Part shown: one piece after another, positions 1-64,000 of the stretch
Layout: the number at the start of each line of letters is the position of its first letter
How positions within the stretch are numbered: the stretch's first letter is position 1
Assembly: GCA_030682135.1 (NCBI GenBank)
Contig: JAUXQT010000008.1
Location: 1-64,000 of the forward strand
Length of the DNA: 64,000 bases
Reading direction: 5' to 3'
Source: Nitrospirota bacterium
GTDB lineage: Bacteria > Nitrospirota > Nitrospiria > Nitrospirales > Nitrospiraceae
Position numbers and translations under genes: made by a program
Notes under the pieces: model-generated
What the model saw: the letters and a program-made list of their open reading frames with translations, nothing else
Databases searched by the model: none
What the model was told of the DNA's origin: nothing

Positions 1-352
1 CCGCCACAAACAGACTGCCTGGGTCGTAGATCACCGGGGTGCCGTTGTCTGAGACGAAGGCCACATCATGCCCCTGCGTGAGTCGATGCAGAAGGAGCTC
101 TACTTTTTCTTGGCGATTGAGCGGGCCGTAGCTCGTGATCGTCGCGATGATGCCGTGATGGGTCAGGAGTGCCTGGGTCACGCGTGGATCTTCTGACGCA
201 ATAATCGAGACTCGGCGCAACGTGGCAAGTGCCCGAAGCGTGATGTCGTCAGGGTGGCCAATTGGCGTGCCGACGATGTAGAGGGTGCCGGGTATCTTCC
301 GATCGTTTGGTTGACTCCCATCTTGCCCCATCGATATAATTCCTCGTTTCAT
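1..352 (-). CDS. rsmI: RsmI-like tetrapyrrole-methylase-family protein (5' part only)
   Basis: The gene runs off the left edge, so only the N-terminal ~117 residues are visible. They read as the SAM-binding half of the RsmI/tetrapyrrole methylase fold: GTLYIVGTPIG near residue 20, then DDITLRALATL, a SEDPRVT segment and VSDNGTPVIYDPG. RsmI 2'-O-methylates C1402 of 16S rRNA. The usual signatures GNLxDITLRAL, AEDTR and SDAGTPGISDPG are altered here to GHP, SEDPR and SDNGTPVIYDPG, so this could be a divergent RsmI or a paralogue of other specificity. The start at 352 gives MKRGIIS; an in-frame ATG at 331 (MGQDGSQ) is an alternative. It is transcribed away from the heme cluster, with about 40 bp between the two start codons. 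Confidence 0.75.
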   Translation of the reverse strand, partial: MKRGIISMGQDGSQPNDRKIPGTLYIVGTPIGHPDDITLRALATLRRVSIIASEDPRVTQALLTHHGIIATITSYGPLNRQEKVELLLHRLTQGHDVAFVSDNGTPVIYDPGSLFVA

Positions 353-393
353 GCGTGTCTTTTTGTCCTGAAAAGTTGAGGGGATAGCACTCT

Positions 394-1197
394 ATGGCCG
401 CCATGTTTTTCATGGTGACGATGGCCCTGTATTTTGCGGCCACCGTTTCTTTTCTTGCGTATTTGCTCTGGCCTTCAGAGGCCTTGTCCAAAGCCTCGTT
501 GGGCATGACAGCGATCGGGTTTGCCGCTCATACTATTGCGTTGGTGGCGCGAATGGTCGGAACGGCAGACGTCTCGCCACCCGGGTTTCATGAAGCCCTG
601 TCGTTTTTTTCCTGGATGCTGATTCTCGTTTTTCTTGCTGTAGAGTTCCGTCATCGTCTGCATGTGCTTGGTTCGTTCATCGTTCCACTGGCCCTCGTGT
701 CGCTCGTCTCTGCCGCGGCCTTGCCAGAAACCGCTCCGACGTTGAGCCCTGTGTTTCGTACGCTGTGGGTCCATGTCACACTGAGTATGCTCGGGACCGT
801 GGGGTTTGCGGTCGCCTTTGTCGCTGGTCTCATGTATCTGATTCAGGACAGGCTTCTCAAGTCTAAACGCTTCAATGTCCTCTACTCAAAACTGCCTGCG
901 CTGGATTTTCTCGACCACCTCAATCAGCAATCGATCGTGATGGGATTTCCTCTGCTGACGCTCGGCATCATCACCGGGGCGTTGTCCGCCGAGTTCTCTC
1001 GAGGGTCGTACCTGAGCTGGAATCCCGAGCAAACATGGGCGTTGGTGACATGGGTATTCTACTTCGCCGTGTTGCTCGGACGGCTCACGGTGGGCTGGCG
1101 AGCCAAACGAGCTGCCTATTTGACGATCATTGGGTTTGCCGGAGTGGTACTGACCCTCATTGGCGTGGTCCTCAAGGGCCACGGACCGGTGTCTTGA
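394..1197 (+). CDS. ccsA: CcsA/HemX-type cytochrome c assembly membrane protein
   Basis: A 267-aa integral membrane protein with about eight hydrophobic segments spread over its length. Near residue 210 it carries WNPEQTWALVTW, the tryptophan-rich signature of the CcsA/CcmC/CcmF heme-handling family. Family members present or export heme for cytochrome c maturation (system II). The same family sits upstream of hemA in several bacteria under the name HemX, where it affects HemA level. Here too it is followed directly by hemA, one base after its stop, so a role linking heme synthesis to heme delivery is plausible. Purine-rich GAGGGG lies upstream of the ATG. The CcsA and HemX roles cannot be told apart from sequence alone. 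Confidence 0.8.
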   Translation: MAAMFFMVTMALYFAATVSFLAYLLWPSEALSKASLGMTAIGFAAHTIALVARMVGTADVSPPGFHEALSFFSWMLILVFLAVEFRHRLHVLGSFIVPLALVSLVSAAALPETAPTLSPVFRTLWVHVTLSMLGTVGFAVAFVAGLMYLIQDRLLKSKRFNVLYSKLPALDFLDHLNQQSIVMGFPLLTLGIITGALSAEFSRGSYLSWNPEQTWALVTWVFYFAVLLGRLTVGWRAKRAAYLTIIGFAGVVLTLIGVVLKGHGPVS

Positions 1198-1198
1198 T

Positions 1199-2563
1199 AT
1201 GCATATTGTTGTTGTCGGTCTGAGTCATAAGACCGCTCCGGTTGAAATTCGCGAGAAACTCGCGATTCCTGAGAGCCGGATGAATGAAGCCCTGACCCGT
1301 CTCTGTTCGTATCAAGGGGTACGGGAAGGCATATTGCTGTCGACCTGTAATCGCGTCGAGGTCTATGCCGTCGTCGATGAAATTGAAGCGGGGTATGGTC
1401 GTATTCAGGAGTTTCTGGCCGATGCCCACCTGTCGCTGTCCTCAGAGCAATTGACTCCCCATCTCTACTGGCACCAAGGGGATCGGGCGATCAGCCATTT
1501 GTTTCGTGTGGCCTCAAGTCTCGACTCGATGATTGTCGGCGAGTCGCAGATTCTGGGACAGATTAAAGATGCGTTCGAGGTTGCACTTACCCATAAGTCG
1601 ACCGGCATCATTCTGAACAAAGTCGTGAAGAAGGCGATCTCCGTCGCCAAGCGAGTGCGGACGGAAACCAAAATTGCCGAGATGGCGGTGTCGGTCAGTT
1701 ATGCCGCGGTCGAGTTGGCCAAGAAAATCTTTTCGGATCTCAGCGAGAAGACGGTGTTGTTGGTGGGGGCGGGGGAGATGGCCAAGTTGGCGGCCAGACA
1801 TTTTATTGCCAGCGGGGTCCGTCATGTGCGGGTCACGACGAGGAATCCGCAGCATGGAATGGAATTGGCCGATCGATTCGGCGGCACCGCGGTTCCCTTC
1901 GAACAGTTTCGGGAAGACATGGCGTCTGCCGATATTGTGCTGGTCTCGACCGGCGCCGCGCATTATCTCGTGAGCGAGGACGATGTGCAGCGATCGGTCA
2001 AACAACGGATGAATCGCCCGATGTTCTTGATCGATATCTCGGTCCCGCGCAATATCGATCCGGCGGTGCGTCATGTGGATAATGCGTTTCTTTTCGACAT
2101 CGATGATTTGAAAGCGCGGGTTGAACAGAACCGAGGTGGACGTTTGCTGGAGGCCGAGAAGGCCGAGCAGATGGTGGTGGATGAGGTCGGGATCGTCCGG
2201 CAATGGCTTCAGTCGCTGGAAGTGACTCCCACCATCATGGCGCTCCGTACGAAAGCCGATGAGATCAAACGGGCGGAGGTCGAGAAGACTTTGGGGCGGT
2301 TGGCGAATCTCTCCGAATCCGAGCGTGAACTGGTCGAGACGATGGCATCCTCGATCGTAAATAAGCTCATTCATAATACGATGGTGACGCTCAAGGCCGA
2401 GGTGAATTCTTCGGATGGGGTTGCGTTCGTCGAAGCGGCGAGGCGATTCTTCAGCCTTGGGGATCCCGCGGGCTCGACCGTCAACGGGAGTGCAGTAGAG
2501 AGCCATATCCAGAGTCGTGAAGAGGCGACGCCAAAAGCTGGCGCGAAGACACCGGATCGATGA
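1199..2563 (+). CDS. hemA: Glutamyl-tRNA reductase
   Basis: The 454-aa product starts MHIVVVGLSHKTAPVEIREKL, the standard N-terminus of the family. An upstream in-frame start at 1160 would lie inside the previous gene and is rejected. It catalyses NADPH-dependent reduction of Glu-tRNA(Glu) to glutamate-1-semialdehyde, the committed step of C5-pathway tetrapyrrole synthesis. The catalytic cysteine is C50 in STCNRVEVY. The central NADPH domain has VLLVGAGEMAKLAA, and the C-terminal helical dimerisation domain is present, so length and architecture are normal. It follows the membrane gene by one base and is the first enzyme of the heme run. Confidence 0.97.
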   Translation: MHIVVVGLSHKTAPVEIREKLAIPESRMNEALTRLCSYQGVREGILLSTCNRVEVYAVVDEIEAGYGRIQEFLADAHLSLSSEQLTPHLYWHQGDRAISHLFRVASSLDSMIVGESQILGQIKDAFEVALTHKSTGIILNKVVKKAISVAKRVRTETKIAEMAVSVSYAAVELAKKIFSDLSEKTVLLVGAGEMAKLAARHFIASGVRHVRVTTRNPQHGMELADRFGGTAVPFEQFREDMASADIVLVSTGAAHYLVSEDDVQRSVKQRMNRPMFLIDISVPRNIDPAVRHVDNAFLFDIDDLKARVEQNRGGRLLEAEKAEQMVVDEVGIVRQWLQSLEVTPTIMALRTKADEIKRAEVEKTLGRLANLSESERELVETMASSIVNKLIHNTMVTLKAEVNSSDGVAFVEAARRFFSLGDPAGSTVNGSAVESHIQSREEATPKAGAKTPDR

Positions 2564-2576
2564 ATGCAGCAATTTT

Positions 2577-2900
2577 ATGGGGAAGACCCGCACAGGACCG
2601 ACACTCTTTACCTGTCCCAAATGTCGAAAGACGTATCTGGGACATGATCCCTTGCCCGATTGTCCTGCTTGCGGGTTCGATTATCGCGAACGGGAAGGGT
2701 TCCGGTGGGATGTGCTGGTCTACCTCTTGTCGATTCTTGGGTTGATCAGCTTTTTACTCGTCTCGTCCTCCTATAGAAGTTTCGTCAGCGGGACCCTATC
2801 CAGCGAGACGTCACGGGCGGACCACGACACTGTAGAGAAACTCCCGGGCGGCGAACGGGCCGCGACGTTTCATACTCCATATCATGATACGAGTCGGTGA
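2577..2900 (+). CDS. Small zinc-ribbon membrane protein in heme operon
   Basis: A 107-aa protein between hemA and hemC. It begins MGKTRTGPTLFTCPKCRKTYLG; a longer reading from 2517 would start inside hemA. The N-terminal 45 residues hold a CPKC...CPAC pair, a zinc-ribbon (rubredoxin-like knuckle) arrangement. One hydrophobic helix (VLVYLLSILGLISFLLVSS) follows, then a polar, histidine-containing tail. No function can be assigned. Ten bases separate it from hemC and 13 from hemA, so it is probably cotranscribed. A redox-, zinc- or heme-responsive membrane accessory is conceivable, but that is speculation. Confidence 0.75.
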   Translation: MGKTRTGPTLFTCPKCRKTYLGHDPLPDCPACGFDYREREGFRWDVLVYLLSILGLISFLLVSSSYRSFVSGTLSSETSRADHDTVEKLPGGERAATFHTPYHDTSR

Positions 2901-2909
2901 AAGGGAGCC

Positions 2910-3857
2910 ATGTCGAAAGTCAGCCATGAACGATTGAACGTCGTGTTGGGAACGCGCGGTAGCAAATTGGCAGTGCATCAGAGCGAGTGGGTACAGGCAC
3001 AGTTGCACGCGTTGGCTCCCCATGTAACGGTCACGTTGCGGCGGATCCAGACATCAGGGGACAGGATTCTCGACGTTCCGTTGGCTCAAATCGGCGGGAA
3101 GGGGCTCTTTGTCAAGGAGATCGAGGAAGCATTGTTGAGCGGCGAGATCGATCTGGCGGTGCATAGCATGAAAGATGTCCCCACGGAACTGCCCGATGGG
3201 CTGGAGATCCTCTGCGTGCCGCCTCGCGAGGATCCGCGGGATGCCCTGATCAGCCGTGACGGAAAGTCGTTCATGGAGCTTCCGTTGGGTGCGAAGATCG
3301 GGACCAGCAGCCTTCGCCGTCAATCGCAGCTCCTGCATGCGAGACCCGACCTCACCATTGCGATGTTACGTGGGAATCTGGATACCCGTCTCAAAAAATT
3401 GCATGAGGGACAGTTCGATGCCATCGTGCTCGCCGCAGCCGGACTTCGACGATTAGCTTGGGCTCATGAAATTACAGAGTATCTGGCGCCTCAGATTAGT
3501 TTGCCTGCCATCGGCCAGGGCGCGCTCGGCATTGAGGGCCGGAGGGACGATGCCTTCATTCGTTCCCTCTTGAGCGGCTTGGACCATGCGCCGAGTAAGA
3601 TCGCCGTTCTCGCCGAGCGTGCGTTGCTCCATCGGCTTCAAGGAGGCTGTCAGGTCCCAATCGCCGCCCATGCAACATTAACCGGCACACAGGTGAGATT
3701 GGAAGGCGTCGTGGCCAGTGTGGACGGCAAGGAACTCATTCGCGATTCTGTTGAAGGCACGATCGAGGATCCTGAGTCGATCGGTGTTCAACTCGCAGAA
3801 CGATTGCTTGCGCGCGGGGGCGAGAGAATTCTCCAAGGGATCTACGGGACGGCATGA
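2910..3857 (+). CDS. hemC: Porphobilinogen deaminase (hydroxymethylbilane synthase)
   Basis: A 315-aa enzyme that polymerises four porphobilinogens into hydroxymethylbilane. The N-terminal LGTRGSKLAVHQSEWVQ, the central GGKGLFVKEIEEALL and HSMKDVPTELP, and GTSSLRRQSQL are all typical. The dipyrromethane cofactor cysteine is C247 in LQGGCQVPIA. The ATG is preceded by AAAGGGAG at a good spacing. The stop overlaps the start of the cobA-hemD fusion by 4 bp (ATGA), indicating translational coupling. Confidence 0.97.
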   Translation: MSKVSHERLNVVLGTRGSKLAVHQSEWVQAQLHALAPHVTVTLRRIQTSGDRILDVPLAQIGGKGLFVKEIEEALLSGEIDLAVHSMKDVPTELPDGLEILCVPPREDPRDALISRDGKSFMELPLGAKIGTSSLRRQSQLLHARPDLTIAMLRGNLDTRLKKLHEGQFDAIVLAAAGLRRLAWAHEITEYLAPQISLPAIGQGALGIEGRRDDAFIRSLLSGLDHAPSKIAVLAERALLHRLQGGCQVPIAAHATLTGTQVRLEGVVASVDGKELIRDSVEGTIEDPESIGVQLAERLLARGGERILQGIYGTA

Positions 3858-5419
3858 CGAAGACGAAAAGGTCAGGAAAGGTTTATTTGGTTGGAGCGGG
3901 ACCAGGCGATCCTGGCCTCCTGACCCTGAAAGGGAAGGCCTGCCTGGAGCAGGCCGATGTCGTGCTCTACGATTTTCTCGCCAATCCGGCCTTGCTGCAG
4001 TATGCTCCGGCCACGGCACAGCGGATTTATGTCGGGCGACGGGGGCGTGGTCAGTATCGAGACCAAGCCGATATCAATCGGCTGCTGATTGAACGGGCTC
4101 AAGAGGGACATGTAGTGGTCCGGCTCAAGGGAGGAGATCCCTTTGTCTTCGGACGCGGCGGTGAAGAAGCCGAAGCGGTGGCCGCTGCAGGGATCGATTT
4201 TGAGGTGGTGCCCGGGGTGACTGCGGCGATTGCGGTGCCTGCCTATGCGGGTATTCCGGTGACCCATCGCACCCTGGCTTCCACGGTCACGTTTGTGACC
4301 GGTCATGAAGATCCCACCAAACCGGAGACCCTGTTGGAATGGCCTAAATTGGCTGGGGCATCCGGGACGCTCGTGTTCATGATGGGGATGAAGAATCTCC
4401 CCTCGATTGTTGGCCACTTAGTGGCAGAAGGCAGGTCGTCTGAGACGCCGGTAGCGGCGATTCATTGGGGGACCAAAGCCGATCAACAGACCATCGTGGG
4501 GACCTTGGATAATATTGTGGCGAGAACCGAAGCCGTACAGCTCGAACCGCCGACGGTGATCGTCGTGGGTGAGGTGGTGGGGCTACGAGGGCAGCTGAAT
4601 TGGTTTGAAACTAAGCCGCTCTTCGGGAAACGCATTGTGCTGACCAGGGCTCAAGAGCAGGCGCACGAGTTCTCTCAGTTGCTTGCGGCCTACGGAGCGG
4701 AGCCAGTGGAGGTGCCGACGATTCAAATCGTCCCTCCGGTCAGTTGGCAGGCGATCGATGATGCGATCAATCGTCTCAGCACCTATCAATGGCTGATCTT
4801 TACCAGCGTGAACGGGGTCACGCCGTTCATGGATCGTCTCCATGCAGCAGGTAAAGATGCGCGCGCCTTGGCACTGCTTCGTATTTGCGCGATTGGACCG
4901 CGCACGGCACAGGAATTGAGCATTCATGGATTGAGGACAGATATCGTTCCAGCCGAGTTTCAAGCAGAGGGGGTCATCGCCGCGTTGGCTCAGGTGGGCA
5001 TCCGTGGGAGCCGCCTGTTGATTCCACGTGCCGAAGTCGCTCGTGAGATCTTGCCGGAACAGTTGAGTGAGTTGGGGGCGATTGTCGATGTGATTCCGGT
5101 CTACCGGACGATCGCCCCGACGGTGGATGTCGCCTCTTTGACGCAGCAGCTTCGCGATGGCCGGGTGGCGGCGCTCACTTTTACGAGTTCATCCACCGTG
5201 CGTAACTTCGTGGAGCTCTTTGGCGGGCAAGAGGCGGTCACGAAACTTGTGGCGCAGGTGGCGATTGCCTGCATCGGACCCATTACGGCACGTACGGCAG
5301 AAGAATATGGGTTGACGGTGACGATCATGCCGACTGAAAATACGGTACCGGCATTGGCCGAGGCCATTGTCCGGCATTTCAGTGAAGGGGCGCGAGTGGT
5401 GGTTTCTGCTCAGGGATAG
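3854..5419 (+). CDS. cobA-hemD: Uroporphyrinogen-III C-methyltransferase / uroporphyrinogen-III synthase fusion
   Basis: A 521-aa two-domain enzyme. Residues 8-245 form a SUMT/CobA methylase ([53 protein letters not shown]), which makes precorrin-2 for siroheme and cobalamin. Residues 255-515 form a HemD uroporphyrinogen-III synthase ([45 protein letters not shown]). The fusion places the branch-point synthase and the first enzyme of the siroheme/B12 branch in one chain, downstream of hemC. This fits the cobalamin module elsewhere in the window. Such fusions are known in several phyla. Confidence 0.95.
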
Positions 5420-5478
5420 GTCGCGATAGACGACGGGGTACGGAACTGAGTTGTTTAGTAAGAGGGGGGGGGATTCTC

Positions 5479-5871
5479 ATGGTTGCAGTTAAGTCGTTCA
5501 TGGTTCCGAGAGAGAAGTTTATTACGGTTGAGCGGGATACCGATGCCCAGACAGCGGCACGTATCATGCGGGATCGTGGGATTGGCAGCTTGTTCGTGAC
5601 GAACGGGAAGGAGGTTGTCGGCATTCTGACCGATACCGATATGGTGCGGCGGGTGGTGGCGGCTGGAGCGGATACTCATAAGACGACGGTTGAGCAGATT
5701 ATGTCGGCCCCGATCTTGACGATCGAGGAGAATAAAACGTTGCTCGATGCCAACGATCTGATGGCTCAAACGCATGTTCGCCATCTTGGCGTGACGCGGG
5801 ATGGCGGGTTGGTCGGCATGATTTCCGTCCGGGACCTCGTCGTGTTTTTAACGAATCTTCCAAGAAAGTAA
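5479..5871 (+). CDS. CBS-domain pair protein
   Basis: A 130-aa protein consisting of two CBS domains (Bateman module). The first covers [46 protein letters not shown]; the second covers [51 protein letters not shown]. Such stand-alone modules bind adenine nucleotides or SAM and act as regulators, but nothing identifies the partner. It lies inside the heme run, 59 bp after cobA-hemD and 4 bp before hemB. Its ribosome-binding region is a run of nine G (5464-5472), six bases before the ATG, which is unusual. Confidence 0.88.
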
Positions 5872-5875
5872 TTCG

Positions 5876-6847
5876 ATGGCTTTTCCCATTCAGCGGCTCA
5901 GACGGTTGCGGCAGCATGAGGCCTTTCGCCGTATGGTGCGGGAGACGAACCTGGCCCCTTCGGATTTCATCTATCCGCTGTTCGTCGTCGAAGGACGAGA
6001 TCGGCGGGAGGAGATCGTCTCGATGCCGGGCCAGTTCCGGCTCTCGGTCGATCTCTTGGTGAAAGAGGCCCGCGAGGTAGTGGCCTTGGGTATTCCCGCG
6101 ATCATTCTGTTCGGGATTCCGGATCGGAAAGATGCGCGGGGAAGTTCAGGGTTCGATCCGAACGGCATCGTGCAGCGGGCGGTCAAAGCGGTGAAGGACC
6201 AGGTGCCTGGCGTGATGGTCATCACCGACGTCTGCATCGACGAATACACCGATCATGGGCATTGCGGGATCGTCAAGGACGGGCGCATCCTCAACGATGA
6301 AACGCTGGATTGTCTCCGTACGATGGCCAGAACCCATGCGCAAGCCGGGGCCGATATGGTGGCTCCATCCGATATGATGGATGGGCGAGTGGCGGCGATT
6401 CGGACGGAATTGGATCAGGCAGGATTTCCCGAGCTGCCGATCATGGCCTATGCCGCCAAATTCGCGTCCTGCTTTTATGCGCCGTTTCGGGATGCGGCCG
6501 GTTCAAGCCCGCAATTCGGTGATCGGCAATCGTATCAAATGGATCCGGCCAACCGACGGGAAGCGCTTCGCGAAATCGCCCTCGATGTCGAGGAGGGGGC
6601 CGACATCATCATGGTGAAACCGGCATTGCCGTATCTCGATATTATTGCCGCGGCCAGGGCGCAGATGTTGTTGCCGGTGGCGGCCTATCAAGTGAGTGGG
6701 GAGTACAGCATGATCAAAGCAGCGGCCAACGCCGGCTGGCTCGATGAATCGCGCGCCATGATGGAATCGTTGCTCTCGATCAAGCGGGCTGGCGCAGACC
6801 TCATCTTGACCTACTTTGCTAAAGACGCAGCGCGTCTCCTTCACTGA
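5876..6847 (+). CDS. hemB: Delta-aminolevulinic acid dehydratase (porphobilinogen synthase)
   Basis: A 323-aa enzyme condensing two 5-aminolevulinates to porphobilinogen. The active-site lysines are visible as K195 (AYAAKFAS) and K248 ([12 protein letters not shown]). The metal region reads [17 protein letters not shown], in which DVCxDxxTxHGHCG retains only two of the cysteines of the zinc-type enzyme. The C-terminus ([27 protein letters not shown]) is standard. It closes the tetrapyrrole run, with ribF five bases downstream. Note that hemL, needed between hemA and hemB, is not in this window. Confidence 0.97.
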
Positions 6848-6852
6848 CGACC

Positions 6853-7800
6853 ATGCTCAAAGTCACGCGTGGGCTGTCCGGCAAATGTCCTCCACGTGCG
6901 TATCCAGTCGCCACGATCGGTAATTTTGACGGCCACCACCTGGGTCATCGCGCGCTGCTGCAGACGGTCGTCGAGACGGCCAGGAAGGCGGAGGGGACTT
7001 CGCTCGTCCTGACCTTCGATCCGCACCCGGTCAAAATCCTCGCTCCCCATATCGACCTTCGTTTTCTGACCAGTCCCGAGGAAAAGTTGGCGCACTTCGA
7101 GGCCGCAGGAATCGACGAAGTGGTATTTCTGGAGTTTAGCCCCACCTTCGCAGCGATGAGCCCTGACGAGTTTGCAGAAGGCATCCTGCATCGATCTCTC
7201 ACCCTCTCCGAACTGTTTGTCGGGAATCATTTTGCCTTTGGAAAGGGTCGGGCAGGGCATATCGAAGATCTCGTACGTCTCGGCAGGCTGTACGGATTCC
7301 TTGTGCATCCTGTGACACCCGTGATGCTTGAGGGAGGCGTGGTGAGTTCGACCAGGATTCGCCAGCTCATTCAGGCAGGGAACGTGGAACAGGCTGCCGC
7401 GCTCCTCGGGCGTTTCTACGGGATTTGCGGTACGGTGGTGCATGGGATGCAGCAGGGGGAAGCGATGGGCTGGCCCACGGCGAATCTACGCATCCCGGCC
7501 GGTCGCGTCGTGCCGCCTGACGGCGTTTATGCCGCGAGAACGGTCCACGGGGCTCAGACGTCTGATGCGATCGCCTACATCGGGACCAGGCCGACTTTCG
7601 GCGCAGGGGAGCGCCTGATTGAAGTCAATGTATTGGATCAGCGCTGCGATCTCTATGGCCAGGAGATCACCGTGCAGTTTGTGGCGCGCGTGCGCGGTGA
7701 TCATACCTTTGCCTCTGCCGATGAGCTGTCGAAGCAGATCGTCCGTGATGTGGAGCAGGCGCGCAGGAGCTTGCAGCGAATCCCGCAGGGAGTTCAGTGA
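6853..7800 (+). CDS. ribF: Bifunctional riboflavin kinase / FAD synthetase
   Basis: A 315-aa protein converting riboflavin to FMN and FMN to FAD. The N-terminal adenylyltransferase half has TIGNFDGHHLGHRALL (usual form GVFDGVHLGH), LTFDPHP and VGNHFAFGKGRAG. The VSSTRIRQLI motif follows. The C-terminal kinase half has GTVVHGMQQGEAMGWPTANL, where the usual GxxxGrxlGFPTAN is kept with small changes, then PPDGVYAA and EVNVLD. Length is normal. The stop overlaps the GTG that could start tilS. Confidence 0.93.
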   Translation: MLKVTRGLSGKCPPRAYPVATIGNFDGHHLGHRALLQTVVETARKAEGTSLVLTFDPHPVKILAPHIDLRFLTSPEEKLAHFEAAGIDEVVFLEFSPTFAAMSPDEFAEGILHRSLTLSELFVGNHFAFGKGRAGHIEDLVRLGRLYGFLVHPVTPVMLEGGVVSSTRIRQLIQAGNVEQAAALLGRFYGICGTVVHGMQQGEAMGWPTANLRIPAGRVVPPDGVYAARTVHGAQTSDAIAYIGTRPTFGAGERLIEVNVLDQRCDLYGQEITVQFVARVRGDHTFASADELSKQIVRDVEQARRSLQRIPQGVQ

Positions 7801-7802
7801 CC

Positions 7803-9284
7803 ATGGCGGTTGAGGCGTCGATCACGCGGTCGTCCAGCAGATCTGCTGGACGACCGGCTTTATTGACTCATCTCGTGCGAACGGTGCGTCAGCACCAGCT
7901 ATTCGTTCCCGGTCAGCACCTCTTGGTGGCGGTATCGGGCGGGCCCGATTCGATCGCGCTGTTGTCTCTGCTGCATCGCCTGGCCCGGTCCTGGAGACTC
8001 ACACTCACAGCAATCCATTGTAACTACGGCTTGCGTGGAGCGGAGTCCGATGGCGACGAATCGTTTGTCAGGGAGTTTTGTCAGGAACGGCAGCTGTCTC
8101 TTGTCATCCATCGACCCACGCTGGTCAAACGGCGGCAACGCTCATCGCTCCAGGCCAGGGCCCGCGACGCACGGTATGACTTCATGCGGCAATTGGCTCA
8201 CGAGGTCGAGGCTGTCCGCATTGCGGTCGGTCATACCGCCAATGACCAGGCTGAAACGGTGCTCATGTGGATGTTGCGCGGGGCAGGGATGGCCGGGTTA
8301 GCCGGGATGCCCTATATGCGTGAGGACGGAATCATTCGCCCGCTCTTGGCCTCCACTCGTGAGGAGGTGTTGGCCTATTTGGGTCAGGAAGGACTGACCT
8401 ATCGCCGTGACTCGAGCAATGAGAAGCCGCTCTATTATCGTAACCGGATCAGGCAAGATCTCCTACCTGTGATCACTCGGTTGGCTCCGGCTGCCGTCCG
8501 TGTGCTGCAGCGACAAGCAGATGTCGTGCGTGAAGACGAACGGTACTTTGGGCAGGTGACGAGGGATCTGGTCCAGGCGCTCGTGATTCCTGATTCCGGA
8601 GGCGTGCAACGAGTCAATCTCCAGGCCTTCATGGAGTTGCCGGTTGCGCTTCAGCGGCGGCTCGTTCGGACGATCTTGCGGACCTATGATGAAGAGGGGC
8701 GCGCGAGCAGCCTTCATGTGGTGGAGTCTGTTCGGCATGTGTTGCTCCAGGGAAAGACTGGAGTTCGGCTGTCTTTGACACAGGCTCTCGTGATTCTGGA
8801 TCAGGGGTCGGTGCAGTTTCACCCCGTAGGAGGGGGGGGGGAGGTGGAGGCTGGTGCTGGCCAGGGAAAGGGCGAGAGCCTCCTTCTTTCAGTGCCGTCA
8901 ACGGTCTATTGGGCTAGAACGAATCAGCAAATTCATGTACAACGTATCGCTCGTCATGATGCGGAACAGGGAGACGCAGGTTCGTCAGTACAGCGAGCCT
9001 TGTTCGATGCCGACCGATGCTCGGAGCCGTTTCTGGTTCGGTCCTGGCAAGCTGGCGATCGATTCTCTCCTCGAGGGATGAAGGGGAAGAGTCAGAAGCT
9101 TCAAGATTTCTTTACCGATCGGAAGATCGCTCGTTGCCGGCGGGAGGAGATTCCATTGTTGGTCGCGCCAGAAGGGATTTTGTGGGTCGTGGGGATGCGG
9201 CAGGATGAACGTTTCGCGGTCCGTCGAGGGACAACCAACTGTCTGGTGGTATCGGTGAGCCATAAGGACTCAGAGAAGGAGTAG
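7803..9284 (+). CDS. tilS: tRNA(Ile)-lysidine synthase
   Basis: About 493 aa. The N-terminal PP-loop ATPase has LLVAVSGGPDSIALLSLL, then NYGLRGAESDGDE and VGHTANDQAETVLMWMLRGAGMAGLAGM, the TilS signatures. The C-terminal domain contains GDRFSPRGMKGKSQKLQDFFTDRKI. It converts C34 of the tRNA-Ile CAT anticodon to lysidine, so the tRNA reads AUA. The start is ATG 7803 or GTG 7797, the latter overlapping ribF. A run of ten G at 8832-8841 lies in frame between the two domains (reads GGGG) and could be prone to slippage. Confidence 0.93.
   Translation: MAVEASITRSSSRSAGRPALLTHLVRTVRQHQLFVPGQHLLVAVSGGPDSIALLSLLHRLARSWRLTLTAIHCNYGLRGAESDGDESFVREFCQERQLSLVIHRPTLVKRRQRSSLQARARDARYDFMRQLAHEVEAVRIAVGHTANDQAETVLMWMLRGAGMAGLAGMPYMREDGIIRPLLASTREEVLAYLGQEGLTYRRDSSNEKPLYYRNRIRQDLLPVITRLAPAAVRVLQRQADVVREDERYFGQVTRDLVQALVIPDSGGVQRVNLQAFMELPVALQRRLVRTILRTYDEEGRASSLHVVESVRHVLLQGKTGVRLSLTQALVILDQGSVQFHPVGGGGEVEAGAGQGKGESLLLSVPSTVYWARTNQQIHVQRIARHDAEQGDAGSSVQRALFDADRCSEPFLVRSWQAGDRFSPRGMKGKSQKLQDFFTDRKIARCRREEIPLLVAPEGILWVVGMRQDERFAVRRGTTNCLVVSVSHKDSEKE
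8832..8841 (+). repeat. In-frame G10 homopolymer within tilS
   Basis: Ten consecutive G residues lie inside the tilS reading frame, in the linker upstream of the C-terminal domain. The frame is intact in this sequence. Long G runs are classic sites of slipped-strand or transcriptional slippage, and of sequencing error. Confidence 0.9.
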
Positions 9285-9291
9285 AGGGAGC

Positions 9292-9831
9292 ATGGAACGG
9301 ATTTTCGGTCGACCAATCGTGACGCAGGAAGAAATGCGTGCGAGGATTCGTGAATTGGGCAAGCAGGTCACGACCGATTATACCGGGAAGGATCTCGTCT
9401 TGGTCGGCGTATTGAAGGGGGCCTACGCGTTCTATGCCGATCTGGCTCGCGCAATCAGGATCCCGATGCGGGTGGACTTTTTGATGGTGACCAGTTACGG
9501 GTCCCGGGCAAAAACATCCGGTAAAGTGAAGATGGTCACTGAACTGACCGAGGATATCAAAGGCAAAGATGTCTTGTTGGTTGAGGATATCGTCGATTCG
9601 GGACTGACGGTTCAATATCTGGTCAAAGCCTTGGCGAAGAAGAAACCCCGCTCGATCAAAGTCTGTACGCTGTTGAGTAAGCCCGATCGACGGACCATCG
9701 ATGTCGCCATCGATTACGTGGGGTTCAATATTCCCAATAAGTATGTGATTGGGTATGGACTCGATTACCAGCAGAAGTATCGAAACCTTCCCTATCTGGC
9801 TGTGTTGGATGTGGAGGAGGATCAAGAGTAA
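9292..9831 (+). CDS. hpt: Hypoxanthine phosphoribosyltransferase
   Basis: A 179-aa purine phosphoribosyltransferase. The PRPP-binding loop is VLLVEDIVDSGLTVQYL (about residues 98-114), the preceding LKGAYAFYADLARAI is typical, and the SYGSRAKTSGKVKMV flexible loop is present. It salvages hypoxanthine (and/or guanine) to the nucleotide. It follows tilS by seven bases with GGGAG before the ATG. The tilS-hpt-ftsH order is common in bacteria. Confidence 0.94.
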   Translation: MERIFGRPIVTQEEMRARIRELGKQVTTDYTGKDLVLVGVLKGAYAFYADLARAIRIPMRVDFLMVTSYGSRAKTSGKVKMVTELTEDIKGKDVLLVEDIVDSGLTVQYLVKALAKKKPRSIKVCTLLSKPDRRTIDVAIDYVGFNIPNKYVIGYGLDYQQKYRNLPYLAVLDVEEDQE

Positions 9832-9847
9832 GCGTCTAGTCCTACGG

Positions 9848-9877
9848 TTGTCAGTATGAATGGGCATGTGGTAGCAT
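9848..9877 (+). promoter_or_regulatory. Putative sigma70 promoter upstream of ftsH
   Basis: TTGTCA at 9848-9853 and TAGCAT at 9872-9877 are separated by 18 bp, in the 103-bp gap between hpt and ftsH. Start-site and strength are inferred from consensus match only. Confidence 0.4.
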
Positions 9878-9934
9878 CATCAAAGTGCGTGGTTTTTCTC
9901 ACCAATTAAGCGTGCCATCCACAAGGAGATCTGG

Positions 9935-11746
9935 ATGAATTCCAGGGCAAAGAATCTACTATTCTGGGTCGTCGTCGGCCTCTTCATGATTTTGCTGTTC
10001 AACCTGTTCAGCGTGCCAACTCATGCGCCTGAAGAAGATGTCATATTCAGTGAATTTATGGCCAAGCTCGACAAGGGTGAAATCGAGCGAGTCATCATCA
10101 AATCGAGCCACATCAGTGCCGTGTTGAAAGACAAGACCAGAATTCGCACGTACTCGGTGGAATATCCTGAATTGGTAAAGGTGTTGCGGGAGCGGGGCGT
10201 ACAGATTGAGGCAAAGCCACCGGATGAAAGCCCTTGGTACATTACGTTTCTAGTGACCTGGGGACCGTTTGTCCTGTTCCTGGGCTTGTGGTTTTTCTTG
10301 ATGCGGCAAATGCAGATGGGGGGCAACAAAGCGCTCTCATTCGGGAAGAGCCGCGCTCGCCTGCTGACGGAGGAGCGGAAGAAGGTGATGTTCTCCGATG
10401 TGGCAGGCGTCGATGAAGCCAAGGAAGAAGTGCTCGAGATCATCGAGTTTCTGAAGGACCCCCGCCGGTTTCAAAAGCTCGGAGGCCGTATTCCCAAGGG
10501 TGTCTTGATCGTCGGTCCTCCCGGTACTGGAAAGACCTTGTTAGCCAAGGCGATTGCCGGCGAAGCCAGTGTGCCGTTTTTCAGCATTAGCGGATCGGAC
10601 TTCGTGGAAATGTTCGTCGGCGTTGGCGCCTCCCGTGTTCGCGATCTCTTCGAGCAGGGGAAGAAGCATGCGCCCTGCATCATCTTCATCGATGAAATCG
10701 ATGCCGTTGGCCGGCTGCGCGGAGCGGGGTTGGGTGGAGGTCACGACGAGCGTGAACAGACGCTGAATCAATTGCTGGTCGAGATGGATGGGTTCGATAC
10801 GACAGAAGGCGTCATTTTGGTCGCGGCGACCAATCGACCGGATGTTCTCGATCCTGCCTTGCTCAGACCGGGGCGTTTTGATCGGCAAGTCGTCGTCAAT
10901 CGGCCTGATTTGCGGGGTCGCACTGAAATTCTTAAGGTGCATACAAAAAAGGTTCCGATTGCCACGAACGTGGAGTTGGAAAAGATTGCACGTGGCACAC
11001 CTGGATTTTCAGGGGCCGATCTGGAGAATTTGGTGAATGAAGCGGCACTCTGGGCCGCAAGACAGAATAAAAAAGAAGTGGAAGTCGTCGACTTCGAGAT
11101 GGCAAAAGACAAAGTGCTGATGGGGGCTGAACGGAAGAGCCTGATCTTGAGCGATGAGGAGAAGCGGACGACGGCCTATCATGAAGCCGGGCATGCGTTG
11201 ATCGCCAAGCTGATTCCTGGAACGGATCCGGTGCATAAAGTCACGATCATTCCACGGGGCCGTGCTCTGGGTGTGACGATGCAGCTTCCCACCGATGATC
11301 GGCACAACTACTCGAAGGAGTTCTTGTATAACAACCTGGCCATTCTCATGGGCGGGCGTGTAGCAGAAGAGTTGGTGTTGAAGCACATTACGACCGGGGC
11401 GGGGAACGATCTTGAGCGGGCGACAGATCTTGCGCGGAAGATGGTCTGTGAGTGGGGCATGAGTGAAAAGTTGGGCCCTCTGACATTCGGCAAGAAAGAG
11501 GAAGAAGTGTTTCTCGGGAGAGAGCTTGGGAGCCGGCGTGATTTCAGCGATCAAATCGCGTTGGAGATCGACCAGGAAGTTAAACGGCTTGTGACGGAAA
11601 ACTATGAGCGGGCAAAGCGGTTGCTCACCGAGCATATGGCTAGCTTGAAGGGTTTGGCTGAAGCACTCTTGGAAAAAGAAGTGCTCGACTCAACCGATAT
11701 CGACCAGATCATCACGCAGTCCACATCTCAAACAGTTCCTGCCTAA
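9935..11746 (+). CDS. ftsH: ATP-dependent zinc metalloprotease FtsH
   Basis: A 603-aa membrane-anchored AAA+ protease. There are two hydrophobic segments (about residues 7-25 and 105-125), with the short periplasmic domain between them. Walker A is GPPGTGKT (about 193-200), Walker [10 protein letters not shown], and the second region of homology ends in RPGRFDRQV. The zinc site is HEAGH near residue 416, and the third ligand lies downstream in [11 protein letters not shown]. It degrades membrane and soluble proteins. AAGGAG precedes the ATG. Length and architecture are normal. Confidence 0.97.
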
Positions 11747-11762
11747 TATTCAATCACTGATT

Positions 11763-11840
11763 CCGGGACTCCATCTCAGGGCATTGGAGTCCCGGGCAGT
11801 ACATCCGTAAGACGATAGGCAAGAAGGGACTCCTTCTTGC
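11763..11840 (+). terminator. Tandem hairpins between ftsH and folP
   Basis: Two perfect inverted repeats follow the ftsH stop. The first has an 11-bp stem (CCGGGACTCCA at 11763-11773 with its complement at 11785-11795) and an 11-nt loop. The second has a 9-bp stem (GCAAGAAGG at 11819-11827, CCTTCTTGC at 11832-11840) and a 4-nt loop. Neither is followed by a T run, so intrinsic termination is uncertain; mRNA 3' end protection or attenuation is also possible. Confidence 0.55.
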
Positions 11841-11931
11841 GATGGTTAACTGTGACAGGTATCTGATCCAGCTACAATGAGTGGCTGTTTCTGACCCCGT
11901 GGTCAATCTACATATGTGGAGGCGCAGTCGT

Positions 11932-12816
11932 GTGGTGTTAGATCTTCGGACATTGACGCGGCAGGCGAAGGATCGGCTGATCGAATTTCCAGGCCGTCCA
12001 TTGATGATGGGGGTCGTGAACGTGACGCCGGATTCATTCTCTGACGGTGGTCGTTATTTTGATGCGGAAGCCGCCGTCGCCCATGCTATTCAATTAGTGG
12101 AAGAAGGGGCCGATCTTCTGGATATCGGAGCTGAGTCCACGCGTCCTGGCGCCGATCCCGTTAATGAGGCAGAGGAGCTCCGTCGTGCGATTCCCGTGGT
12201 GACCGCTGTCGCAAGAGCCGTCAGGGTTCCGATTTCCATCGATACCTCGAAAGCTGCTGTCGCACAGGCGGCTCTCGATGCAGGCGCCGTGCTGGTGAAC
12301 GATGTCACCGCCTTACGAGGCGATCCTGCGATGGCCGAGGTCATTGCCCGTACGGGAGCCGGGATTGTCCTCATGCACATGCAAGGCACGCCGCGCACAA
12401 TGCAACAGGTTCCACATTATGAGGATGTGATCGGCGAGGTTGCCGCATTTTTCGAGGAACGAATTCGCTTCGCGACGACCCATGGGATTGGGCAAAGACA
12501 AATCGTGCTTGATCCTGGCATCGGATTTGGTAAGCTGCTCGTACATAACCTTACGCTGTTGGCCCGACTACAGCGTTTTGCATGTTTTGGGTGCCCGTTA
12601 TTGGTGGGTGTGTCGCGCAAGGCGTTTCTTGGACAGCTTGTGGATCGCCCGGTTCAGGAGCGTCAGTGGGCGACGGCGGCGGTGGTGGCGATGGCAGTCG
12701 AGCGTGGAGCAGGGATCCTTCGCGTACATGATGTGCGTGTCATGAAAGATGTGATGCAGGTGACCGTGGCAATCAGTCAGGAAACGACCGTATCCATGAA
12801 AGCTCAGCATGCGTAA
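11932..12816 (+). CDS. folP: Dihydropteroate synthase
   Basis: The enzyme joins 4-aminobenzoate to the pterin pyrophosphate in folate synthesis. Landmarks are [79 protein letters not shown] and [11 protein letters not shown]. The frame is open from GTG 11881. GTG 11932 is preferred because GGAGG sits at 11918-11922 and a TACAAT -10-like box at 11873-11878 would place transcription start near 11885. The last 8 bp overlap glmM, so the two are probably translationally coupled. Confidence 0.93.
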
Positions 12817-14158
12817 ATTATTCGGTACAGACGGAGTCCGAGGGGTCGCCAACCTCGATCCGATGACCAGCGAAATGGCTATGCAGCTGGGACGGGCCGC
12901 TGCACATTTGTTTATGCGCAGAGCGGGACGTCATCAGATTGTGATCGGCAAAGATACTCGTATCTCCGGTTATATGCTGGAGTCGGCGTTGATCTCCGGA
13001 ATTTGCTCCATGGGTGTCGATGTGTTGGTGGTCGGTCCCATGCCGACTCCGGCGATCGCGTTCTTGACGAGGAGTCTCCGCGCCGATGCAGGGGTCATGA
13101 TCTCGGCTTCGCACAATCCTTATCAGGACAATGGCATCAAGTTTTTCTCCAACGATGGATTGAAGTTGCCCGATGAGATGGAAGCGCGTATTGAGGAATT
13201 GATCGTCTCGAATGAGATAGCCCACCTTCGGCCGACGGCCGATGCCATCGGGAAGGCCTATCGAATCGATGATGCCGAGGGTCGGTATATCGAATTCGTC
13301 AAGCGCTCGTTGCCAAAGGAGCTCGATTTTCAGGGCCTCAAAGTGGTGGTCGATTGTGCAAATGGCGCTGCCTATAAGGTTGCCCCGAAAGTACTGCGCG
13401 AGCTCGGGGCGAAGGTCGAGGTGATCGGCGATAAACCGGACGGGATGAATATCAATGCCGGCTGTGGGGCCGTCCACCCGCAATTGCTGCAGCAGGTCGT
13501 CCGTACACAGGGAGCCGATATTGGAATTGCCTTGGACGGGGACGCCGATCGCGCCATTTTCGTCTGCGAACAGGGGACTGTTGTGGATGGCGATCACATC
13601 ATGGCGATGTTGGCGTTGGACCTTCATGGTCAGGGCCAGTTGGCGAAGCAAACGGTAGTGGGGACCGTCATGAGCAACTTCGGACTGGAGCTTGCCATGA
13701 CGAAAGCGGGTATTACGCTCGCGCGGACCGCTGTCGGTGACAGATATTTGCTCGAACGGATGTCTGCTGAGGGGTACAACTTCGGAGGGGAGCAGTCGGG
13801 CCATTTCATTTTCCTGGATCATAATACGACCGGTGACGGGTTACTCTCGGCATTACAAGTTCTCTCGCTGATGAAGCGCACGGGGAAGCCGTTGTCAGAA
13901 TTGGCCAAAGCCATGACGGCAGTGCCACAAGTATTACTGAACGTGAAGGTGACGAAGAAACCGAAACTCGAAACTGTTCCCGAACTGCAACAGGCTATTC
14001 GTGAGAGTGAGCAGCGTCTGAATGGTAGCGGACGCGTGTTGGTGCGTTATTCCGGGACCGAATCGTTGTTGCGGGTGATGGTCGAAGGGGAGCGTGACGA
14101 TACCATTCGTGATGTGGCCAATCGGCTGGTCGACGTCGTCAAGGCGCATTTAGGATAG
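12809..14158 (+). CDS. glmM: Phosphoglucosamine mutase
   Basis: A 449-aa enzyme interconverting glucosamine-6-phosphate and glucosamine-1-phosphate for UDP-GlcNAc synthesis. It starts [15 protein letters not shown]. The phosphoserine loop is [16 protein letters not shown] (serine near residue 101), the metal loop is [12 protein letters not shown], the sugar loop is GGEQSGHF, and the phosphate-binding RYSGTE lies near the C-terminus. The ATG lies within the folP end. Its product feeds peptidoglycan and the glycan locus downstream. Confidence 0.97.
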
Positions 14159-14195
14159 AGTTGTCGTCTTCCCCAATTCTTGTTGAGGGAGGCTC

Positions 14196-16736
14196 ATGCT
14201 GCCGTCCCTCATTGTGGCTTTCATTGTCGGGCTCTTCGCCGGATCTCTGGTTTCCTATTTCCCTCTGTCCGTTTCATTCCTCCTCTTTCTCGCTGCCTGT
14301 GGCAGCACATTCTTCGAACGATTCAATCGACTCTCCAGTCCCCAGGCGATAGGGCTCTACGGCGCGCTCTTAGCGGGCGTCGGCTATTGGAGTCTCGCCG
14401 TACACCTGCCTGTGCATGCTCAGACGGTCGAGCCATCTTCCGATACGATGACCCACGTGAGCGGTCGTATTGTGGCACCGGTGCAACAGTCGCCGGATCG
14501 ATTGGTGATGATCGTCAAACCGGATATCTCTGTGGGAGATTCGGGAGTCATCAGGCATGTTCGGTTGACCTGGCGGACTCCTGATCGATTCTTTTTTCAA
14601 GGGGATCGGATCCGTTTTCAGGCTCGGTTGCGTTCTCCAAGCGGGTCATTGAATCCTGGCGGATTCGATTATGCGGTCTATCTTGAGCACCAAGGGATCG
14701 ATGTCATCGGTACGGTGACGGGGGCTGATTCGATACAGCTTCTTGAGTCAGGGCGCGCACATGCTTGGTGGACGATCTGGAATCAGTTCGATCGGTGGAG
14801 GAGCGGAATCCGACTCGCCGCGCTGCAGACTCTTCCACAACCGGCACTGGGACTCTTTCTCGGCATCATCATCGGTGATCGTGGCTATTTGGAATCGGAC
14901 CTACGCGATCAGTTTATGGTGACTGGGACGGTCCATCTCCTGTCAATTTCCGGAAGTCATTTGGGCCTTGTCGCACTGCTCATCTTCGCGGTGGTCAGAT
15001 GGGGCGTGATTCTGTTGCCCGCTGATTGGTTACTGACGCTGTCCCGGCGCATCACGCCGACTCGCGTGGCCGCGGTCTGTACCATTATTCCCGTGGCAGG
15101 TTATGCCTGCCTGGCCGGGGCGGAGCTGGCGACGATGCGCTCGCTGTTGATGGTGGCTGTGGGGCTGAGTGCGATCTGGCTTGGCCAGGAGCGTCGTCTG
15201 TTCCATGCTCTCTCTGCCGCTGCGGTTGTGATCCTGTTGCACGACCCTCAGGCGCTATTCGATATCTCCTTTCAGCTCTCGTTTGTGTCTGTCATCGCCA
15301 TTGCCGGGTGGCTTTCTTGGCATAACGCTGCTGAGGTAGAGGAGCTGCCAGCTGCGCCGTCGTTTCTGAGGACTTGCGTTCAATGGGGGAGAGACTCGAT
15401 GCTGATGAGCGGAGTGGTCACCCTCGTCACGCTTCCTCTTGTGGCCTACTACTTCAATCAGTTGCCCTGGCTTGGTGTCTTCACCAATGTGCTGGCTGTT
15501 CCGGTGATGGGTATTCTGCTGGTTCCAATCGGACTGGCCGCAGGTATCTGGCATATCGTGGTCGGAGGAACGCAACTGCCCATGGCTTCGTTGAATCAGT
15601 GGTTGCTCGAATCCTTCGTCGCTGCGGTTCGCCTGCTGTCAACGTTGCCTGGTGGGGAATGGCATGTGGCGGCGCCGTCGGTGATTACCATAGTGCTGTT
15701 CTATGGATGTCTTGTGTTGTTGTGGCAACGGGTAGGCTTGGTGGCTATACGATGGGGTGTCGGAGCCGGAACGCTGCTGGTATTGTTCTGGTGGGCTTGG
15801 TCTCCACGAGTATTTCCCGATGGGGATCACTTCCGAGTCACGTTTCTTGATGTCGGCCAGGGTGATAGCGCGGTCATCGAGCTGCCTGACGGTCAGGTCG
15901 TTTTGATCGATGGGGGGGCGGCCTATGAGCGATTCGACATGGGCCGCGGGGTGGTCGCTCCGTTTCTCTGGAACCGTGGAATTCGCACTATCAACCATGT
16001 GATTGGCACACATCCCCAACTGGACCATGTGGGTGGTCTTGCCTGGGTGGTCCGCCATTTCAACGTCCAGCATTATTGGGGATCGGGAGAGGCTAGGGCG
16101 GAACTGTTTTATCAACGACTGCAGCAGTCGTTGGCGTATCGAGGCCTACAAGAAGGGGCCATCAGAGAAGGCCAGGAGGTTGTGTCATCCGGCCCCTGTC
16201 GGATGGTGGCCCTCAACCCATCAGTGGAAGAGCCTCTGGATAGACTGCATCACGATAGCCAGGTGGGGGGACATGGACTCAATAATCGATCGGTGGTGAC
16301 GCGCCTGACCTGTGGTCTCCATGTCATGCTTTTTGCTGCGGATGTTGAGCGAGACGGCTTGTCGAGGATGATGCGATCGATAACGCATGATCCGATCGAG
16401 GTGCTTAAGGTGCCGCATCACGGGGCGGTGAGTTCGTTGAATCGCGAATGGCTAGCCTCGGTACATCCCCAGTATGCGGTATTCTCAGCCGGTCGCCATA
16501 ATTCGTATAGACACCCGGCTGCCGCCGTTCTTGCTGCGTATGAAGAGGAAGGGAGCATGGTGCTGCGAACGGATCGAGACGGTGGAGTGTGGTTTGACGG
16601 AGGAATTTCTGAGGCGGCGCTTCATGTGTATCGAACAGGCGACGTGGCGTGGCAGCCGACGAACAGCGCCTCGTGTTTGTGGGCCTGTGAACGGGCGAAT
16701 TGGGCTCGGGTCTGGACTCAGTGGCGTGATCGGTAA
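14196..16736 (+). CDS. comEC: ComEC/Rec2 DNA-uptake channel
   Basis: An 846-aa competence protein. N-terminal hydrophobic helices and a DUF4131-like segment (residues ~1-180) precede the Competence domain (GLFLGIIIGDRGYL, LLSISGSHLGLVALL, AGAELATMRSLLMV, DPQALFDISFQLSFVSV). The C-terminal ~270 residues form a metallo-beta-lactamase domain (FLDVGQGDSAVIELPDG, GTHPQLDHVGGL, HHGAVSS). It forms the inner-membrane channel for single-stranded DNA in natural transformation. A ComEA-like DNA-binding protein is encoded at 49591-50067, so two late competence functions are present in the window. The start at 14196 has GAGGGAGG upstream. Confidence 0.93.
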   Translation: MLPSLIVAFIVGLFAGSLVSYFPLSVSFLLFLAACGSTFFERFNRLSSPQAIGLYGALLAGVGYWSLAVHLPVHAQTVEPSSDTMTHVSGRIVAPVQQSPDRLVMIVKPDISVGDSGVIRHVRLTWRTPDRFFFQGDRIRFQARLRSPSGSLNPGGFDYAVYLEHQGIDVIGTVTGADSIQLLESGRAHAWWTIWNQFDRWRSGIRLAALQTLPQPALGLFLGIIIGDRGYLESDLRDQFMVTGTVHLLSISGSHLGLVALLIFAVVRWGVILLPADWLLTLSRRITPTRVAAVCTIIPVAGYACLAGAELATMRSLLMVAVGLSAIWLGQERRLFHALSAAAVVILLHDPQALFDISFQLSFVSVIAIAGWLSWHNAAEVEELPAAPSFLRTCVQWGRDSMLMSGVVTLVTLPLVAYYFNQLPWLGVFTNVLAVPVMGILLVPIGLAAGIWHIVVGGTQLPMASLNQWLLESFVAAVRLLSTLPGGEWHVAAPSVITIVLFYGCLVLLWQRVGLVAIRWGVGAGTLLVLFWWAWSPRVFPDGDHFRVTFLDVGQGDSAVIELPDGQVVLIDGGAAYERFDMGRGVVAPFLWNRGIRTINHVIGTHPQLDHVGGLAWVVRHFNVQHYWGSGEARAELFYQRLQQSLAYRGLQEGAIREGQEVVSSGPCRMVALNPSVEEPLDRLHHDSQVGGHGLNNRSVVTRLTCGLHVMLFAADVERDGLSRMMRSITHDPIEVLKVPHHGAVSSLNREWLASVHPQYAVFSAGRHNSYRHPAAAVLAAYEEEGSMVLRTDRDGGVWFDGGISEAALHVYRTGDVAWQPTNSASCLWACERANWARVWTQWRDR

Positions 16737-16993
16737 TGCGCACCTGCCGCTTGGCGTGAAGTTTCCCCGCATGGGTATTGCTGCTAACTCTCAGGTGGGT
16801 CCGTGAGCATCTGAGATTGCACATTTCACGTCCAGGCAAGACGAATTTCGTCCCTCTCTTCATTTCCAGTGAAGTCTTCATAGCATAAGGCTTCAATTTT
16901 GTTCATTTTTCATCATCTGCTAGCAAGGCATAGCATGTGCATTCATTCGTGGTGGCTTGGGATTTGTGTGTCTATTTTTAAGGGAGCTAGGGT
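16737..16993. other. AT-richer leader region before the glycan locus
   Basis: A 257-bp gap between comEC and the small RHH gene. Its second half is clearly more AT-rich than neighbouring DNA and probably holds the promoter that drives 16994 onward. I could not pick convincing -35/-10 boxes or a terminator. Confidence 0.35.
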
Positions 16994-17179
16994 ATGCCAA
17001 AACTCGTACGCATCGTGATTCAGTTACCACTCGACCTCAAAACCCAGCTCGATAACCTGAAACAGCAGGGATACACGACTAGTGGTTTTATCCGTGCCAT
17101 GTTGGAGCGGGAGTTCGCCAAGATGGAGGAGAAGCCAGTCACGCCTTTTCCCCTCGGGAGACGGGCGAATAGCCGGTAG
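16994..17179 (+). CDS. Small ribbon-helix-helix-like protein
   Basis: A 61-aa protein, MPKLVRIVIQLPLDLKTQLDNLKQQGYTTSGFIRAMLEREFAKMEE plus a short basic tail. A beta strand (VRIVIQLP) followed by two helices, and the TTSGFIRAMLERE helix, resemble CopG/Arc-type ribbon-helix-helix DNA-binding proteins. AAGGGAG lies upstream of the ATG. It ends six bases before the next frame opens, so it likely shares a transcript with the HD-GYP gene and may regulate the polysaccharide operon. The regulatory role is inferred from fold and position only. Confidence 0.7.
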   Translation: MPKLVRIVIQLPLDLKTQLDNLKQQGYTTSGFIRAMLEREFAKMEEKPVTPFPLGRRANSR

Positions 17180-17185
17180 TCGTAT

Positions 17186-18244
17186 GTGCCATATTTGAGC
17201 ATGAGAGAGGCCGGGGAAAACGTGACGCGGTTAACCGATTTTCTACGAGAGCAGTCAAGTCAGAACGCCCCCGGTCCTGATGCGAAAAGTCCCATTCACT
17301 CGGTTGCGCCGACGGGCCTTCATGTTTCGCCCTCCACACCGGCATCGCCTATTACAGAGATCGATTGGTATCAGCGAGCATGCCAGGAACTCCAGGGAGT
17401 CAAACGAGCGGTCCAGGCGAGACAGCCCTGGCCACTTGATGAAATGGCCAGAATCGCATCCGGTATCGTGGCGTCTATCGGCGCTCATGACAAACTGGTA
17501 CAGACCGTTCTGCAGCAAGAAGCCGGTGATTATCTCATCAAGAATGCCGTCAACGTTGCAATTGTGAGTGTGAAGATTGCGGAGGCACTTCGGTATGAGC
17601 CTGCGAAGCTCGAGAGGGTTGCCTTGGCCGGATTGCTGCACGACCTTGGTATGTTCAACCTATCAGACTCGTTGCTGTACAAGACTGGGACGCTGACAGC
17701 GGAAGAACGCAGACAGATGAAGGAGCATCCACAGCATGGAGCTCGGCTGTTCAAGGAAGCCGGAGACGTCTATCCATGGGTAGGAAAGGTCATCCTTCAA
17801 GAGCATGAGCGATGGGACGGCAGCGGTTATCCAAGTCAGTTAACGGGGAATCAGATTGACGAAGTCGCGCTCATCATCGGGCTGGCAGACGTGTTTGATG
17901 CGTTAATGAGTGCGCGGCCCAATCGAAGTGGAGGGTCCCCCCACCGGGCGATTCGTACCTTACTCGTCGAAGGTAAAACGGTGTTTCCGCACCATCTCCT
18001 GAAGGCGTTGATCGATCAACTCTCGATCTATCCATTAGGCACGGCCGTTCGTTTGAATACGGGGGAAACCGGGATCGTGTTTCAACTGAATCGGCAGTAC
18101 CCGCTGCGCCCGATTTTACAGGTCTCTCAACAGGCGCTCTCCGGTCAGTCACCGTTATCAAAAACAGTGGACTTGCGGGCCGACACGTCCCTTCATATTG
18201 TGGAAGTGATGCCTCTCGGTTCCTTATCGGTTGATTCGCGATAG
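17186..18244 (+). CDS. HD-GYP-type phosphodiesterase-like protein
   Basis: About 350 aa. The C-terminal half is an HD-GYP domain: LAGLLHDLGMF (HD pair), KEHPQHGARLF, QEHERWDGSGYP (the GYP motif) and IIGLADVFDALMSARP. A short C-terminal domain follows (PLGTAVRLNTGETGIV), as in many HD-GYP proteins. HD-GYP enzymes hydrolyse cyclic di-GMP. The key residues appear present although HDLGM replaces the common HDIGK. The N-terminal 90 residues are low-complexity and without a recognisable sensor. Possible starts are GTG 17186, ATG 17201 and GTG 17222; the last has GGGG at a good distance. Its place directly before the export genes suggests c-di-GMP control of the glycan. Confidence 0.82.
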   Translation: MPYLSMREAGENVTRLTDFLREQSSQNAPGPDAKSPIHSVAPTGLHVSPSTPASPITEIDWYQRACQELQGVKRAVQARQPWPLDEMARIASGIVASIGAHDKLVQTVLQQEAGDYLIKNAVNVAIVSVKIAEALRYEPAKLERVALAGLLHDLGMFNLSDSLLYKTGTLTAEERRQMKEHPQHGARLFKEAGDVYPWVGKVILQEHERWDGSGYPSQLTGNQIDEVALIIGLADVFDALMSARPNRSGGSPHRAIRTLLVEGKTVFPHHLLKALIDQLSIYPLGTAVRLNTGETGIVFQLNRQYPLRPILQVSQQALSGQSPLSKTVDLRADTSLHIVEVMPLGSLSVDSR

Positions 18245-18263
18245 AACAAGAGGAGATGCGAAC

Positions 18264-19052
18264 GTGCGACAGCTCATATCCCGACATCTCATAGGTCTTC
18301 TGGGGGCCGGCTCGATTTGCGCGATAGCATTCATTGGATGCCACAATCCGGCGAGTTCCTCGTTGCCTCCATCGGCCATCAGTCCTCCCGGAACGGTGGT
18401 TCCGCCATTGCCGAAGGGAGATGTCTATGCCGATGAAACGGTTCCGACTGCGGAAACGCCCGTTGAGACTGGCGATACGCTTGAGGTGGTGATTCGCCGC
18501 GGCGCAGGCGAAGAAAAGTTCTCCAGCGTGGTTCGGGAGAACGGAAAAATATCTGTGGGATTTATGGAAGTAGATGTCGGAGGCATGACCGCGGCCGTGG
18601 CGGAAGCCCGCGTTCAGGAAGCGGCGATTCCCTACATGAAACAGCCGCGTGTGCAAGTGTTGCTGAAGAAAAAGCTCTTAAAGGTCAAGCGTGTTTTTGT
18701 ATTCGGGGATGTGAAGAAGCCAGGGATGGTTCCCATGTCGAGACATATGACCGTGATGCAGGCCCTTGCCGCGGTCGATATGTATCATGAGACGGCCTTG
18801 ATGGAAGAAGTTCGGGTGATCCGAGGCGGCGACCTCTCAAAGCCGAATATGTTGATGGCCGATCTCGCACGCGCATTTACCTATGGCGATATGACGAGGA
18901 ATCTCGCGTTGGAGGAAAACGACATCGTCTTTGTGCCGCGCCAACATCTGGGCGACGCCTCCGAAGCTGGGAAAATGATCATGCCGATCATTTCGGCCGG
19001 GATTGCGCCATTCTACCCGGCATTTATCATTCCCGCGTTGCTGGGGCGATGA
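18264..19052 (+). CDS. Wza-type polysaccharide export lipoprotein
   Basis: A 262-aa outer-membrane export protein. I start it at GTG 18264 because AAGAGGAG precedes it and this gives a clean lipoprotein signal ending FIGC (lipidated C26). The frame is open to 18231, inside the HD-GYP gene. A Poly_export domain (VETGDTLEVVIRR...KISVGFMEVDVGGMTAAVAEA) is followed by an SLBB-type segment (VFVFGDVKKPGMVPM). Together with the Wzc-like kinase it would form the trans-envelope conduit for the polymer. Confidence 0.88.
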   Translation: MRQLISRHLIGLLGAGSICAIAFIGCHNPASSSLPPSAISPPGTVVPPLPKGDVYADETVPTAETPVETGDTLEVVIRRGAGEEKFSSVVRENGKISVGFMEVDVGGMTAAVAEARVQEAAIPYMKQPRVQVLLKKKLLKVKRVFVFGDVKKPGMVPMSRHMTVMQALAAVDMYHETALMEEVRVIRGGDLSKPNMLMADLARAFTYGDMTRNLALEENDIVFVPRQHLGDASEAGKMIMPIISAGIAPFYPAFIIPALLGR

Positions 19053-19088
19053 TCGTCACAATCGAGATGAGAGAAGGACGCTGATCCT

Positions 19089-21227
19089 ATGGCCCAATAC
19101 GAACTCAACGTCATCGATTACTGGCTGATCGTCAAGAAGCGGAAGTATCTTATCCTGCTGGCAGCTGGTCTGGTGGTGTTGTTCACGTTTCTGTTCTCAG
19201 AAATGTTCAAGCCGAGTCCTCTGTATGAGGCCTCTGCACGGGTGAAGTTCGACCGAACGAGTACAGTGGCACAACAGCTGATCGAGACGATGTCGTTTTC
19301 CAATGCCAACGACCTCAACTCCCAGACCGAGTTTATTCGAGGGTTCCCGGTCATGGAGCGCGTGGCGATGGAATTAGGGCTGGTGCCAGCCACCGTGACG
19401 GCGGAAGAGAAGCGGTCGGCGGTGTACCTGAACATGGTCTATAACCTCGGGCAGGAGATTAAGACGCAGCGGGAAGGCGATACGAACATCATCCGGATCA
19501 CGGCGACCTCGGATCAACCGGAGACGGCAGAGAAAACGGCCAATTCCGTGGCGAATGCCTATCGGCTGGAAAACATCATGACCCGGAATCGGCTCGTGAT
19601 GGAATCGAGGCGGTTTGTCGAGGCGCAGTTGGCTGGACTTGAAAAGCAGCTGAATAATGCGGAAGACGCGCTTCGGGCTTTTCGGGAACGTGAGGGCCAG
19701 GTCTTTCTGACCGATGAGGCCCGCGCTGCGCTGGAAACCTTCACCAAGCTGGAAGAGCAGCACAATGAGGTCATGCGAAAGCGGGCGGAAGGCGAGCGGC
19801 AGATCTCGGTGCTCAATCGAACCGATGCGGTGATTGGCAATCAAACCGGCCGGATCTTCACGGAAGAGCAGAATGCGCTGCTCACGATCCTGAATCAACG
19901 CCTCCTCGATCTCATGCAGGAACGCAACACCCTTCTGATCAACTACACGACGGATCATCCGCAAGTCCGTGAACAGCAGCAGAAAATCGACAACGTCAGA
20001 GGCGAGATGGTTCTTGAACTGCGAGCCAAGCTCAAGACCATGCAGGATCGCGAGGCGACGCTGCTGGATCAGCGGGATCGTTATCGAGGCCGGTATTTGC
20101 AGTTCCCGCGCGCGGCGATTCAAATGAGCCGGCTCGAGCGTGAGGTGAAAGTCAACGCCGACTTGTTGGCGACGCTCAAGGCCAAGCATCAAGAGCTGCA
20201 GATCAAGAGTGCGGAACAGATCGAGGAGGTTACGATCGTGGCGCCGGCCATTATGCCCAGTGCACCGATCAATGCTCCCAATACGCAGCTGAACCTCATG
20301 GTGGGCTCGCTCATGGGGATCTTTCTCGGCATCGTGGTCGCCTTTGCGCGCGAATCCTTCGATACCTCGATCGGGACGATCGAAGGCATTGAAGAATTCC
20401 TCAAGGTGCCGGTCCTGGGCGTGATCCCGCAGTTCGACGGGAAGGAAATGGAAGAGGCGGCCCGTGCGGCGCTTCCTGCCCGTGCCTCTGCGTCGTCCGT
20501 GGAGAATTTCTCGAAACTCATTTGTTTGATCGACCCGAAATCCGTACTGTCGGAGAGTCTGCGGTCGTTGCGGACGAATATTCAGTTCGCCAGTATGGAT
20601 CGGAAGGTCAAATCTATCCTCTTTACCAGCGCCGGGCTTGGGGAGGGGAAGAGCACCTGTGTGACTAATTTGGCGATCACATTGGCTCAGGAAGGGCAAC
20701 GAGTGTTACTCGTTGACGCCGATCTTCGGCGGCCGATTGTACATCAGCGGCTGGGTCTCGAGCGGGTCCCTGGGTTGTCGGATGCCCTAGTCGGCAGTAC
20801 GTCTTGGCGTCACCATGTCCGCTCCGCCACGGATCTGATGCTCGGCCCGATGGGGGTCGATCGTGTGATGAGCACGCCGGGATTGGACAATCTGCACATT
20901 CTCACCAGCGGATCTGAGGTCGGCAATCCGAACGAGTTTCTCAACATGAACAAGATCAAGACACTCGTGAACGAGATGAACGAGGAGTATGATCTCGTGC
21001 TCTTCGATTCTCCCCCTATTCTTCCGGTCACAGATGCGGTCGCGTTCAGCTCGCGCGTCGATGGGACGATTCTGGTCTACCAAGTCGGGCGAATTGGTCG
21101 GAACGCCCTCAAGCGGGCCAAGTTCCTCCTGGACCATGCGCAGGCCAACGTGATGGGCATCGTCTTGACGAACGTGAAGTCCGAGGTTACGCCGGACTAC
21201 GGTGTGTATCGCTACGAATATCGCTGA
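19089..21227 (+). CDS. Wzc-like chain-length determinant / tyrosine autokinase
   Basis: A 712-aa inner-membrane protein. It opens with a Wzz domain and TM1 (IVKKRKYLILLAAGLVVLFTFLF), continues with a long coiled-coil region (residues ~170-390, rich in Glu/Arg/Gln), and has TM2 near residue 410 (LNLMVGSLMGIFLGIVV). A BY-kinase follows, with Walker A SAGLGEGKST (~512-521), Walker A' VLLVDADLRRP and Walker B VLFDSPPILPVTDA. The C-terminus VTPDYGVYRYEYR is the tyrosine cluster expected for autophosphorylation. It controls polymer length and export with the Wza partner. Confidence 0.93.
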   Translation: MAQYELNVIDYWLIVKKRKYLILLAAGLVVLFTFLFSEMFKPSPLYEASARVKFDRTSTVAQQLIETMSFSNANDLNSQTEFIRGFPVMERVAMELGLVPATVTAEEKRSAVYLNMVYNLGQEIKTQREGDTNIIRITATSDQPETAEKTANSVANAYRLENIMTRNRLVMESRRFVEAQLAGLEKQLNNAEDALRAFREREGQVFLTDEARAALETFTKLEEQHNEVMRKRAEGERQISVLNRTDAVIGNQTGRIFTEEQNALLTILNQRLLDLMQERNTLLINYTTDHPQVREQQQKIDNVRGEMVLELRAKLKTMQDREATLLDQRDRYRGRYLQFPRAAIQMSRLEREVKVNADLLATLKAKHQELQIKSAEQIEEVTIVAPAIMPSAPINAPNTQLNLMVGSLMGIFLGIVVAFARESFDTSIGTIEGIEEFLKVPVLGVIPQFDGKEMEEAARAALPARASASSVENFSKLICLIDPKSVLSESLRSLRTNIQFASMDRKVKSILFTSAGLGEGKSTCVTNLAITLAQEGQRVLLVDADLRRPIVHQRLGLERVPGLSDALVGSTSWRHHVRSATDLMLGPMGVDRVMSTPGLDNLHILTSGSEVGNPNEFLNMNKIKTLVNEMNEEYDLVLFDSPPILPVTDAVAFSSRVDGTILVYQVGRIGRNALKRAKFLLDHAQANVMGIVLTNVKSEVTPDYGVYRYEYR

Positions 21228-21251
21228 CGCGGCGCGAGGAGCTGAGATTCC

Positions 21252-22634
21252 ATGCATGCGTCGATGGTGAAACCGCAAGATGCCGTCATCGTTTCGGTGT
21301 TGGCCGCCGTGCTCGCGTTCGGTCTTACGCTGACGACTCCCATGGTCGGCATTCAGGTTGTCCTCGGCTTTCTCATCGTCCTGATCGCCTTTGCTTCCGT
21401 TCCCGCCGCGCTCTTCCTGCTCATCTTTTCCATGTTGCTCTCTCCGGAAATTGCGGTCGGCCATGTGGACGGTCGAGGCGTCGGGGCGCGTGACCTCTCG
21501 TTGCGTGTGGACGATCTCCTGCTGGTGATTATCGGATTCAGTTGGCTGGTCAAAACGATTATCTACCGCGATCTGGCCCTCATTCGCGAAACGCCACTCA
21601 ATCGTCCCATCGCCTACTACATGCTGGCCTGTGTGCTCGCCACACTCATCGGCGTCATCGCCGGACGGGTTCGTCCCCTGACGGGATTCTTCTTCATCCT
21701 GAAATACTTTGAGTATTTCTTCGTCTTCTTTATGGTGGTGAACCATGTGTCGACCAAACGGCAGGTCGTCAGTTTGGTCACCGCGTTGCTTGCCATCTGC
21801 TTCGTTATCAGTATCTATGCCATTCTTCAAATCCCGAGCGGGCAACGGGCGAGTGCGCCGTTTGAAGGGGAGAGCGGCGAACCCAATACCCTTGGCGGGT
21901 ATCTGGTCTTCATCATGGCCATCGTCATGGGCCTCTTTCTCCACTTGAAGTCCAATCCGATTCGTGTGCTACTCGTGCTGCTGATGGGGTTCATCAGTCT
22001 CGCGCTGATGGCCACGTTGTCTCGTTCATCGTATCTGGCTGCCGGTGTCTTGATGCTGGCTGTCGCTGCGACGCAGTGGCGGAGGCCCGGTGTGCTCGCG
22101 CTGATGCTCCTGCTCGCCGTGGCCCTTCCGTTTGTGGTGCCGGACAATGTGAAGAACCGTGTCAACGAGACGTTTTTCGGGCGGCAGTACGGCGGCGAAA
22201 TCAAAGTCGGGCGTGTCGGGCTGGATCTGTCCACGACTGAGCGGCTGCGGTCCTGGCAATATGTGCTGAACGATTGGTTGCATAGCCCTCTGCTCGGGCG
22301 GGGTGTCACCGGGTATGCCTGGGCAGACGCGCAATATGTCAAGATCCTCGGTGAAACGGGTCTCGCCGGTATGGTTGCATTCATCTTCCTGATCGTCCGC
22401 TTGTGGCGCCGAGCGCGGGAGACTTTTCTGTCCGAACAGGATCCCTTCTGTAAAGGATTGGCCCATGGGTTGCTGCTCGGCATGGTGGCGATGCTGGCGC
22501 ATGGCGTGGGAGCCAATACCTTCATCATCATTCGTATCATGGAGCCATTCTGGCTCTGCGCGGGACTCGTCATAATCTTGCCACGTCTGACATCGGAGCA
22601 AACGGACGGTACCCTTCAGCGAGCGCAGGCATGA
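21252..22634 (+). CDS. O-antigen ligase/polymerase (Wzy/WaaL-like) membrane protein
   Basis: A 460-aa protein with about 11-12 hydrophobic segments and one large periplasmic loop (residues ~290-345) leading into the LLGRGVTGYAWADAQYVKILGETGLAG segment typical of the Wzy_C/O-antigen ligase family. In a Wzx/Wzy system it would polymerise repeat units on the periplasmic side. Polymerase and ligase cannot be separated by sequence alone; next to wza/wzc, polymerase is the better guess. The stop overlaps the next start (ATGA). Confidence 0.85.
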   Translation: MHASMVKPQDAVIVSVLAAVLAFGLTLTTPMVGIQVVLGFLIVLIAFASVPAALFLLIFSMLLSPEIAVGHVDGRGVGARDLSLRVDDLLLVIIGFSWLVKTIIYRDLALIRETPLNRPIAYYMLACVLATLIGVIAGRVRPLTGFFFILKYFEYFFVFFMVVNHVSTKRQVVSLVTALLAICFVISIYAILQIPSGQRASAPFEGESGEPNTLGGYLVFIMAIVMGLFLHLKSNPIRVLLVLLMGFISLALMATLSRSSYLAAGVLMLAVAATQWRRPGVLALMLLLAVALPFVVPDNVKNRVNETFFGRQYGGEIKVGRVGLDLSTTERLRSWQYVLNDWLHSPLLGRGVTGYAWADAQYVKILGETGLAGMVAFIFLIVRLWRRARETFLSEQDPFCKGLAHGLLLGMVAMLAHGVGANTFIIIRIMEPFWLCAGLVIILPRLTSEQTDGTLQRAQA

Positions 22635-23818
22635 GATGGTTCATCTTCTGTTATTGGTATGAGCCGGATGTGTCATCCGATCCTGTCGGGCTTGTCCGGA
22701 TCTGGACGTTGGCTCGTCAGCTCGTCGAACAAGGCGACAGCGTGACCGTGCTTCCTCCGCGATACAGGTCTTCGTTGCTTCAACGCGGATTTTCGACCGC
22801 GCCGATCCCACTCTTCCCTTGGCCGGTCTTGCGGCCGCTGTCCTATGCGGTGATGTCCTGTCTCGTCGGACTTGTGCAAGCTTGCAAGTCGAAACCCGAC
22901 ATCGTCTATTACCGGTGGATGGACAGCCCTCATCCGTTGCTCTTCGCGAGACTCGTCGGAGCTCAGTGTGTCTGTGAAGTGAATGGGGAGCCGGTGCCAG
23001 ATTGGTCGGAGACCGACCGCGGGCTCAAGCGGAGGCTCACACATTGGCTGGCGGCGTTTGCGCTCAGGCGCTGCGATCGGGTGGTTGTCTTGACCGATGG
23101 ATTGCGGGATCTCGTCATTCGCCGTTATCGGGTTGCGGCTGAGCGAGTGGCCGTAGTACCGAGCGGGACGGATACCGGCTTATTTGCTCCTCAGGACGCA
23201 GCGACATGTCGGCATCGACTTGGGTTGGGCACTGAGAGGGACTACATCGGCTTTGTCGGGAGCTTTTATCGTTATCAAGGACTGCATTGTTTGTTGGATG
23301 CGATGGCCATCATCAGGCGGACGAGACCATCTGTGCATCTCCTGTTAGTTGGTGATGGAGAAGCCGCGCCGGAGTTGAAACAGCAAGCAGAACGCTTGGC
23401 ACTGACTTCGTGCATTACCTGGGCAGGCAGGATACCCTATCGGGAGGTTCCGACCTGGATCGGTGCGATGACGCTCTGCGTGGCTCCGTTCCGAGGGGAT
23501 AGGGGGGAAACCTCTCCGGTCAAAGTGTTTGATTACCTGTCCTGCGGAAGGCCCGTGATTGCCAGCGCGATTCCCTCAGTCTCTGCCACATTTTCTGTTG
23601 AGGCCGGAGTCGCCTTGGTTCCGCCTGACGATCCGGTCTCATTGGCTGAGGCGGTGGTGGCATTACTGGACGACCGGGAACGGCAATCTCATATGGCCAC
23701 GCAGGGCCGTCGTTTCATTGAGCAGGATTATAGTTGGACGCACCTCACGACTCGCTTGAAAGAATGGCTTGCCGCCAGGCCGGTTCCGATACACCATGCG
23801 CATTCTTCTGTTCTGTGA
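22631..23818 (+). CDS. GT4-family glycosyltransferase
   Basis: A 395-aa GT-B enzyme. The N-terminal half reads WFIFCYWYEPDVSSDPVGLVRIWTLARQLVEQG. The C-terminal nucleotide-sugar half has VPSGTDTGLF, IGFVGSFYRYQGLHCLLDAM and the donor-binding ETSPVKVFDYLSCGRPVIAS. It acts on the cytoplasmic face during repeat-unit assembly; the sugar specificity is unknown. It overlaps the next glycosyltransferase by 23 bp. Confidence 0.88.
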   Translation: MRWFIFCYWYEPDVSSDPVGLVRIWTLARQLVEQGDSVTVLPPRYRSSLLQRGFSTAPIPLFPWPVLRPLSYAVMSCLVGLVQACKSKPDIVYYRWMDSPHPLLFARLVGAQCVCEVNGEPVPDWSETDRGLKRRLTHWLAAFALRRCDRVVVLTDGLRDLVIRRYRVAAERVAVVPSGTDTGLFAPQDAATCRHRLGLGTERDYIGFVGSFYRYQGLHCLLDAMAIIRRTRPSVHLLLVGDGEAAPELKQQAERLALTSCITWAGRIPYREVPTWIGAMTLCVAPFRGDRGETSPVKVFDYLSCGRPVIASAIPSVSATFSVEAGVALVPPDDPVSLAEAVVALLDDRERQSHMATQGRRFIEQDYSWTHLTTRLKEWLAARPVPIHHAHSSVL

Positions 23819-24983
23819 TGAAGACCTGAGTATTGCAGCAGGCGGAGCCAGGCAGGTTCTGGAATTTGCCAAGGCTCTTTCGTTACGCGGTCATACCATT
23901 AAAATTCTGGGCCCTCAGCCTGTTCAAGGTCATCAACTCGCGCAGGAGTTTGCCTCGCTGTCGTTCCATCCTGTTTGGGTCTGGCGGGTGGCCGGACTCA
24001 GGCCCTTTTCCTTTCTGATCGCGTCATGGGCTGTGCTCCGGCAAGAACTGGCGACGTGGCGGCCGGATGTGCTGCTCTGGTTCGATTCGCCAGGGCAGAT
24101 GGCTCCATTGCTCGCCCTGTCCGGCCATCGCTGTGCGAGTGTACTGTTCGTCAACGGATTCCCGGAGGAAGAGGTGCAAGGGTTCTGGCGGTTTCCTCTC
24201 GTACGGTGGGTGCTTCGTACCGCATTGAAAGCCGCGACGCACCGTGTGGGGGCGGTGGTGAGTATCTGCGGCGAGATCGTGACGCAGATGCAGCAGTCTT
24301 GGGGCGTTCTTCCAGAGCGGTGTTTCGTCATTCGTAACGGGGTCGATGGGGACCGGTTCCACCCTCAATCGCATGGAGCGGCGAGACAGGTCCTCGGCCT
24401 TCCTGCCTCAGGCCCCTATATCGGATTTGTCGGGGGATTTTTCCCTTGGCATGGGTTGGAGACGCTGATTGAAGCCGTGGGATTGGTCCGTGACAAGGTG
24501 CCCACCGCCACGTTTTTGCTGGTGGGAGACGGCCAAACAAGACCTGCCCTCGAAGAGCTGGTTCGTCAACAGGGATTGACGGATATCGTCCGCTTTGCCG
24601 GTCGGGCCGACTGGGCGCAGGTGCCGACATGGATTGCGGCCTGCGATGTCTGTGTCGTCTTGCATCGTCACACTCGATCCTATCCCGGTGATTCCATGAA
24701 ATTATGGGAATATCTTGCTTGTGGGCGCCCTGTCGTGACGACAGCCGGTCCTGGGTACGGAGAGACGGTGGAGGCGATCGGTTGCGGGCTCGCAGCTCAG
24801 CCGGACGATGCAGAGGATGTGGCCCGACAGCTGGTCTGCCTGCTTGAAGACCCAGATGCGCGGACAAAAATGGGGGACCGTGGACGGATGGCGGTGGTGC
24901 AGTCCCATACCTGGGCAGCGCGTGCACTACAGTTGGAGCAGGTCTGTATCGCGGCTCATGCCGCGGCGCAGCGAATAGGATGA
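23796..24983 (+). CDS. GT4-family glycosyltransferase
   Basis: A 395-aa GT-B glycosyltransferase starting MRILLFCDEDLSIAAGGARQVLEFAKAL, at an ATG inside the end of the previous gene. Key segments are VIRNGVDGDRF, IGFVGGFFPWHGLETLIEAV, TFLLVGDGQTRPALEEL and GDSMKLWEYLACGRPVVTT. It resembles its upstream neighbour in domain order but is clearly distinct in sequence, so the pair probably adds different sugars. Confidence 0.88.
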   Translation: MRILLFCDEDLSIAAGGARQVLEFAKALSLRGHTIKILGPQPVQGHQLAQEFASLSFHPVWVWRVAGLRPFSFLIASWAVLRQELATWRPDVLLWFDSPGQMAPLLALSGHRCASVLFVNGFPEEEVQGFWRFPLVRWVLRTALKAATHRVGAVVSICGEIVTQMQQSWGVLPERCFVIRNGVDGDRFHPQSHGAARQVLGLPASGPYIGFVGGFFPWHGLETLIEAVGLVRDKVPTATFLLVGDGQTRPALEELVRQQGLTDIVRFAGRADWAQVPTWIAACDVCVVLHRHTRSYPGDSMKLWEYLACGRPVVTTAGPGYGETVEAIGCGLAAQPDDAEDVARQLVCLLEDPDARTKMGDRGRMAVVQSHTWAARALQLEQVCIAAHAAAQRIG

Positions 24984-26476
24984 TGACACAAGGCGAGATG
25001 ATGATAGCTGACGCTCAGATGAAGCCGGGCATGGCAGAGCCGGCTCCGCTCCGTCTCCGCCATCGGATTCTCCAGGCCGGTGGATGGGCTGGGGCTGGAT
25101 TTGTATTGGATAAGGTGATCGCAGCTATTCAGCTCATGGTGGTGGCTCGACTCTTGAGCCCGGCCGATTTCGGTGTCATGGCGGCATCCGCGACCATCGT
25201 TCTGGCCTTCATGACGATCAGTGAGCTGGGTGTGGAGTCGGCGTTGATCGCCAAGACCGAGGTTGACCGTGAGGATTTGGCGGTCGCCTGGACCATTGCG
25301 ATTGCGCGGGGAGTGGCCATGGCTGCCTGCCTCTGGGCAACGGCCGATGTGATCGGTCAGGTCATGCAGATGCCTCAATTGGCGTCGCTGTTGCGGGTTC
25401 ATGCCTGGTTGCTCGTGCTGCAGGGATTGCAGAGTCCGGCGATGGCACTCGTGGCAAAAAGTCTGAACCTGCGCCTTCGTGTCACCATGGATCTCGTCAG
25501 ACGTGTCATTGAAGCAGGCGCAGTCGTCGCACTGGCGTTGTGGCTCAGAAACGTCTGGGCGCTCTTGCTTGGACAACTGCTGGGAATGTGCGTGGGCAGC
25601 ATTCTGTCGTTCTTGGTGGCACCGTTCAAGCCGCGCCTCTCGCTCTACGGTCCTGCACGTGAGTACCTTTTTGGCTACGGCAAACATTTGAACGTCACGA
25701 CGCTCTGTATCTTCGTGGTTATGAGCGGGGGTGAGCTGATTGTCGGTCGTATTCTCGGACAGGATTCGCTGGGTTTCTATCAGATCGCGTTAGCGATTCC
25801 ACTGTTGTTGGGCGTACGGGCCACCGTGTTGATCCATCAGATCAGCATGCCCACTTATGCGTTGCTTCAACGGGATCGACCAGGGATGATCCGAGTCTTC
25901 GAACTGCAAATGGGGCTGGTGGGATTCATCTTTATTCCGCTGGCCGCCGCGGTAGCGCTGTTCGCTCCGGTGATTGTGCCCTTGGCATTCGGTCCCCAGT
26001 GGCTTGCGATCGTCGACCCTCTGAGGGTGTTGTGCCTGTATGCGGTCTGCGCGGGGTACTCGAGCGTCATGACCGCTCTGCATTATGGGGCGAATCGGCC
26101 GGATCTTCAGATGAAGAGCTGGATCGGGCAATGTCTCTTTTATACGTTGGCGGTTGTGCCGCTCACCATGAGGTATGGTCTCACTGGCGCCGCTGCCGCG
26201 CTGGTCGCCAGTTACCTGGTGGGACTCCTGTTACAAGGGATCGGGACGAGAGATCTGATCGGTACGGCAGTGGATGCCGTGTACTGGTCGACCGGGAGAG
26301 CCTGCCTCATCGGCGGGGCCCTTGCCGGAGCCATTCTGTTGATGCCTGGAGCCACCTCAGCCAGCTCATCCTTATGGGTATTAGCCGTTGCCTGTCTGAT
26401 TGCAGGGGGACTCTATAGCGGCTACCTCTGGCTGATTGAGGTTCCACGGTTGAAAGTGCTCTGGGAGCATCGCTGA
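24980..26476 (+). CDS. Wzx-type oligosaccharide flippase
   Basis: A 498-aa polytopic membrane protein of the polysaccharide transporter/MATE-like family, with about 12-14 hydrophobic segments. The N-terminal region LQAGGWAGAGFVLDKVIAAIQLMVVARLLSPADFGVMAASATIV is typical of the PST/Wzx (WzxC-like) family. It would translocate lipid-linked repeat units across the inner membrane, so a Wzx/Wzy-dependent pathway is complete here with the polymerase and Wza/Wzc. The ATG overlaps the preceding stop. Confidence 0.88.
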   Translation: MMTQGEMMIADAQMKPGMAEPAPLRLRHRILQAGGWAGAGFVLDKVIAAIQLMVVARLLSPADFGVMAASATIVLAFMTISELGVESALIAKTEVDREDLAVAWTIAIARGVAMAACLWATADVIGQVMQMPQLASLLRVHAWLLVLQGLQSPAMALVAKSLNLRLRVTMDLVRRVIEAGAVVALALWLRNVWALLLGQLLGMCVGSILSFLVAPFKPRLSLYGPAREYLFGYGKHLNVTTLCIFVVMSGGELIVGRILGQDSLGFYQIALAIPLLLGVRATVLIHQISMPTYALLQRDRPGMIRVFELQMGLVGFIFIPLAAAVALFAPVIVPLAFGPQWLAIVDPLRVLCLYAVCAGYSSVMTALHYGANRPDLQMKSWIGQCLFYTLAVVPLTMRYGLTGAAAALVASYLVGLLLQGIGTRDLIGTAVDAVYWSTGRACLIGGALAGAILLMPGATSASSSLWVLAVACLIAGGLYSGYLWLIEVPRLKVLWEHR

Positions 26477-26479
26477 CGG

Positions 26480-27448
26480 ATGGATGATGCGATGGTCGAT
26501 CTGTCGATTGCTATTGTGAGCTACAACACGAAGGACCTCCTTCTGGATTGTCTTCGTTCACTCCATGCCCACACGTCTGGAATCAGGTTTGACGTGATCG
26601 TCGTCGATAACGATTCACGAGACGGAACGGTATCGGCAGTGAGAGAGACCTATCCTGCCATCACGATCATTGCGAATCAGGATAATCGTGGATTTGCCAA
26701 GGCGGTGAATCAAGCCGTCGCGGTGAGTCGCGGGAGGCATGTGCTCCTGCTCAACAGCGACACGCTAGTCAGGGATCAGTCTCTGGCGACGATGGTCGGG
26801 TACCTGGACGATCATCCTGATGTTGGGGCGGTCAGTTGTAAGCAGTGGACAGGAGAGGGACATCTGAATCAAACCTGTTTCCCTTTCCCTTCTATCCGCG
26901 ATCACCTGTTCTACTCGACGCTGTTCCATCGAGTCGCCCCGTCTATGCAAGCGGCTGCCGCGGCGACACAGGCGGTCGACTGTACAAGATCTCAAGATGT
27001 CGATTGGGCGAATGGCGCCTGTTTGATGGTCCGGCGTTCGTTGTTCGAGCAGTTGGGCGGATTGGATGAATCGTTCTTTATGTATTTCGAAGACGCCGAT
27101 CTCTGCCGGCGTCTTCGCCAACAAGGCTATCGCGTGCGGCATCTCGCTGAGGTTGCCATCGTGCACCTGATTGGACGGAGCAGCGGCCGAGATCGTGATG
27201 CCTTACAACTTGTGTGGGAGTTCAGCCGCATCCGATATGTCGAGAAGCATTTTTCTCCTGTCAGACGCTGGCTCATGAAGGGGTGGATTGCGGGCGGCAT
27301 CGTGTGGCGATTGGTGCAGTCGCTGGGTTGTGCACCCGAGTCGCGGCGCCTGAAGATCCAGAGTTGTGCGGCGGTCATCCGTCGATTGTGGAGAGAACCG
27401 CAGCCGGTCGAGCCGGTGCTGGCCTATTCATCAGCACCGCACCGGTAG
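26480..27448 (+). CDS. GT2-family glycosyltransferase
   Basis: A 322-aa GT-A fold enzyme. It begins DLSIAIVSYNTKDLLLDCLRSL, has VIVVDNDSRDGT and NRGFAKAVNQAV, then the metal-binding LLLNSDT and the acceptor-side GGLDESFFMYFEDADLCRRLRQQGY. This is the WbbL/rhamnosyltransferase-like branch of family 2. The exact sugar is not predictable. Three bases separate it from the flippase gene. Confidence 0.88.
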   Translation: MDDAMVDLSIAIVSYNTKDLLLDCLRSLHAHTSGIRFDVIVVDNDSRDGTVSAVRETYPAITIIANQDNRGFAKAVNQAVAVSRGRHVLLLNSDTLVRDQSLATMVGYLDDHPDVGAVSCKQWTGEGHLNQTCFPFPSIRDHLFYSTLFHRVAPSMQAAAAATQAVDCTRSQDVDWANGACLMVRRSLFEQLGGLDESFFMYFEDADLCRRLRQQGYRVRHLAEVAIVHLIGRSSGRDRDALQLVWEFSRIRYVEKHFSPVRRWLMKGWIAGGIVWRLVQSLGCAPESRRLKIQSCAAVIRRLWREPQPVEPVLAYSSAPHR

Positions 27449-27465
27449 AGAGGAAAGACGATCGT

Positions 27466-28206
27466 ATGGAACGCCGCGAAGCCTATCCGACCGATACGCA
27501 ACATATCGTGAACTTGTCAGGCTATGTCTGGGCAGCCAAACAGATTCCAGGACTGGATCGGTTGCGTGTGCTCGATCTTGCCTGTGGGACGGGCTACGGG
27601 TCCGATTATCTGAGCGAAAAGGCCGGTCGAGTTGTCGGGGTGGACTGTGCCCCTCAGATCGTAGCCCGTAACCGTGCCCGCTACGGCCATTCCGGCGCGT
27701 CGTTTTTAGCCATGGATGGTTGTGCGCTCGGTTTTCAGGACGAATCCTTCGATTGCATCCTGTCGCAAGATACCATCGAACATATCGTGGAGGACCGGCG
27801 GTTCGTGGCCGAGGTTGCCCGCGTCCTGCGCAAGACCGGCAGGCTCGTCATTTTTACGCCTCACGGAAAGAGTATCGTGGACAAGCCGGAAGATCCCTAC
27901 CATGTGCGGGAGTACAACCAGGACGAGTTTCGCGAGATACTCTCGCCCTACTTTTCGAACATCCGCTGGTTCGGCCGCCGTCAAGGCGCACGATTGCAAG
28001 CGGCCGAGCGGTCGATGGATTCCGTGCGTCGATTCGACCCAGGGGGGCTCCGAAATATCGTGCCTCGCCCCATTCGGCATTGGCTCGGCGGTGTGGTCAG
28101 CCGGATTCAGGGTGGGCCTTCGTTGAAGGCCCTGACTCCGGAAGATATCGAGTATGCGGAAGGAGTTTCCAGCGATACGAATCTCATCGGGATTTGCATG
28201 AAATGA
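27466..28206 (+). CDS. Class I SAM-dependent methyltransferase
   Basis: A 246-aa protein starting MERREAYPTDTQHIVNLSGYVWAAKQ at 27466, with AGAGGAAAG upstream. Motif I is VLDLACGTGYGSDYL, followed by VVGVDCAPQIVARNRARY, DCILSQDTIEHI and VLRKTGRLVIFTPHG. It is a Methyltransf_11 domain with a C-terminal extension. It may methylate a sugar of the repeat unit or cap the chain. The frame is open well upstream, but that part overlaps the GT2 gene. The ATGA overlap couples it to the next gene. Confidence 0.85.
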   Translation: MERREAYPTDTQHIVNLSGYVWAAKQIPGLDRLRVLDLACGTGYGSDYLSEKAGRVVGVDCAPQIVARNRARYGHSGASFLAMDGCALGFQDESFDCILSQDTIEHIVEDRRFVAEVARVLRKTGRLVIFTPHGKSIVDKPEDPYHVREYNQDEFREILSPYFSNIRWFGRRQGARLQAAERSMDSVRRFDPGGLRNIVPRPIRHWLGGVVSRIQGGPSLKALTPEDIEYAEGVSSDTNLIGICMK

Positions 28207-29516
28207 CGCAGGCCAACGACGAGCGATCAGCCGGACGATGGTCTTCCGCTGTGCTGTTGTTGCTGGCCGGTATGCTGGGATTGCTGGCCAGGGCCTGGAC
28301 GATTTCCCATACGCCAAGACAGGGTTATGCCGTCGATGATCTGTTCGATACCTTGGCCTGGAATCTTGCCTCGATTGGAACGTTCACTCTGGATGGGAGC
28401 ACTCCGTCGGCCCATGTCGGTCCTCTCTATCCTGCTGTCTTAGCCCTGTTCTATCAGCTGGTCGGTCACAGACCGGATTGGGTTCCCGGTCTGCATGTTC
28501 TGTTCGACATCGGCACAAGCAGCTGTATTTATCTGGTGGGAACGAGACTGTTTGGCTCTTGGACCGGTGCGATCGCGGCATCGGCCATGTTTCTCTATCC
28601 AGCCTATTGGACCTACGATCCCAGGATCCGGAGTGAGAGTCTGCTGACATTGCTGGTGAGCGCCTGGTTATGGGCGACGATCGTCTCGATCGAATCAAGA
28701 CGGCTCCGCCACTTTGCCATCACGGGCATACTTGCCGGGCTGACCATACTGTGCAAGCCTGCTGCAATGCTGCTGGGGATCGGCGTCGCAGCGCTGGCCT
28801 ATGGGGGACCGGAGACCATCGGGTTCAAGACCCGCTCCGCAACGGTCTATCTGCTCGCCTGTCTGCTGATCGTGATGCCCTGGACCATTCGTAACTATCA
28901 GACGTTCGATAGGATCATGCCCGTGTCTGCAGGAGTCGGGGCCGGTCTCTGGATGGGCAGTGACCCCGTCTCGCGAGGGAGTTGGCCCATGTCCAATGAG
29001 ACCGAGTCGCAGATTTGGGAAACCGCCGGGATTACCCCCTTGCCTCACGCCTATGCAATGTACGAGGTGCCGACCGATCGGCTCTTGCGGGAGAAGGGCT
29101 GGGAGCGTATCAGAGAAGCCCCGGTTCGATACCTCTGGCTGACCCTGACCAGAATATTCGATTTCTGGATCGGGAACTCCTACTACCTGGTCAACTCGGA
29201 TCGGGGATTTGTTTCTGGTCTCAGCAGGGATGTTGCCGACCGGGGCTGGCTGGTGGCGGGCTACAGTGTCGGGAAGCGGCTGCTGCTGATTCCCGGATTG
29301 GTGCTGTTGGCGATCTGGAGCGCCTGGTTTCATCGAACGCGCTGGCAGGAGCTTCTCCCCCTCTATCTGTTCCCCATCGGCCTGATGTCGGGCTACGTAT
29401 TATTCACAGTGGAAGCTGGCCGGTATGCCTTACCTGTGCTACCGTGCCTTATGGTGCTATCGGTGGCGGCGTTGGCACAGGTTCGCCGCTCGAGAATCTC
29501 TAGGCAGCATCGGTAA
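28203..29516 (+). CDS. GT39/ArnT-like membrane glycosyltransferase
   Basis: A 437-aa polytopic protein with a first helix at residues 15-35 and about ten more hydrophobic segments. The first periplasmic loop, YAVDDLFDTLAWNLASIGTF, carries the acidic residues that GT-C enzymes use as catalytic base. HVGPLYPAVLALFYQLVG and DPRIRSESLLTLLVSAWLW are typical of PMT_2/ArnT-like proteins, which transfer sugars from polyprenyl phosphate in the periplasm. It starts at ATG 28203 overlapping the methyltransferase stop; the longer reading from 27720 is rejected. It may decorate the glycan after flipping. Confidence 0.83.
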   Translation: MTQANDERSAGRWSSAVLLLLAGMLGLLARAWTISHTPRQGYAVDDLFDTLAWNLASIGTFTLDGSTPSAHVGPLYPAVLALFYQLVGHRPDWVPGLHVLFDIGTSSCIYLVGTRLFGSWTGAIAASAMFLYPAYWTYDPRIRSESLLTLLVSAWLWATIVSIESRRLRHFAITGILAGLTILCKPAAMLLGIGVAALAYGGPETIGFKTRSATVYLLACLLIVMPWTIRNYQTFDRIMPVSAGVGAGLWMGSDPVSRGSWPMSNETESQIWETAGITPLPHAYAMYEVPTDRLLREKGWERIREAPVRYLWLTLTRIFDFWIGNSYYLVNSDRGFVSGLSRDVADRGWLVAGYSVGKRLLLIPGLVLLAIWSAWFHRTRWQELLPLYLFPIGLMSGYVLFTVEAGRYALPVLPCLMVLSVAALAQVRRSRISRQHR

Positions 29517-29533
29517 TCTCTTTCCCTGAGGCC

Positions 29534-30385
29534 GTGATTCCCATGGGTTCTGATCTCACCAGAAGGCAATTCAATCGCCTGGTGCGCGCGTACCAGCCCT
29601 CGCGGTATGAGACGTTTGGCGCGGAAGACGCACGTTTCACGACCCCGATGAATCATGCCTTGAAATCTCGCGACCGCCTCCATGTGGCGCTGCGAAGCGG
29701 GTTGCAGCGCCTTCCTGAAGGACCTCAGACGATTGTGGACTTTGGGCCATTTCCAGGCAGTCTCTTACGCCTCTTGCGGGGGATTCAGCCGACGAAGACG
29801 GCGCGTCTGTTCGGCGCCGGTCTGATGGCCAGTCCTGAATTTGTGCAATTCATGAAGCAGGATGCCGATGTGGAGATTCTCACCGTGAATCTCGATCCCG
29901 CCGGGCACCAGTTTGCGTCGAAAGGGTACCAGGAGACGGTACCGCTGCCGGACTCTTCCGCACAGCTCGTCTTTGCGCTGGAAATCGTCGAACATCTGAC
30001 GTCGCCGTTTCATTTGATGACGGAAGCCTACAGATTGCTGAAGTCCGGCGGGCATGTGGTGATCACCACCCCGAATGTCACCCGCATCGGCAATATATTC
30101 AAGCTGCTGATCGGCCGATCGCCCAACGATCGGCTGGCTCCTCCCGGGTACAACGATCCAAACGATGAGTGGCGACCCCATGCGCGGGAATATGCGATGC
30201 ATGAACTGGCGGAGATGCTGCGTCACGTCGGATTCGAGGTCGCGCTCTCGAGGTTTTTTCTGGGCGAAGACACGCAGGATTGCCAACAGACCGCCCGCCA
30301 GAGCGCAATCGACTGGGCCAAGGTGCCGTTCTATCTTGTCCCTCACTTGCGCGGGAGTCTATTGATCCTGGGGAGAAAGCCCTGA
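29534..30385 (+). CDS. Class I SAM-dependent methyltransferase
   Basis: A 283-aa protein (or 280 from ATG 29543). The SAM-binding motif I is diverged: TIVDFGPFPGSLLRLLRG. The post-motif ALEIVEHLTSPFHLMTEAYRLLKSGGHVVITTPNVTRIGN is clear. Together with the methyltransferases at 27466 and 31542 it gives three in one operon, suggesting a multiply methylated polymer. The stop overlaps the next start (TGATG). Confidence 0.8.
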   Translation: MIPMGSDLTRRQFNRLVRAYQPSRYETFGAEDARFTTPMNHALKSRDRLHVALRSGLQRLPEGPQTIVDFGPFPGSLLRLLRGIQPTKTARLFGAGLMASPEFVQFMKQDADVEILTVNLDPAGHQFASKGYQETVPLPDSSAQLVFALEIVEHLTSPFHLMTEAYRLLKSGGHVVITTPNVTRIGNIFKLLIGRSPNDRLAPPGYNDPNDEWRPHAREYAMHELAEMLRHVGFEVALSRFFLGEDTQDCQQTARQSAIDWAKVPFYLVPHLRGSLLILGRKP

Positions 30386-31545
30386 TGCCGGTCGTGGTGG
30401 CAGAGCTGGCAGGGTCCGCGTCCTATGGAGGCGGTGAACGATATCTAGAACTACTCTTTGAGCGTCTCGACCGTACGCGGTACCAACCGCTCTTGATTTG
30501 CCCGGAGCCCGGTTCGTTTGTTGGGCGGATGGAAGCGCGAGGCGTGGAGACACATCTCGTCCACTTGGCGCCCTTGTTCAATCCATTTGCCCTCTGGAGG
30601 TTGACTCGGTTGCTGGTTCAGCAACGAGTGACCATCCTCCAGACGCACGGCGCCCGGTCAAACTTTTATGGACGGATTGCGGGACGTCTGGCCGGCGTCC
30701 CGGTCATTATCTCGACGGTTCATAATTCACTGAAAGACTATGAAGTTCGTCCGCTCAAACGATGGCTCTATATGTACTTGTTACGCCTGACGCTCCCCCT
30801 AGTCCATCGGATTATCTGTGTCTCGGACTCCAATCGTCGCGATCTGATCGCGGAGTGCTCGGCTGTGGCTGCAAAGACTCAGACCGTTTATAACGGCGTG
30901 GACCCCTCGGCGTTTTCGTCACAGCCGGACCGCCAAACAGTCAGAAAGGAGTTGGGAACTACACAGGGACCGGTGCTGGTTACGATCGGGCGATTGACGG
31001 AGCAGAAGGGCCATCGTTATTTGTTGGCAGCCCTTCCGGGCCTCCTGAAAACATGGCCGCAGCTCTGCTGCCTGTTTGTGGGAGAGGGCGAGCTGCGTGA
31101 TGCATTGCATCATATGGCAATTGACCTGGGTGTCGAGCGGGCCTGTCGGTTTGTGGGGGTTCGTACAGACATCGCCGATATCCTGGCTGCGGGGGATCTG
31201 TTCGTGTTGCCCTCTCTCTCTGAGGGGTTTCCCTTTGTGCTGTTAGAAGCGTTGGCGATGGGTTGTCCTGTCGTTGCGTCGAGGGTGAACGGTATTCCTG
31301 AGCTGATTGAAGAGGGTAAGACGGGGCTCCTTGTGCCAGCACGAGACCCCCAGGCGCTGGCGCTGGCCATACAGAAATTGTTGAGCGATCCGGCCGCGGC
31401 ATCGAGGATGGGGGCTGCGGGACGAACGGTGGTACGAGAGCAGTTCACGGCAGATCGCATGGTGGCGAAGACGACGGCAATCTTCGATGCGGCGGTACAA
31501 GATGCAGGCGGGCCGTTATCGGTCCAGAATCAGGTGATCGCGTGA
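30385..31545 (+). CDS. GT4-family glycosyltransferase
   Basis: A 386-aa GT-B enzyme. It starts MPVVVAELAGSASYGGGERYLELLFERL with the family glycine-rich N-terminal loop. Then come THGARSNFYGRIAGRLAGVP, VYNGVDPSAF, VTIGRLTEQKGHRYLLAALPGLL and FVLPSLSEGFPFVLLEALAMGCPVVAS, which contains the EX7E donor-binding pair. It sits between two methyltransferase genes with overlapping stops and starts. Confidence 0.9.
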   Translation: MPVVVAELAGSASYGGGERYLELLFERLDRTRYQPLLICPEPGSFVGRMEARGVETHLVHLAPLFNPFALWRLTRLLVQQRVTILQTHGARSNFYGRIAGRLAGVPVIISTVHNSLKDYEVRPLKRWLYMYLLRLTLPLVHRIICVSDSNRRDLIAECSAVAAKTQTVYNGVDPSAFSSQPDRQTVRKELGTTQGPVLVTIGRLTEQKGHRYLLAALPGLLKTWPQLCCLFVGEGELRDALHHMAIDLGVERACRFVGVRTDIADILAAGDLFVLPSLSEGFPFVLLEALAMGCPVVASRVNGIPELIEEGKTGLLVPARDPQALALAIQKLLSDPAAASRMGAAGRTVVREQFTADRMVAKTTAIFDAAVQDAGGPLSVQNQVIA

Positions 31546-32435
31546 AGACGGCAGCCTTGCCGGAGACAGAACAGATCTCCTGTCCCTGTGGGAGCCAGGT
31601 CCTGCCGATCGAGGTGTTTCAGACGCCGACCAGACGGTATGTCCGTTGCCCGGACTGTGAGCTGGTGTTTCTGAATCCTCGGCCGTTGACCACCGCAGTC
31701 GAGGAGTTCTACCGCGAAGACTACGACGAAGCCTATGGCGAGATAGAGGCCTCGTCGGATCGCGATCCGGTGTTCGAGAGTGTCGCGCGCCGTCTTGCCC
31801 GGTACCGGCAGCCGCCCGGGCGGCTGCTCGATGTCGGTTGTGGGGATGGCGCGTTCCTCCTTCTTTGTCAGTCCGCGGGATGGAGCTGTTATGGACTGGA
31901 GTTGTCGAAGCGGGCCGCTGCGCGCGCGGTTCGTCGCGGGGTGACGCTGTTGTCTCCCGATTCTTTGGAGAGGATCGGTGAGTGCGAACCTTTCGATGTC
32001 ATTTCGCTGGTGAACGTGTTGGAGACGGTCACGAGTCCGGCGACAGTTCTCCGGCAGGTTGCGAAGGCTTTGGCGCCATCCGGTCTCCTGGTGATCAGAG
32101 CGACCAACGGGGCCTTTCATCTCCCGATGCGGACACCGGCCAGATGGGTCGGGTCGCGCTACGATCAGGCCTTTCATCTCTTTCTCTATTCGCCGGAGGC
32201 CCTCCGTTCCTTGCTGCAGGGGATCGGATTGGAGACGATTGCGATCCATAACTCAGTTCCGAGTCGTGGGCCGCTCAATCCGGCGAATCCCTGGCTAAGC
32301 CGTCTCAAGTGGCGGATCGGTGCGGTCGCGTTCTGGTCCTGTGCGGAGTTGCTCTACAGGGTGACAGGAGGGCGTGTAGTTTGGGCTCCGTCATTTGAGC
32401 TCATCGCCAGACGGAGCGAGGGTTGTCATGAGTAA
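31542..32435 (+). CDS. SAM-dependent methyltransferase with N-terminal zinc-binding domain
   Basis: A 297-aa protein from GTG 31542. The N-terminal 35 residues contain CPCGS and RCPDCELVFLNPRPL, a zinc-ribbon often seen in methyltransferases of sugar clusters. The core has LLDVGCGDGAFLLLCQ (motif I), FDVISLVNVLETVTSPATVLRQ and LAPSGLLVIRATNG. It belongs to the same general class as the C- and O-methyltransferases of deoxysugar pathways, but its substrate cannot be assigned. Confidence 0.85.
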   Translation: MKTAALPETEQISCPCGSQVLPIEVFQTPTRRYVRCPDCELVFLNPRPLTTAVEEFYREDYDEAYGEIEASSDRDPVFESVARRLARYRQPPGRLLDVGCGDGAFLLLCQSAGWSCYGLELSKRAAARAVRRGVTLLSPDSLERIGECEPFDVISLVNVLETVTSPATVLRQVAKALAPSGLLVIRATNGAFHLPMRTPARWVGSRYDQAFHLFLYSPEALRSLLQGIGLETIAIHNSVPSRGPLNPANPWLSRLKWRIGAVAFWSCAELLYRVTGGRVVWAPSFELIARRSEGCHE

Positions 32436-32679
32436 ATCTCATTGGCTCAGTCTCCGGGGGAGGCGCTCACTCAGGTTCCTGGGTCTGGTCGTGGCGCTGT
32501 GCCTGCTTGGCGCATTGGCCACACTCGGGGTGCGCTCGATATTCACCTCGGTGGGGTCTGCCAAACATATGAGGTATGAGCCCGTCGATGTGCCGCCTCA
32601 GGAGGTCTCGCCGCGGCACCAGAAGGAGCGGGAGGAGTACGACCGGCGGGAGCGAGCCGTGACGGAGAAGAATCGGTAG
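32428..32679 (+). CDS. Small single-pass membrane protein
   Basis: An 83-aa protein starting MSKSHWLSLRGRRSLRFLGL, overlapping the preceding gene's end. One hydrophobic helix (FLGLVVALCLLGALATLGV) follows a basic N-terminus (inside-positive), then a highly charged, Glu/Arg-rich tail. There is no recognisable domain. Its location directly before asnB and in the same overlapping run suggests it is real and cotranscribed. Confidence 0.6.
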   Translation: MSKSHWLSLRGRRSLRFLGLVVALCLLGALATLGVRSIFTSVGSAKHMRYEPVDVPPQEVSPRHQKEREEYDRRERAVTEKNR

Positions 32680-32705
32680 CCACGTTTCATGGGAGCTCTT
32701 ATTTC

Positions 32706-34633
<1,928 letters not shown>

Positions 34634-34637
<4 letters not shown>

Positions 34638-37042
34638 ACGTCGTTCTATTTTCAGAGGTCACGATCGAGCGGGTGATCGGCGGCGCCGAGCGAGTCCTCC
34701 GGCAGCAATCGTTGGGCCTCGCCAAGCTGGGCCATCAGGTGCGCGTCATCGTGCGGGCTCCCTGCGAGTCCGCCGAGGCGACATGCTCGATCGGCAAGGT
34801 GACGGAACGGCGCTATCCCGTGACCAGAACCAGCGAGCCGGCTTTTGTCTGGTCTTCGGTCCAGAACTCCCTGCGCGCCTTTGATTTGGTGCGACAGACC
34901 GGTCCTGTCGATGTCGGGGTCATCCATCAATCATTGGCTGGCCTCGGTCCGATCTTGTCTCGCTATCGCGCGGTCGGACGCTGGGTTTATGTCTGTCATT
35001 CGCTGGCGCACGAGGAATACCTCACGAGGGTGGAGCGGGCCTCTTCGACAGTGGAACGGGTGAGGCGGAAGCTGAGCGCGCGCGCCAGACGGTGGATTGA
35101 ACGCATGGTGATGCGCCGCTGTCATCATGTGGTGGTCTTGAGCGAATTCATGAAACGGCAGGTCATGGCCGCTCACGGCATTGGACCGAAGGATATGACG
35201 GTGATCCCTGGTGCAGCCGATCTTGCCCTGTTCTATCCGGCGGAGGATCGGGGCGAGGTCAGGCGCGAACTGAAAATTTCCGAGAGCCGCCGGGTGTTGT
35301 TCACGGTGCGGAATCTGGTCCCCCGCATGGGGTTGGAGCATCTGATTGAAGCCATGACGCTTCTCGGGGAGGAACGGCGGAATCTTCTCCTCTTGATCGG
35401 CGGGGAAGGCCCGCTCCGCCGGCGATTGGAGGAGCTGATTCGCGGCAAGGGATTGCAAGATTTCGTGCAGTTGCTCGGGTTCGTGCCGGAGGAACAGTTG
35501 GCGAAGTATTTCCAGGCCTCTGACTTGGTCGTGATGCCGACGCTGCAGCTTGAAGGGTTCGGTCTGGTCACGGTCGAAGCGCTGGCCTGCGGTACCCCGG
35601 TGATGGGGACGCCAGTTGGCGCGATTCCAGAAGTCTTGAGCACGGTCGATCCGCTGTTGGTGACGGAAGGGACAGATGGAGGGGCTCTCGCAAAAACCCT
35701 ACGATTATGGCTGACGCGATTCCGTGAGCAGCCTGGCGAGCGGGAACGCCTGTCGAAAAAAGGCCGGGAGGTCGTAGAGCGTCGCTTCAACTGGGACGCC
35801 CATACGGCTCAGCTGGATCGTCTCTTTGTCGCTGGTTCGATAGACGGACAGATGACCGGCGCGAAGAAGGTGATCCATGTGATCACGCGCCTCGACTATG
35901 GTGGGTCTGCGCAGAACACGATGTTGACGGCCCTCGGCCATGATCCTGCGCAGTTCGAACCGCTGGTGGTGGCCGGATATCCCGGTTCATGGGATGCGCA
36001 GGGCGGGCAGGCCGCGACGGAGGAGAATTGCCGGCGTCTCGATCGGGCCGGAGTTCGGTGGATGCTGCTGCCTTCCCTGACGCGAGCCGTTCACCCGCTG
36101 AAAGATCTTCAGGCCTTGTGGCAATTGATTGGCCTCTTCCGGCGAGAGCAGCCGGCATTGGTCCATACCCATACGTCGAAGGCCGGCGTGGTGGGACGGA
36201 TGGCCGCTTGGCTGGCGAGGGTGCCCGTCATCGTCCATACGCCGCATGGCCATGTGTTCTACGGCCATTTCGGCCCCTTCCGGTCATGGTTGTTTCTTCA
36301 GATCGAACGAGGGTTGAGCGTGATCACAGACCGTCTGATCGCATTGACGGACGCGGAGCGGCAGGACCACCTCGATCGTGCTGTCGGCAGGGCAGACCAA
36401 TTCGCTGTCGTGCCAAGCGGGATCGATCGTGAGAAGTTCGGACGAGCGAGGGCCCAAGGGAAACAACAGCCGGACTGGTTTGGTTGCCCTCCGGATGCGC
36501 TGGTCGTCGGATCGGTCGGGTGGCTCACCGATATTAAGGGCCATGAACATCTGCTCGAAGCCGTCGCGCTGTTGAGGCAGGATTTTCCCTCCCTCCATCT
36601 CGTGATCGTCGGGAGTGGGGATCGGCAGGAAGCATTATTACAGCAAGCGGAATCGCTCGGTCTCCGCGATGCCGTACATCTCCTCGGTCATAGGGACGAT
36701 GTCGATATCTGCCTCGCGGGGATGGATCTGTTTGTCTTGCCCTCGTTGAATGAAGGGATGGGGCGTGCGTTGATCGAAGCCATGGCTGCTGGATTGCCGG
36801 TGATTGCTTCCAGCGTCGGAGGTATTCCTGCCGTGGTCGATCACGAACGAACCGGCCTGCTGGTCTCACCAGGCGATGCCGGTGCCTTGGCAGGGGCGTT
36901 ACGCCGGATGCTCGAGCGGCCGGAGTGGGCCAGGCAGTTAGGCGTCGCAGCGAGCCGCAGCGTGGATAGCCGATATGGGTCGCGCTCCATGGTCCATGCC
37001 ATCGAATCCATCTTTGCCGAGGCGTTTCGTGTTCATGGGTAA
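34634..37042 (+). CDS. Double GT4 glycosyltransferase fusion
   Basis: An 802-aa protein made of two complete GT-B modules. Module 1 (~1-390) runs from MNVVLFSEVTIERVIGGAERVLRQQ to LVVMPTLQLEGFGLVTVEALACGTPVMG. A linker around 395-410 leads to module 2 (~411-802), which starts afresh with VIHVITRLDYGGSAQNTMLTAL and ends with FVLPSLNEGMGRALIEAMAAGLPVIAS. Both keep the C-terminal EX7E-type donor site. No stop or frameshift separates them, so one chain could add two successive sugars. A recent fusion of adjacent genes is the simplest origin. Confidence 0.88.
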
Positions 37043-38534
37043 GCGAGAGAGACAGAAGAGATGGGTCGGGCGGCTGATGCTGCCATCGATGGCGCTGGCG
37101 GTCGTGCTCAGTTGCATGGTCGGGCATGTCGAAGCGTCCGATGAGCGTCAGCAACTAGTGGCGACGTTCCATGTCCATAGCACCGCCAGTACCGGCGATA
37201 TGACGGTTGAAGCCTTGGCTACAAGGGCGGAACAGCTCGGCCTGGATGTGCTGATACTGACCGATAATTTCTCGCTGCAGTATGAGTATGGGCTCTGGCC
37301 CTTGCGGGGTATCCTGAAACAACGAGTGAGTGCTCCCTCCCTGTTGGACTATGGGATTGAACGGTATCTCGATGAGATTGCGGCCGCGCAGCGCCGTCAT
37401 CCGGCCCTCATCATTGTGCCTGGTGTTGAAGTCGCGCCCTATTACTATTGGACTGGTTCTCTGCCAGAACGCACCTTGACGATGCACAATGCGCAACGCA
37501 ATCTCCTGGTGCTCGGCTTGACCAAGCCGGAGGATTACCGGTCCCTTCCTGCCAGTGGGAACCCGGCATCCTACAACTTCGATTGGCAGGTGGCGGTGAA
37601 TGGCGCGCCGATCTTGTTGGTCCTTCCCGCCGTCTGGCTCTGGAGGCCCTTCCGGCCCGTGGCTGACCGGCGATCCCCTCAGCGAATGGTGTCCGTGGTC
37701 TTGATCGTCCTGGCGGTGGCGCTGGTGGCCAATGCCTGGCCGCTGAGTCAGCCGGCCTTTAGTTCCTATGACGCAGGGCTGGGATATCGTCCCTATCAGG
37801 CCCTCATCGATGATGTGAAGGCCAAAGGCGGACTGTCGTTCTGGTCGATGACGGAAGCGCGAGACTTTCATGAATATGGATTCGGGCCACTGGGAGCGTT
37901 CATTGTCAAGACGGAGGCTCACCCGGAATCGTTGTTGCAGACGACCGGGTATACCGGTTTCGGCGGGCTCTATCAGGATGGGCGAACCATCAATAAGCCC
38001 GGTGAACTCTGGGATCGGTTGCTTCAATTGCCGATAGATGAACAGCGGCCGGCTCCGGTGTTGATCGGGGAGTTGGCGTTTCACGGATTGAAGGATGCCG
38101 GGAAGGATCTGCATCGTCTGGTCACGGTCCTGTCGGTGAAGGAACGAACGGTGCCAGCGGTGCTGGAGGCGCTGAGGGCAGGTCGTGCGTACGCAGTGGG
38201 TGAGGGAGATCACCATGTCCAGCTTCGGTTGGATGAGTTTCGAGTGTTCTGCCAGGGGGGGGCCAGATTTGCATCGATGGGTGATCGGCTGGATCCCGTC
38301 GGCGCTCGCGATCTGATGGTCCGCCTTTCGATCTCTGCGGCCGATCACGGGCGCCATCCTGTGAAGGTGCGGCTGATTCGTTCCGGGCAGGTCGTGGCGC
38401 AACTGGCAGGTGAGACGCCGTATCTTGTCGATTGGCCAGACAGCACCATGCCGACAGTAGAGCGGACGACCTATCGTGTAGAGATCACCGGCAGCGGCGA
38501 GCTGTTGAGTAACCCGATCTTTGTGGGGAAGTGA
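37035..38534 (+). CDS. Membrane PHP-domain protein
   Basis: A 499-aa protein, taken from ATG 37035, overlapping the GT fusion by 8 bp. A signal anchor (~12-32) is followed by a PHP-type N-terminus: FHVHSTAS (H46, H48), then VLILTDNFSL and IIVPGVEVAPY. The usual TDH is TDN here, so one metal ligand is changed. Around residues 188-237 two hydrophobic helices interrupt the domain. After them comes LIDDVKAKGGLSFWSMTEA and a C-terminal beta-rich part. PHP proteins hydrolyse phosphoesters (including phosphotyrosine in the CpsB/Wzb-type phosphatases of capsule loci). Activity here is uncertain. Confidence 0.75.
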   Translation: MGKRERQKRWVGRLMLPSMALAVVLSCMVGHVEASDERQQLVATFHVHSTASTGDMTVEALATRAEQLGLDVLILTDNFSLQYEYGLWPLRGILKQRVSAPSLLDYGIERYLDEIAAAQRRHPALIIVPGVEVAPYYYWTGSLPERTLTMHNAQRNLLVLGLTKPEDYRSLPASGNPASYNFDWQVAVNGAPILLVLPAVWLWRPFRPVADRRSPQRMVSVVLIVLAVALVANAWPLSQPAFSSYDAGLGYRPYQALIDDVKAKGGLSFWSMTEARDFHEYGFGPLGAFIVKTEAHPESLLQTTGYTGFGGLYQDGRTINKPGELWDRLLQLPIDEQRPAPVLIGELAFHGLKDAGKDLHRLVTVLSVKERTVPAVLEALRAGRAYAVGEGDHHVQLRLDEFRVFCQGGARFASMGDRLDPVGARDLMVRLSISAADHGRHPVKVRLIRSGQVVAQLAGETPYLVDWPDSTMPTVERTTYRVEITGSGELLSNPIFVGK

Positions 38535-38537
38535 TGG

Positions 38538-38621
38538 GTGATCGGTGATGAGTGATGCGAGGCAGCTAGGACATCAGCATGAATGTACGCAGTTCCGTGC
38601 CCATCACTCATGACGGATCAC
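38538..38621. repeat. GTGATCGGTGATGAG inverted repeat element
   Basis: An 84-bp imperfect inverted repeat in the 94-bp gap between the PHP gene and wbqC. The left arm at 38538-38557 (GTGATCGGTGATGAGTGATG) pairs with the right arm at 38602-38621 with two mismatches. Closely related sequence occurs inside both cobalamin riboswitches (from 54600 and 57985), and one arm occurs near 63687. It may also end the long upstream transcript as a hairpin. Confidence 0.75.
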
Positions 38622-38628
38622 TAATTCT

Positions 38629-39339
38629 ATGCGTGTCACCATTCATCAACCGCAGTTCCTGCCCTGGCTGGGGTATTTGGACAAGATCGATCAGGCGGAC
38701 CTATTTATTGCGTTAGACACGGTGCAGTTCAGAAAGAACGAATGGCAGAATCGCAATCGGATCAGAACGGCGGACGGGTGCCAATGGATCACAGTGCCGG
38801 TGATCCATCGCTTCGGCCAATTGGTGAAGGATGTGCGAATCAATCAGACCGTGAACTGGCGGGCTCAACATCTGCGGGCGCTCGAGATCCATTATGCGAA
38901 GGCTCCGTTTCGTGACCGCTATCTGCCAGAATTGCGCAGCCTCTATGAGTCCCCATGGGAACGGCTGCATGACGTGAATCTCGCGGTTATCCGCTGGTTA
39001 TTAGGCGCCTTCGGGATTGCGACGCCTGTTCGCTGCGCATCGGAGTGGGAGGCGCGCGAAGAGCCCACCGATCGATTGATCGATCTGTGCCAGGCCGTTG
39101 GCGCATCGTGCTATCTGTCCGGTCCCGGCGGGGATGATTATCTGGACGTGCCTCGATTTGAGTCGTCCGGGGTGACGTTAGAGATGCAACGGTTCCAGCA
39201 TCCGCTGTATCGGCAAGTCTATGAACCGTTGATGCCGGCGATGTCGGCGATCGATCTGTTGTGTTGTTGCGGGCCTGAGGCGCTGACGCGATTGCGCGAA
39301 GCGCGGGCTGGGCAGAACGTACATGCGGCGACAAAGTAG
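38629..39339 (+). CDS. WbqC-family protein
   Basis: A 236-aa protein starting MRVTIHQPQFLPWLGYLDKIDQADLFIALDTVQFRKNEWQNRNRI, the unmistakable WbqC N-terminus (HQPxFxPxxGYF, then QxxkxsWqnRnrI). The family occurs in O-antigen and surface-glycan loci and is suspected of adding amino-acid or acyl groups to amino sugars, but the biochemistry is poorly settled. With DegT, PIG-L and AsnB nearby, it supports an amino-sugar-containing, amide-decorated polymer. Confidence 0.85.
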   Translation: MRVTIHQPQFLPWLGYLDKIDQADLFIALDTVQFRKNEWQNRNRIRTADGCQWITVPVIHRFGQLVKDVRINQTVNWRAQHLRALEIHYAKAPFRDRYLPELRSLYESPWERLHDVNLAVIRWLLGAFGIATPVRCASEWEAREEPTDRLIDLCQAVGASCYLSGPGGDDYLDVPRFESSGVTLEMQRFQHPLYRQVYEPLMPAMSAIDLLCCCGPEALTRLREARAGQNVHAATK

Positions 39340-39422
39340 TAAGAGTCGGCGGGAAAAGTGTTGTGGCACGATGTGCATCGAACAATGGAATGGCTGCGAG
39401 TGGTGAGATCGGTATAGTCATG

Positions 39423-39548
39423 CAAGATGCTCAAACAGGCTGTCCAGCAAGGCCGCAGCCGACGAAAGCACCGGAGGCGTAGCCTCAGGGCTACGTTGAG
39501 GATGCGTTCGAGGCGAGAACGAAGCTGGCGGACTGTTTCAGCATCTTG
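39423..39548 (+). repeat. MITE-like element, copy A
   Basis: A 126-bp element with terminal inverted repeats (CAAGATGCTCAAACAG at the left, its complement at 39533-39548 with one mismatch). The interior shares ACCGGAGGCGTA and TACGTTGAGGAT-like blocks with copies at 45894 and 47633. The central hairpin is GTAGCC-tcag-GGCTAC. It lies between wbqC and the PIG-L gene, which has its own GAGGAGG site just downstream. Confidence 0.85.
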
Positions 39549-39566
39549 GTAATCGAGGAGGATGGG

Positions 39567-40211
39567 ATGGCAACAGAGCGTAGAGTGCCGATGCGGATTC
39601 TGGCCATTGGCGCGCATCCGGACGATATCGAGGCGGGGTGCGGGGGGACGTTGCTCAAGTATGCGCAGAAGGGCCATCGCATCTTTCTCCTGGTGATGAC
39701 CGCCGGCGACAAGGGTGGATCGAGCGCCATACGCAAACGCGAACAGGCACGATCGGCGAAACAACTGGGTGTCGAAAAGATCTTCTGGGGCGGATACAGG
39801 GACACGGCAGTGCCGATGGGGCTGGACGTGATTCAGAAGATCGAGCAGGTGGTGGAGGAGGTGCAGCCGCACTTTATTTTCTCGCATTATCACGACGATA
39901 CCCATCAGGACCATCGGCATCTGGCGATGAGTACGATCACCGCGACCCGTTACACCAAGAACGTGTTGTTCTATGAAGGGCCGACCACCCAGAATTTCTC
40001 ACCGACCGTCTTCGTCGATATCGACCAGGTGGTCGAGGAGAAGGTGAAATCGATCGAGGCCCATGCTTCGCAGGTAAAAAAAACCAACATCGAAGGGCTG
40101 AGTATCGTGGATGTGATTCGGGCCGGGGCGCATTTCCGCGGCATCCAGGGCCGGGTGAAAAACGCAGAAGGCTTTGTTCCGCTGCGTTTGTTTATTAATA
40201 TCGGCATATGA
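39567..40211 (+). CDS. PIG-L family deacetylase
   Basis: A 214-aa protein. The start at 39567 follows GAGGAGG closely; an earlier frame opening at 39546 lies in the repeat flank. MRILAIGAHPDDIEAGCGGTL carries the zinc-binding HPDD, and HYHDDTHQDHRHLA supplies the second histidine cluster (HxDxxxDH). The family removes N-acetyl groups from GlcNAc-type substrates or lipid-linked sugars. It overlaps the DegT gene start by 4 bp. Confidence 0.9.
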   Translation: MATERRVPMRILAIGAHPDDIEAGCGGTLLKYAQKGHRIFLLVMTAGDKGGSSAIRKREQARSAKQLGVEKIFWGGYRDTAVPMGLDVIQKIEQVVEEVQPHFIFSHYHDDTHQDHRHLAMSTITATRYTKNVLFYEGPTTQNFSPTVFVDIDQVVEEKVKSIEAHASQVKKTNIEGLSIVDVIRAGAHFRGIQGRVKNAEGFVPLRLFINIGI

Positions 40212-41287
40212 CCACTGTGGCGACCATCATTCCCCATTCACGGCCTGCGATCGACGAAGAGGACTTGCGCGCAACGGCTGAGGTCCTGCGTTCAGGGCAG
40301 ATTGCCCAAGGGCCCTGGGTCGAGCGATTCGAGCGCGCCATGGCATCGTTCGTGGGGGTGCGTGGCGGGGTGGCTGTCAGTTCTGGGACTGCGGCGCTAG
40401 AGTTGGCGTTGCGGGTGCTCGACGTCGGCCCCGGCGACGAAGTCATCATGCCGAGCTACGTCTGCCAGGCGCCCTGGCTTGCGACGCAACGGGTCGGGGC
40501 AGAGGCCCGGCTCGTCGATATCGACCTGGATACGTTCAATATCGATCCGCTCGCTGCCTGCCAGGCGGTGACCAGAAAGACTCGCGCGATCATTGTCCCG
40601 CATCTGTTCGGCCTGCCGGCCAATCTGACCGCACTTGAGCAGATTGGGATTCCGTTGATTGAAGATTGTGCGCAGACGCTGGGGGTTACGGAACAAGGTC
40701 GGCCTGTCGGGACGGTCGGACGGCTGACGGTCTGCTCTTTCTATGCGACGAAGTTGTTGTGCGCTGGAGAAGGTGGGATGGTGCTGTCGAATGTGAAGGG
40801 GGATTTCGAGCGAGTCCGGTCGCTGCGCGAATATGACGGCACACCGATATTGAACCCCTCCTCTTTTAATGTGAAGCTGACCGACATGCAAGCGGCGCTT
40901 GGGCTGTCCCAGCTGGGACGGTTCCCGGACTTTCATGAACGGCGCCAAATTCTTGCAGAAGCCTATGGTGTTGCACTCTCCTCCAAGGCTGCCGTCTGTC
41001 CGACTGCGCCTCCTGGCAGGACACACGGATATTATCGCTATGTGGTCAGACTTCCGCATCTCCGGACCAATCCCGATGGCCTTATGAGTCTCATCGGCAC
41101 ATTGGAACAGCAGGGGATTCATTACCGTAAGCCGGTCTTTCGCCCGCTCCATCGCTATCTGGGTCAGTCCGGTTTTCCCAACAGCGACGAAGCAGACCGA
41201 ACGGCCTTGTCGATTCCACTCTATCCCGATCTCACAGACGACGAGGCCAGGCAGATTCTCCAATCGTTGGACGAGGTTTTTTCGTGA
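40208..41287 (+). CDS. DegT/DnrJ/EryC1/StrS-family aminotransferase
   Basis: A 359-aa PLP enzyme of the sugar aminotransferase family. Landmarks are VSSGTAALELALRVLDVGPGDEVIMPSY, LIEDCAQTLG (cofactor-binding Asp region) and SFYATKLLCAGEGGMV (the Schiff-base lysine in place of the usual SFhptK). It would transaminate a nucleotide-linked keto-sugar to an amino-sugar precursor. It is coupled to both neighbours by 4-bp overlaps. Confidence 0.92.
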   Translation: MTTVATIIPHSRPAIDEEDLRATAEVLRSGQIAQGPWVERFERAMASFVGVRGGVAVSSGTAALELALRVLDVGPGDEVIMPSYVCQAPWLATQRVGAEARLVDIDLDTFNIDPLAACQAVTRKTRAIIVPHLFGLPANLTALEQIGIPLIEDCAQTLGVTEQGRPVGTVGRLTVCSFYATKLLCAGEGGMVLSNVKGDFERVRSLREYDGTPILNPSSFNVKLTDMQAALGLSQLGRFPDFHERRQILAEAYGVALSSKAAVCPTAPPGRTHGYYRYVVRLPHLRTNPDGLMSLIGTLEQQGIHYRKPVFRPLHRYLGQSGFPNSDEADRTALSIPLYPDLTDDEARQILQSLDEVFS

Positions 41288-42453
41288 AAGCCATCGGCGT
41301 TGAATCGTCGCCATTCGCAGTCCGCAGTAGTTGGCATTGGCTGACGCCTGCTGTGCTGGGGGCCTTGCTGGGCGTCGTGGCCTTGGCCGTTCCCACCGTA
41401 CGTCAGCTCTTCGTCTTCGAAGGGCTTCGGTGGCTCTATATCCTGCTCTTTGCGTTTCTGGGCGCGGGCGCGTTGACGCCGATCATGGTGCATCTCAGTC
41501 ATCAGTGGGGACTCGTCGATCAGCCGTCTGACCGGAAGATCCATGTGTACCCGACTCCCAGGCTCGGTGGGGTGGCCGTCTATCTGGGCTTTCTGGGTTC
41601 GGTGCTGTTGAACTCGATCCTGCCGGACTGGATGATCGCGACGTTGGTCGCCGGGTCGTTGTTATTGATCGTGGGTGTGATCGACGATGTCTGGGAATTG
41701 CCTGCCTCGTCGAAATTAGTCGCCCAGGTGATCGCAGCAGGAATCGTCATCTCGACGGGGAAGGTGTTGACCCTGTTTCCTGTCGGGCCGGTTGGCGATC
41801 TGGCGAACGTGCTGCTCACGTTGCTCTGGATCGTCGGGATCACGAACGCTTTCAATTTCTTCGACGGCATGGATGGTTTAGCCACGGGGCTGGCGATTCT
41901 CATTGCCGGATTCATGGGGGCGGTGGCATTTGAGACAAACCAGCCTGGAGTGGGCTGGCTCGCCATCGCCATCATCGGAGCCGGGGTCGGGTTTCTGCCC
42001 TATAATTTTCGAGGACGTAAGTCTGCTGTGATTTTTCTGGGAGACGGAGGGGCGACCTTCCTCGGGTTCACGCTGGCCTGTCTCGCGGTAAAAGGGAATT
42101 GGGCGGATCATAGTCCCATCGTCTCGTTCAGCAATCCGCTCCTCATCTTCGGCGTGCTGATCTACGACATGATCCACATTACCGTGGAGCGGGTGGCGAC
42201 GGGGAAAGTGCATTCCGTCAAAGAATGGCTGGACTACGTGGGGAAAGACCATCTCCACCATCGTCTGGAGCGTGCGTTAGGATCTCGCCAGGCGAGTGTT
42301 GCGATGATCTGTCTCATGACGATTTGCCTCGGGCTGGCGGCCCTGGCCCTCCGTCATGCCGGAACGGCTGAGGCGGTGTTGCTCCTCATCCAAGCCTGTT
42401 TAATTGTGGTCATGATCACGATTCTCGAATGGAGCGGACGCCAGAGACATTGA
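41284..42453 (+). CDS. WecA/MraY-like undecaprenyl-phosphate sugar-1-phosphate transferase
   Basis: A 389-aa polytopic protein. It has the family signatures LVDQPSDRKIHVYPTPRLGG, GVIDDVWELPASSKL (DD motif), NAFNFFDGMDGLATG, LPYNFRGRKSAVIFLGDGGATFLGF and GKDHLHHRL (HH motif). It moves HexNAc-1-P or a related sugar phosphate to undecaprenyl phosphate to begin repeat-unit synthesis. It thus initiates the pathway although it is the last gene of the locus. It starts at a GTG overlapping the DegT stop. Confidence 0.9.
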   Translation: MKAIGVESSPFAVRSSWHWLTPAVLGALLGVVALAVPTVRQLFVFEGLRWLYILLFAFLGAGALTPIMVHLSHQWGLVDQPSDRKIHVYPTPRLGGVAVYLGFLGSVLLNSILPDWMIATLVAGSLLLIVGVIDDVWELPASSKLVAQVIAAGIVISTGKVLTLFPVGPVGDLANVLLTLLWIVGITNAFNFFDGMDGLATGLAILIAGFMGAVAFETNQPGVGWLAIAIIGAGVGFLPYNFRGRKSAVIFLGDGGATFLGFTLACLAVKGNWADHSPIVSFSNPLLIFGVLIYDMIHITVERVATGKVHSVKEWLDYVGKDHLHHRLERALGSRQASVAMICLMTICLGLAALALRHAGTAEAVLLLIQACLIVVMITILEWSGRQRH

Positions 42454-42534
42454 GTTCTGGCACAACCTCTCCGGTTCAATCCGATGAACGTGTGACTTGA
42501 AGAGGACAGGTGGGAATTCGAGGGGATAGCCCGA

Positions 42535-42873
42535 TCAGAGTAGTGTGTGCAATTTGCTCAAAGTCTCTGCCATGACTTGCGCGGAGGCTTTTCCTTTCTT
42601 GCTGGCCTGCCGGGCCTTCCAGTCCAAACTTTTGACCTGGTCGGCGAGGACCACGCCTTCCAGATCCTGTCCCTCTCCTAATGCCACTTCAAATGGATAG
42701 CCTTTCACACGACTCGTGATCGGGCAGCAGAGCATCAACCCGCTGCGCCGATTATAACTGGCCGGCGAGAGGACCAGGGCCGGGCGATGTCCTGCCAGTT
42801 CATGTCCGGCTTGAGGAGTGAATTGGAGCCAGACGACATCTCCGCGGTCTGGGACATATTTTCTAGTTGCCAT
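42535..42873 (-). CDS. mazF: MazF-family endoribonuclease toxin
   Basis: A 112-aa PemK/MazF protein: YVPDRGDVVWLQFTPQAGHELAGHRPALVLSPASYNRRSGLMLCCPITSRVKGYPFEV. The conserved RGD, the GHRPALVLSP strand and the PITS motif needed for RNA cleavage are present. It is downstream of its antitoxin with a 1-bp stop/start overlap (TGATG), as usual for mazEF. It is transcribed toward the end of the glycan locus. Confidence 0.93.
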   Translation of the reverse strand: MATRKYVPDRGDVVWLQFTPQAGHELAGHRPALVLSPASYNRRSGLMLCCPITSRVKGYPFEVALGEGQDLEGVVLADQVKSLDWKARQASKKGKASAQVMAETLSKLHTLL

Positions 42874-43115
42874 CAGAGTGCCTCATGTCCGACAGGGCCG
42901 CCGAACTCGACTTCATCGTGAGCATTCTCGGGGGTCATGCGTTTGAGCAAGTCCTCAAGTCTGTACACGCGACGGAGGTGAGGCTTCAGGATGAGCGCGC
43001 CTTTTTTGACTTCAATGTCCAAATCATCGTTGACCTTAAGGCCCGCTTGCTGCGCGATGCCTTTCGGAACTCTGACGGCCAGGCTATTGCCCCATTTCTG
43101 AGCGGTCGTTTTCAT
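42873..43115 (-). CDS. mazE: MazE-family antitoxin (AbrB-type)
   Basis: An 80-aa protein with the N-terminal swapped-hairpin AbrB DNA-binding domain (TTAQKWGNSLAVRVPKGIAQQAGLKVNDDLDIEVKKGALIL). An acidic C-terminal tail (MTPENAHDEVEFGG) would wrap MazF. GGAGG lies just upstream of its ATG. The promoter upstream contains a long palindrome that is a good candidate for autoregulatory binding. Confidence 0.93.
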   Translation of the reverse strand: MKTTAQKWGNSLAVRVPKGIAQQAGLKVNDDLDIEVKKGALILKPHLRRVYRLEDLLKRMTPENAHDEVEFGGPVGHEAL

Positions 43116-43131
43116 GGTGATGGCCTCCGTG

Positions 43132-43176
43132 AGTATCTACGATGTAGATACTATGCGAATCCGAACGATCAGTCAA
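43132..43176 (-). promoter_or_regulatory. mazEF promoter with palindromic operator
   Basis: Reading the minus strand, TTGACT (43176-43171) and TAGTAT (43153-43148) are spaced by 17 bp, an excellent sigma70 match. A perfect 21-bp palindrome, AGTATCTAC-GAT-GTAGATACT (43132-43152), overlaps the -10 and start region and fits MazE/MazEF autorepression. Confidence 0.75.
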
Positions 43177-43281
43177 TCGACTGGGGCGGTTACGGCACTC
43201 AGCTAATAGCCGATTGCCCGAGCGGAGAGTCTTTGCTCTCCCCCCTTGCACTGTGCCGCAGTTCCCGCTACAAGATGCCTC

Positions 43282-44310
43282 ATGGTTCCCACCGTTGAAT
43301 GGAAAGATGGCGCCGTCCGGTTGCTCGATCAGAGCCGGTTGCCGGAGTTCGTCGAGTTTCTGGACTGCCGGGACTATCAGACCGTTGCCGATGCCATTCG
43401 CACATTAAAAGTCAGAGGCGCCCCGGCGATCGGGGTGACTGCAGCGATGGGGGTCGCACTCGGCGCCCAGACCGTCACGGCATCCGAGTACGAGGCTTTC
43501 GCGCAGGCGGTGCTCGTCATCTGCGAGCATCTGGCTGCGACCAGGCCGACGGCGGTCAATCTGTTTTGGGCCATCGAGCGGATGAAACGTCTACTCACCT
43601 CGATACGCACGCAACCTATTGCCTCCATCAAAGCGGCCTTGCTGAACGAGTCGCAAGTGATTCTCGATGAAGATATCGCGCTCTGTAAAGCCATGGGGCA
43701 GCATGGAGCGACACTCATCGTCAGCGGCCAAACGATCCTGACCCATTGTAATGCCGGTGCACTGGCCACAGCCGGCTATGGCACGGCATTGGGTGTCATT
43801 CGCGCAGCCTGGGAGCAGGGGAAGCAGATTCAGGTCATTGCAGATGAGACCAGGCCGGTGTTGCAGGGGGCGAGACTGACGGCCTGGGAGCTGATGCAGG
43901 ACAAGATTCCGGTGACGCTCATCACCGACAACATGGCCGGTTCACTCATGCGCCAAGGAAAGATTCAACTTTGCGTCGTCGGCGCCGATCGCATTGCCGC
44001 GAACGGCGATGTGGCCAACAAGATCGGCACCTATTCAGTCGCGGTACTGGCGAAGGCCCATGGGATTCCCTTTTATGTCGCCGCACCCTATTCCACGATC
44101 GACTTGAAGACCAAGACCGGCGCAGACATTCCCATCGAGCAGCGCAATCCTCTCGAAGTCACCACCATTCACGGCAGTCATCCCATCGCACCCCAAGGGG
44201 TCGCAGTCTACAATCCAGCCTTCGACGTGACACCGGCGGAGCTGATCACCGGCATCATCACCGAACGGGGTGTCTTCAAGCCGGCCGGTCTTGCCGCTGA
44301 ATTTCAGTAG
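43282..44310 (+). CDS. mtnA: S-methyl-5-thioribose-1-phosphate isomerase
   Basis: A 342-aa enzyme of methionine salvage converting methylthioribose-1-phosphate to the ribulose form. Landmarks are [51 protein letters not shown] (catalytic Cys), [16 protein letters not shown] and [20 protein letters not shown] (catalytic Asp). The ATG at 43282 gives the standard [17 protein letters not shown] start. It stands alone between two toxin-antitoxin modules, with no other methionine-salvage gene nearby. Confidence 0.94.
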
Positions 44311-44491
44311 CCGTCCATCGCAGACCGCCCCCACCCAATGTCTTCGCTCGTCGATCATCACGACTTCGGGGCAGCATCGAGGCAGGTTTTGCACCTCAAC
44401 ATCGCAGTTATGCTCTTGCGGGATTGCTGTGAGTGGAGAGCGGCAGTCGGGAATTGGGAGGCGTTACGCTACATTTTGCTGCTAAGCAAGG

Positions 44492-44520
44492 TTGACAGCT
44501 GTCACGGTACACATTACACT
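44492..44520 (+). promoter_or_regulatory. higBA promoter with palindrome in the -35 region
   Basis: TTGACA (44492-44497) and TACACT (44515-44520) are separated by exactly 17 bp. A perfect 12-bp palindrome, TGACAGCTGTCA (44493-44504), overlaps the -35 and is a candidate HigA operator. Transcription would start at about 44526-44528, essentially on the higB GTG, implying a leaderless transcript. Confidence 0.7.
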
Positions 44521-44526
44521 TTGGAC

Positions 44527-44808
44527 GTGATTAAGAGCTTTGCCGACAAGCGTACGAAGGAGCTGTACGAGCGCGGTACGTCGACGCGGTTTCCTTCGGA
44601 CATGTCGGAGCGGGCTGTGCGCAAGCTGGAATATCTTGATCTTGCGACACGCGTATCAGATTTAAAGGTGCCACCGAGCAATCGGCTGCACAAGTTAGAG
44701 CGCGACCGGACCGGGCAATATTCGATTGCCGTCAACGACCAATGGCGAGTGTGCTTTCGATTTGAGGCTGGCGACGCGTATGACGTTGAGCTCACGGATT
44801 ATCATTGA
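44527..44808 (+). CDS. higB: HigB/RelE-type toxin
   Basis: A 93-aa protein, from GTG 44527, beginning VIKSFADKRTKELYERG as in the HigB (plasmid-maintenance killer) family. The C-terminal NRLHKLERDRTGQYSIAVNDQWRVCFRFEAGDAYDVELTDYH holds the RelE-fold basic and aromatic residues used for mRNA cleavage on the ribosome. The frame is open far upstream (to 44338), but the promoter position and family length argue for the short form. Confidence 0.9.
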   Translation: MIKSFADKRTKELYERGTSTRFPSDMSERAVRKLEYLDLATRVSDLKVPPSNRLHKLERDRTGQYSIAVNDQWRVCFRFEAGDAYDVELTDYH

Positions 44809-44821
44809 TGAGAGGTGCATG

Positions 44822-45136
44822 ATGGGCATCCCCAATAAGCGAGGGCGTACGGTTCGTCCCACTCATCCTGGCGTGATGTTGCGGGAGGATTTCTTGCCGG
44901 AGTATGGACTGACGGTGTCCGGATTTGCCAGAGTGCTCCAGGTTTCTCGCCAGACGGTGAATGAATTGCTGCGGGAGCGGCGTGGAGTCAGTCCTGAGAT
45001 GGCGTTACGGCTTTCTCGGCTTTTCGGTAACAGCCCAGAGTTCTGGTTGAATGCCCAGCGTGCGGTGGACCTGTGGGAGGCTGTGCGGAATATCCAAGGC
45101 CAGATCGATCATATTTCTCCGTTGACTGCCGCCTAG
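44822..45136 (+). CDS. higA: HigA-type antitoxin
   Basis: A 104-aa HTH (XRE-like) antitoxin: RPTHPGVMLREDFLPEYGLTVSGFARVLQVSRQTVNELLRERRGVSPEMALRLSRLFGNSPEFWLNAQRAVDLWEA, the complete HigA/VapI signature. Tandem ATGs at 44819 and 44822 follow GAGAGG. It is downstream of the toxin, the usual inverted order of higBA. It probably represses the promoter at 44492-44520. Confidence 0.92.
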   Translation: MGIPNKRGRTVRPTHPGVMLREDFLPEYGLTVSGFARVLQVSRQTVNELLRERRGVSPEMALRLSRLFGNSPEFWLNAQRAVDLWEAVRNIQGQIDHISPLTAA

Positions 45137-45240
45137 GCGACAGTCACGGGTGTCCGTCGATTTCAGATTGTGGCCCCTTTACGCTGGCCGATGTTTGCGC
45201 CAGCCTTGCAAGCCCATTATCCGCGCACTTATAATGCGCC

Positions 45241-45424
45241 AGGAGCCTGTCCGACATTGCCTTCGTGGCGAGGCGAATGAGGCGCTGGCAGATACACGAC
45301 CGCAGGCCACGAGAAACCGGAGGCGTATTCACTGGAATACGTTGAGGATTTGTCGGGGCCGAGAACAAAGTAGATGCCTGTGCATCGTTCGCCGCAGTAG
45401 AACGGTCAATGTTGGATAAGCTCC
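45241..45424 (+). repeat. MITE-like element, long variant (copy D)
   Basis: A 184-bp segment in the 337-bp gap between higA and ndk. Its ends are an imperfect inverted repeat of about 19 bp (AGGAGCCTGTCCGACATTG at the left, a complement with three mismatches at the right). The interior contains AAACCGGAGGCGTA and TACGTTGAGGATTTG plus GGCCGAGAAC, shared with copies A-C, but the ends differ. The core hairpin is GTATTC-actg-GAATAC. No coding sequence is supported in the gap. Confidence 0.75.
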
Positions 45425-45473
45425 TAACGCTGTTCAATCTATTCTTTAACTGTCTGGAGGAACCGTAGATCCC

Positions 45474-45893
45474 ATGAGTGAACGAACATTAGCGATTATC
45501 AAGCCGGATGCGGTCAAGAAGCATGCGATTGGCGACATTATTGCCAGCTATGAAAAGGCCGGCCTGACGCCTGTGGCCATCCGCATGATGCAGTTTTCAA
45601 AGTCAACGGCCGAGGGGTTCTATGCCGTGCATAAGGCCCGCCCGTTTTTCGACAGCCTCTGCACGTTCATGTCGTCTGGCCCGGTCGTGGTGCTGGTCCT
45701 GCAGGGCGACAATGCGATCAAGAAGAATCGTGAGCTGATGGGTGCGACCGATCCGGCCAAGGCCGACGCTGGCACGATTCGCAAGGCTCATGGCGCGAAT
45801 ATCGAGTTTAATGCAGTGCATGGATCCGATTCGCCGGAGACCGCCAAGTTTGAGGTGTCGTATTTCTTTCCCCAAACCGACATTGTCGGCTAA
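45474..45893 (+). CDS. ndk: Nucleoside diphosphate kinase
   Basis: A 139-aa enzyme equalising nucleoside triphosphate pools. It starts [22 protein letters not shown]. The phosphohistidine region reads [33 protein letters not shown], with the catalytic His in NAVHGSDS. Where most Ndks have RxxxG-type GTIRGDFA, this one has GTIRKAHGA, a common variant. CTGGAGGA precedes the ATG. A repeat element begins at the base after its stop. Confidence 0.95.
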
Positions 45894-46017
45894 CAGGAAG
45901 CTGAAAACGGCCGCCAGCTTCGTTCTCGGCTTATCGAAATCCTCAACGTACCCCTGAGGGCACGCCTCCGGTTTCGACTCGCCTGCGGCCTTGCTGGACG
46001 GCCATTTTGAGCTTCCT
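45894..46017 (-). repeat. MITE-like element, copy C (inverted)
   Basis: A 124-bp element beginning directly after the ndk stop, in the opposite orientation to copies A and B. Ends are CAGGAAGCTGAAAA and TTTTGAGCTTCCT. The interior is the reverse complement of the shared ACCGGAGGCGT...TTGAGGAT...GAGAACGAAGCTGGC block. Its position suggests it supplies the ndk mRNA 3' end hairpin. Confidence 0.85.
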
Positions 46018-46034
46018 TTTGGGGATTCACGGCT

Positions 46035-47435
46035 GTGCGATTTTCTGTCTATCGTTGGCCTGACTTCGTGAGATGGATTGCGAGCGGCCTGCTCGTGGTT
46101 CTTCCCGGGTGCGCCGGTCTGGCGCACCAGTTTCCCGCTTCATCGCCGTCTGTTGCGTCCGGTGCCGATCCGGCACTGGAAGCTCAGACCAAGCTGCTTG
46201 AGTCCGCCTATCGGGCCTATGTGCAGGAGCGCTATCCGCTGGCCGCTGTGCTCTTCCAACGATTCGTCGACTCCAATCCCAGCTCTCCCAGGTTGAGTGA
46301 AGCGCGATGGTGGCTTGCACGTTCTAATGAGGAGCGTGGGGATCTCCCTGCTGCGCTGTCGGTCTATCGCACGGTGGTTGGGGCGGCGCCGCCATCTGTT
46401 CCGCTCGCCGGCACCTATGCCTTTCATGCGCTCAATCGTCTGGACACTTTTCGCCGGAGTTTCGGCTCGACCTCTTTATTGGAACGGCGGCAGGTTGCGC
46501 TCTGGTTGCCGAGCTTGGACTGGCTCTCGACGTCTGATGCCGGGCTTTGGATTGCGCAGCTGGCCGACGCCGGTGTGACATCGTTGATTCTTGACGCAGG
46601 GCAGTCATGGCCGATGGGAGCACCTGGTCAAACCACCAAGGCTCCGGTTGCCGCGGATCGGTTCAAGACGATCGTGCCTGTCGCCCATGCCAAGGGGATG
46701 GCGGTCTTGGCGTCGCTCAATCTCCATGAGCCTGGGTGGATGGCGGTGAATCCTGAGTGGCGTACGGTCATCGCCAACGGCATGGGCCAGCAGGCCGGTT
46801 CTGTCGATATACTCCAGCCAGAGTATCAGCGTGCGGTCGGGGACGTGGCGCAGGATTTGTTGCGCAGCGACATCGATGGGCTGGTGGTAGGGGCGAGGAG
46901 GGCTCGGGGGTTCGCCGAAGAATGGAGCCCAACGTCGCGACGGCTGTTCGAAGGGCTGTTTGGCCCGTCTCTCGATAGCCGCGATCAGCCAGTTTTGCTG
47001 GACGCCTGGCGCTGGGCCGGGTGGAAGACGAGGACCTACCTGGGGTTTCTTGCACAACTTACCAGGCAGTTGCGTCAGGCGAGACCGGGGTTTGTGACGG
47101 CGGTGGCGGTGCATGAGCAGTCGGTGTTCTCGCCGGCGGAGGCATTGACGGACTATGGAGAAGATCTGCTCGAGACCAAGCAACGAGGGTTACATGTCAT
47201 CGTTCAGCCTGAGCCGATTTCGCCTGAGCGATTGAATGAGCCTGGGGCCGGGATGGAGCGTGTGCGACAGCGATTGGCGCTGACGTCTGGAGATGAACGG
47301 CAACTCTGGATGGGCATGGCCCTGGGTGCTTCGGACCCAGCCTCGTTGGTCGCAGCGGTGCAAGCCTCCATTGCGGCAACTGTTGGGCAGGCCGGGCCTC
47401 ATTTGTTGCTAATGAACGGACCGCCGATTCCTTGA
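46035..47435 (+). CDS. Lipoprotein with TPR-like and glycosidase-like regions
   Basis: A 466-aa protein from GTG 46035 (GTG 46068 is possible). The N-terminus ends in LLVVLPGC, a likely lipoprotein signal. Residues ~50-115 look like tetratricopeptide helices (LLESAYRAYVQERYPLAAVLFQRFVDSNP, SEARWWLARSNEERGDLPAALSVYRTVV). The remainder (LWIAQLADAGVTSLILDAGQ, VAHAKGMAVLASLNLHEPGWMAVNPEWRT, VDILQPEYQRAVGDVAQDLLRSDIDGLVVG) resembles the TIM-barrel of PgaB-C/family-10-like glycosidases. I infer an outer-membrane glycan-processing lipoprotein, with moderate confidence in the fold and low confidence in the reaction. Confidence 0.65.
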   Translation: MRFSVYRWPDFVRWIASGLLVVLPGCAGLAHQFPASSPSVASGADPALEAQTKLLESAYRAYVQERYPLAAVLFQRFVDSNPSSPRLSEARWWLARSNEERGDLPAALSVYRTVVGAAPPSVPLAGTYAFHALNRLDTFRRSFGSTSLLERRQVALWLPSLDWLSTSDAGLWIAQLADAGVTSLILDAGQSWPMGAPGQTTKAPVAADRFKTIVPVAHAKGMAVLASLNLHEPGWMAVNPEWRTVIANGMGQQAGSVDILQPEYQRAVGDVAQDLLRSDIDGLVVGARRARGFAEEWSPTSRRLFEGLFGPSLDSRDQPVLLDAWRWAGWKTRTYLGFLAQLTRQLRQARPGFVTAVAVHEQSVFSPAEALTDYGEDLLETKQRGLHVIVQPEPISPERLNEPGAGMERVRQRLALTSGDERQLWMGMALGASDPASLVAAVQASIAATVGQAGPHLLLMNGPPIP

Positions 47436-47461
47436 CAAAAGAGGCGTCGGACCACTACGAT
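47432..47461 (+). promoter_or_regulatory. Putative promoter for the gcvH operon
   Basis: TTGACA (47432-47437) overlaps the upstream stop codon and TACGAT (47456-47461) lies 18 bp on. A transcript from here would carry a leader of about 300 nt that includes repeat copy B. The rest of that leader (about 47470-47632) shows no gene or known riboswitch that I can recognise. Confidence 0.45.
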
Positions 47462-47632
47462 TCCGCGACAAAATTTGCAGGTTGTGGCTAAGGGTATGAA
47501 GCGACATGAGGGCCGTTGGCATTCACATTATCCGAGCCCTCAGCGAGACATGTTTTAGTCGGCTGCGGAAAAACCCGGTCAGACAGAGAAATGACCGGAG
47601 TCTTCCGTATGGTGTTGGGGCCAGAATAACCT

Positions 47633-47756
47633 CAGGATGCTCAAACAGCCGGCCAGCAAGGCCGCAGGCGAGTCGAAACCGGAGGCGTACCCTCAGGGGT
47701 ACGTTGAGGATTTCGATGAGCCGAGAACGAAGCTGGTGGGCTGTTTGAGCATCCTG
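47633..47756 (+). repeat. MITE-like element, copy B
   Basis: A 124-bp element with perfect 18-bp terminal inverted repeats (CAGGATGCTCAAACAGCC and its complement at 47739-47756). The interior matches copy A closely. The central hairpin is GTACCC-tcag-GGGTAC. It ends 14 bp before the gcvH ATG, directly upstream of the AAAGGAG ribosome-binding site. Confidence 0.9.
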
Positions 47757-47770
47757 CTAAAGGAGCGCGC

Positions 47771-48157
47771 ATGATTCCGAAAGATCTCCGGTACCACCAA
47801 GAGCATGAATGGGTGCGCGTGAGCGGCACGCAGGCCACGGTCGGCATCAGTCATTTTGCCCAGGATGCGTTGGGCGATATTGTCTTCATCGATATGCCGA
47901 AGCCCGGCGCCGTCGTGAAGGCGGGTCAGCAGATCGGCGAGGTGGAATCGACCAAGACGACCTCTACGATCTACACGCCGGTGAGCGGCACCATTGCCAA
48001 GATCAATGCCGACTTGAAAGATCACCCGGAAGCGGTGAACTCCGATCCCTACGGCAAGGGCTGGATGGTGCTGATCGATCTCTCCAATGCGGGCGAAGTC
48101 GAGGGGCTGATGACATCAGCCCAGTACGAGGCCTTTCTCTCCACGCAAAAGCATTGA
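47771..48157 (+). CDS. gcvH: Glycine cleavage system H protein
   Basis: A 128-aa lipoyl carrier protein. MIPKDLRYHQEHEWVRVSGTQATVGISHFAQDALGDIVFIDMP is typical, and the lipoylated lysine is K62 in GEVESTKTTSTIY. It shuttles the aminomethyl group between the P, T and L proteins; GcvH is also a relay in lipoate assembly in some bacteria. AAAGGAG precedes the ATG. Only the L-protein gene follows, with no gcvP or gcvT here. Confidence 0.95.
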   Translation: MIPKDLRYHQEHEWVRVSGTQATVGISHFAQDALGDIVFIDMPKPGAVVKAGQQIGEVESTKTTSTIYTPVSGTIAKINADLKDHPEAVNSDPYGKGWMVLIDLSNAGEVEGLMTSAQYEAFLSTQKH

Positions 48158-48166
48158 TTCGTTTCC

Positions 48167-49594
48167 ATGTCTAAGCACATCGTCATTGTCGGCGCCGGGC
48201 CTGGCGGGTATGTCGCGGCGATTCGCGCAGCCCAGCTGGGCGCCCGCGTGACCGTGATCGAGTCCCACGCGCTTGGCGGCGTCTGTTTAAATTGGGGCTG
48301 CATTCCCAGCAAGGCCCTCCTCTCGGTCGTCGAGCTCGGCGACAAAGTCAAAAAATCAGCAGACATGGGCCTGCTCGTTCAGGGACCGGTCTCGTACGAT
48401 CTTGCCAAGATGGTCGCCCGAAAGAATAAGGTGGTGGCGACGCTCGTGAAGGGCATTGCCACTTTGTTCAAGGCTTGGAATATCGAACAGGTGCAGGGGA
48501 CCGGTTCAATCCGCGACCGGCAGACGGTGATGGTGACTGCTGCCGATGGGTCGGTGCGGGATATTCAGGCCGATGCCATCGTGGTGGCGACCGGATCCTC
48601 CTGGCCGAATCTGCCGCAGTTTCCCATCGATGGACAGCAATTGCTCACGAGCCAACACCTCTTGGATCTCGATCGCATTCCTGCGAGTTTACTGATCGTC
48701 GGGGCTGGTGTCGAAGGTTGTGAGTTCGCCGCACTCTATAGCGGTCTTGGAACTGCCGTCACGATTGTGGAATTGATGCCACGGGTCTTGTCCCTGGAAG
48801 ATGAGGATATCTCCTCAACGATGGAGCGGGAGCTGAAGAAGCGCGGGGTCACGGTCGAGACCGGAACCACTGTGGAGAAATTGGAGCGGTCACCGACGGC
48901 AGTCACCGCCTATTTGAAAGACGGTTCACAGGTTGTGGCGGAGAAGCTGCTGGTATCCGTCGGGCGAGGGTTCAATAGCAAAGGCATCGGACTGGAGCAG
49001 GTCGGGGTGCAAACGGGACGGCGGGGAGAGATTCTCGTGAACGACCGGATGGAAACATCGGTGCCGGGGGTCTACGCGATCGGCGACGTGGTCGGCAAAG
49101 TGATGTTGGCGCATGTGGCCTCGGCTCAGGGAAAAGTGGCAGTCGAAAATATCATGGGCCATGAGACGGCGGTTCGCTATGACGTCATTCCTGCCGGAAT
49201 TTTTACCCTGCCGGAAATCGGTCGTGTGGGTCTGACGGAGCAGCAGGCGCGCGAACGGGCCCAGGCTGCCGGGCAGAACCCGGATGAGACCATTCAGGTC
49301 GGACGTTTTCGCTATGCCGGCTTGGGGAAGGCGCAGGCGACAGGGGATACGACGGGCCTGTTCAAGGTCATCGCCGAGTCCACGAGCGGAAAAATTCTCG
49401 GCGTGCATATCCTTGGGGCCCATGCGGCCGACCTGGTGCATGAAGCGGCTTTGGCGATGCAAGTCGGTGCGACGGTGACGCACATGGCCGAGATGATCCA
49501 TGCCCATCCCACGCTGGCCGAGGGGCTGATGGAAGCGGCGGAGGATGTCGAAGGCAAGGCGATTCATCAGGCGCGAAAGCGGATGCCGTCATGA
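48167..49594 (+). CDS. lpdA: Dihydrolipoyl dehydrogenase
   Basis: A 475-aa flavoprotein disulfide reductase. The FAD motif is IVIVGAGPGGYVAAIRAAQLGA, the redox pair lies in GGVCLNWGCIPSKALL, the NAD motif is LLIVGAGVEGCEFAALYSGLG, GVYAIGDVVG follows, and the C-terminal active-site HAHPTLAEGLMEA holds the His-Glu pair. It reoxidises dihydrolipoamide. The gcvH neighbour argues for a role as L-protein, though it may also serve 2-oxoacid dehydrogenases. It overlaps the next gene by 4 bp. Confidence 0.96.
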   Translation: MSKHIVIVGAGPGGYVAAIRAAQLGARVTVIESHALGGVCLNWGCIPSKALLSVVELGDKVKKSADMGLLVQGPVSYDLAKMVARKNKVVATLVKGIATLFKAWNIEQVQGTGSIRDRQTVMVTAADGSVRDIQADAIVVATGSSWPNLPQFPIDGQQLLTSQHLLDLDRIPASLLIVGAGVEGCEFAALYSGLGTAVTIVELMPRVLSLEDEDISSTMERELKKRGVTVETGTTVEKLERSPTAVTAYLKDGSQVVAEKLLVSVGRGFNSKGIGLEQVGVQTGRRGEILVNDRMETSVPGVYAIGDVVGKVMLAHVASAQGKVAVENIMGHETAVRYDVIPAGIFTLPEIGRVGLTEQQARERAQAAGQNPDETIQVGRFRYAGLGKAQATGDTTGLFKVIAESTSGKILGVHILGAHAADLVHEAALAMQVGATVTHMAEMIHAHPTLAEGLMEAAEDVEGKAIHQARKRMPS

Positions 49595-50067
49595 TGCAGT
49601 CTTTTCTTATCAAGCTCGGGATGTTCGCCGTGACGATGGCCGTCGTGTTCTGGATCGGCTGGACCCTGCCGACCTCGTTTGACCGGGATCATGATCGTGC
49701 CGCGAAATCGTTCGAAGGGGCGCCGTCTGCCAATACTCTAAGCCGTGGGCCAGCTGCTGCGGTGAGTCTCGCCCCTGCGACGTTGCCGCCAGATCCGCAG
49801 GCCATGGCTCCTGCGCCGAGACGATCGCGCCAGGGGCTCCTCGATCTGAACCGCGCGACGGAACAGGACTTCGATGCCTTGCCTGGGATCGGCCCCAAGT
49901 TGGCGGAACGGATTCTGGCGCATCGGCAATCGGTGGGAGCCTTTCACTCGCTCGACGAATTGCGGGCCGTCAAAGGGATTGGGAAAAAGAAGTTTGAGCG
50001 GATTCGTCCATTGGTCACGGTGACGCCAGAGGCCACATCTCTAGACAGAGGGAAGAAAACGACATGA
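49591..50067 (+). CDS. ComEA-like helix-hairpin-helix DNA-binding protein
   Basis: A 158-aa protein with an N-terminal membrane anchor ([20 protein letters not shown]), a Pro/Ala-rich linker (~residues 50-85) and a C-terminal double helix-hairpin-helix domain ([55 protein letters not shown]). This is the architecture of ComEA, which binds incoming DNA in the periplasm and passes it to ComEC, encoded at 14196. It lies between lpdA and tyrS with 4-bp overlaps on both sides. Confidence 0.88.
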
Positions 50068-51275
50068 GCGAACTCTCCCGTCAACTCGAGTTAATCCTCC
50101 GCGGAGTGGTGGAGGTCATTCAACGGGCTGAACTTGAATCGAAACTGACACGTTCTTTGAAAGAGAACCGTCCGCTTCGTGTCAAGGCTGGATTCGACCC
50201 GACCGCGCCGGATCTGCATCTGGGCCATACGGTCTTGATTCACAAGCTCAAGCACTTTCAAGAGCTGGGGCATCAAGTCATCTTCTTGATCGGTGATTTT
50301 ACCGGGATGATCGGGGATCCGACCGGCCAATCCGATACACGGGTCGCGTTGTCGAAAGAAAAAGTCTTGGAGAATGCCAAGACCTACGAGCGGCAGATTT
50401 TTAAAATCCTGGATCCTGCCAAGACGCTGGTGGAGTTCAACAGCCGCTGGATGGGCACGATGACGGCGGAAGGCTTGATCCATCTGAGCGCGCATAGCAG
50501 CGTGGCGCGGATGCTCGAACGGGACGACTTCCACAAGCGCTATCACGAGCAGAAGCCGATCAGCATCCATGAGTTCATGTACCCGCTCGTGCAGGGCTAC
50601 GATTCCGTGGCGCTCAAGTCCGATATCGAGTTGGGCGGTACCGATCAAAAGTTCAATCTGTTGATGGGGCGTGAGTTGCAGCGGGATTATGGCCAGGAGC
50701 CTCAAGTGGTCATCACGATGCCGTTGCTCGAGGGCACGGACGGCGTCAAAAAGATGAGCAAGAGCCAGGGGAACTACATTGCGCTGGAAGATGCGCCGAA
50801 CGACATGTTCGGCAAGCTCATGTCCGTCAGCGATGCCTTGATGCTCCGGTACTACGAGCTGCTCACCACGGAAGACTTGGCTGGAGTAAAGGCCGCGCAT
50901 CCGATGGAGGCGAAGCAGGCACTCGCGGCGATGATTGTGGCCCGGTATCACGGGACTGAAGCCGGTCAGCAGGCGAGGGCGGCCTTTCAGCAGAAATTTT
51001 CAGAACGAGAGTTTCCCGCAGAGCCGGATGTGCGTTTGATCCTGACCTTGGCCGATTTGCGCGAGGGGCAGACTATCGGTCTTGTCGATTTGGTCGCCAA
51101 GACAGGGTTGGTTCCGAGCAAGAGCGAAGCCCGGCGGCTGATCGTTCAGGGCGGGTTAGAGGTCGATGAACAGAAGCAGAGCGATGCGAATGCCATCTTA
51201 TCGATCGTGACAGGCCAGATGTATCGCCTGAAGGTTGGTCGTCGTAAGTTTGCACTGGTTGAATTCAAGGGATAG
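50064..51275 (+). CDS. tyrS: Tyrosyl-tRNA synthetase
   Basis: A 403-aa class I synthetase. The HIGH-type motif is LHLGH (~residues 50-54), the KMSKS loop is [11 protein letters not shown] (~228-238), and a C-terminal S4 RNA-binding domain ([17 protein letters not shown]) completes it. The subfamily resembles the TyrZ-type shorter bacterial enzymes. No T-box leader is visible; it is embedded in the lpdA-comEA run. Length and domains are normal. Confidence 0.96.
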
Positions 51276-51288
51276 TACGAGGAGTTTC

Positions 51289-51317
51289 TTGACTTGGCCT
51301 AGAGGCCCAGGTAGGAT
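51289..51317 (+). promoter_or_regulatory. Promoter of tRNA-Gly
   Basis: TTGACT (51289-51294) and TAGGAT (51312-51317) are separated by 17 bp, with the tRNA beginning 13 bp after the -10 box. The spacer contains a small GGCCT-ag-AGGCC inverted repeat. Confidence 0.65.
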
Positions 51318-51329
51318 TCGGTGCAGTGA

Positions 51330-51404
51330 GCGGGCGTAGCTCAGTGGTAGAGTCCTTGCTTCCCAAGCAAGTTGTCAGGGGTTCAAATCCCCTCGCCCGC
51401 TCCA
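51330..51404 (+). tRNA. tRNA-Gly (anticodon CCC)
   Basis: A complete cloverleaf. The acceptor stem is GCGGGCG with CGCCCGC, the D arm GCTC-AGTGGTA-GAGT, the anticodon stem CTTGC with GCAAG around loop TTCCCAA (anticodon CCC), and the T arm AGGGG-TTCAAAT-CCCCT. The 3' CCA is encoded (51402-51404). It reads GGG codons. Confidence 0.95.
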
Positions 51405-51510
51405 ACATATAGACTGAAACGTGAGGCGTGACGCGTCTTACGGAAGAGATGGAGGACTTGAGAGGCATGCGCTTCCAAGTCCTTTGTTGTATCTAGGGAA
51501 AGGTGGGGTG

Positions 51511-51759
51511 ATGAAACAGACGGTCATGCTTGGATTGGCGTTCTGGTGCCTCTTCACTGTCACCGGCTGTCATTACTATGAAGAATATCGGGTGCTCAAA
51601 TCGACGGCCGATTTGCAGGATGAGCGCGCGGAACTCCTGAAGGCCTATCGGCTCTGTTTGGCGAAGTATCAAGATGAGCCTCCCAAGGCGAAAGAGATGT
51701 GTTCCCCATACACGCAGTCTTTGCGGGAAATCGAAGTCAGGCAGCAGCATGGGCGATAG
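51511..51759 (+). CDS. Small lipoprotein
   Basis: An 82-aa protein with a signal peptide ending FTVTGC (lipidated Cys20), followed by about 60 mostly charged residues that should be helical (YYEEYRVLKSTADLQDERAELLKAYRLCLAKY). Two further cysteines lie in the helix region. GGAAAGGTGGGG precedes the ATG. There is no recognisable family. It probably shares a transcript with the following membrane protein. Confidence 0.75.
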   Translation: MKQTVMLGLAFWCLFTVTGCHYYEEYRVLKSTADLQDERAELLKAYRLCLAKYQDEPPKAKEMCSPYTQSLREIEVRQQHGR

Positions 51760-51787
51760 CCCTATGCGCTATCAACGAGGAGGCACT

Positions 51788-52102
51788 GTGAGCCGAGGCC
51801 AATATGTATTGTTAGTCGTCGTGACGCTCGTCGGAAGTATCGTCGGTGGAGCCGTCAGCGGCTGGTGGCTGACGCCGATAACTGCGAAGGCGCAGAAGAC
51901 GAATGGGGTGAATGCGGAAGAGTTTCTTCTGCTGGATCAGACCGGAAAGGCACGAGCTGGATTGGGACTTGATAAGAGCGGTGAGGTCGGTCTGGTGCTG
52001 ATGAGCCGTGATGGGAATCGGACGTTGGCCCTGTCGCCGGACGATCGGTTTGCCGTGAAGCTGTCCGATCAGAGCGGACGTGTGATTTGGTCGGCTCCAT
52101 AG
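51788..52102 (+). CDS. Single-pass membrane protein with small beta domain
   Basis: A 104-aa protein. I start it at GTG 51788 because GAGGAGG stands just before it; the frame stays open to 51674 inside the upstream gene. One helix (YVLLVVVTLVGSIVGGAVSGWWL) is followed by EEFLLLDQTGKARAGLGLDKSGEVGLVLMSRDGNRTLALSPDD. That segment consists of short strand repeats of the kind seen in bacterial proteins that carry a membrane-anchored 'DxxGkxRa.lg' unit. The function is unknown. Confidence 0.7.
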   Translation: MSRGQYVLLVVVTLVGSIVGGAVSGWWLTPITAKAQKTNGVNAEEFLLLDQTGKARAGLGLDKSGEVGLVLMSRDGNRTLALSPDDRFAVKLSDQSGRVIWSAP

Positions 52103-52176
52103 GATCTTCTGGGACGCTAGCTTGGCTTGCGAGACGAGGGGCTTGCGTGGGTGGGCAAGAGTACAAATGGTTCGAG

Positions 52177-52221
52177 GTTCGAAGTCCAAGGTGTGGCTAC
52201 GCGAGGCCCTGAACTTCGAAC
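52177..52221. repeat. Inverted repeat / possible bidirectional terminator
   Basis: GTTCGAAGT (52177-52185) and ACTTCGAAC (52213-52221) form a perfect 9-bp stem around a 27-nt loop, between the convergent genes at 51788 (+) and rpmB (-). There is no clear T run on either side. It may end both transcripts or be another small repeat. Confidence 0.45.
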
Positions 52222-52242
52222 GCCGGTCTTTGTCTGGATCTG

Positions 52243-52434
52243 CTATACGGCTTTGATGACTTTGCCGCTGCGAAGGCAGCGAGTGCAGACGCGAAGGCGC
52301 TTTGGCTGACCGTCGATCAAGGCCCTGACTGGCTGGAGATTGGGCTTGAAGATCCGCTTGGTCTTGTTATTGGCGTGACTGATGTTATTGCCGGATTGGC
52401 GTCGTTTGTCGCAGAGGTCGCATGTAAATGCCAC
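52243..52434 (-). CDS. rpmB: 50S ribosomal protein L28
   Basis: A 63-aa protein, GTG start at 52434 with GAAGGAG upstream. The sequence [59 protein letters not shown] is a standard L28. Both CxxC pairs are kept, so this is the zinc-binding (C+) form. It stands alone, without rpmG. Confidence 0.93.
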
Positions 52435-52577
52435 GGGTACACTCCTTCATCTGGTCGAATCAAGACAATATTGCGAACGGGGGAATGTACCACAGGGCCA
52501 TCAGTCTTGACAAGCAGGTTGGGGGGAAGCATGAGTGGTTGTTCGGGAGTGTCGGGATTGCGAGCGGAGAGGGAATC

Positions 52578-52844
52578 ATGACCGGAATTGATCTGTTGGG
52601 TTTTGCGGCAGGGACGTTGACGACCTGTGCCTTCTGGCCCCAACTGCAGAAGACCTGGATCTCGAAGTCCGCTGGCGATGTCTCGCTGGGTATGCTGGCG
52701 ATTTTCACGTCAGGCGTCTGCCTCTGGTTTCTCTATGGACTGGTGCTTCAGTCCTGGCCGATCATTTTGACCAATGCAGTGACCCTGCTTCTGACCGGGG
52801 CGATTCTGGTCCTCAAGTTACGGTATCGGGTTAGTGGCGGTTAG
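52578..52844 (+). CDS. SemiSWEET (PQ-loop) sugar transporter
   Basis: An 88-aa membrane protein with three helices, the length of a bacterial SemiSWEET half-transporter. The PQ motif is in CAFWPQLQKTWISKSAGDVSLGML, and WFLYGLVLQSWPIILTNAVTLLLTGAIL gives the next helices. It would dimerise and carry small sugars by facilitated diffusion. The ATG at 52578 follows GGAGAGGG. Its end overlaps the convergent minus-strand gene by 14 bp. Confidence 0.85.
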   Translation: MTGIDLLGFAAGTLTTCAFWPQLQKTWISKSAGDVSLGMLAIFTSGVCLWFLYGLVLQSWPIILTNAVTLLLTGAILVLKLRYRVSGG

Positions 52845-54258
52845 TGCGACGGGCTGGAAGAGATGCTTGCGATTCCTTGGGCGCCGGTGCGAGCGTCACG
52901 ATCGCAGGCACGCTGACATCGAAACTCGTATCGCCACCATCGTCGAATCGGTCTTTCCCCACGCTATAGATCTTCTGCTGTGTCGGGCTCCACAACATCG
53001 GTAATCCGCTAAATGGGTCGTAATAGGACGAGCCGACTTCCGCGAGTCGATTCGGCACGGTGGTTTGTGCGCTCGGGCGCCGCAATACGACCTGTAACAA
53101 AGCGAGCCGCAGCCTGGCATCGGTCTCCTTCAGCTGATAGTGGAAGGGGGCCCAGTCAGGCTCGAATGGAGCGGTATTGATGAGGCGGTCAGTCATGCCG
53201 TGGCGTACGGCTCCGGACAACTCTCGGAGTGTGGGTAAGGTGGTTTGTCCCGCTTCTGTCGCATGGATGATGGCATCGTAGTAGGTCGCGTACATTTCCC
53301 AGGTCTCTCGTGTCTGTAACGGGATGCCGACCAACGAGCGGCGCAGTGGATGTGCGATTCGATCAAAGGCCTGTTCGGGCAGACGGGCGGCGCCTGCGAG
53401 CCACTGCTGGGGAGTCAGGAGAGATTTGAACGGCCGTTTTGCGGTGAATGTGCCCGCGCGATCGGCCTGGACGCCAAGTGTAAATTGATGTTGCAGCGGC
53501 CAGCGGAGTGACGACTCAGTTGCCGTCAGCGGGGGAGCGATGTTGGGAGTCATCGCCAGGACGGTTTTATCGACGGTTGCTTGCGACAATAATGTCGAGA
53601 GCAGGTGAAGATCGTCGGTGATGACGATTTGCGCCATCACTTTGGTGGCGATAGTGGTGGCATCTCGAAGGACCTGCCGCCACATACGAAGATCTTGCGT
53701 CATCCGATGCATGCCCAAGACTGTCTGGCGGGAAAATCCGTCGGCGATATAGAGGCGATGGGCGAGAAATATTTCGGCAAAGCGAGGCGTGCCGTAGTGC
53801 GCAAAGCCCATGTCTTCGAACGGCATCGAGAGCCATCGTTCGTATCGAGTCAGAAGGGTCCGGTCGCGGACGGTCATCTGGTGGAACCATGTCTGCATAT
53901 TCCTGAACTCATTCATCGGGCTCTCGGCGTTCCAGGCTGGAAGGGTCTGCTCGGCAGAGAGCTGAATCTGCAGTTCTGCACGTCCAGGCTTATCGTAGTT
54001 GAATTCGCTGTTGCTGGGAGCGGCGTTGGTTTCAGCCCATATTTCATGCCCCGTCTTGGCGGGATCGAGCGTTGTAGCTGAGGCAAAACCGAGCAAATAG
54101 AAATAGCCATTCTCATAGGGGTCGATGAGACGCTGTTGCGGCTGTTCCAGGAGGCGAGAGAAGGCGGGGCTGGGCGGTTGCCCTTTCGAGGACCAGATCA
54201 GGCCTGAAATTTGGAAGAAGGCCCAGAGGATGAGCATGCCAATGATCAGGTGTTTCAT
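52831..54258 (-). CDS. 475-aa secreted or membrane-anchored protein of unknown function
   Basis: The chosen start is ATG 54258 (MKHLIIGMLILWAFFQISGLIW), which gives an N-terminal signal anchor; an opening at 54348 adds 30 unlikely residues. The remaining ~450 residues are predicted soluble and mostly helical, with no domain or catalytic motif that I recognise. A segment near the C-terminus (SSYYDPFSGLPMLWSPTQQKIYSVGKDRFDDGGD) resembles the end of proteins with a pseudopilin-like 'DPFSG.PL.Y...yslG.D..DdGG' tail. A role at the cell envelope is likely. It is divergent from the B12 uptake operon. Confidence 0.75.
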   Translation of the reverse strand: MKHLIIGMLILWAFFQISGLIWSSKGQPPSPAFSRLLEQPQQRLIDPYENGYFYLLGFASATTLDPAKTGHEIWAETNAAPSNSEFNYDKPGRAELQIQLSAEQTLPAWNAESPMNEFRNMQTWFHQMTVRDRTLLTRYERWLSMPFEDMGFAHYGTPRFAEIFLAHRLYIADGFSRQTVLGMHRMTQDLRMWRQVLRDATTIATKVMAQIVITDDLHLLSTLLSQATVDKTVLAMTPNIAPPLTATESSLRWPLQHQFTLGVQADRAGTFTAKRPFKSLLTPQQWLAGAARLPEQAFDRIAHPLRRSLVGIPLQTRETWEMYATYYDAIIHATEAGQTTLPTLRELSGAVRHGMTDRLINTAPFEPDWAPFHYQLKETDARLRLALLQVVLRRPSAQTTVPNRLAEVGSSYYDPFSGLPMLWSPTQQKIYSVGKDRFDDGGDTSFDVSVPAIVTLAPAPKESQASLPARRTNRH

Positions 54259-54465
54259 AGATACGTACGTATAAATTGCCTGTTGAGCCGGTCTTTTGTC
54301 TGAACCGCTATGTCCTTCTGGATCGTCTTGCAGGGCAGAGGTGAGCAAGGGCTATGCCGAAAGGCGTCCCGGAAAACCTCGGTCTTTTGCTCCCTTTGTC
54401 AGCGACTTCGGATCGGCGAGATGCCAGACGATAAGGAGAGGAGTGACGAACGGACATTATTGAAC

Positions 54466-54495
54466 TTGACAACCTTCTTCCTTGTCTCCTAGAGT
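54466..54495 (+). promoter_or_regulatory. Promoter of the btuFCD transcript
   Basis: TTGACA (54466-54471) and TAGAGT (54490-54495) are separated by 18 bp. The predicted start near 54502 lies about 11 nt before the first riboswitch stem. The 54259-54465 stretch shows nothing else I can identify. Confidence 0.65.
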
Positions 54496-54512
54496 GCCCT
54501 CCACATTGTGAC

Positions 54513-54740
54513 TCCTGGGTCAGGGAAGAGGGTGCAAGTCCCTCGCGGTCCCGCCGCTGTAAATGGGGACGAAACCCGTAAATGCCACTGGGAATACAGT
54601 GATCGGTGATGAGTGACGAGTGATGTGTTACGAGCGGTTGCAAGCTGCTCTACCTATCACCCCTAACGCATCACACATCACTCAAACCTGGGAAGGTACG
54701 GGGAGTAGGATGAACCATAAGCCAGAAGACCTCCCAGGAT
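54513..54740 (+). ncRNA. Cobalamin riboswitch 1 (upstream of btuFCD)
   Basis: A closing stem P1 pairs TCCTGGG (54513-54519) with CCCAGGA (54734-54740). Inside are the conserved blocks GGGTGCAAGTCCCTCGCGGTCCCGC split across the core, CCGCTGTAAATGGGGA, AAATGCCACTGG, TGGGAAGG, AGTAGGATGAA and the B12 box GCCAGAAGACCTCCC (usual CAGGAGACC, here CAGAAGACC). Adenosyl- or other cobalamin binding would repress the uptake genes downstream. The peripheral arm between GCCACTGG and TGGGAAGG is filled by a repeat element. Confidence 0.9.
54600..54684. repeat. GTGATCGGTGATGAG-type inverted repeat inside riboswitch 1
   Basis: This 85-bp piece begins GTGATCGGTGATGAGTGA, the same words as the left arm at 38538. 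Its inner arms pair perfectly over 11 bp (GAGTGATGTGT at 54619-54629 with ACACATCACTC at 54674-54684). It sits in the variable peripheral region of the aptamer. Confidence 0.8.
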
Positions 54741-54833
54741 AGTTGACCGACGTTCCCTCGTGGGCTGGGGAATTGGCGAGGATGAGTTGCGGGAGCAATC
54801 CTCAGGGTCTGTCAGGCCTTGGGGATTTTTTAT

Positions 54834-55838
54834 TTGCGCACCGCTGCATGGCATGGCCGATGGTGGTCCGGACTGTTGACGAGTATGGGAATACTCGTTC
54901 TGGCGATGGCCGCCTTCGCGAATGCAGATGATGGGACGTCGGGCATGGCACGTCGACAGCAGGGCATCCTCACCGGCATGCCGTTTATGGCGAACGTCTC
55001 GGCACGCGCCTATGTCGATGATGCGGGACGCCGCATGTATTTTGCCAAGCCTCCCGCACGAATCGTCTCGCTGGCGCCCAGCATCACGGAAATGCTGTTT
55101 GCCATGGAGGCGGGGGAGCAGCTCGTCGGTGTCACGGACTTTTGCGACTATCCACCAGAAGCTCTGACAAAGCCTAAAGTCGGCTACTCTAATCCGAACT
55201 TGGAAACGTTGGTGTCACTCCAACCTGATCTGGTGGTGGCGCCCAACGATTTCCTCAAGCCCGATATCATCGTCAAACTTGAACAGCTGAAGATCCCCGT
55301 CTTTATCTTGGCAGACAAGAACGTCGAGGGGATTTTCGTTCACATTCAGACGCTCGGACGAATTGTCGGACATTCGGCGAAGGCCGATACCGTCGCCATG
55401 CAGCTTCGGCATCAGGTGGCTGCGATCCAGCAGCGAGTTCGGGGAATGGATCCAGTGCGGATGCTCTATGTGTTGAACAGCCAGCCTCTGATCACCGTCG
55501 GGCCTGGCAGCTTCATCGATCAATTGATTGGAATGGCCGGAGGCGCCAATGTCGCGGCCAAGAGCGTCACGCCCTATCCGCGGCTCAGCATGGAGTCTGT
55601 GCTTCAAGAGGACCCGGAAGTGTTGGTGTTTCCAGTCGGCAAAGCGGAAGGCATCTCAGAGAGCGAGCAGCAGACCTGGCGGCAATGGTCGACGATGACG
55701 GCGGTGAAGCGCAGCAGGCTGCACCAGATTTCCGCCGATTGGCTGAACCGGCCCGGTCCTCGAATTGCGCAGGGGCTGGAAGCCCTTGCCGCCATTTTGC
55801 ATCCGGACCGTCTGTCGGATGGTCGAGTGGAACGGTAA
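54834..55838 (+). CDS. btuF: Vitamin B12 ABC transporter substrate-binding protein
   Basis: About 334 aa with a Sec signal peptide ending AFANA. The periplasmic binding domain (RIVSLAPSITEMLFAMEAGEQLVGVTDFCDYPPEALTKPKVGYSNPNLETLVSLQPDLVVA ) is the BtuF/TroA type with a long central helix. I prefer TTG 54834 as start since GGGGA lies eight bases upstream; TTG 54819 and ATG 54885 are alternatives. It follows the cobalamin riboswitch and precedes btuC and btuD, so cobalamin (or cobinamide) is the expected ligand. Confidence 0.9.
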   Translation: MRTAAWHGRWWSGLLTSMGILVLAMAAFANADDGTSGMARRQQGILTGMPFMANVSARAYVDDAGRRMYFAKPPARIVSLAPSITEMLFAMEAGEQLVGVTDFCDYPPEALTKPKVGYSNPNLETLVSLQPDLVVAPNDFLKPDIIVKLEQLKIPVFILADKNVEGIFVHIQTLGRIVGHSAKADTVAMQLRHQVAAIQQRVRGMDPVRMLYVLNSQPLITVGPGSFIDQLIGMAGGANVAAKSVTPYPRLSMESVLQEDPEVLVFPVGKAEGISESEQQTWRQWSTMTAVKRSRLHQISADWLNRPGPRIAQGLEALAAILHPDRLSDGRVER

Positions 55839-55840
55839 CG

Positions 55841-56926
55841 ATGCAACCTATGACAGATGCGATGTCATCATGGGCGCAGGCCGGCGCGGTGCTGACCGTC
55901 CAGCGATGGGTGGTGGTCATCGGTGGACTGCTGCTGGCGAGCCTGGCTGTTTTGGTGTTGTGTCTCCAATTCGGCGCCACGTCGGTCGGCATGGGAACGG
56001 TGGCAACGGCGATCATGCGCCTGCTGCGCGGGGACGAGGCCGGTTCTCCAGGACTGGCCACGTCCGAAATTATCATGGTGCAGATTCGTTTCCCGCGAGT
56101 GCTCATGGGGTTTCTCGTGGGGGCCAGTCTGGCGGCGGTCGGTGTCACGCTTCAAGCCCTGCTCAGAAATCCGTTAGCCGACCCCTATGTGTTGGGTGTG
56201 TCGAGCGGAGCCGCGCTGGGTGTTTCGGTGGCGATTCTGTTTGGCATCGGCTCCACCTTCATGCTGCTGCCGGTCCTCCCGCTCTTTGGATTTGCCGGAG
56301 GCCTGTTGGCGCTGGTGGTGATCTATCGGCTGGCGCAGTCCAACGGTCGGTTGCCGGTTCATAGCCTGTTGCTGGCTGGCGTGATTTTGAATGCCATTCT
56401 GACTGCCTTCATTATGTTCATCACCTCGATCATGGAGCCGAATCGTTCGGCGGGGCTGATGGCCTGGTTGATGGGGTCGTTGACTGCACCGGGGTATCCG
56501 GCATTGGGCGTCTTTTTGATGTACGTCGTGTTGGTGCTTGGGGTCCTCATGCACAAGGCCCAGTCACTCAATGTGCTCACGTTGGGCGAAGAAACAGCTC
56601 GCTCATTGGGCGTAGAGACCGAGGGCGTCAAGAAACAACTCTTTGTGCTCACGGCACTCCTGACCGGTGCGATTGTGTCGGTGAGTGGCATGATCGGGTT
56701 CGTCGGGATGGTCGTGCCTCATGCGGTGCGCCTGCTCATCGGATCGGATCATCGGCTGTTGCTGCCGGCGTCGGCGTTAGTCGGAGGCATGTTTCTCTCC
56801 CTGGCCGATACGATCGCCAGGACGATGATGTCTCCCGCAGAGATACCGGTGGGCATTGTGACGGCGCTCGCGGGGGGACCGTTCTTTCTCTATCTCCTGC
56901 TCTGGCGAAAAGATCGGATGTTGTGA
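55841..56926 (+). CDS. btuC: Vitamin B12 ABC transporter permease
   Basis: A 361-aa FecCD/BtuC-family permease with about ten helices. Family marks are IRFPRVLMGFLVGASLAAVGVTLQALLRNPLADPYVLGVSSGAALG, LTLGEETARSLGV and GFVGMVVPHAVRLLIGSDHRLLLPASALVGG. It starts at ATG 55841, two bases after the btuF stop. It forms the membrane channel of BtuC2D2F. Confidence 0.93.
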   Translation: MQPMTDAMSSWAQAGAVLTVQRWVVVIGGLLLASLAVLVLCLQFGATSVGMGTVATAIMRLLRGDEAGSPGLATSEIIMVQIRFPRVLMGFLVGASLAAVGVTLQALLRNPLADPYVLGVSSGAALGVSVAILFGIGSTFMLLPVLPLFGFAGGLLALVVIYRLAQSNGRLPVHSLLLAGVILNAILTAFIMFITSIMEPNRSAGLMAWLMGSLTAPGYPALGVFLMYVVLVLGVLMHKAQSLNVLTLGEETARSLGVETEGVKKQLFVLTALLTGAIVSVSGMIGFVGMVVPHAVRLLIGSDHRLLLPASALVGGMFLSLADTIARTMMSPAEIPVGIVTALAGGPFFLYLLLWRKDRML

Positions 56927-56927
56927 G

Positions 56928-57803
56928 ATGACGACCGGCCAGATTGACGTCACGCATTCCGGGTTGTCTGCGGAGAGTCCTGCCATCGAAGTCCTTGGAC
57001 TATCGTTTCAATACCGTACGTCGGAAGGGCGAGGGAGAATGTGGACCCTCGATCATCTCTCCTTCCACGTCGATACCGGCGAGATCCTGGGCATTGTGGG
57101 ACCCAACGGATCCGGAAAGACCTCGCTATTAAAAGTGCTGTCCGGTCTTTTGCCGGCAGGCGAAGGCGATGTACGTCTGGGCGGTCTCTCCTTGCGGAAA
57201 CGGAGCCAAACCGATATCGCCCGTGTGGTCGCGGTCGTGCCGCAGGAATATGCACAGGTATTCCCGTTTACGGTGGCCGAGACCGTCTTGATGGGACGGT
57301 TTCCCCATCGGACGACTCGTTGGTGGAGTCTGGGTATCGGAGATGAGACGGCGAAGGATCTTTCCTGCGCCCACCAAGCGATGGTCGATACCGATGTGCT
57401 CTCGCTCGCCGACCGATTGGTCTCGGACTTATCCGGCGGAGAACGGCAACGTGTCATGATCGCGCGAGCGCTGGCTCAAGAGCCGAAGATCCTATTGCTC
57501 GACGAACCGACGGCCTTTCTTGACATCAATCACCAGATCGAGATTTGTTCGCTCATCGCGAGACTCAGGACAGAGCGACGGCTGACGGTGGTGTTGGTGT
57601 CGCACGATCTGAATGTCGCGAGTCAGTATTGCGACCGGGTCTTGATGCTCAAAGACGGCGGGCTGTGCCGTATCGGCTCGCCGGAGGAGACCATTCGCCC
57701 TGACGTGCTTCGGATGGTGTACGGATGTGAGGTGGTCGTCGACGCCCATCCCCAAACGGGCAGGCCACGTGTGACGATGCCGATGAATGCGGTTGTACAG
57801 TAG
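56928..57803 (+). CDS. btuD: Vitamin B12 ABC transporter ATP-binding protein
   Basis: A 291-aa ABC ATPase. Walker A is GPNGSGKTS, the Q-loop VVPQEY, the signature LSGGERQRVMIARAL, Walker B ILLLDEPTAFLD, and the switch histidine VSHDLN. The N-terminal 25 residues and a C-terminal tail of about 30 residues are slightly longer than the minimal domain. One base separates it from btuC. It powers cobalamin import. Confidence 0.94.
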   Translation: MTTGQIDVTHSGLSAESPAIEVLGLSFQYRTSEGRGRMWTLDHLSFHVDTGEILGIVGPNGSGKTSLLKVLSGLLPAGEGDVRLGGLSLRKRSQTDIARVVAVVPQEYAQVFPFTVAETVLMGRFPHRTTRWWSLGIGDETAKDLSCAHQAMVDTDVLSLADRLVSDLSGGERQRVMIARALAQEPKILLLDEPTAFLDINHQIEICSLIARLRTERRLTVVLVSHDLNVASQYCDRVLMLKDGGLCRIGSPEETIRPDVLRMVYGCEVVVDAHPQTGRPRVTMPMNAVVQ

Positions 57804-57889
57804 AAGACAGCCAGGGTCCTGTCCCCGGTCCGGCTGTGCGTAACAAGGGGGGCGATTCATTTTTCATTTAAGAAAGGGCGTTTTGGAGA

Positions 57890-58125
57890 AGCGACGCGGG
57901 TGACGGGGAAGATGGTGCAAATCCATCACGGTGCCGCCACTGTAAGCGGGGAGTAATTCTGCATCGAGCCACTGTCTGGGGACGGTGATCAGTGATCAGT
58001 GAAGTGTGATAAGTCGGGAAAAATAAACGGTTCCCTCACTCATCACCCAGCACCTATTACTATTCACTGTTCAAGATGGGAAGGCGCAGAAACACGACGA
58101 TCCGCAAGTCAGGAGACCCATTCCG
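57890..58125 (+). ncRNA. Cobalamin riboswitch 2 (upstream of btuB operon)
   Basis: The core blocks are ACGGGGAA, GATGGTGCAAATCCATC, CGGTGCCGCCACTGTAAGCG, GAGCCACTGTC, ATGGGAAGGCGC, CACGACGAT and the B12 box GCAAGTCAGGAGACCC, in the canonical order. The outer stem pairs GGGT (57898-57901) with ACCC (58116-58119). No strong promoter is visible between btuD and this element; transcription may start weakly in the AT-rich stretch near 57860 or read through. The peripheral arm again carries a repeat. Confidence 0.92.
57985..58070. repeat. GTGATCAGTGATCAG-type inverted repeat inside riboswitch 2
   Basis: An 86-bp piece starting GTGATCAGTGATCAGTGA, related to the elements at 38538 and 54600. The outer arms pair as CAGTGAA (57997-58003) with TTCACTG (58063-58069) and continue imperfectly with G-T pairs. 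It lies between GCCACTG and GGGAAGG, the same place as the element in riboswitch 1. Confidence 0.75.
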
Positions 58126-58167
58126 CAGTTGATTCGACTCAACCCTTCGAGCACAAGGGAGATCGTT

Positions 58168-60174
58168 ATGATGTGGTTTCTTCGTTTTAGTCGTGTGTGG
58201 TGGTGTCTGTTGCCCCTGTTGGCCCTGAGCCCTCCCGTCTATGCTGCCCCGGATATCGAAGTGGCGTCCGCCGATCAAATGGACACCGTTGAGGCGCGGG
58301 AAGTCGTCGTCAGTGCGACCAAAACCCCTGTTCCTATCACTCAACTCACCAGCGCGGTCGAGATCATTACTGAGGAAGATCTGAAGCGGCGGCAGATCAA
58401 GATGGTCTCCGAAGCGCTCCGTCTCAGTCAGGGATTGACGGTGTTCTCGAACGGTGGGCCCGGTACGAGCACGAGCGTGCGCATCCGAGGCAGCAACTCC
58501 GATCAGGTGCTGGTGCTGATTGATGGCGCCATCATGAACAGTGCCACGACGGGCAGTTTCGATTTCGCGAATCTCACCACCGACAACATCGAACGCATTG
58601 AAATTCTCCGTGGCGCCCAAAGCATGCTGTGGGGCGCGGACGCGATGGGTGGCGTGATTAACATCACCACCAAGAGGGGTACCGGCGCTCCCTCGGCTAA
58701 CGCGTTTTTTGAGTACGGATCGTTTTCGTCCATCCGGGAAGGCGGCCAAGTCTCCGGCAAAACAGGAATCGTAGACTACAGCGCGGCGATCTCACGTTGG
58801 GATTATACGGGATTTTCAGCCGCCAACTATCGCCGTGGTGCTTCGGAGCGAGATGGCTTTCACAACTGGCAAACCTCAGCGCGCCTGGGTGTGGCCCTTC
58901 CTCACGAGGGGCGGCTCGACTTCAATTTTCGTCTCTTGCAAGGCAGGGTGAACATCGATAACGGTTTTTCTCCCGGATTCGATACCCTGGGAGCGTTCAA
59001 CACCAGCCAGCAGTTTGTGTACAGCGCTGCCTATACGCAGCCGATTACGACCTGGTGGAACCAAGTCCTCACGGTGTCACGCCAAACAGAGGATGCTGAG
59101 TCTTTTTCCGGAACGACCCAGCGCAATCTGCAAACTGGTGTCGTCTCTACTCCATTTCTGTACCGATCGCAGATCAATACGTTGTCGAATCGCATTGAGT
59201 GGCAACACAACATCCAGATTGCCAAGCCCTTACTCCTCAGTGCCGGGTATCAGTTTCGTGAGCAGCAAGGGCAAAGTCGAGATCTTTTGACAAACAATCT
59301 CGATATCCCGACCAAGATCGTTTCCAGCAATGCCGGATTTGCTCAGGCCCAGCTGAATCTCTGGGAGCGAGTCTTTGCGACGGCAGGCGTGCGATATGAC
59401 GATTACAACGTTTTCGGTGGCGCCACCACGTACCGGACTACCGCAGGCTACCTCCATCAGGAGACCGGGACCAAGATCCGGAGCAGTTATGCAACCGGGT
59501 TTCGCGCGCCGAGCGTCAATCAATTGTATTTTCCGGATTTTGGGAAATCAGATCTGAAGCCGGAGCGAAGTCAGAGTATGGATATCGGGGTGGACCAGTA
59601 TCTGCTCGACAATCGGCTGACCCTGAGCGGGGGATATTTCTGGAGCCGTTACCGTGACATGATTGTGTCTCAGCAGAGCGTAGATGTCTGTGGAAGCTCG
59701 TTCGGCTTCGCCAATTTTTGTGCGCAGAATATAGGCTTGGTGAGCACGAAGGGATGGGAGGCGAGTGTGAAGTATGCCGTGGTCAGGGATGTGCCCTTGA
59801 TCAAGAGCTTGGATGTGCAGGCTCAATATACCAATACGCTGACCAGGAACCTGGTGCAGCAGCCTGGTAACCGAGCGCCTCGTATGCCGGTCGATCAATG
59901 GAGCATGGTCATCAGTTATCAGCCGATCGATCCGGTTAGGGTGAACCTCGAAGGCCGCTATGTGGGGTCACGCTTCAACGATGTCAATAATCAGGAGAAG
60001 ATGCGTGCGTTCGATGTGTGGAATCTCTCCGCCAGCTATGATGTGACGAATCGTGTGCAAACGTACGTGCGCGCCGACAATATCTTCAACGAGAAGTATG
60101 AAGAGATTCAGTTTTACGGTACTCCTGTGCGATCGATCTTTGTTGGGCTGAGAGTGAATTACGATGCGAAGTAG
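58168..60174 (+). CDS. btuB: TonB-dependent vitamin B12 receptor
   Basis: A 668-aa outer-membrane receptor. The signal peptide ends SPPVYA, and the TonB box lies in REVVVSATKTP. The plug domain has ITEEDLKRRQIKMVSEALRLSQGLTVFSNG, SVRIRGSNSDQVLVLIDGAIM and IEILRGAQSMLWGADAMGGVINITTK. The barrel ends in the expected aromatic-rich strand with a C-terminal YDAK. It is under riboswitch 2, which supports cobalamin as substrate. Tandem ATGs at 58168 and 58171 follow AAGGGAG. Confidence 0.93.
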   Translation: MMWFLRFSRVWWCLLPLLALSPPVYAAPDIEVASADQMDTVEAREVVVSATKTPVPITQLTSAVEIITEEDLKRRQIKMVSEALRLSQGLTVFSNGGPGTSTSVRIRGSNSDQVLVLIDGAIMNSATTGSFDFANLTTDNIERIEILRGAQSMLWGADAMGGVINITTKRGTGAPSANAFFEYGSFSSIREGGQVSGKTGIVDYSAAISRWDYTGFSAANYRRGASERDGFHNWQTSARLGVALPHEGRLDFNFRLLQGRVNIDNGFSPGFDTLGAFNTSQQFVYSAAYTQPITTWWNQVLTVSRQTEDAESFSGTTQRNLQTGVVSTPFLYRSQINTLSNRIEWQHNIQIAKPLLLSAGYQFREQQGQSRDLLTNNLDIPTKIVSSNAGFAQAQLNLWERVFATAGVRYDDYNVFGGATTYRTTAGYLHQETGTKIRSSYATGFRAPSVNQLYFPDFGKSDLKPERSQSMDIGVDQYLLDNRLTLSGGYFWSRYRDMIVSQQSVDVCGSSFGFANFCAQNIGLVSTKGWEASVKYAVVRDVPLIKSLDVQAQYTNTLTRNLVQQPGNRAPRMPVDQWSMVISYQPIDPVRVNLEGRYVGSRFNDVNNQEKMRAFDVWNLSASYDVTNRVQTYVRADNIFNEKYEEIQFYGTPVRSIFVGLRVNYDAK

Positions 60175-60183
60175 CAGATTCGT

Positions 60184-61584
60184 ATGATCATTCCACGATT
60201 GGTCATCGCAGGCACCTCCAGCGGTGTCGGCAAGACGACGGTGACTCTGGCAATCCTGGCGGCCCTGAAAGCTCGGGGCCGCCAGGTACAGCCCTTCAAG
60301 GCTGGGCCTGACTTCATCGACCCGAGTCATCACACTGCCGCCACCGGCCGACCGTCTCGGAATCTGGATGGCTGGCTGTTGGGGAAGTCTGTGAATCGCG
60401 AGATCTTTGCGCGAGCCGCTGTCGACGCGGATATCTGTATTGTCGAAGGGATGATGGGGCTGTTCGACGGGAGCTCGCCGGTAAACGAAATCGGTAGTAC
60501 GGCTGAATTGGCGAAACAAGTGGATGCGCCGGTGTTGCTCGTCATTGATGGGAGCGCTATGGCCCGCTCTGCTGCGGCCATGGTGTCGGGCTATGCGAAA
60601 TTCGATCCGGCCTTGCGAGTCGCGGCAGTCCTATTCAATCGAGTCGGCAGCGACAGTCATTACCAGTTACTGAAGGCTGCGGTCGAGCAAGAAACCGATG
60701 TGGTCGCGGTCGGGTATCTACGGCCGGATCCGGCGGTGACGATTGCCGATCGCCATCTTGGGCTTGTGACGGCGATGGAGCAGGGGGCAGGCGAGCTCTA
60801 CGTCCGGCTTGCGAAGGCTGCGGAAGAGACCGTTGATTTGGGTCGCATCGAGGCATTGGCCCGTTCAAGTGGTGAGTGGACGGTAGCAGTTCTTCCGCCT
60901 GTCGCGAGGAGTCAGGGGTGCACGGTTCGAATCGGGGTGGCCCAGGATCCGGCCTTTTGCTTTTACTATCCGGACAACCTTGAATTGTTGAAAGCGGAGG
61001 GGGCGGAGTTGGTGCCGTTTTCCCCCATGAACGATCGGCTGCTGCCCGATGTGGATATGTTGTATCTTGGCGGTGGCTATCCTGAATTGCATGGCGAGGT
61101 GCTGAGTCAGAATGTCTCAATGAGAAAGGCCATTCGTCAGTTTGCAGACCAGGGTGGGGCCATTTATGCGGAATGCGGGGGGATGATGTATCTCACGCAA
61201 GCCATTCGCAACTTCGAGGGCATGTCGCATGAGATGGTCGGGCTGTTTCCGGCTGAAGCGGTAATGAGGAGGCCAGGGCTGACCTTGGGGTACAGGACGA
61301 TGGAACTCTCGCACGACTGCATCCTTGGTGCGGCTGGCACCACCGCACGAGGACATGAGTTTCATTACTCCACGTTGGTTCCGAGAGGATCGCTCGACTA
61401 TGCCTGCACGCTCCGGGATGCGGGAGGCTTATCGAAGGGGCAGGATGGAGTTTCCATCGGCAATGTGGTGGGGCTCTACACGCATTTGCACTTTGCCAGC
61501 CAGCCGAAGATTGCGAAATCTTTGGTGTCGTCTGGGCGGCGGACCTCTCCACGGTTGTCGGTGAGTCCAGGAGGTGTGATGTGA
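60184..61584 (+). CDS. cbiA: Cobyrinate a,c-diamide synthase
   Basis: A 466-aa enzyme. The N-terminal ATP-grasp-like synthetase has a P-loop in IAGTSSGVGKTTVTLAIL and FKAGPDFIDPSHHTAATGRPSRNLDGWLL. The C-terminal class I glutaminase has YLGGGYPELH and its nucleophilic Cys in YAECGGMMYL (~residue 331), and the catalytic His in GHEFHYSTL. It amidates the a and c carboxylates of cobyrinic (CbiA) or hydrogenobyrinic (CobB) acid. The anaerobic and aerobic types cannot be told apart here. It starts nine bases after btuB. Confidence 0.94.
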   Translation: MIIPRLVIAGTSSGVGKTTVTLAILAALKARGRQVQPFKAGPDFIDPSHHTAATGRPSRNLDGWLLGKSVNREIFARAAVDADICIVEGMMGLFDGSSPVNEIGSTAELAKQVDAPVLLVIDGSAMARSAAAMVSGYAKFDPALRVAAVLFNRVGSDSHYQLLKAAVEQETDVVAVGYLRPDPAVTIADRHLGLVTAMEQGAGELYVRLAKAAEETVDLGRIEALARSSGEWTVAVLPPVARSQGCTVRIGVAQDPAFCFYYPDNLELLKAEGAELVPFSPMNDRLLPDVDMLYLGGGYPELHGEVLSQNVSMRKAIRQFADQGGAIYAECGGMMYLTQAIRNFEGMSHEMVGLFPAEAVMRRPGLTLGYRTMELSHDCILGAAGTTARGHEFHYSTLVPRGSLDYACTLRDAGGLSKGQDGVSIGNVVGLYTHLHFASQPKIAKSLVSSGRRTSPRLSVSPGGVM

Positions 61585-62180
61585 CGGAGCAGGACGAGCA
61601 CAAAGCGAAGATGGAACGGCTCAAGGCGTCAGTGGATCGGCGCATTGAGGCGGCACAAGAAGAGCGAGGCCTGCTGATCGTCTATACAGGTGCTGGCAAG
61701 GGGAAGACCACCGCAGCGCTGGGTATGGCGTTACGATGTCTCGGCCATGGCATGAAGGTGGCCGTGGTTCAATTCATCAAGGGGGCGATCGATACGGCGG
61801 AGGAGCGAGCCCTCAAGTCGTTTGGCGATCGTGTGACTTTTCTTCGCATGGGGGAAGGGTACACGTGGGAAACGCAAGACCGAGAGCGGGACACGAAGTT
61901 CGCCCGAGAGGCCTGGACCGTGGTCTGCGGGTTTTTGCGCGATCCCTCCTACTCGATGGTCATTCTGGATGAATTCAATATCGCGTTGCAGCATGAGTAC
62001 GTTCCCTTGGATGAGGTGTTGTCGGGATTGCGATCGCGGCCGCTGATGCAGCATGTGGTGATCACCGGGCGCGGCGCTAAAGAAGCGTTGATCGAGGAGG
62101 CCGATCTGGTCACGGAGATGAAGCAGATCAAACATCCCTTTCGCAAAGGCATCAAGGCGCAGCCGGGGGTGGAGTTTTGA
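61581..62180 (+). CDS. cobO: Cob(I)yrinic acid a,c-diamide adenosyltransferase (CobO type)
   Basis: A 199-aa P-loop enzyme: LLIVYTGAGKGKTTAALGMALRCLGHGMKVAVVQFIKG, VILDEFNIALQHEYV and VVITGRGAKEALIEEADLVTEM. The family attaches the 5'-deoxyadenosyl group to the cobalt of corrinoids. GTG start at 61581 with GGAGG just upstream, inside the end of cbiA. A second, unrelated adenosyltransferase (PduO) lies 900 bp downstream. Confidence 0.95.
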   Translation: MTEQDEHKAKMERLKASVDRRIEAAQEERGLLIVYTGAGKGKTTAALGMALRCLGHGMKVAVVQFIKGAIDTAEERALKSFGDRVTFLRMGEGYTWETQDRERDTKFAREAWTVVCGFLRDPSYSMVILDEFNIALQHEYVPLDEVLSGLRSRPLMQHVVITGRGAKEALIEEADLVTEMKQIKHPFRKGIKAQPGVEF

Positions 62181-62188
62181 GAGGGCCG

Positions 62189-62392
62189 GTGACGAAGACC
62201 TGCGAACATTGCCACGACCGGTTCGAATGCCGGGGCTATCAATGCTGGTGTGGGACTCTCGGCATTACGGAGCAGCAGATGGACTGGATCGCCGCGCGGT
62301 ATAAAGAATGTCTCTGCCCTGTCTGTTTGGGGAAAGTTGCCGCCGGTGAGTTGGGACCTCAATCCACGACTCACGCCGAGCGGGCGACATAA
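62189..62392 (+). CDS. Cysteine-rich CWC-family small protein
   Basis: A 67-aa protein: TKTCEHCHDRFECRGYQCWCGTLGITEQQMDWIAARYKECLCPVCLGKV. It has the CxxC...CWC...CLCPxC pattern of the cysteine-rich CWC family, with eight cysteines suited to bind one or two metal ions. GTG 62189 is preferred because GAGAGGG stands before it; TTG 62177 overlaps cobO. It occupies an operon position between CobO and BluB. No function is known to me. A metal-handling or redox role in corrinoid metabolism is a guess from context. Confidence 0.78.
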   Translation: MTKTCEHCHDRFECRGYQCWCGTLGITEQQMDWIAARYKECLCPVCLGKVAAGELGPQSTTHAERAT

Positions 62393-62408
62393 AGGAGTGG
62401 AACGAGGG

Positions 62409-63185
62409 ATGTCGGGTGATGGCCGGTTTTCAGACGTGGAGCGGGACGCGGTGTATCGGGCGATTTTCGAGCGGCGCGACGTCCGTCGGAATTTCTTGCC
62501 GGCGCCGATCCCGGACTCAGTCTTGACGCGTGTCTTGACGGCCGCGCACCATGCCGGATCGGTCGGTTTCATGCAGCCATGGGATTTTGTGGTGATCCGC
62601 GATCCCACCGTGAAGGGCCTGGTCAAAGACTTGTTTCGCGGGGCGAACGCCGAGGCTGCCATGAAGTATCGAGGGAAGCGAGCCGCGCTCTATCGAAGTC
62701 TCAAGCTGGAAGGCATCGAAGAAGCGCCGGTCAATATCGGTGTAACCTGTAGCCGTCAGCGTGGCGGCTCTCATGTGCTGGGCCGTTCTACAGTGCGCGA
62801 TACGGATTTGTATAGCACTTGCTGTGCCATCCAAAACCTTTGGCTGGCCGCACGAGCGGAAGGCATCGGGGTTGGCTGGGTCAGCATTTTGGACCATGGA
62901 GCCTTGAAGTTGGTACTCGGTATCCCAAGGCCGGTCAAAGTGTTGGCCTATCTGTGCCTGGGGTATGTCGACGACTTTGCGGTGCAGCCTGATTTGGAGT
63001 TGGCAGGGTGGCGCAAGAGGATTCCGGTTGATGAGCTTATTCACTATGAATCGTGGGGAAAGAAATTGCAGGGCGACAGGAGGACGGGCGATGCGCATCA
63101 CGAAGGTGTACACGAGAACGGGAGACGCGGGAAAAACCAGGTTGGCCGGAGGTCAGCAGGTGTGGAAGGACAGTCTTCGAGTTGA
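62409..63185 (+). CDS. bluB: 5,6-dimethylbenzimidazole synthase (BluB)
   Basis: A 258-aa nitroreductase-fold flavoenzyme that fragments FMN with O2 to give the lower ligand of B12. BluB hallmarks are ERRDVRRNFLPAPIP, AAHHAGSVGFMQPWDFVVI, APVNIGVTCSRQRGGSHVLGRSTVRDTDLYSTCCAIQNLWLAARAEGIGVGWVSI and LAYLCLGYVDDF. Oxygen is required, so an aerobic or microaerobic lifestyle is implied. The C-terminal ~32 residues overlap pduO in another frame and look like low-conservation extension. Confidence 0.94.
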   Translation: MSGDGRFSDVERDAVYRAIFERRDVRRNFLPAPIPDSVLTRVLTAAHHAGSVGFMQPWDFVVIRDPTVKGLVKDLFRGANAEAAMKYRGKRAALYRSLKLEGIEEAPVNIGVTCSRQRGGSHVLGRSTVRDTDLYSTCCAIQNLWLAARAEGIGVGWVSILDHGALKLVLGIPRPVKVLAYLCLGYVDDFAVQPDLELAGWRKRIPVDELIHYESWGKKLQGDRRTGDAHHEGVHENGRRGKNQVGRRSAGVEGQSSS

Positions 63186-63678
63186 GGCCTATGGCACCCT
63201 CGATGAGTTGAATGCGGTAATCGGGGTCGTGCGGGTCATGAATGCCGAGATGGTTGGGATGTATGAGCAGGCGGAGCCACTCGAAGAAGATCTCCGCTGG
63301 GTTCAGAACAAACTATTCGACCTCGGTGGTATTCTCGCGACGGCTCCTGGGCAAGAGTTTAAGGATATGCCACAGGTGACGGCAAAAGATGTGACGAAGC
63401 TGGAGAAGATGATCGATCGTTGCCAGAAAGATCTGGCTCCGCTCAAGGAATTCATTTTGCCAGGTGGAGGGAAGGTGTCGGGGTTTTTGCATCAGGCGAG
63501 GACCGTGTGCCGCCGGGCAGAGCGGATCTGCGTACATCTCTCGCGGGAAGAGCCGATCGATGCCGTGCATATCAAGTTCGTGAATCGGCTGAGCGATGCG
63601 CTGTTTGTCCTGGCACGTTGGGCCGCGAAGACGCAGGGAGAGCCGGAGTTTCTCTGGCAACGTGATACAGGGAAATAA
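63091..63678 (+). CDS. pduO: PduO-type ATP:cob(I)alamin adenosyltransferase
   Basis: A 195-aa trimeric-type adenosyltransferase: MRITKVYTRTGDAGKTRLAGGQQVWKDSLRVEAYGTLDELNAVIG, then LFDLGGILAT, FILPGGGKVSGFLHQARTVCRRAER and FVNRLSDALFVLARW, the complete family signature with the ATP-binding RTGDxGxT. GGAGG at 63079-63083 lies inside bluB, and the gene overlaps the bluB 3' end by 95 bp. It makes coenzyme B12 and is unrelated in fold to CobO. Confidence 0.95.
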   Translation: MRITKVYTRTGDAGKTRLAGGQQVWKDSLRVEAYGTLDELNAVIGVVRVMNAEMVGMYEQAEPLEEDLRWVQNKLFDLGGILATAPGQEFKDMPQVTAKDVTKLEKMIDRCQKDLAPLKEFILPGGGKVSGFLHQARTVCRRAERICVHLSREEPIDAVHIKFVNRLSDALFVLARWAAKTQGEPEFLWQRDTGK

Positions 63679-63695
63679 CGAATGAGGGGTGATCG

Positions 63696-64000
63696 GTGAG
63701 AAGAACGCCATGGGGAAAGTCGCGGCTCATTCTTGTGTTGGGCGGGGCGGCGTCCGGCAAGAGCCAGGTGGCACTCGACCTGGCAGGCCGGAAAGGGCCG
63801 AGGGCTTTTGTGGCGACGGGTCAGGCGTTGGATCGGGAGATGAATGTCCGGATCGAGCGGCATCGGTCCACGCGCCCGCCCGATTGGGAGACGGCGGAAG
63901 TGCCGACTGATCTCGCGCAATGGTTTATTGATAAAGGTGCAACTTATCAGCTAATTGTGCTTGACTGTCTCACGTTATGGTTGAGCAATATGAAGGGGCT
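63696..64000 (+). CDS. cobU: Adenosylcobinamide kinase / guanylyltransferase (5' part)
   Basis: The gene runs past the right edge; 101 residues are visible. They show the P-loop ILVLGGAASGKSQVAL, then FVATGQALDREMNVRIERHRSTRPPDWETAEVPTDLA and VLDCLTLWLSNM, the CobU/CobP signature. It phosphorylates adenosylcobinamide and adds GMP in nucleotide-loop assembly. GTG start at 63696 with GAGGGG upstream. It follows pduO by 17 bp, within which one arm of the GTGATCGGTGA repeat occurs. Confidence 0.92.
   Translation, partial: MRRTPWGKSRLILVLGGAASGKSQVALDLAGRKGPRAFVATGQALDREMNVRIERHRSTRPPDWETAEVPTDLAQWFIDKGATYQLIVLDCLTLWLSNMKG

Follow-up and report, generated by a model that had tools for sequence, protein, structure and literature searches.

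The window, by which we mean the whole stretch of 64,000 nucleotides analysed here, ends in a vitamin B12 cluster. All genes of the cluster lie on the plus strand, in the order btuF, btuC, btuD, btuB, cbiA, cobO, a gene for a cysteine-rich CWC protein, bluB, pduO, and cobU. The features are:

54499–54752, plus strand, cobalamin riboswitch (RF00174, 86.3 bits), ahead of btuF-btuC-btuD
54819–55838, plus strand, btuF-like gene for a periplasmic corrinoid-binding protein (Peripla_BP_2)
55685–56926, plus strand, btuC-like permease gene (FecCD), the true start probably later than the ORF start
56928–57803, plus strand, btuD-like ABC ATPase gene
57856–58139, plus strand, cobalamin riboswitch (RF00174, 88.0 bits), ahead of btuB-cbiA-cobO-CWC-bluB-pduO-cobU
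58129–60174, plus strand, btuB-like TonB-dependent receptor gene (best NCBIfam model TonB-B12, below its cutoff), the true start probably inside the ORF
60184–61584, plus strand, cbiA/cobB, cobyrinate a,c-diamide synthase
61581–62180, plus strand, cobO, corrinoid adenosyltransferase (equivalog TIGR00708)
62177–62392, plus strand, CWC gene (Cys_rich_CWC, PF14375), 71 residues, TTG start, TAA stop at 62390–62392
62409–63185, plus strand, bluB, 5,6-dimethylbenzimidazole synthase (equivalog TIGR02476)
63091–63678, plus strand, pduO-type cobalamin adenosyltransferase gene (PF01923)
63696–64000, plus strand, cobU, running past the window end

The two riboswitches (54499–54752 and 57856–58139) separate an import unit of the cluster from a receptor-salvage unit; the whole genome contains two cobalamin riboswitches, both inside this cluster. 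Beyond the window, the contig carries cobT, a cobS region, cbiB, a gene for a cobD-type aminotransferase, and cobQ. The CWC gene lies downstream of the second riboswitch in the same co-directional gene run, and a single transcription unit is predicted.

The CWC gene probably starts at TTG 62177. An alternative GTG at 62189, four codons inside, would give a protein of 67 residues, but the TTG is preferred because it yields M-R-G-P where orthologues conserve M/L-R-G-P, some of them with ATG. With this start, the gene overlaps cobO by 4 bp, the TTGA being shared between the CWC start and the cobO stop. The first-pass annotation had placed an eight-cysteine protein between cobO and bluB. The PF14375 match of the protein and the equivalog models for its neighbors bear this out, although the 67-residue length given there, from the GTG, is probably four codons short.

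The protein scores 31.4 bits against PF14375 (cutoff 24), covering model positions 1–49 of 50, and its eight cysteines follow the pattern C-x2-C-x5-C-x4-C-W-C-x19-C-L-C-x2-C. Both marks of this family, which is defined by sequence only, are present in the window protein: a full-length score and the eight-cysteine CWC motif. An NCBIfam search of the protein matched no model. Orthologues at 90–96% identity have a pS of 0.28–0.42 and a pN of 0.02–0.06, and the gene is under purifying selection (pN/pS about 0.07–0.2). All eight cysteines are invariant in an alignment of 140 homologues; the rows were collected with a DNA pattern that demands five of them and a regular expression that demands all eight. 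Because pN is far below pS among the orthologues and all eight cysteines are invariant, the gene is not a chance ORF.

An AlphaFold2 model made with the 140 homologues (pLDDT 79.9, pTM 0.64) predicts strands at residues 5–8 and 15–18 and helices at residues 24–27, 32–41, and 48–56. In a zinc-finger-like layout, the first CxxC is positioned at the strand turn, and the final helix begins with the last CxxC. Foldseek finds no significant match for the model (best E 2.7), VIA-align finds none with a Z of 2 or more, and sequence searches of the PDB return chance matches only (kinetochore, zinc-finger, and ribosomal proteins). The cysteines may be structural, with the protein acting as a two-zinc adaptor that holds together or regulates the B12 enzymes or the importer and leaves cobalt untouched. 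We regard such an adaptor as possible but rather unlikely. The predicted β-knuckle and helix, with eight possible ligands, resemble two-zinc fingers (PHD and treble clef), PHD fingers dominate the insignificant Foldseek list, and CWC occurs fused to DUF5522 and to a 4HBT domain. However, every Foldseek match has an E above 2, so that the likeness comes with no significant structural match; no single partner gene is always adjacent to CWC, and the fusion partners are not B12 enzymes.

A profile search across 118 Nitrospirales genomes, incomplete MAGs included, finds CWC in 98. One spurious match (G108; 28 residues, E 0.009) was discarded, and three true members missed by the Pfam search alone (G135, G193, and G195) were recovered through the alignment profile and synteny. 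CWC is present in 88 of the 89 genomes with CobT, and among those without CobT, 10 have it and 19 lack it (Fisher p about 9e-14, relatedness ignored). The association with CbiB is similar: CWC is encoded in 89/89 CbiB-positive genomes, and of the CbiB-negative genomes 9 encode it and 20 do not (p about 5e-16, relatedness ignored). PduO predicts CWC far less well (p 0.007, relatedness ignored), 15 genomes having PduO and no CWC. The joint absences of CWC and cobT/cbiB are scattered over several Nitrospirales genera. Most CobT-positive Nitrospirota genomes outside Nitrospirales have no PF14375 match, indicating that CWC is not a general B12 gene.

The position of CWC within the B12 operons varies. 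In the Nitrospiraceae, the family of the window genome, the order is cobO-CWC-bluB, or cobO-CWC-pduO when bluB is missing. A link specific to bluB was rejected, as only 59/118 Nitrospirales genomes pass the BluB cutoff. In a second family of Nitrospirales (most of L032–L039), the order is cobS-CWC-cbiB. Two loci (L037 and L068) have two copies per operon, filling both the cobO-side and the cobS-side positions, and in one genome (G149, locus L043), one copy is flanked by btuB and pduO and a second by cobQ and cobU. Further orders are cbiA-CWC-pduO and, in G195 and G155, btuB-CWC-pduO with neither cobO nor cbiA nearby. Since CWC occupies such varied slots, its linkage to B12 genes is more than one inherited adjacency. 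In addition, four CWC clusters (L184, L186, L187, and L198) show no cobO, indicating that CWC does not need both adenosyltransferases nearby. Three Nitrospiraceae loci (L042, L044, and L046) encode an additional, more divergent CWC with longer spacing, which in L044 has a FecCD-type importer and a TonB receptor in its vicinity.

A DNA pattern scan with fixed spacing finds at least 119 loci; the pattern excludes tryptophan at position 37 and hence leaves out most Nitrospiraceae. Most of the listed loci are from Bacteroidota, and Gammaproteobacteria, Acidobacteria, and a single Planctomycetia MAG are also represented; 115 of the 119 among the matches listed encode a recognisable CWC protein. Many PF14375 members have CxC, the tryptophan being absent. 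Among the 111 non-Nitrospirota loci in the matches listed, 25 place CWC no more than 5 kb from a gene for a B12 enzyme, DUF71, or a BtuB-type receptor. The count rises to 36 with upstream cobalamin riboswitches and to 44 with DUF5074 lipoproteins, and 67 loci show no B12 marker in the stretch covered. These marker counts are lower bounds, the pieces being at most 8 kb long with CWC often near an edge. In a FastTree tree of the 140 CWC rows, the B12 label is clustered (13 changes versus a shuffled mean of about 47), the columns being too few for dating gains and losses.

Most loci outside Nitrospirales among the matches listed have no B12 neighbor in the stretch seen, as would be expected if CWC were a passenger gene in B12 operons with no B12 role. 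This is very improbable, given that CWC fills several B12-operon slots and positions directly behind riboswitches in several phyla and that it is absent jointly with cobT/cbiB.

The riboswitches are concentrated at CWC loci. By Rfam models, 28 of the 119 loci among the matches listed (0.89 Mb) contain cobalamin riboswitches, 29 in all; 20 CWC-bearing whole genomes, together about 87.5 Mb, contain 72. The densities are about 33 per Mb at the listed loci and 0.8 per Mb in the background, which is if anything too high, because these genomes were chosen for a riboswitch near CWC, plus the window's own. In 26 listed loci, the riboswitch is upstream on the CWC strand; L058, with the riboswitch on the opposite strand, and L094, with the riboswitch downstream, are not counted as CWC control. 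No other gene separates CWC from the upstream riboswitch in six listed loci (L054, L059, L062, L066, L148, and L097, the score of the last being barely above threshold), where the distance is 27 to 224 bases. In L054 and L059, riboswitch and CWC are followed by a gene for a conserved protein of about 578 residues without a Pfam match. The genomes of L054, L059, and L148 (Dysgonomonas and a similar one) have 12–15 cobalamin riboswitches each.

The immediate neighbors of CWC outside Nitrospirota (150 genes, selected by position and strand only) are, among the matches listed, most often genes for a TonB receptor (12), Peripla_BP_2 (11), MarC (9), FolB (8), and DUF5074 (7), followed by 4HBT (6), CobU (5), DUF71 (5), MetE (3), and PduO (2). 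For the TonB neighbors, the vitamin B12 receptor is the top-ranked NCBIfam model, and siderophore models match too. The order metE-CWC-4HBT, found in L069 and, behind a riboswitch, in L120, would be compatible with metal handling under B12 shortage, that is, with sequestration or supply of zinc or cobalt, for example for zinc-dependent MetE. The CxC and CxxC motifs of the protein also fit, as such motifs occur in metallothioneins. But the main context of CWC is import and salvage, not metE, and salvage-only genomes do not need cobalt insertion, which makes metal handling distinctly improbable.

The strong association with CbiB and CobT in Nitrospirales raises the question of whether CWC works with the proteins of late cobamide assembly (CbiB, CobU, CobS, and CobT), for example in remodelling incomplete corrinoids. 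The adjacencies cobS-CWC-cbiB and CWC-cobU agree with this, and CWC is absent where only import and PduO remain. Six genomes (G108, G161, G165, G197, G206, and G223) have BtuB-type import genes and PduO and lack CWC both at the locus and in the profile search, indicating that adenosylation of imported cobamide does not require CWC. Furthermore, CWC adjoins DUF71 in several Bacteroidota. The DUF71-B12 subgroup was linked to btuCDF and cbiB through genome context and proposed for pseudo-B12 salvage (PMC3541065); like CWC, it is a B12-salvage gene of uncertain chemistry, but it is a PP-loop ATPase unrelated to CWC in sequence. Against late assembly, three genomes carry CWC without CobT and CbiB: in G236 and G252, cbiA, CWC, and pduO are grouped, and in G125, CWC adjoins pduO. 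Outside Nitrospirota, 41/43 CWC-positive genomes have PduO and 16/43 have CobS, indicating that CWC is not confined to cobamide assembly, although PduO discriminates weakly because it is nearly universal in B12 users. The 27/43 genomes without CobS, which include the riboswitch-btuB-CWC-marC loci, led us to reject nucleotide-loop assembly as the sole role, and a partnership with late assembly is on balance improbable.

The published record contains one related case. In Sulfurospirillum, SMUL_1567 is a cysteine-rich CWC protein encoded between cbiA and the precorrin-2 dehydrogenase gene sirC in the corrinoid cluster, and it is tabulated among the co-induced corrinoid genes (PMC7755780). Beyond this gene table, the open-access literature yielded nothing on a link between CWC and B12 and no further paper that names the family, and open-access papers that treat the B12 loci of Bacteroides make no mention of a CWC protein. 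The first-pass annotation knew of no described function, and we likewise found none for PF14375 in the open-access literature.

The genes around CWC, the placement of riboswitches, and its occurrence together with B12 genes across several phyla all point to a role of CWC in B12 metabolism, which we consider very probable on this genomic evidence. The role in corrinoid metabolism that the first-pass annotation had proposed from operon position is well supported. The neighborhood survey it called for is clearly positive across Nitrospirales, Bacteroidota, and Gammaproteobacteria, and extends to the Planctomycetia MAG and the Campylobacterota case (PMC7755780).

Since the common denominator of the CWC contexts is corrinoid import and use, CWC likely acts between import and adenosylation. 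This step is favored by the three genomes that keep CWC beside pduO without CobT and CbiB (G125, G236, and G252), by the order pduO-CWC in Parabeggiatoa, and by the 43 CWC-positive genomes of other phyla, of which 27 have no CobS and 41 have PduO. We propose that CWC assists corrinoid salvage as a cytosolic accessory factor, with its expression under cobalamin-riboswitch control. The eight invariant cysteines would form two metal sites, for two zinc or for iron-sulphur, within a small fold of knuckle and helix. More speculatively, CWC might act before adenosylation on corrinoid that is imported or newly amidated, using thiolate or electron chemistry to remove the upper ligand, to help lower cobalt to cob(II)/cob(I), or both, and might then hand the corrinoid to CobO or PduO. 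As a whole, this salvage-factor mechanism, in which CWC prepares corrinoid for CobO/PduO, is a tentative proposal. The six Nitrospirales genomes with BtuB-type import genes and PduO but no CWC argue against a strict requirement. The 67 of 111 listed non-Nitrospirota loci with no B12 marker in the stretch covered, and the adjacency of CWC to folB, 4HBT, and metE, also count against the mechanism.

Flavin-type cob(II) reductases and the corrin reductase PduS (PMC2982820) share the proposed step, delivery of reduced corrinoid to an adenosyltransferase. CWC is smaller than the redox enzyme PduS, however, has no flavin domain, and shows no detectable similarity; a search of Pfam and NCBIfam for a flavin or Fe-S redox domain of the known reductases finds PF14375 only. 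Reduction of cob(II) by CWC, which the first-pass annotation had suggested, as an alternative to metal binding, for the benefit of both adenosyltransferases, is possible but a guess. That the B12-linked CWC is the missing small electron or thiolate carrier, preparing the cobalt of corrinoids for ATP:corrinoid adenosyltransferases where bacteria have no known cob(II) reductase serving these enzymes, is unlikely. To our knowledge, cob(II) reduction and upper-ligand removal before adenosylation are unclear in most bacteria, and CWC is a small, purifiable, and assayable candidate for either. A widespread uncharacterised family thereby gains a testable role, as a cobalamin-regulon protein of Nitrospirales and many Bacteroidota.

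No plasmid matches were found for CWC. Several further arrangements recur at the loci. CWC-DUF5522 fusions, with a cysteine-rich CRHC motif, are encoded in L066 (3262–3648), L079 (377–727), L104 (7040–7438), L152 (4682–5044), and L070 (6661–6993); in L066, a cobalamin riboswitch directly precedes the fusion gene, and cobT and cobS come after it. A CWC-4HBT thioesterase fusion is encoded in L108 (6359–6958), and 4HBT adjoins CWC in six listed loci, with metE upstream in L120 and L069; the loci with 4HBT include L062, L069, L115, L120, and L145. In Chitinophagaceae-like genomes, several btuB-CWC operons (L053, L064, L086, and others) end with a gene for a MarC-family membrane protein. Finally, folB, encoding dihydroneopterin aldolase, adjoins CWC in eight listed loci (for example, L087, 897–1286), a second, unexplained association.
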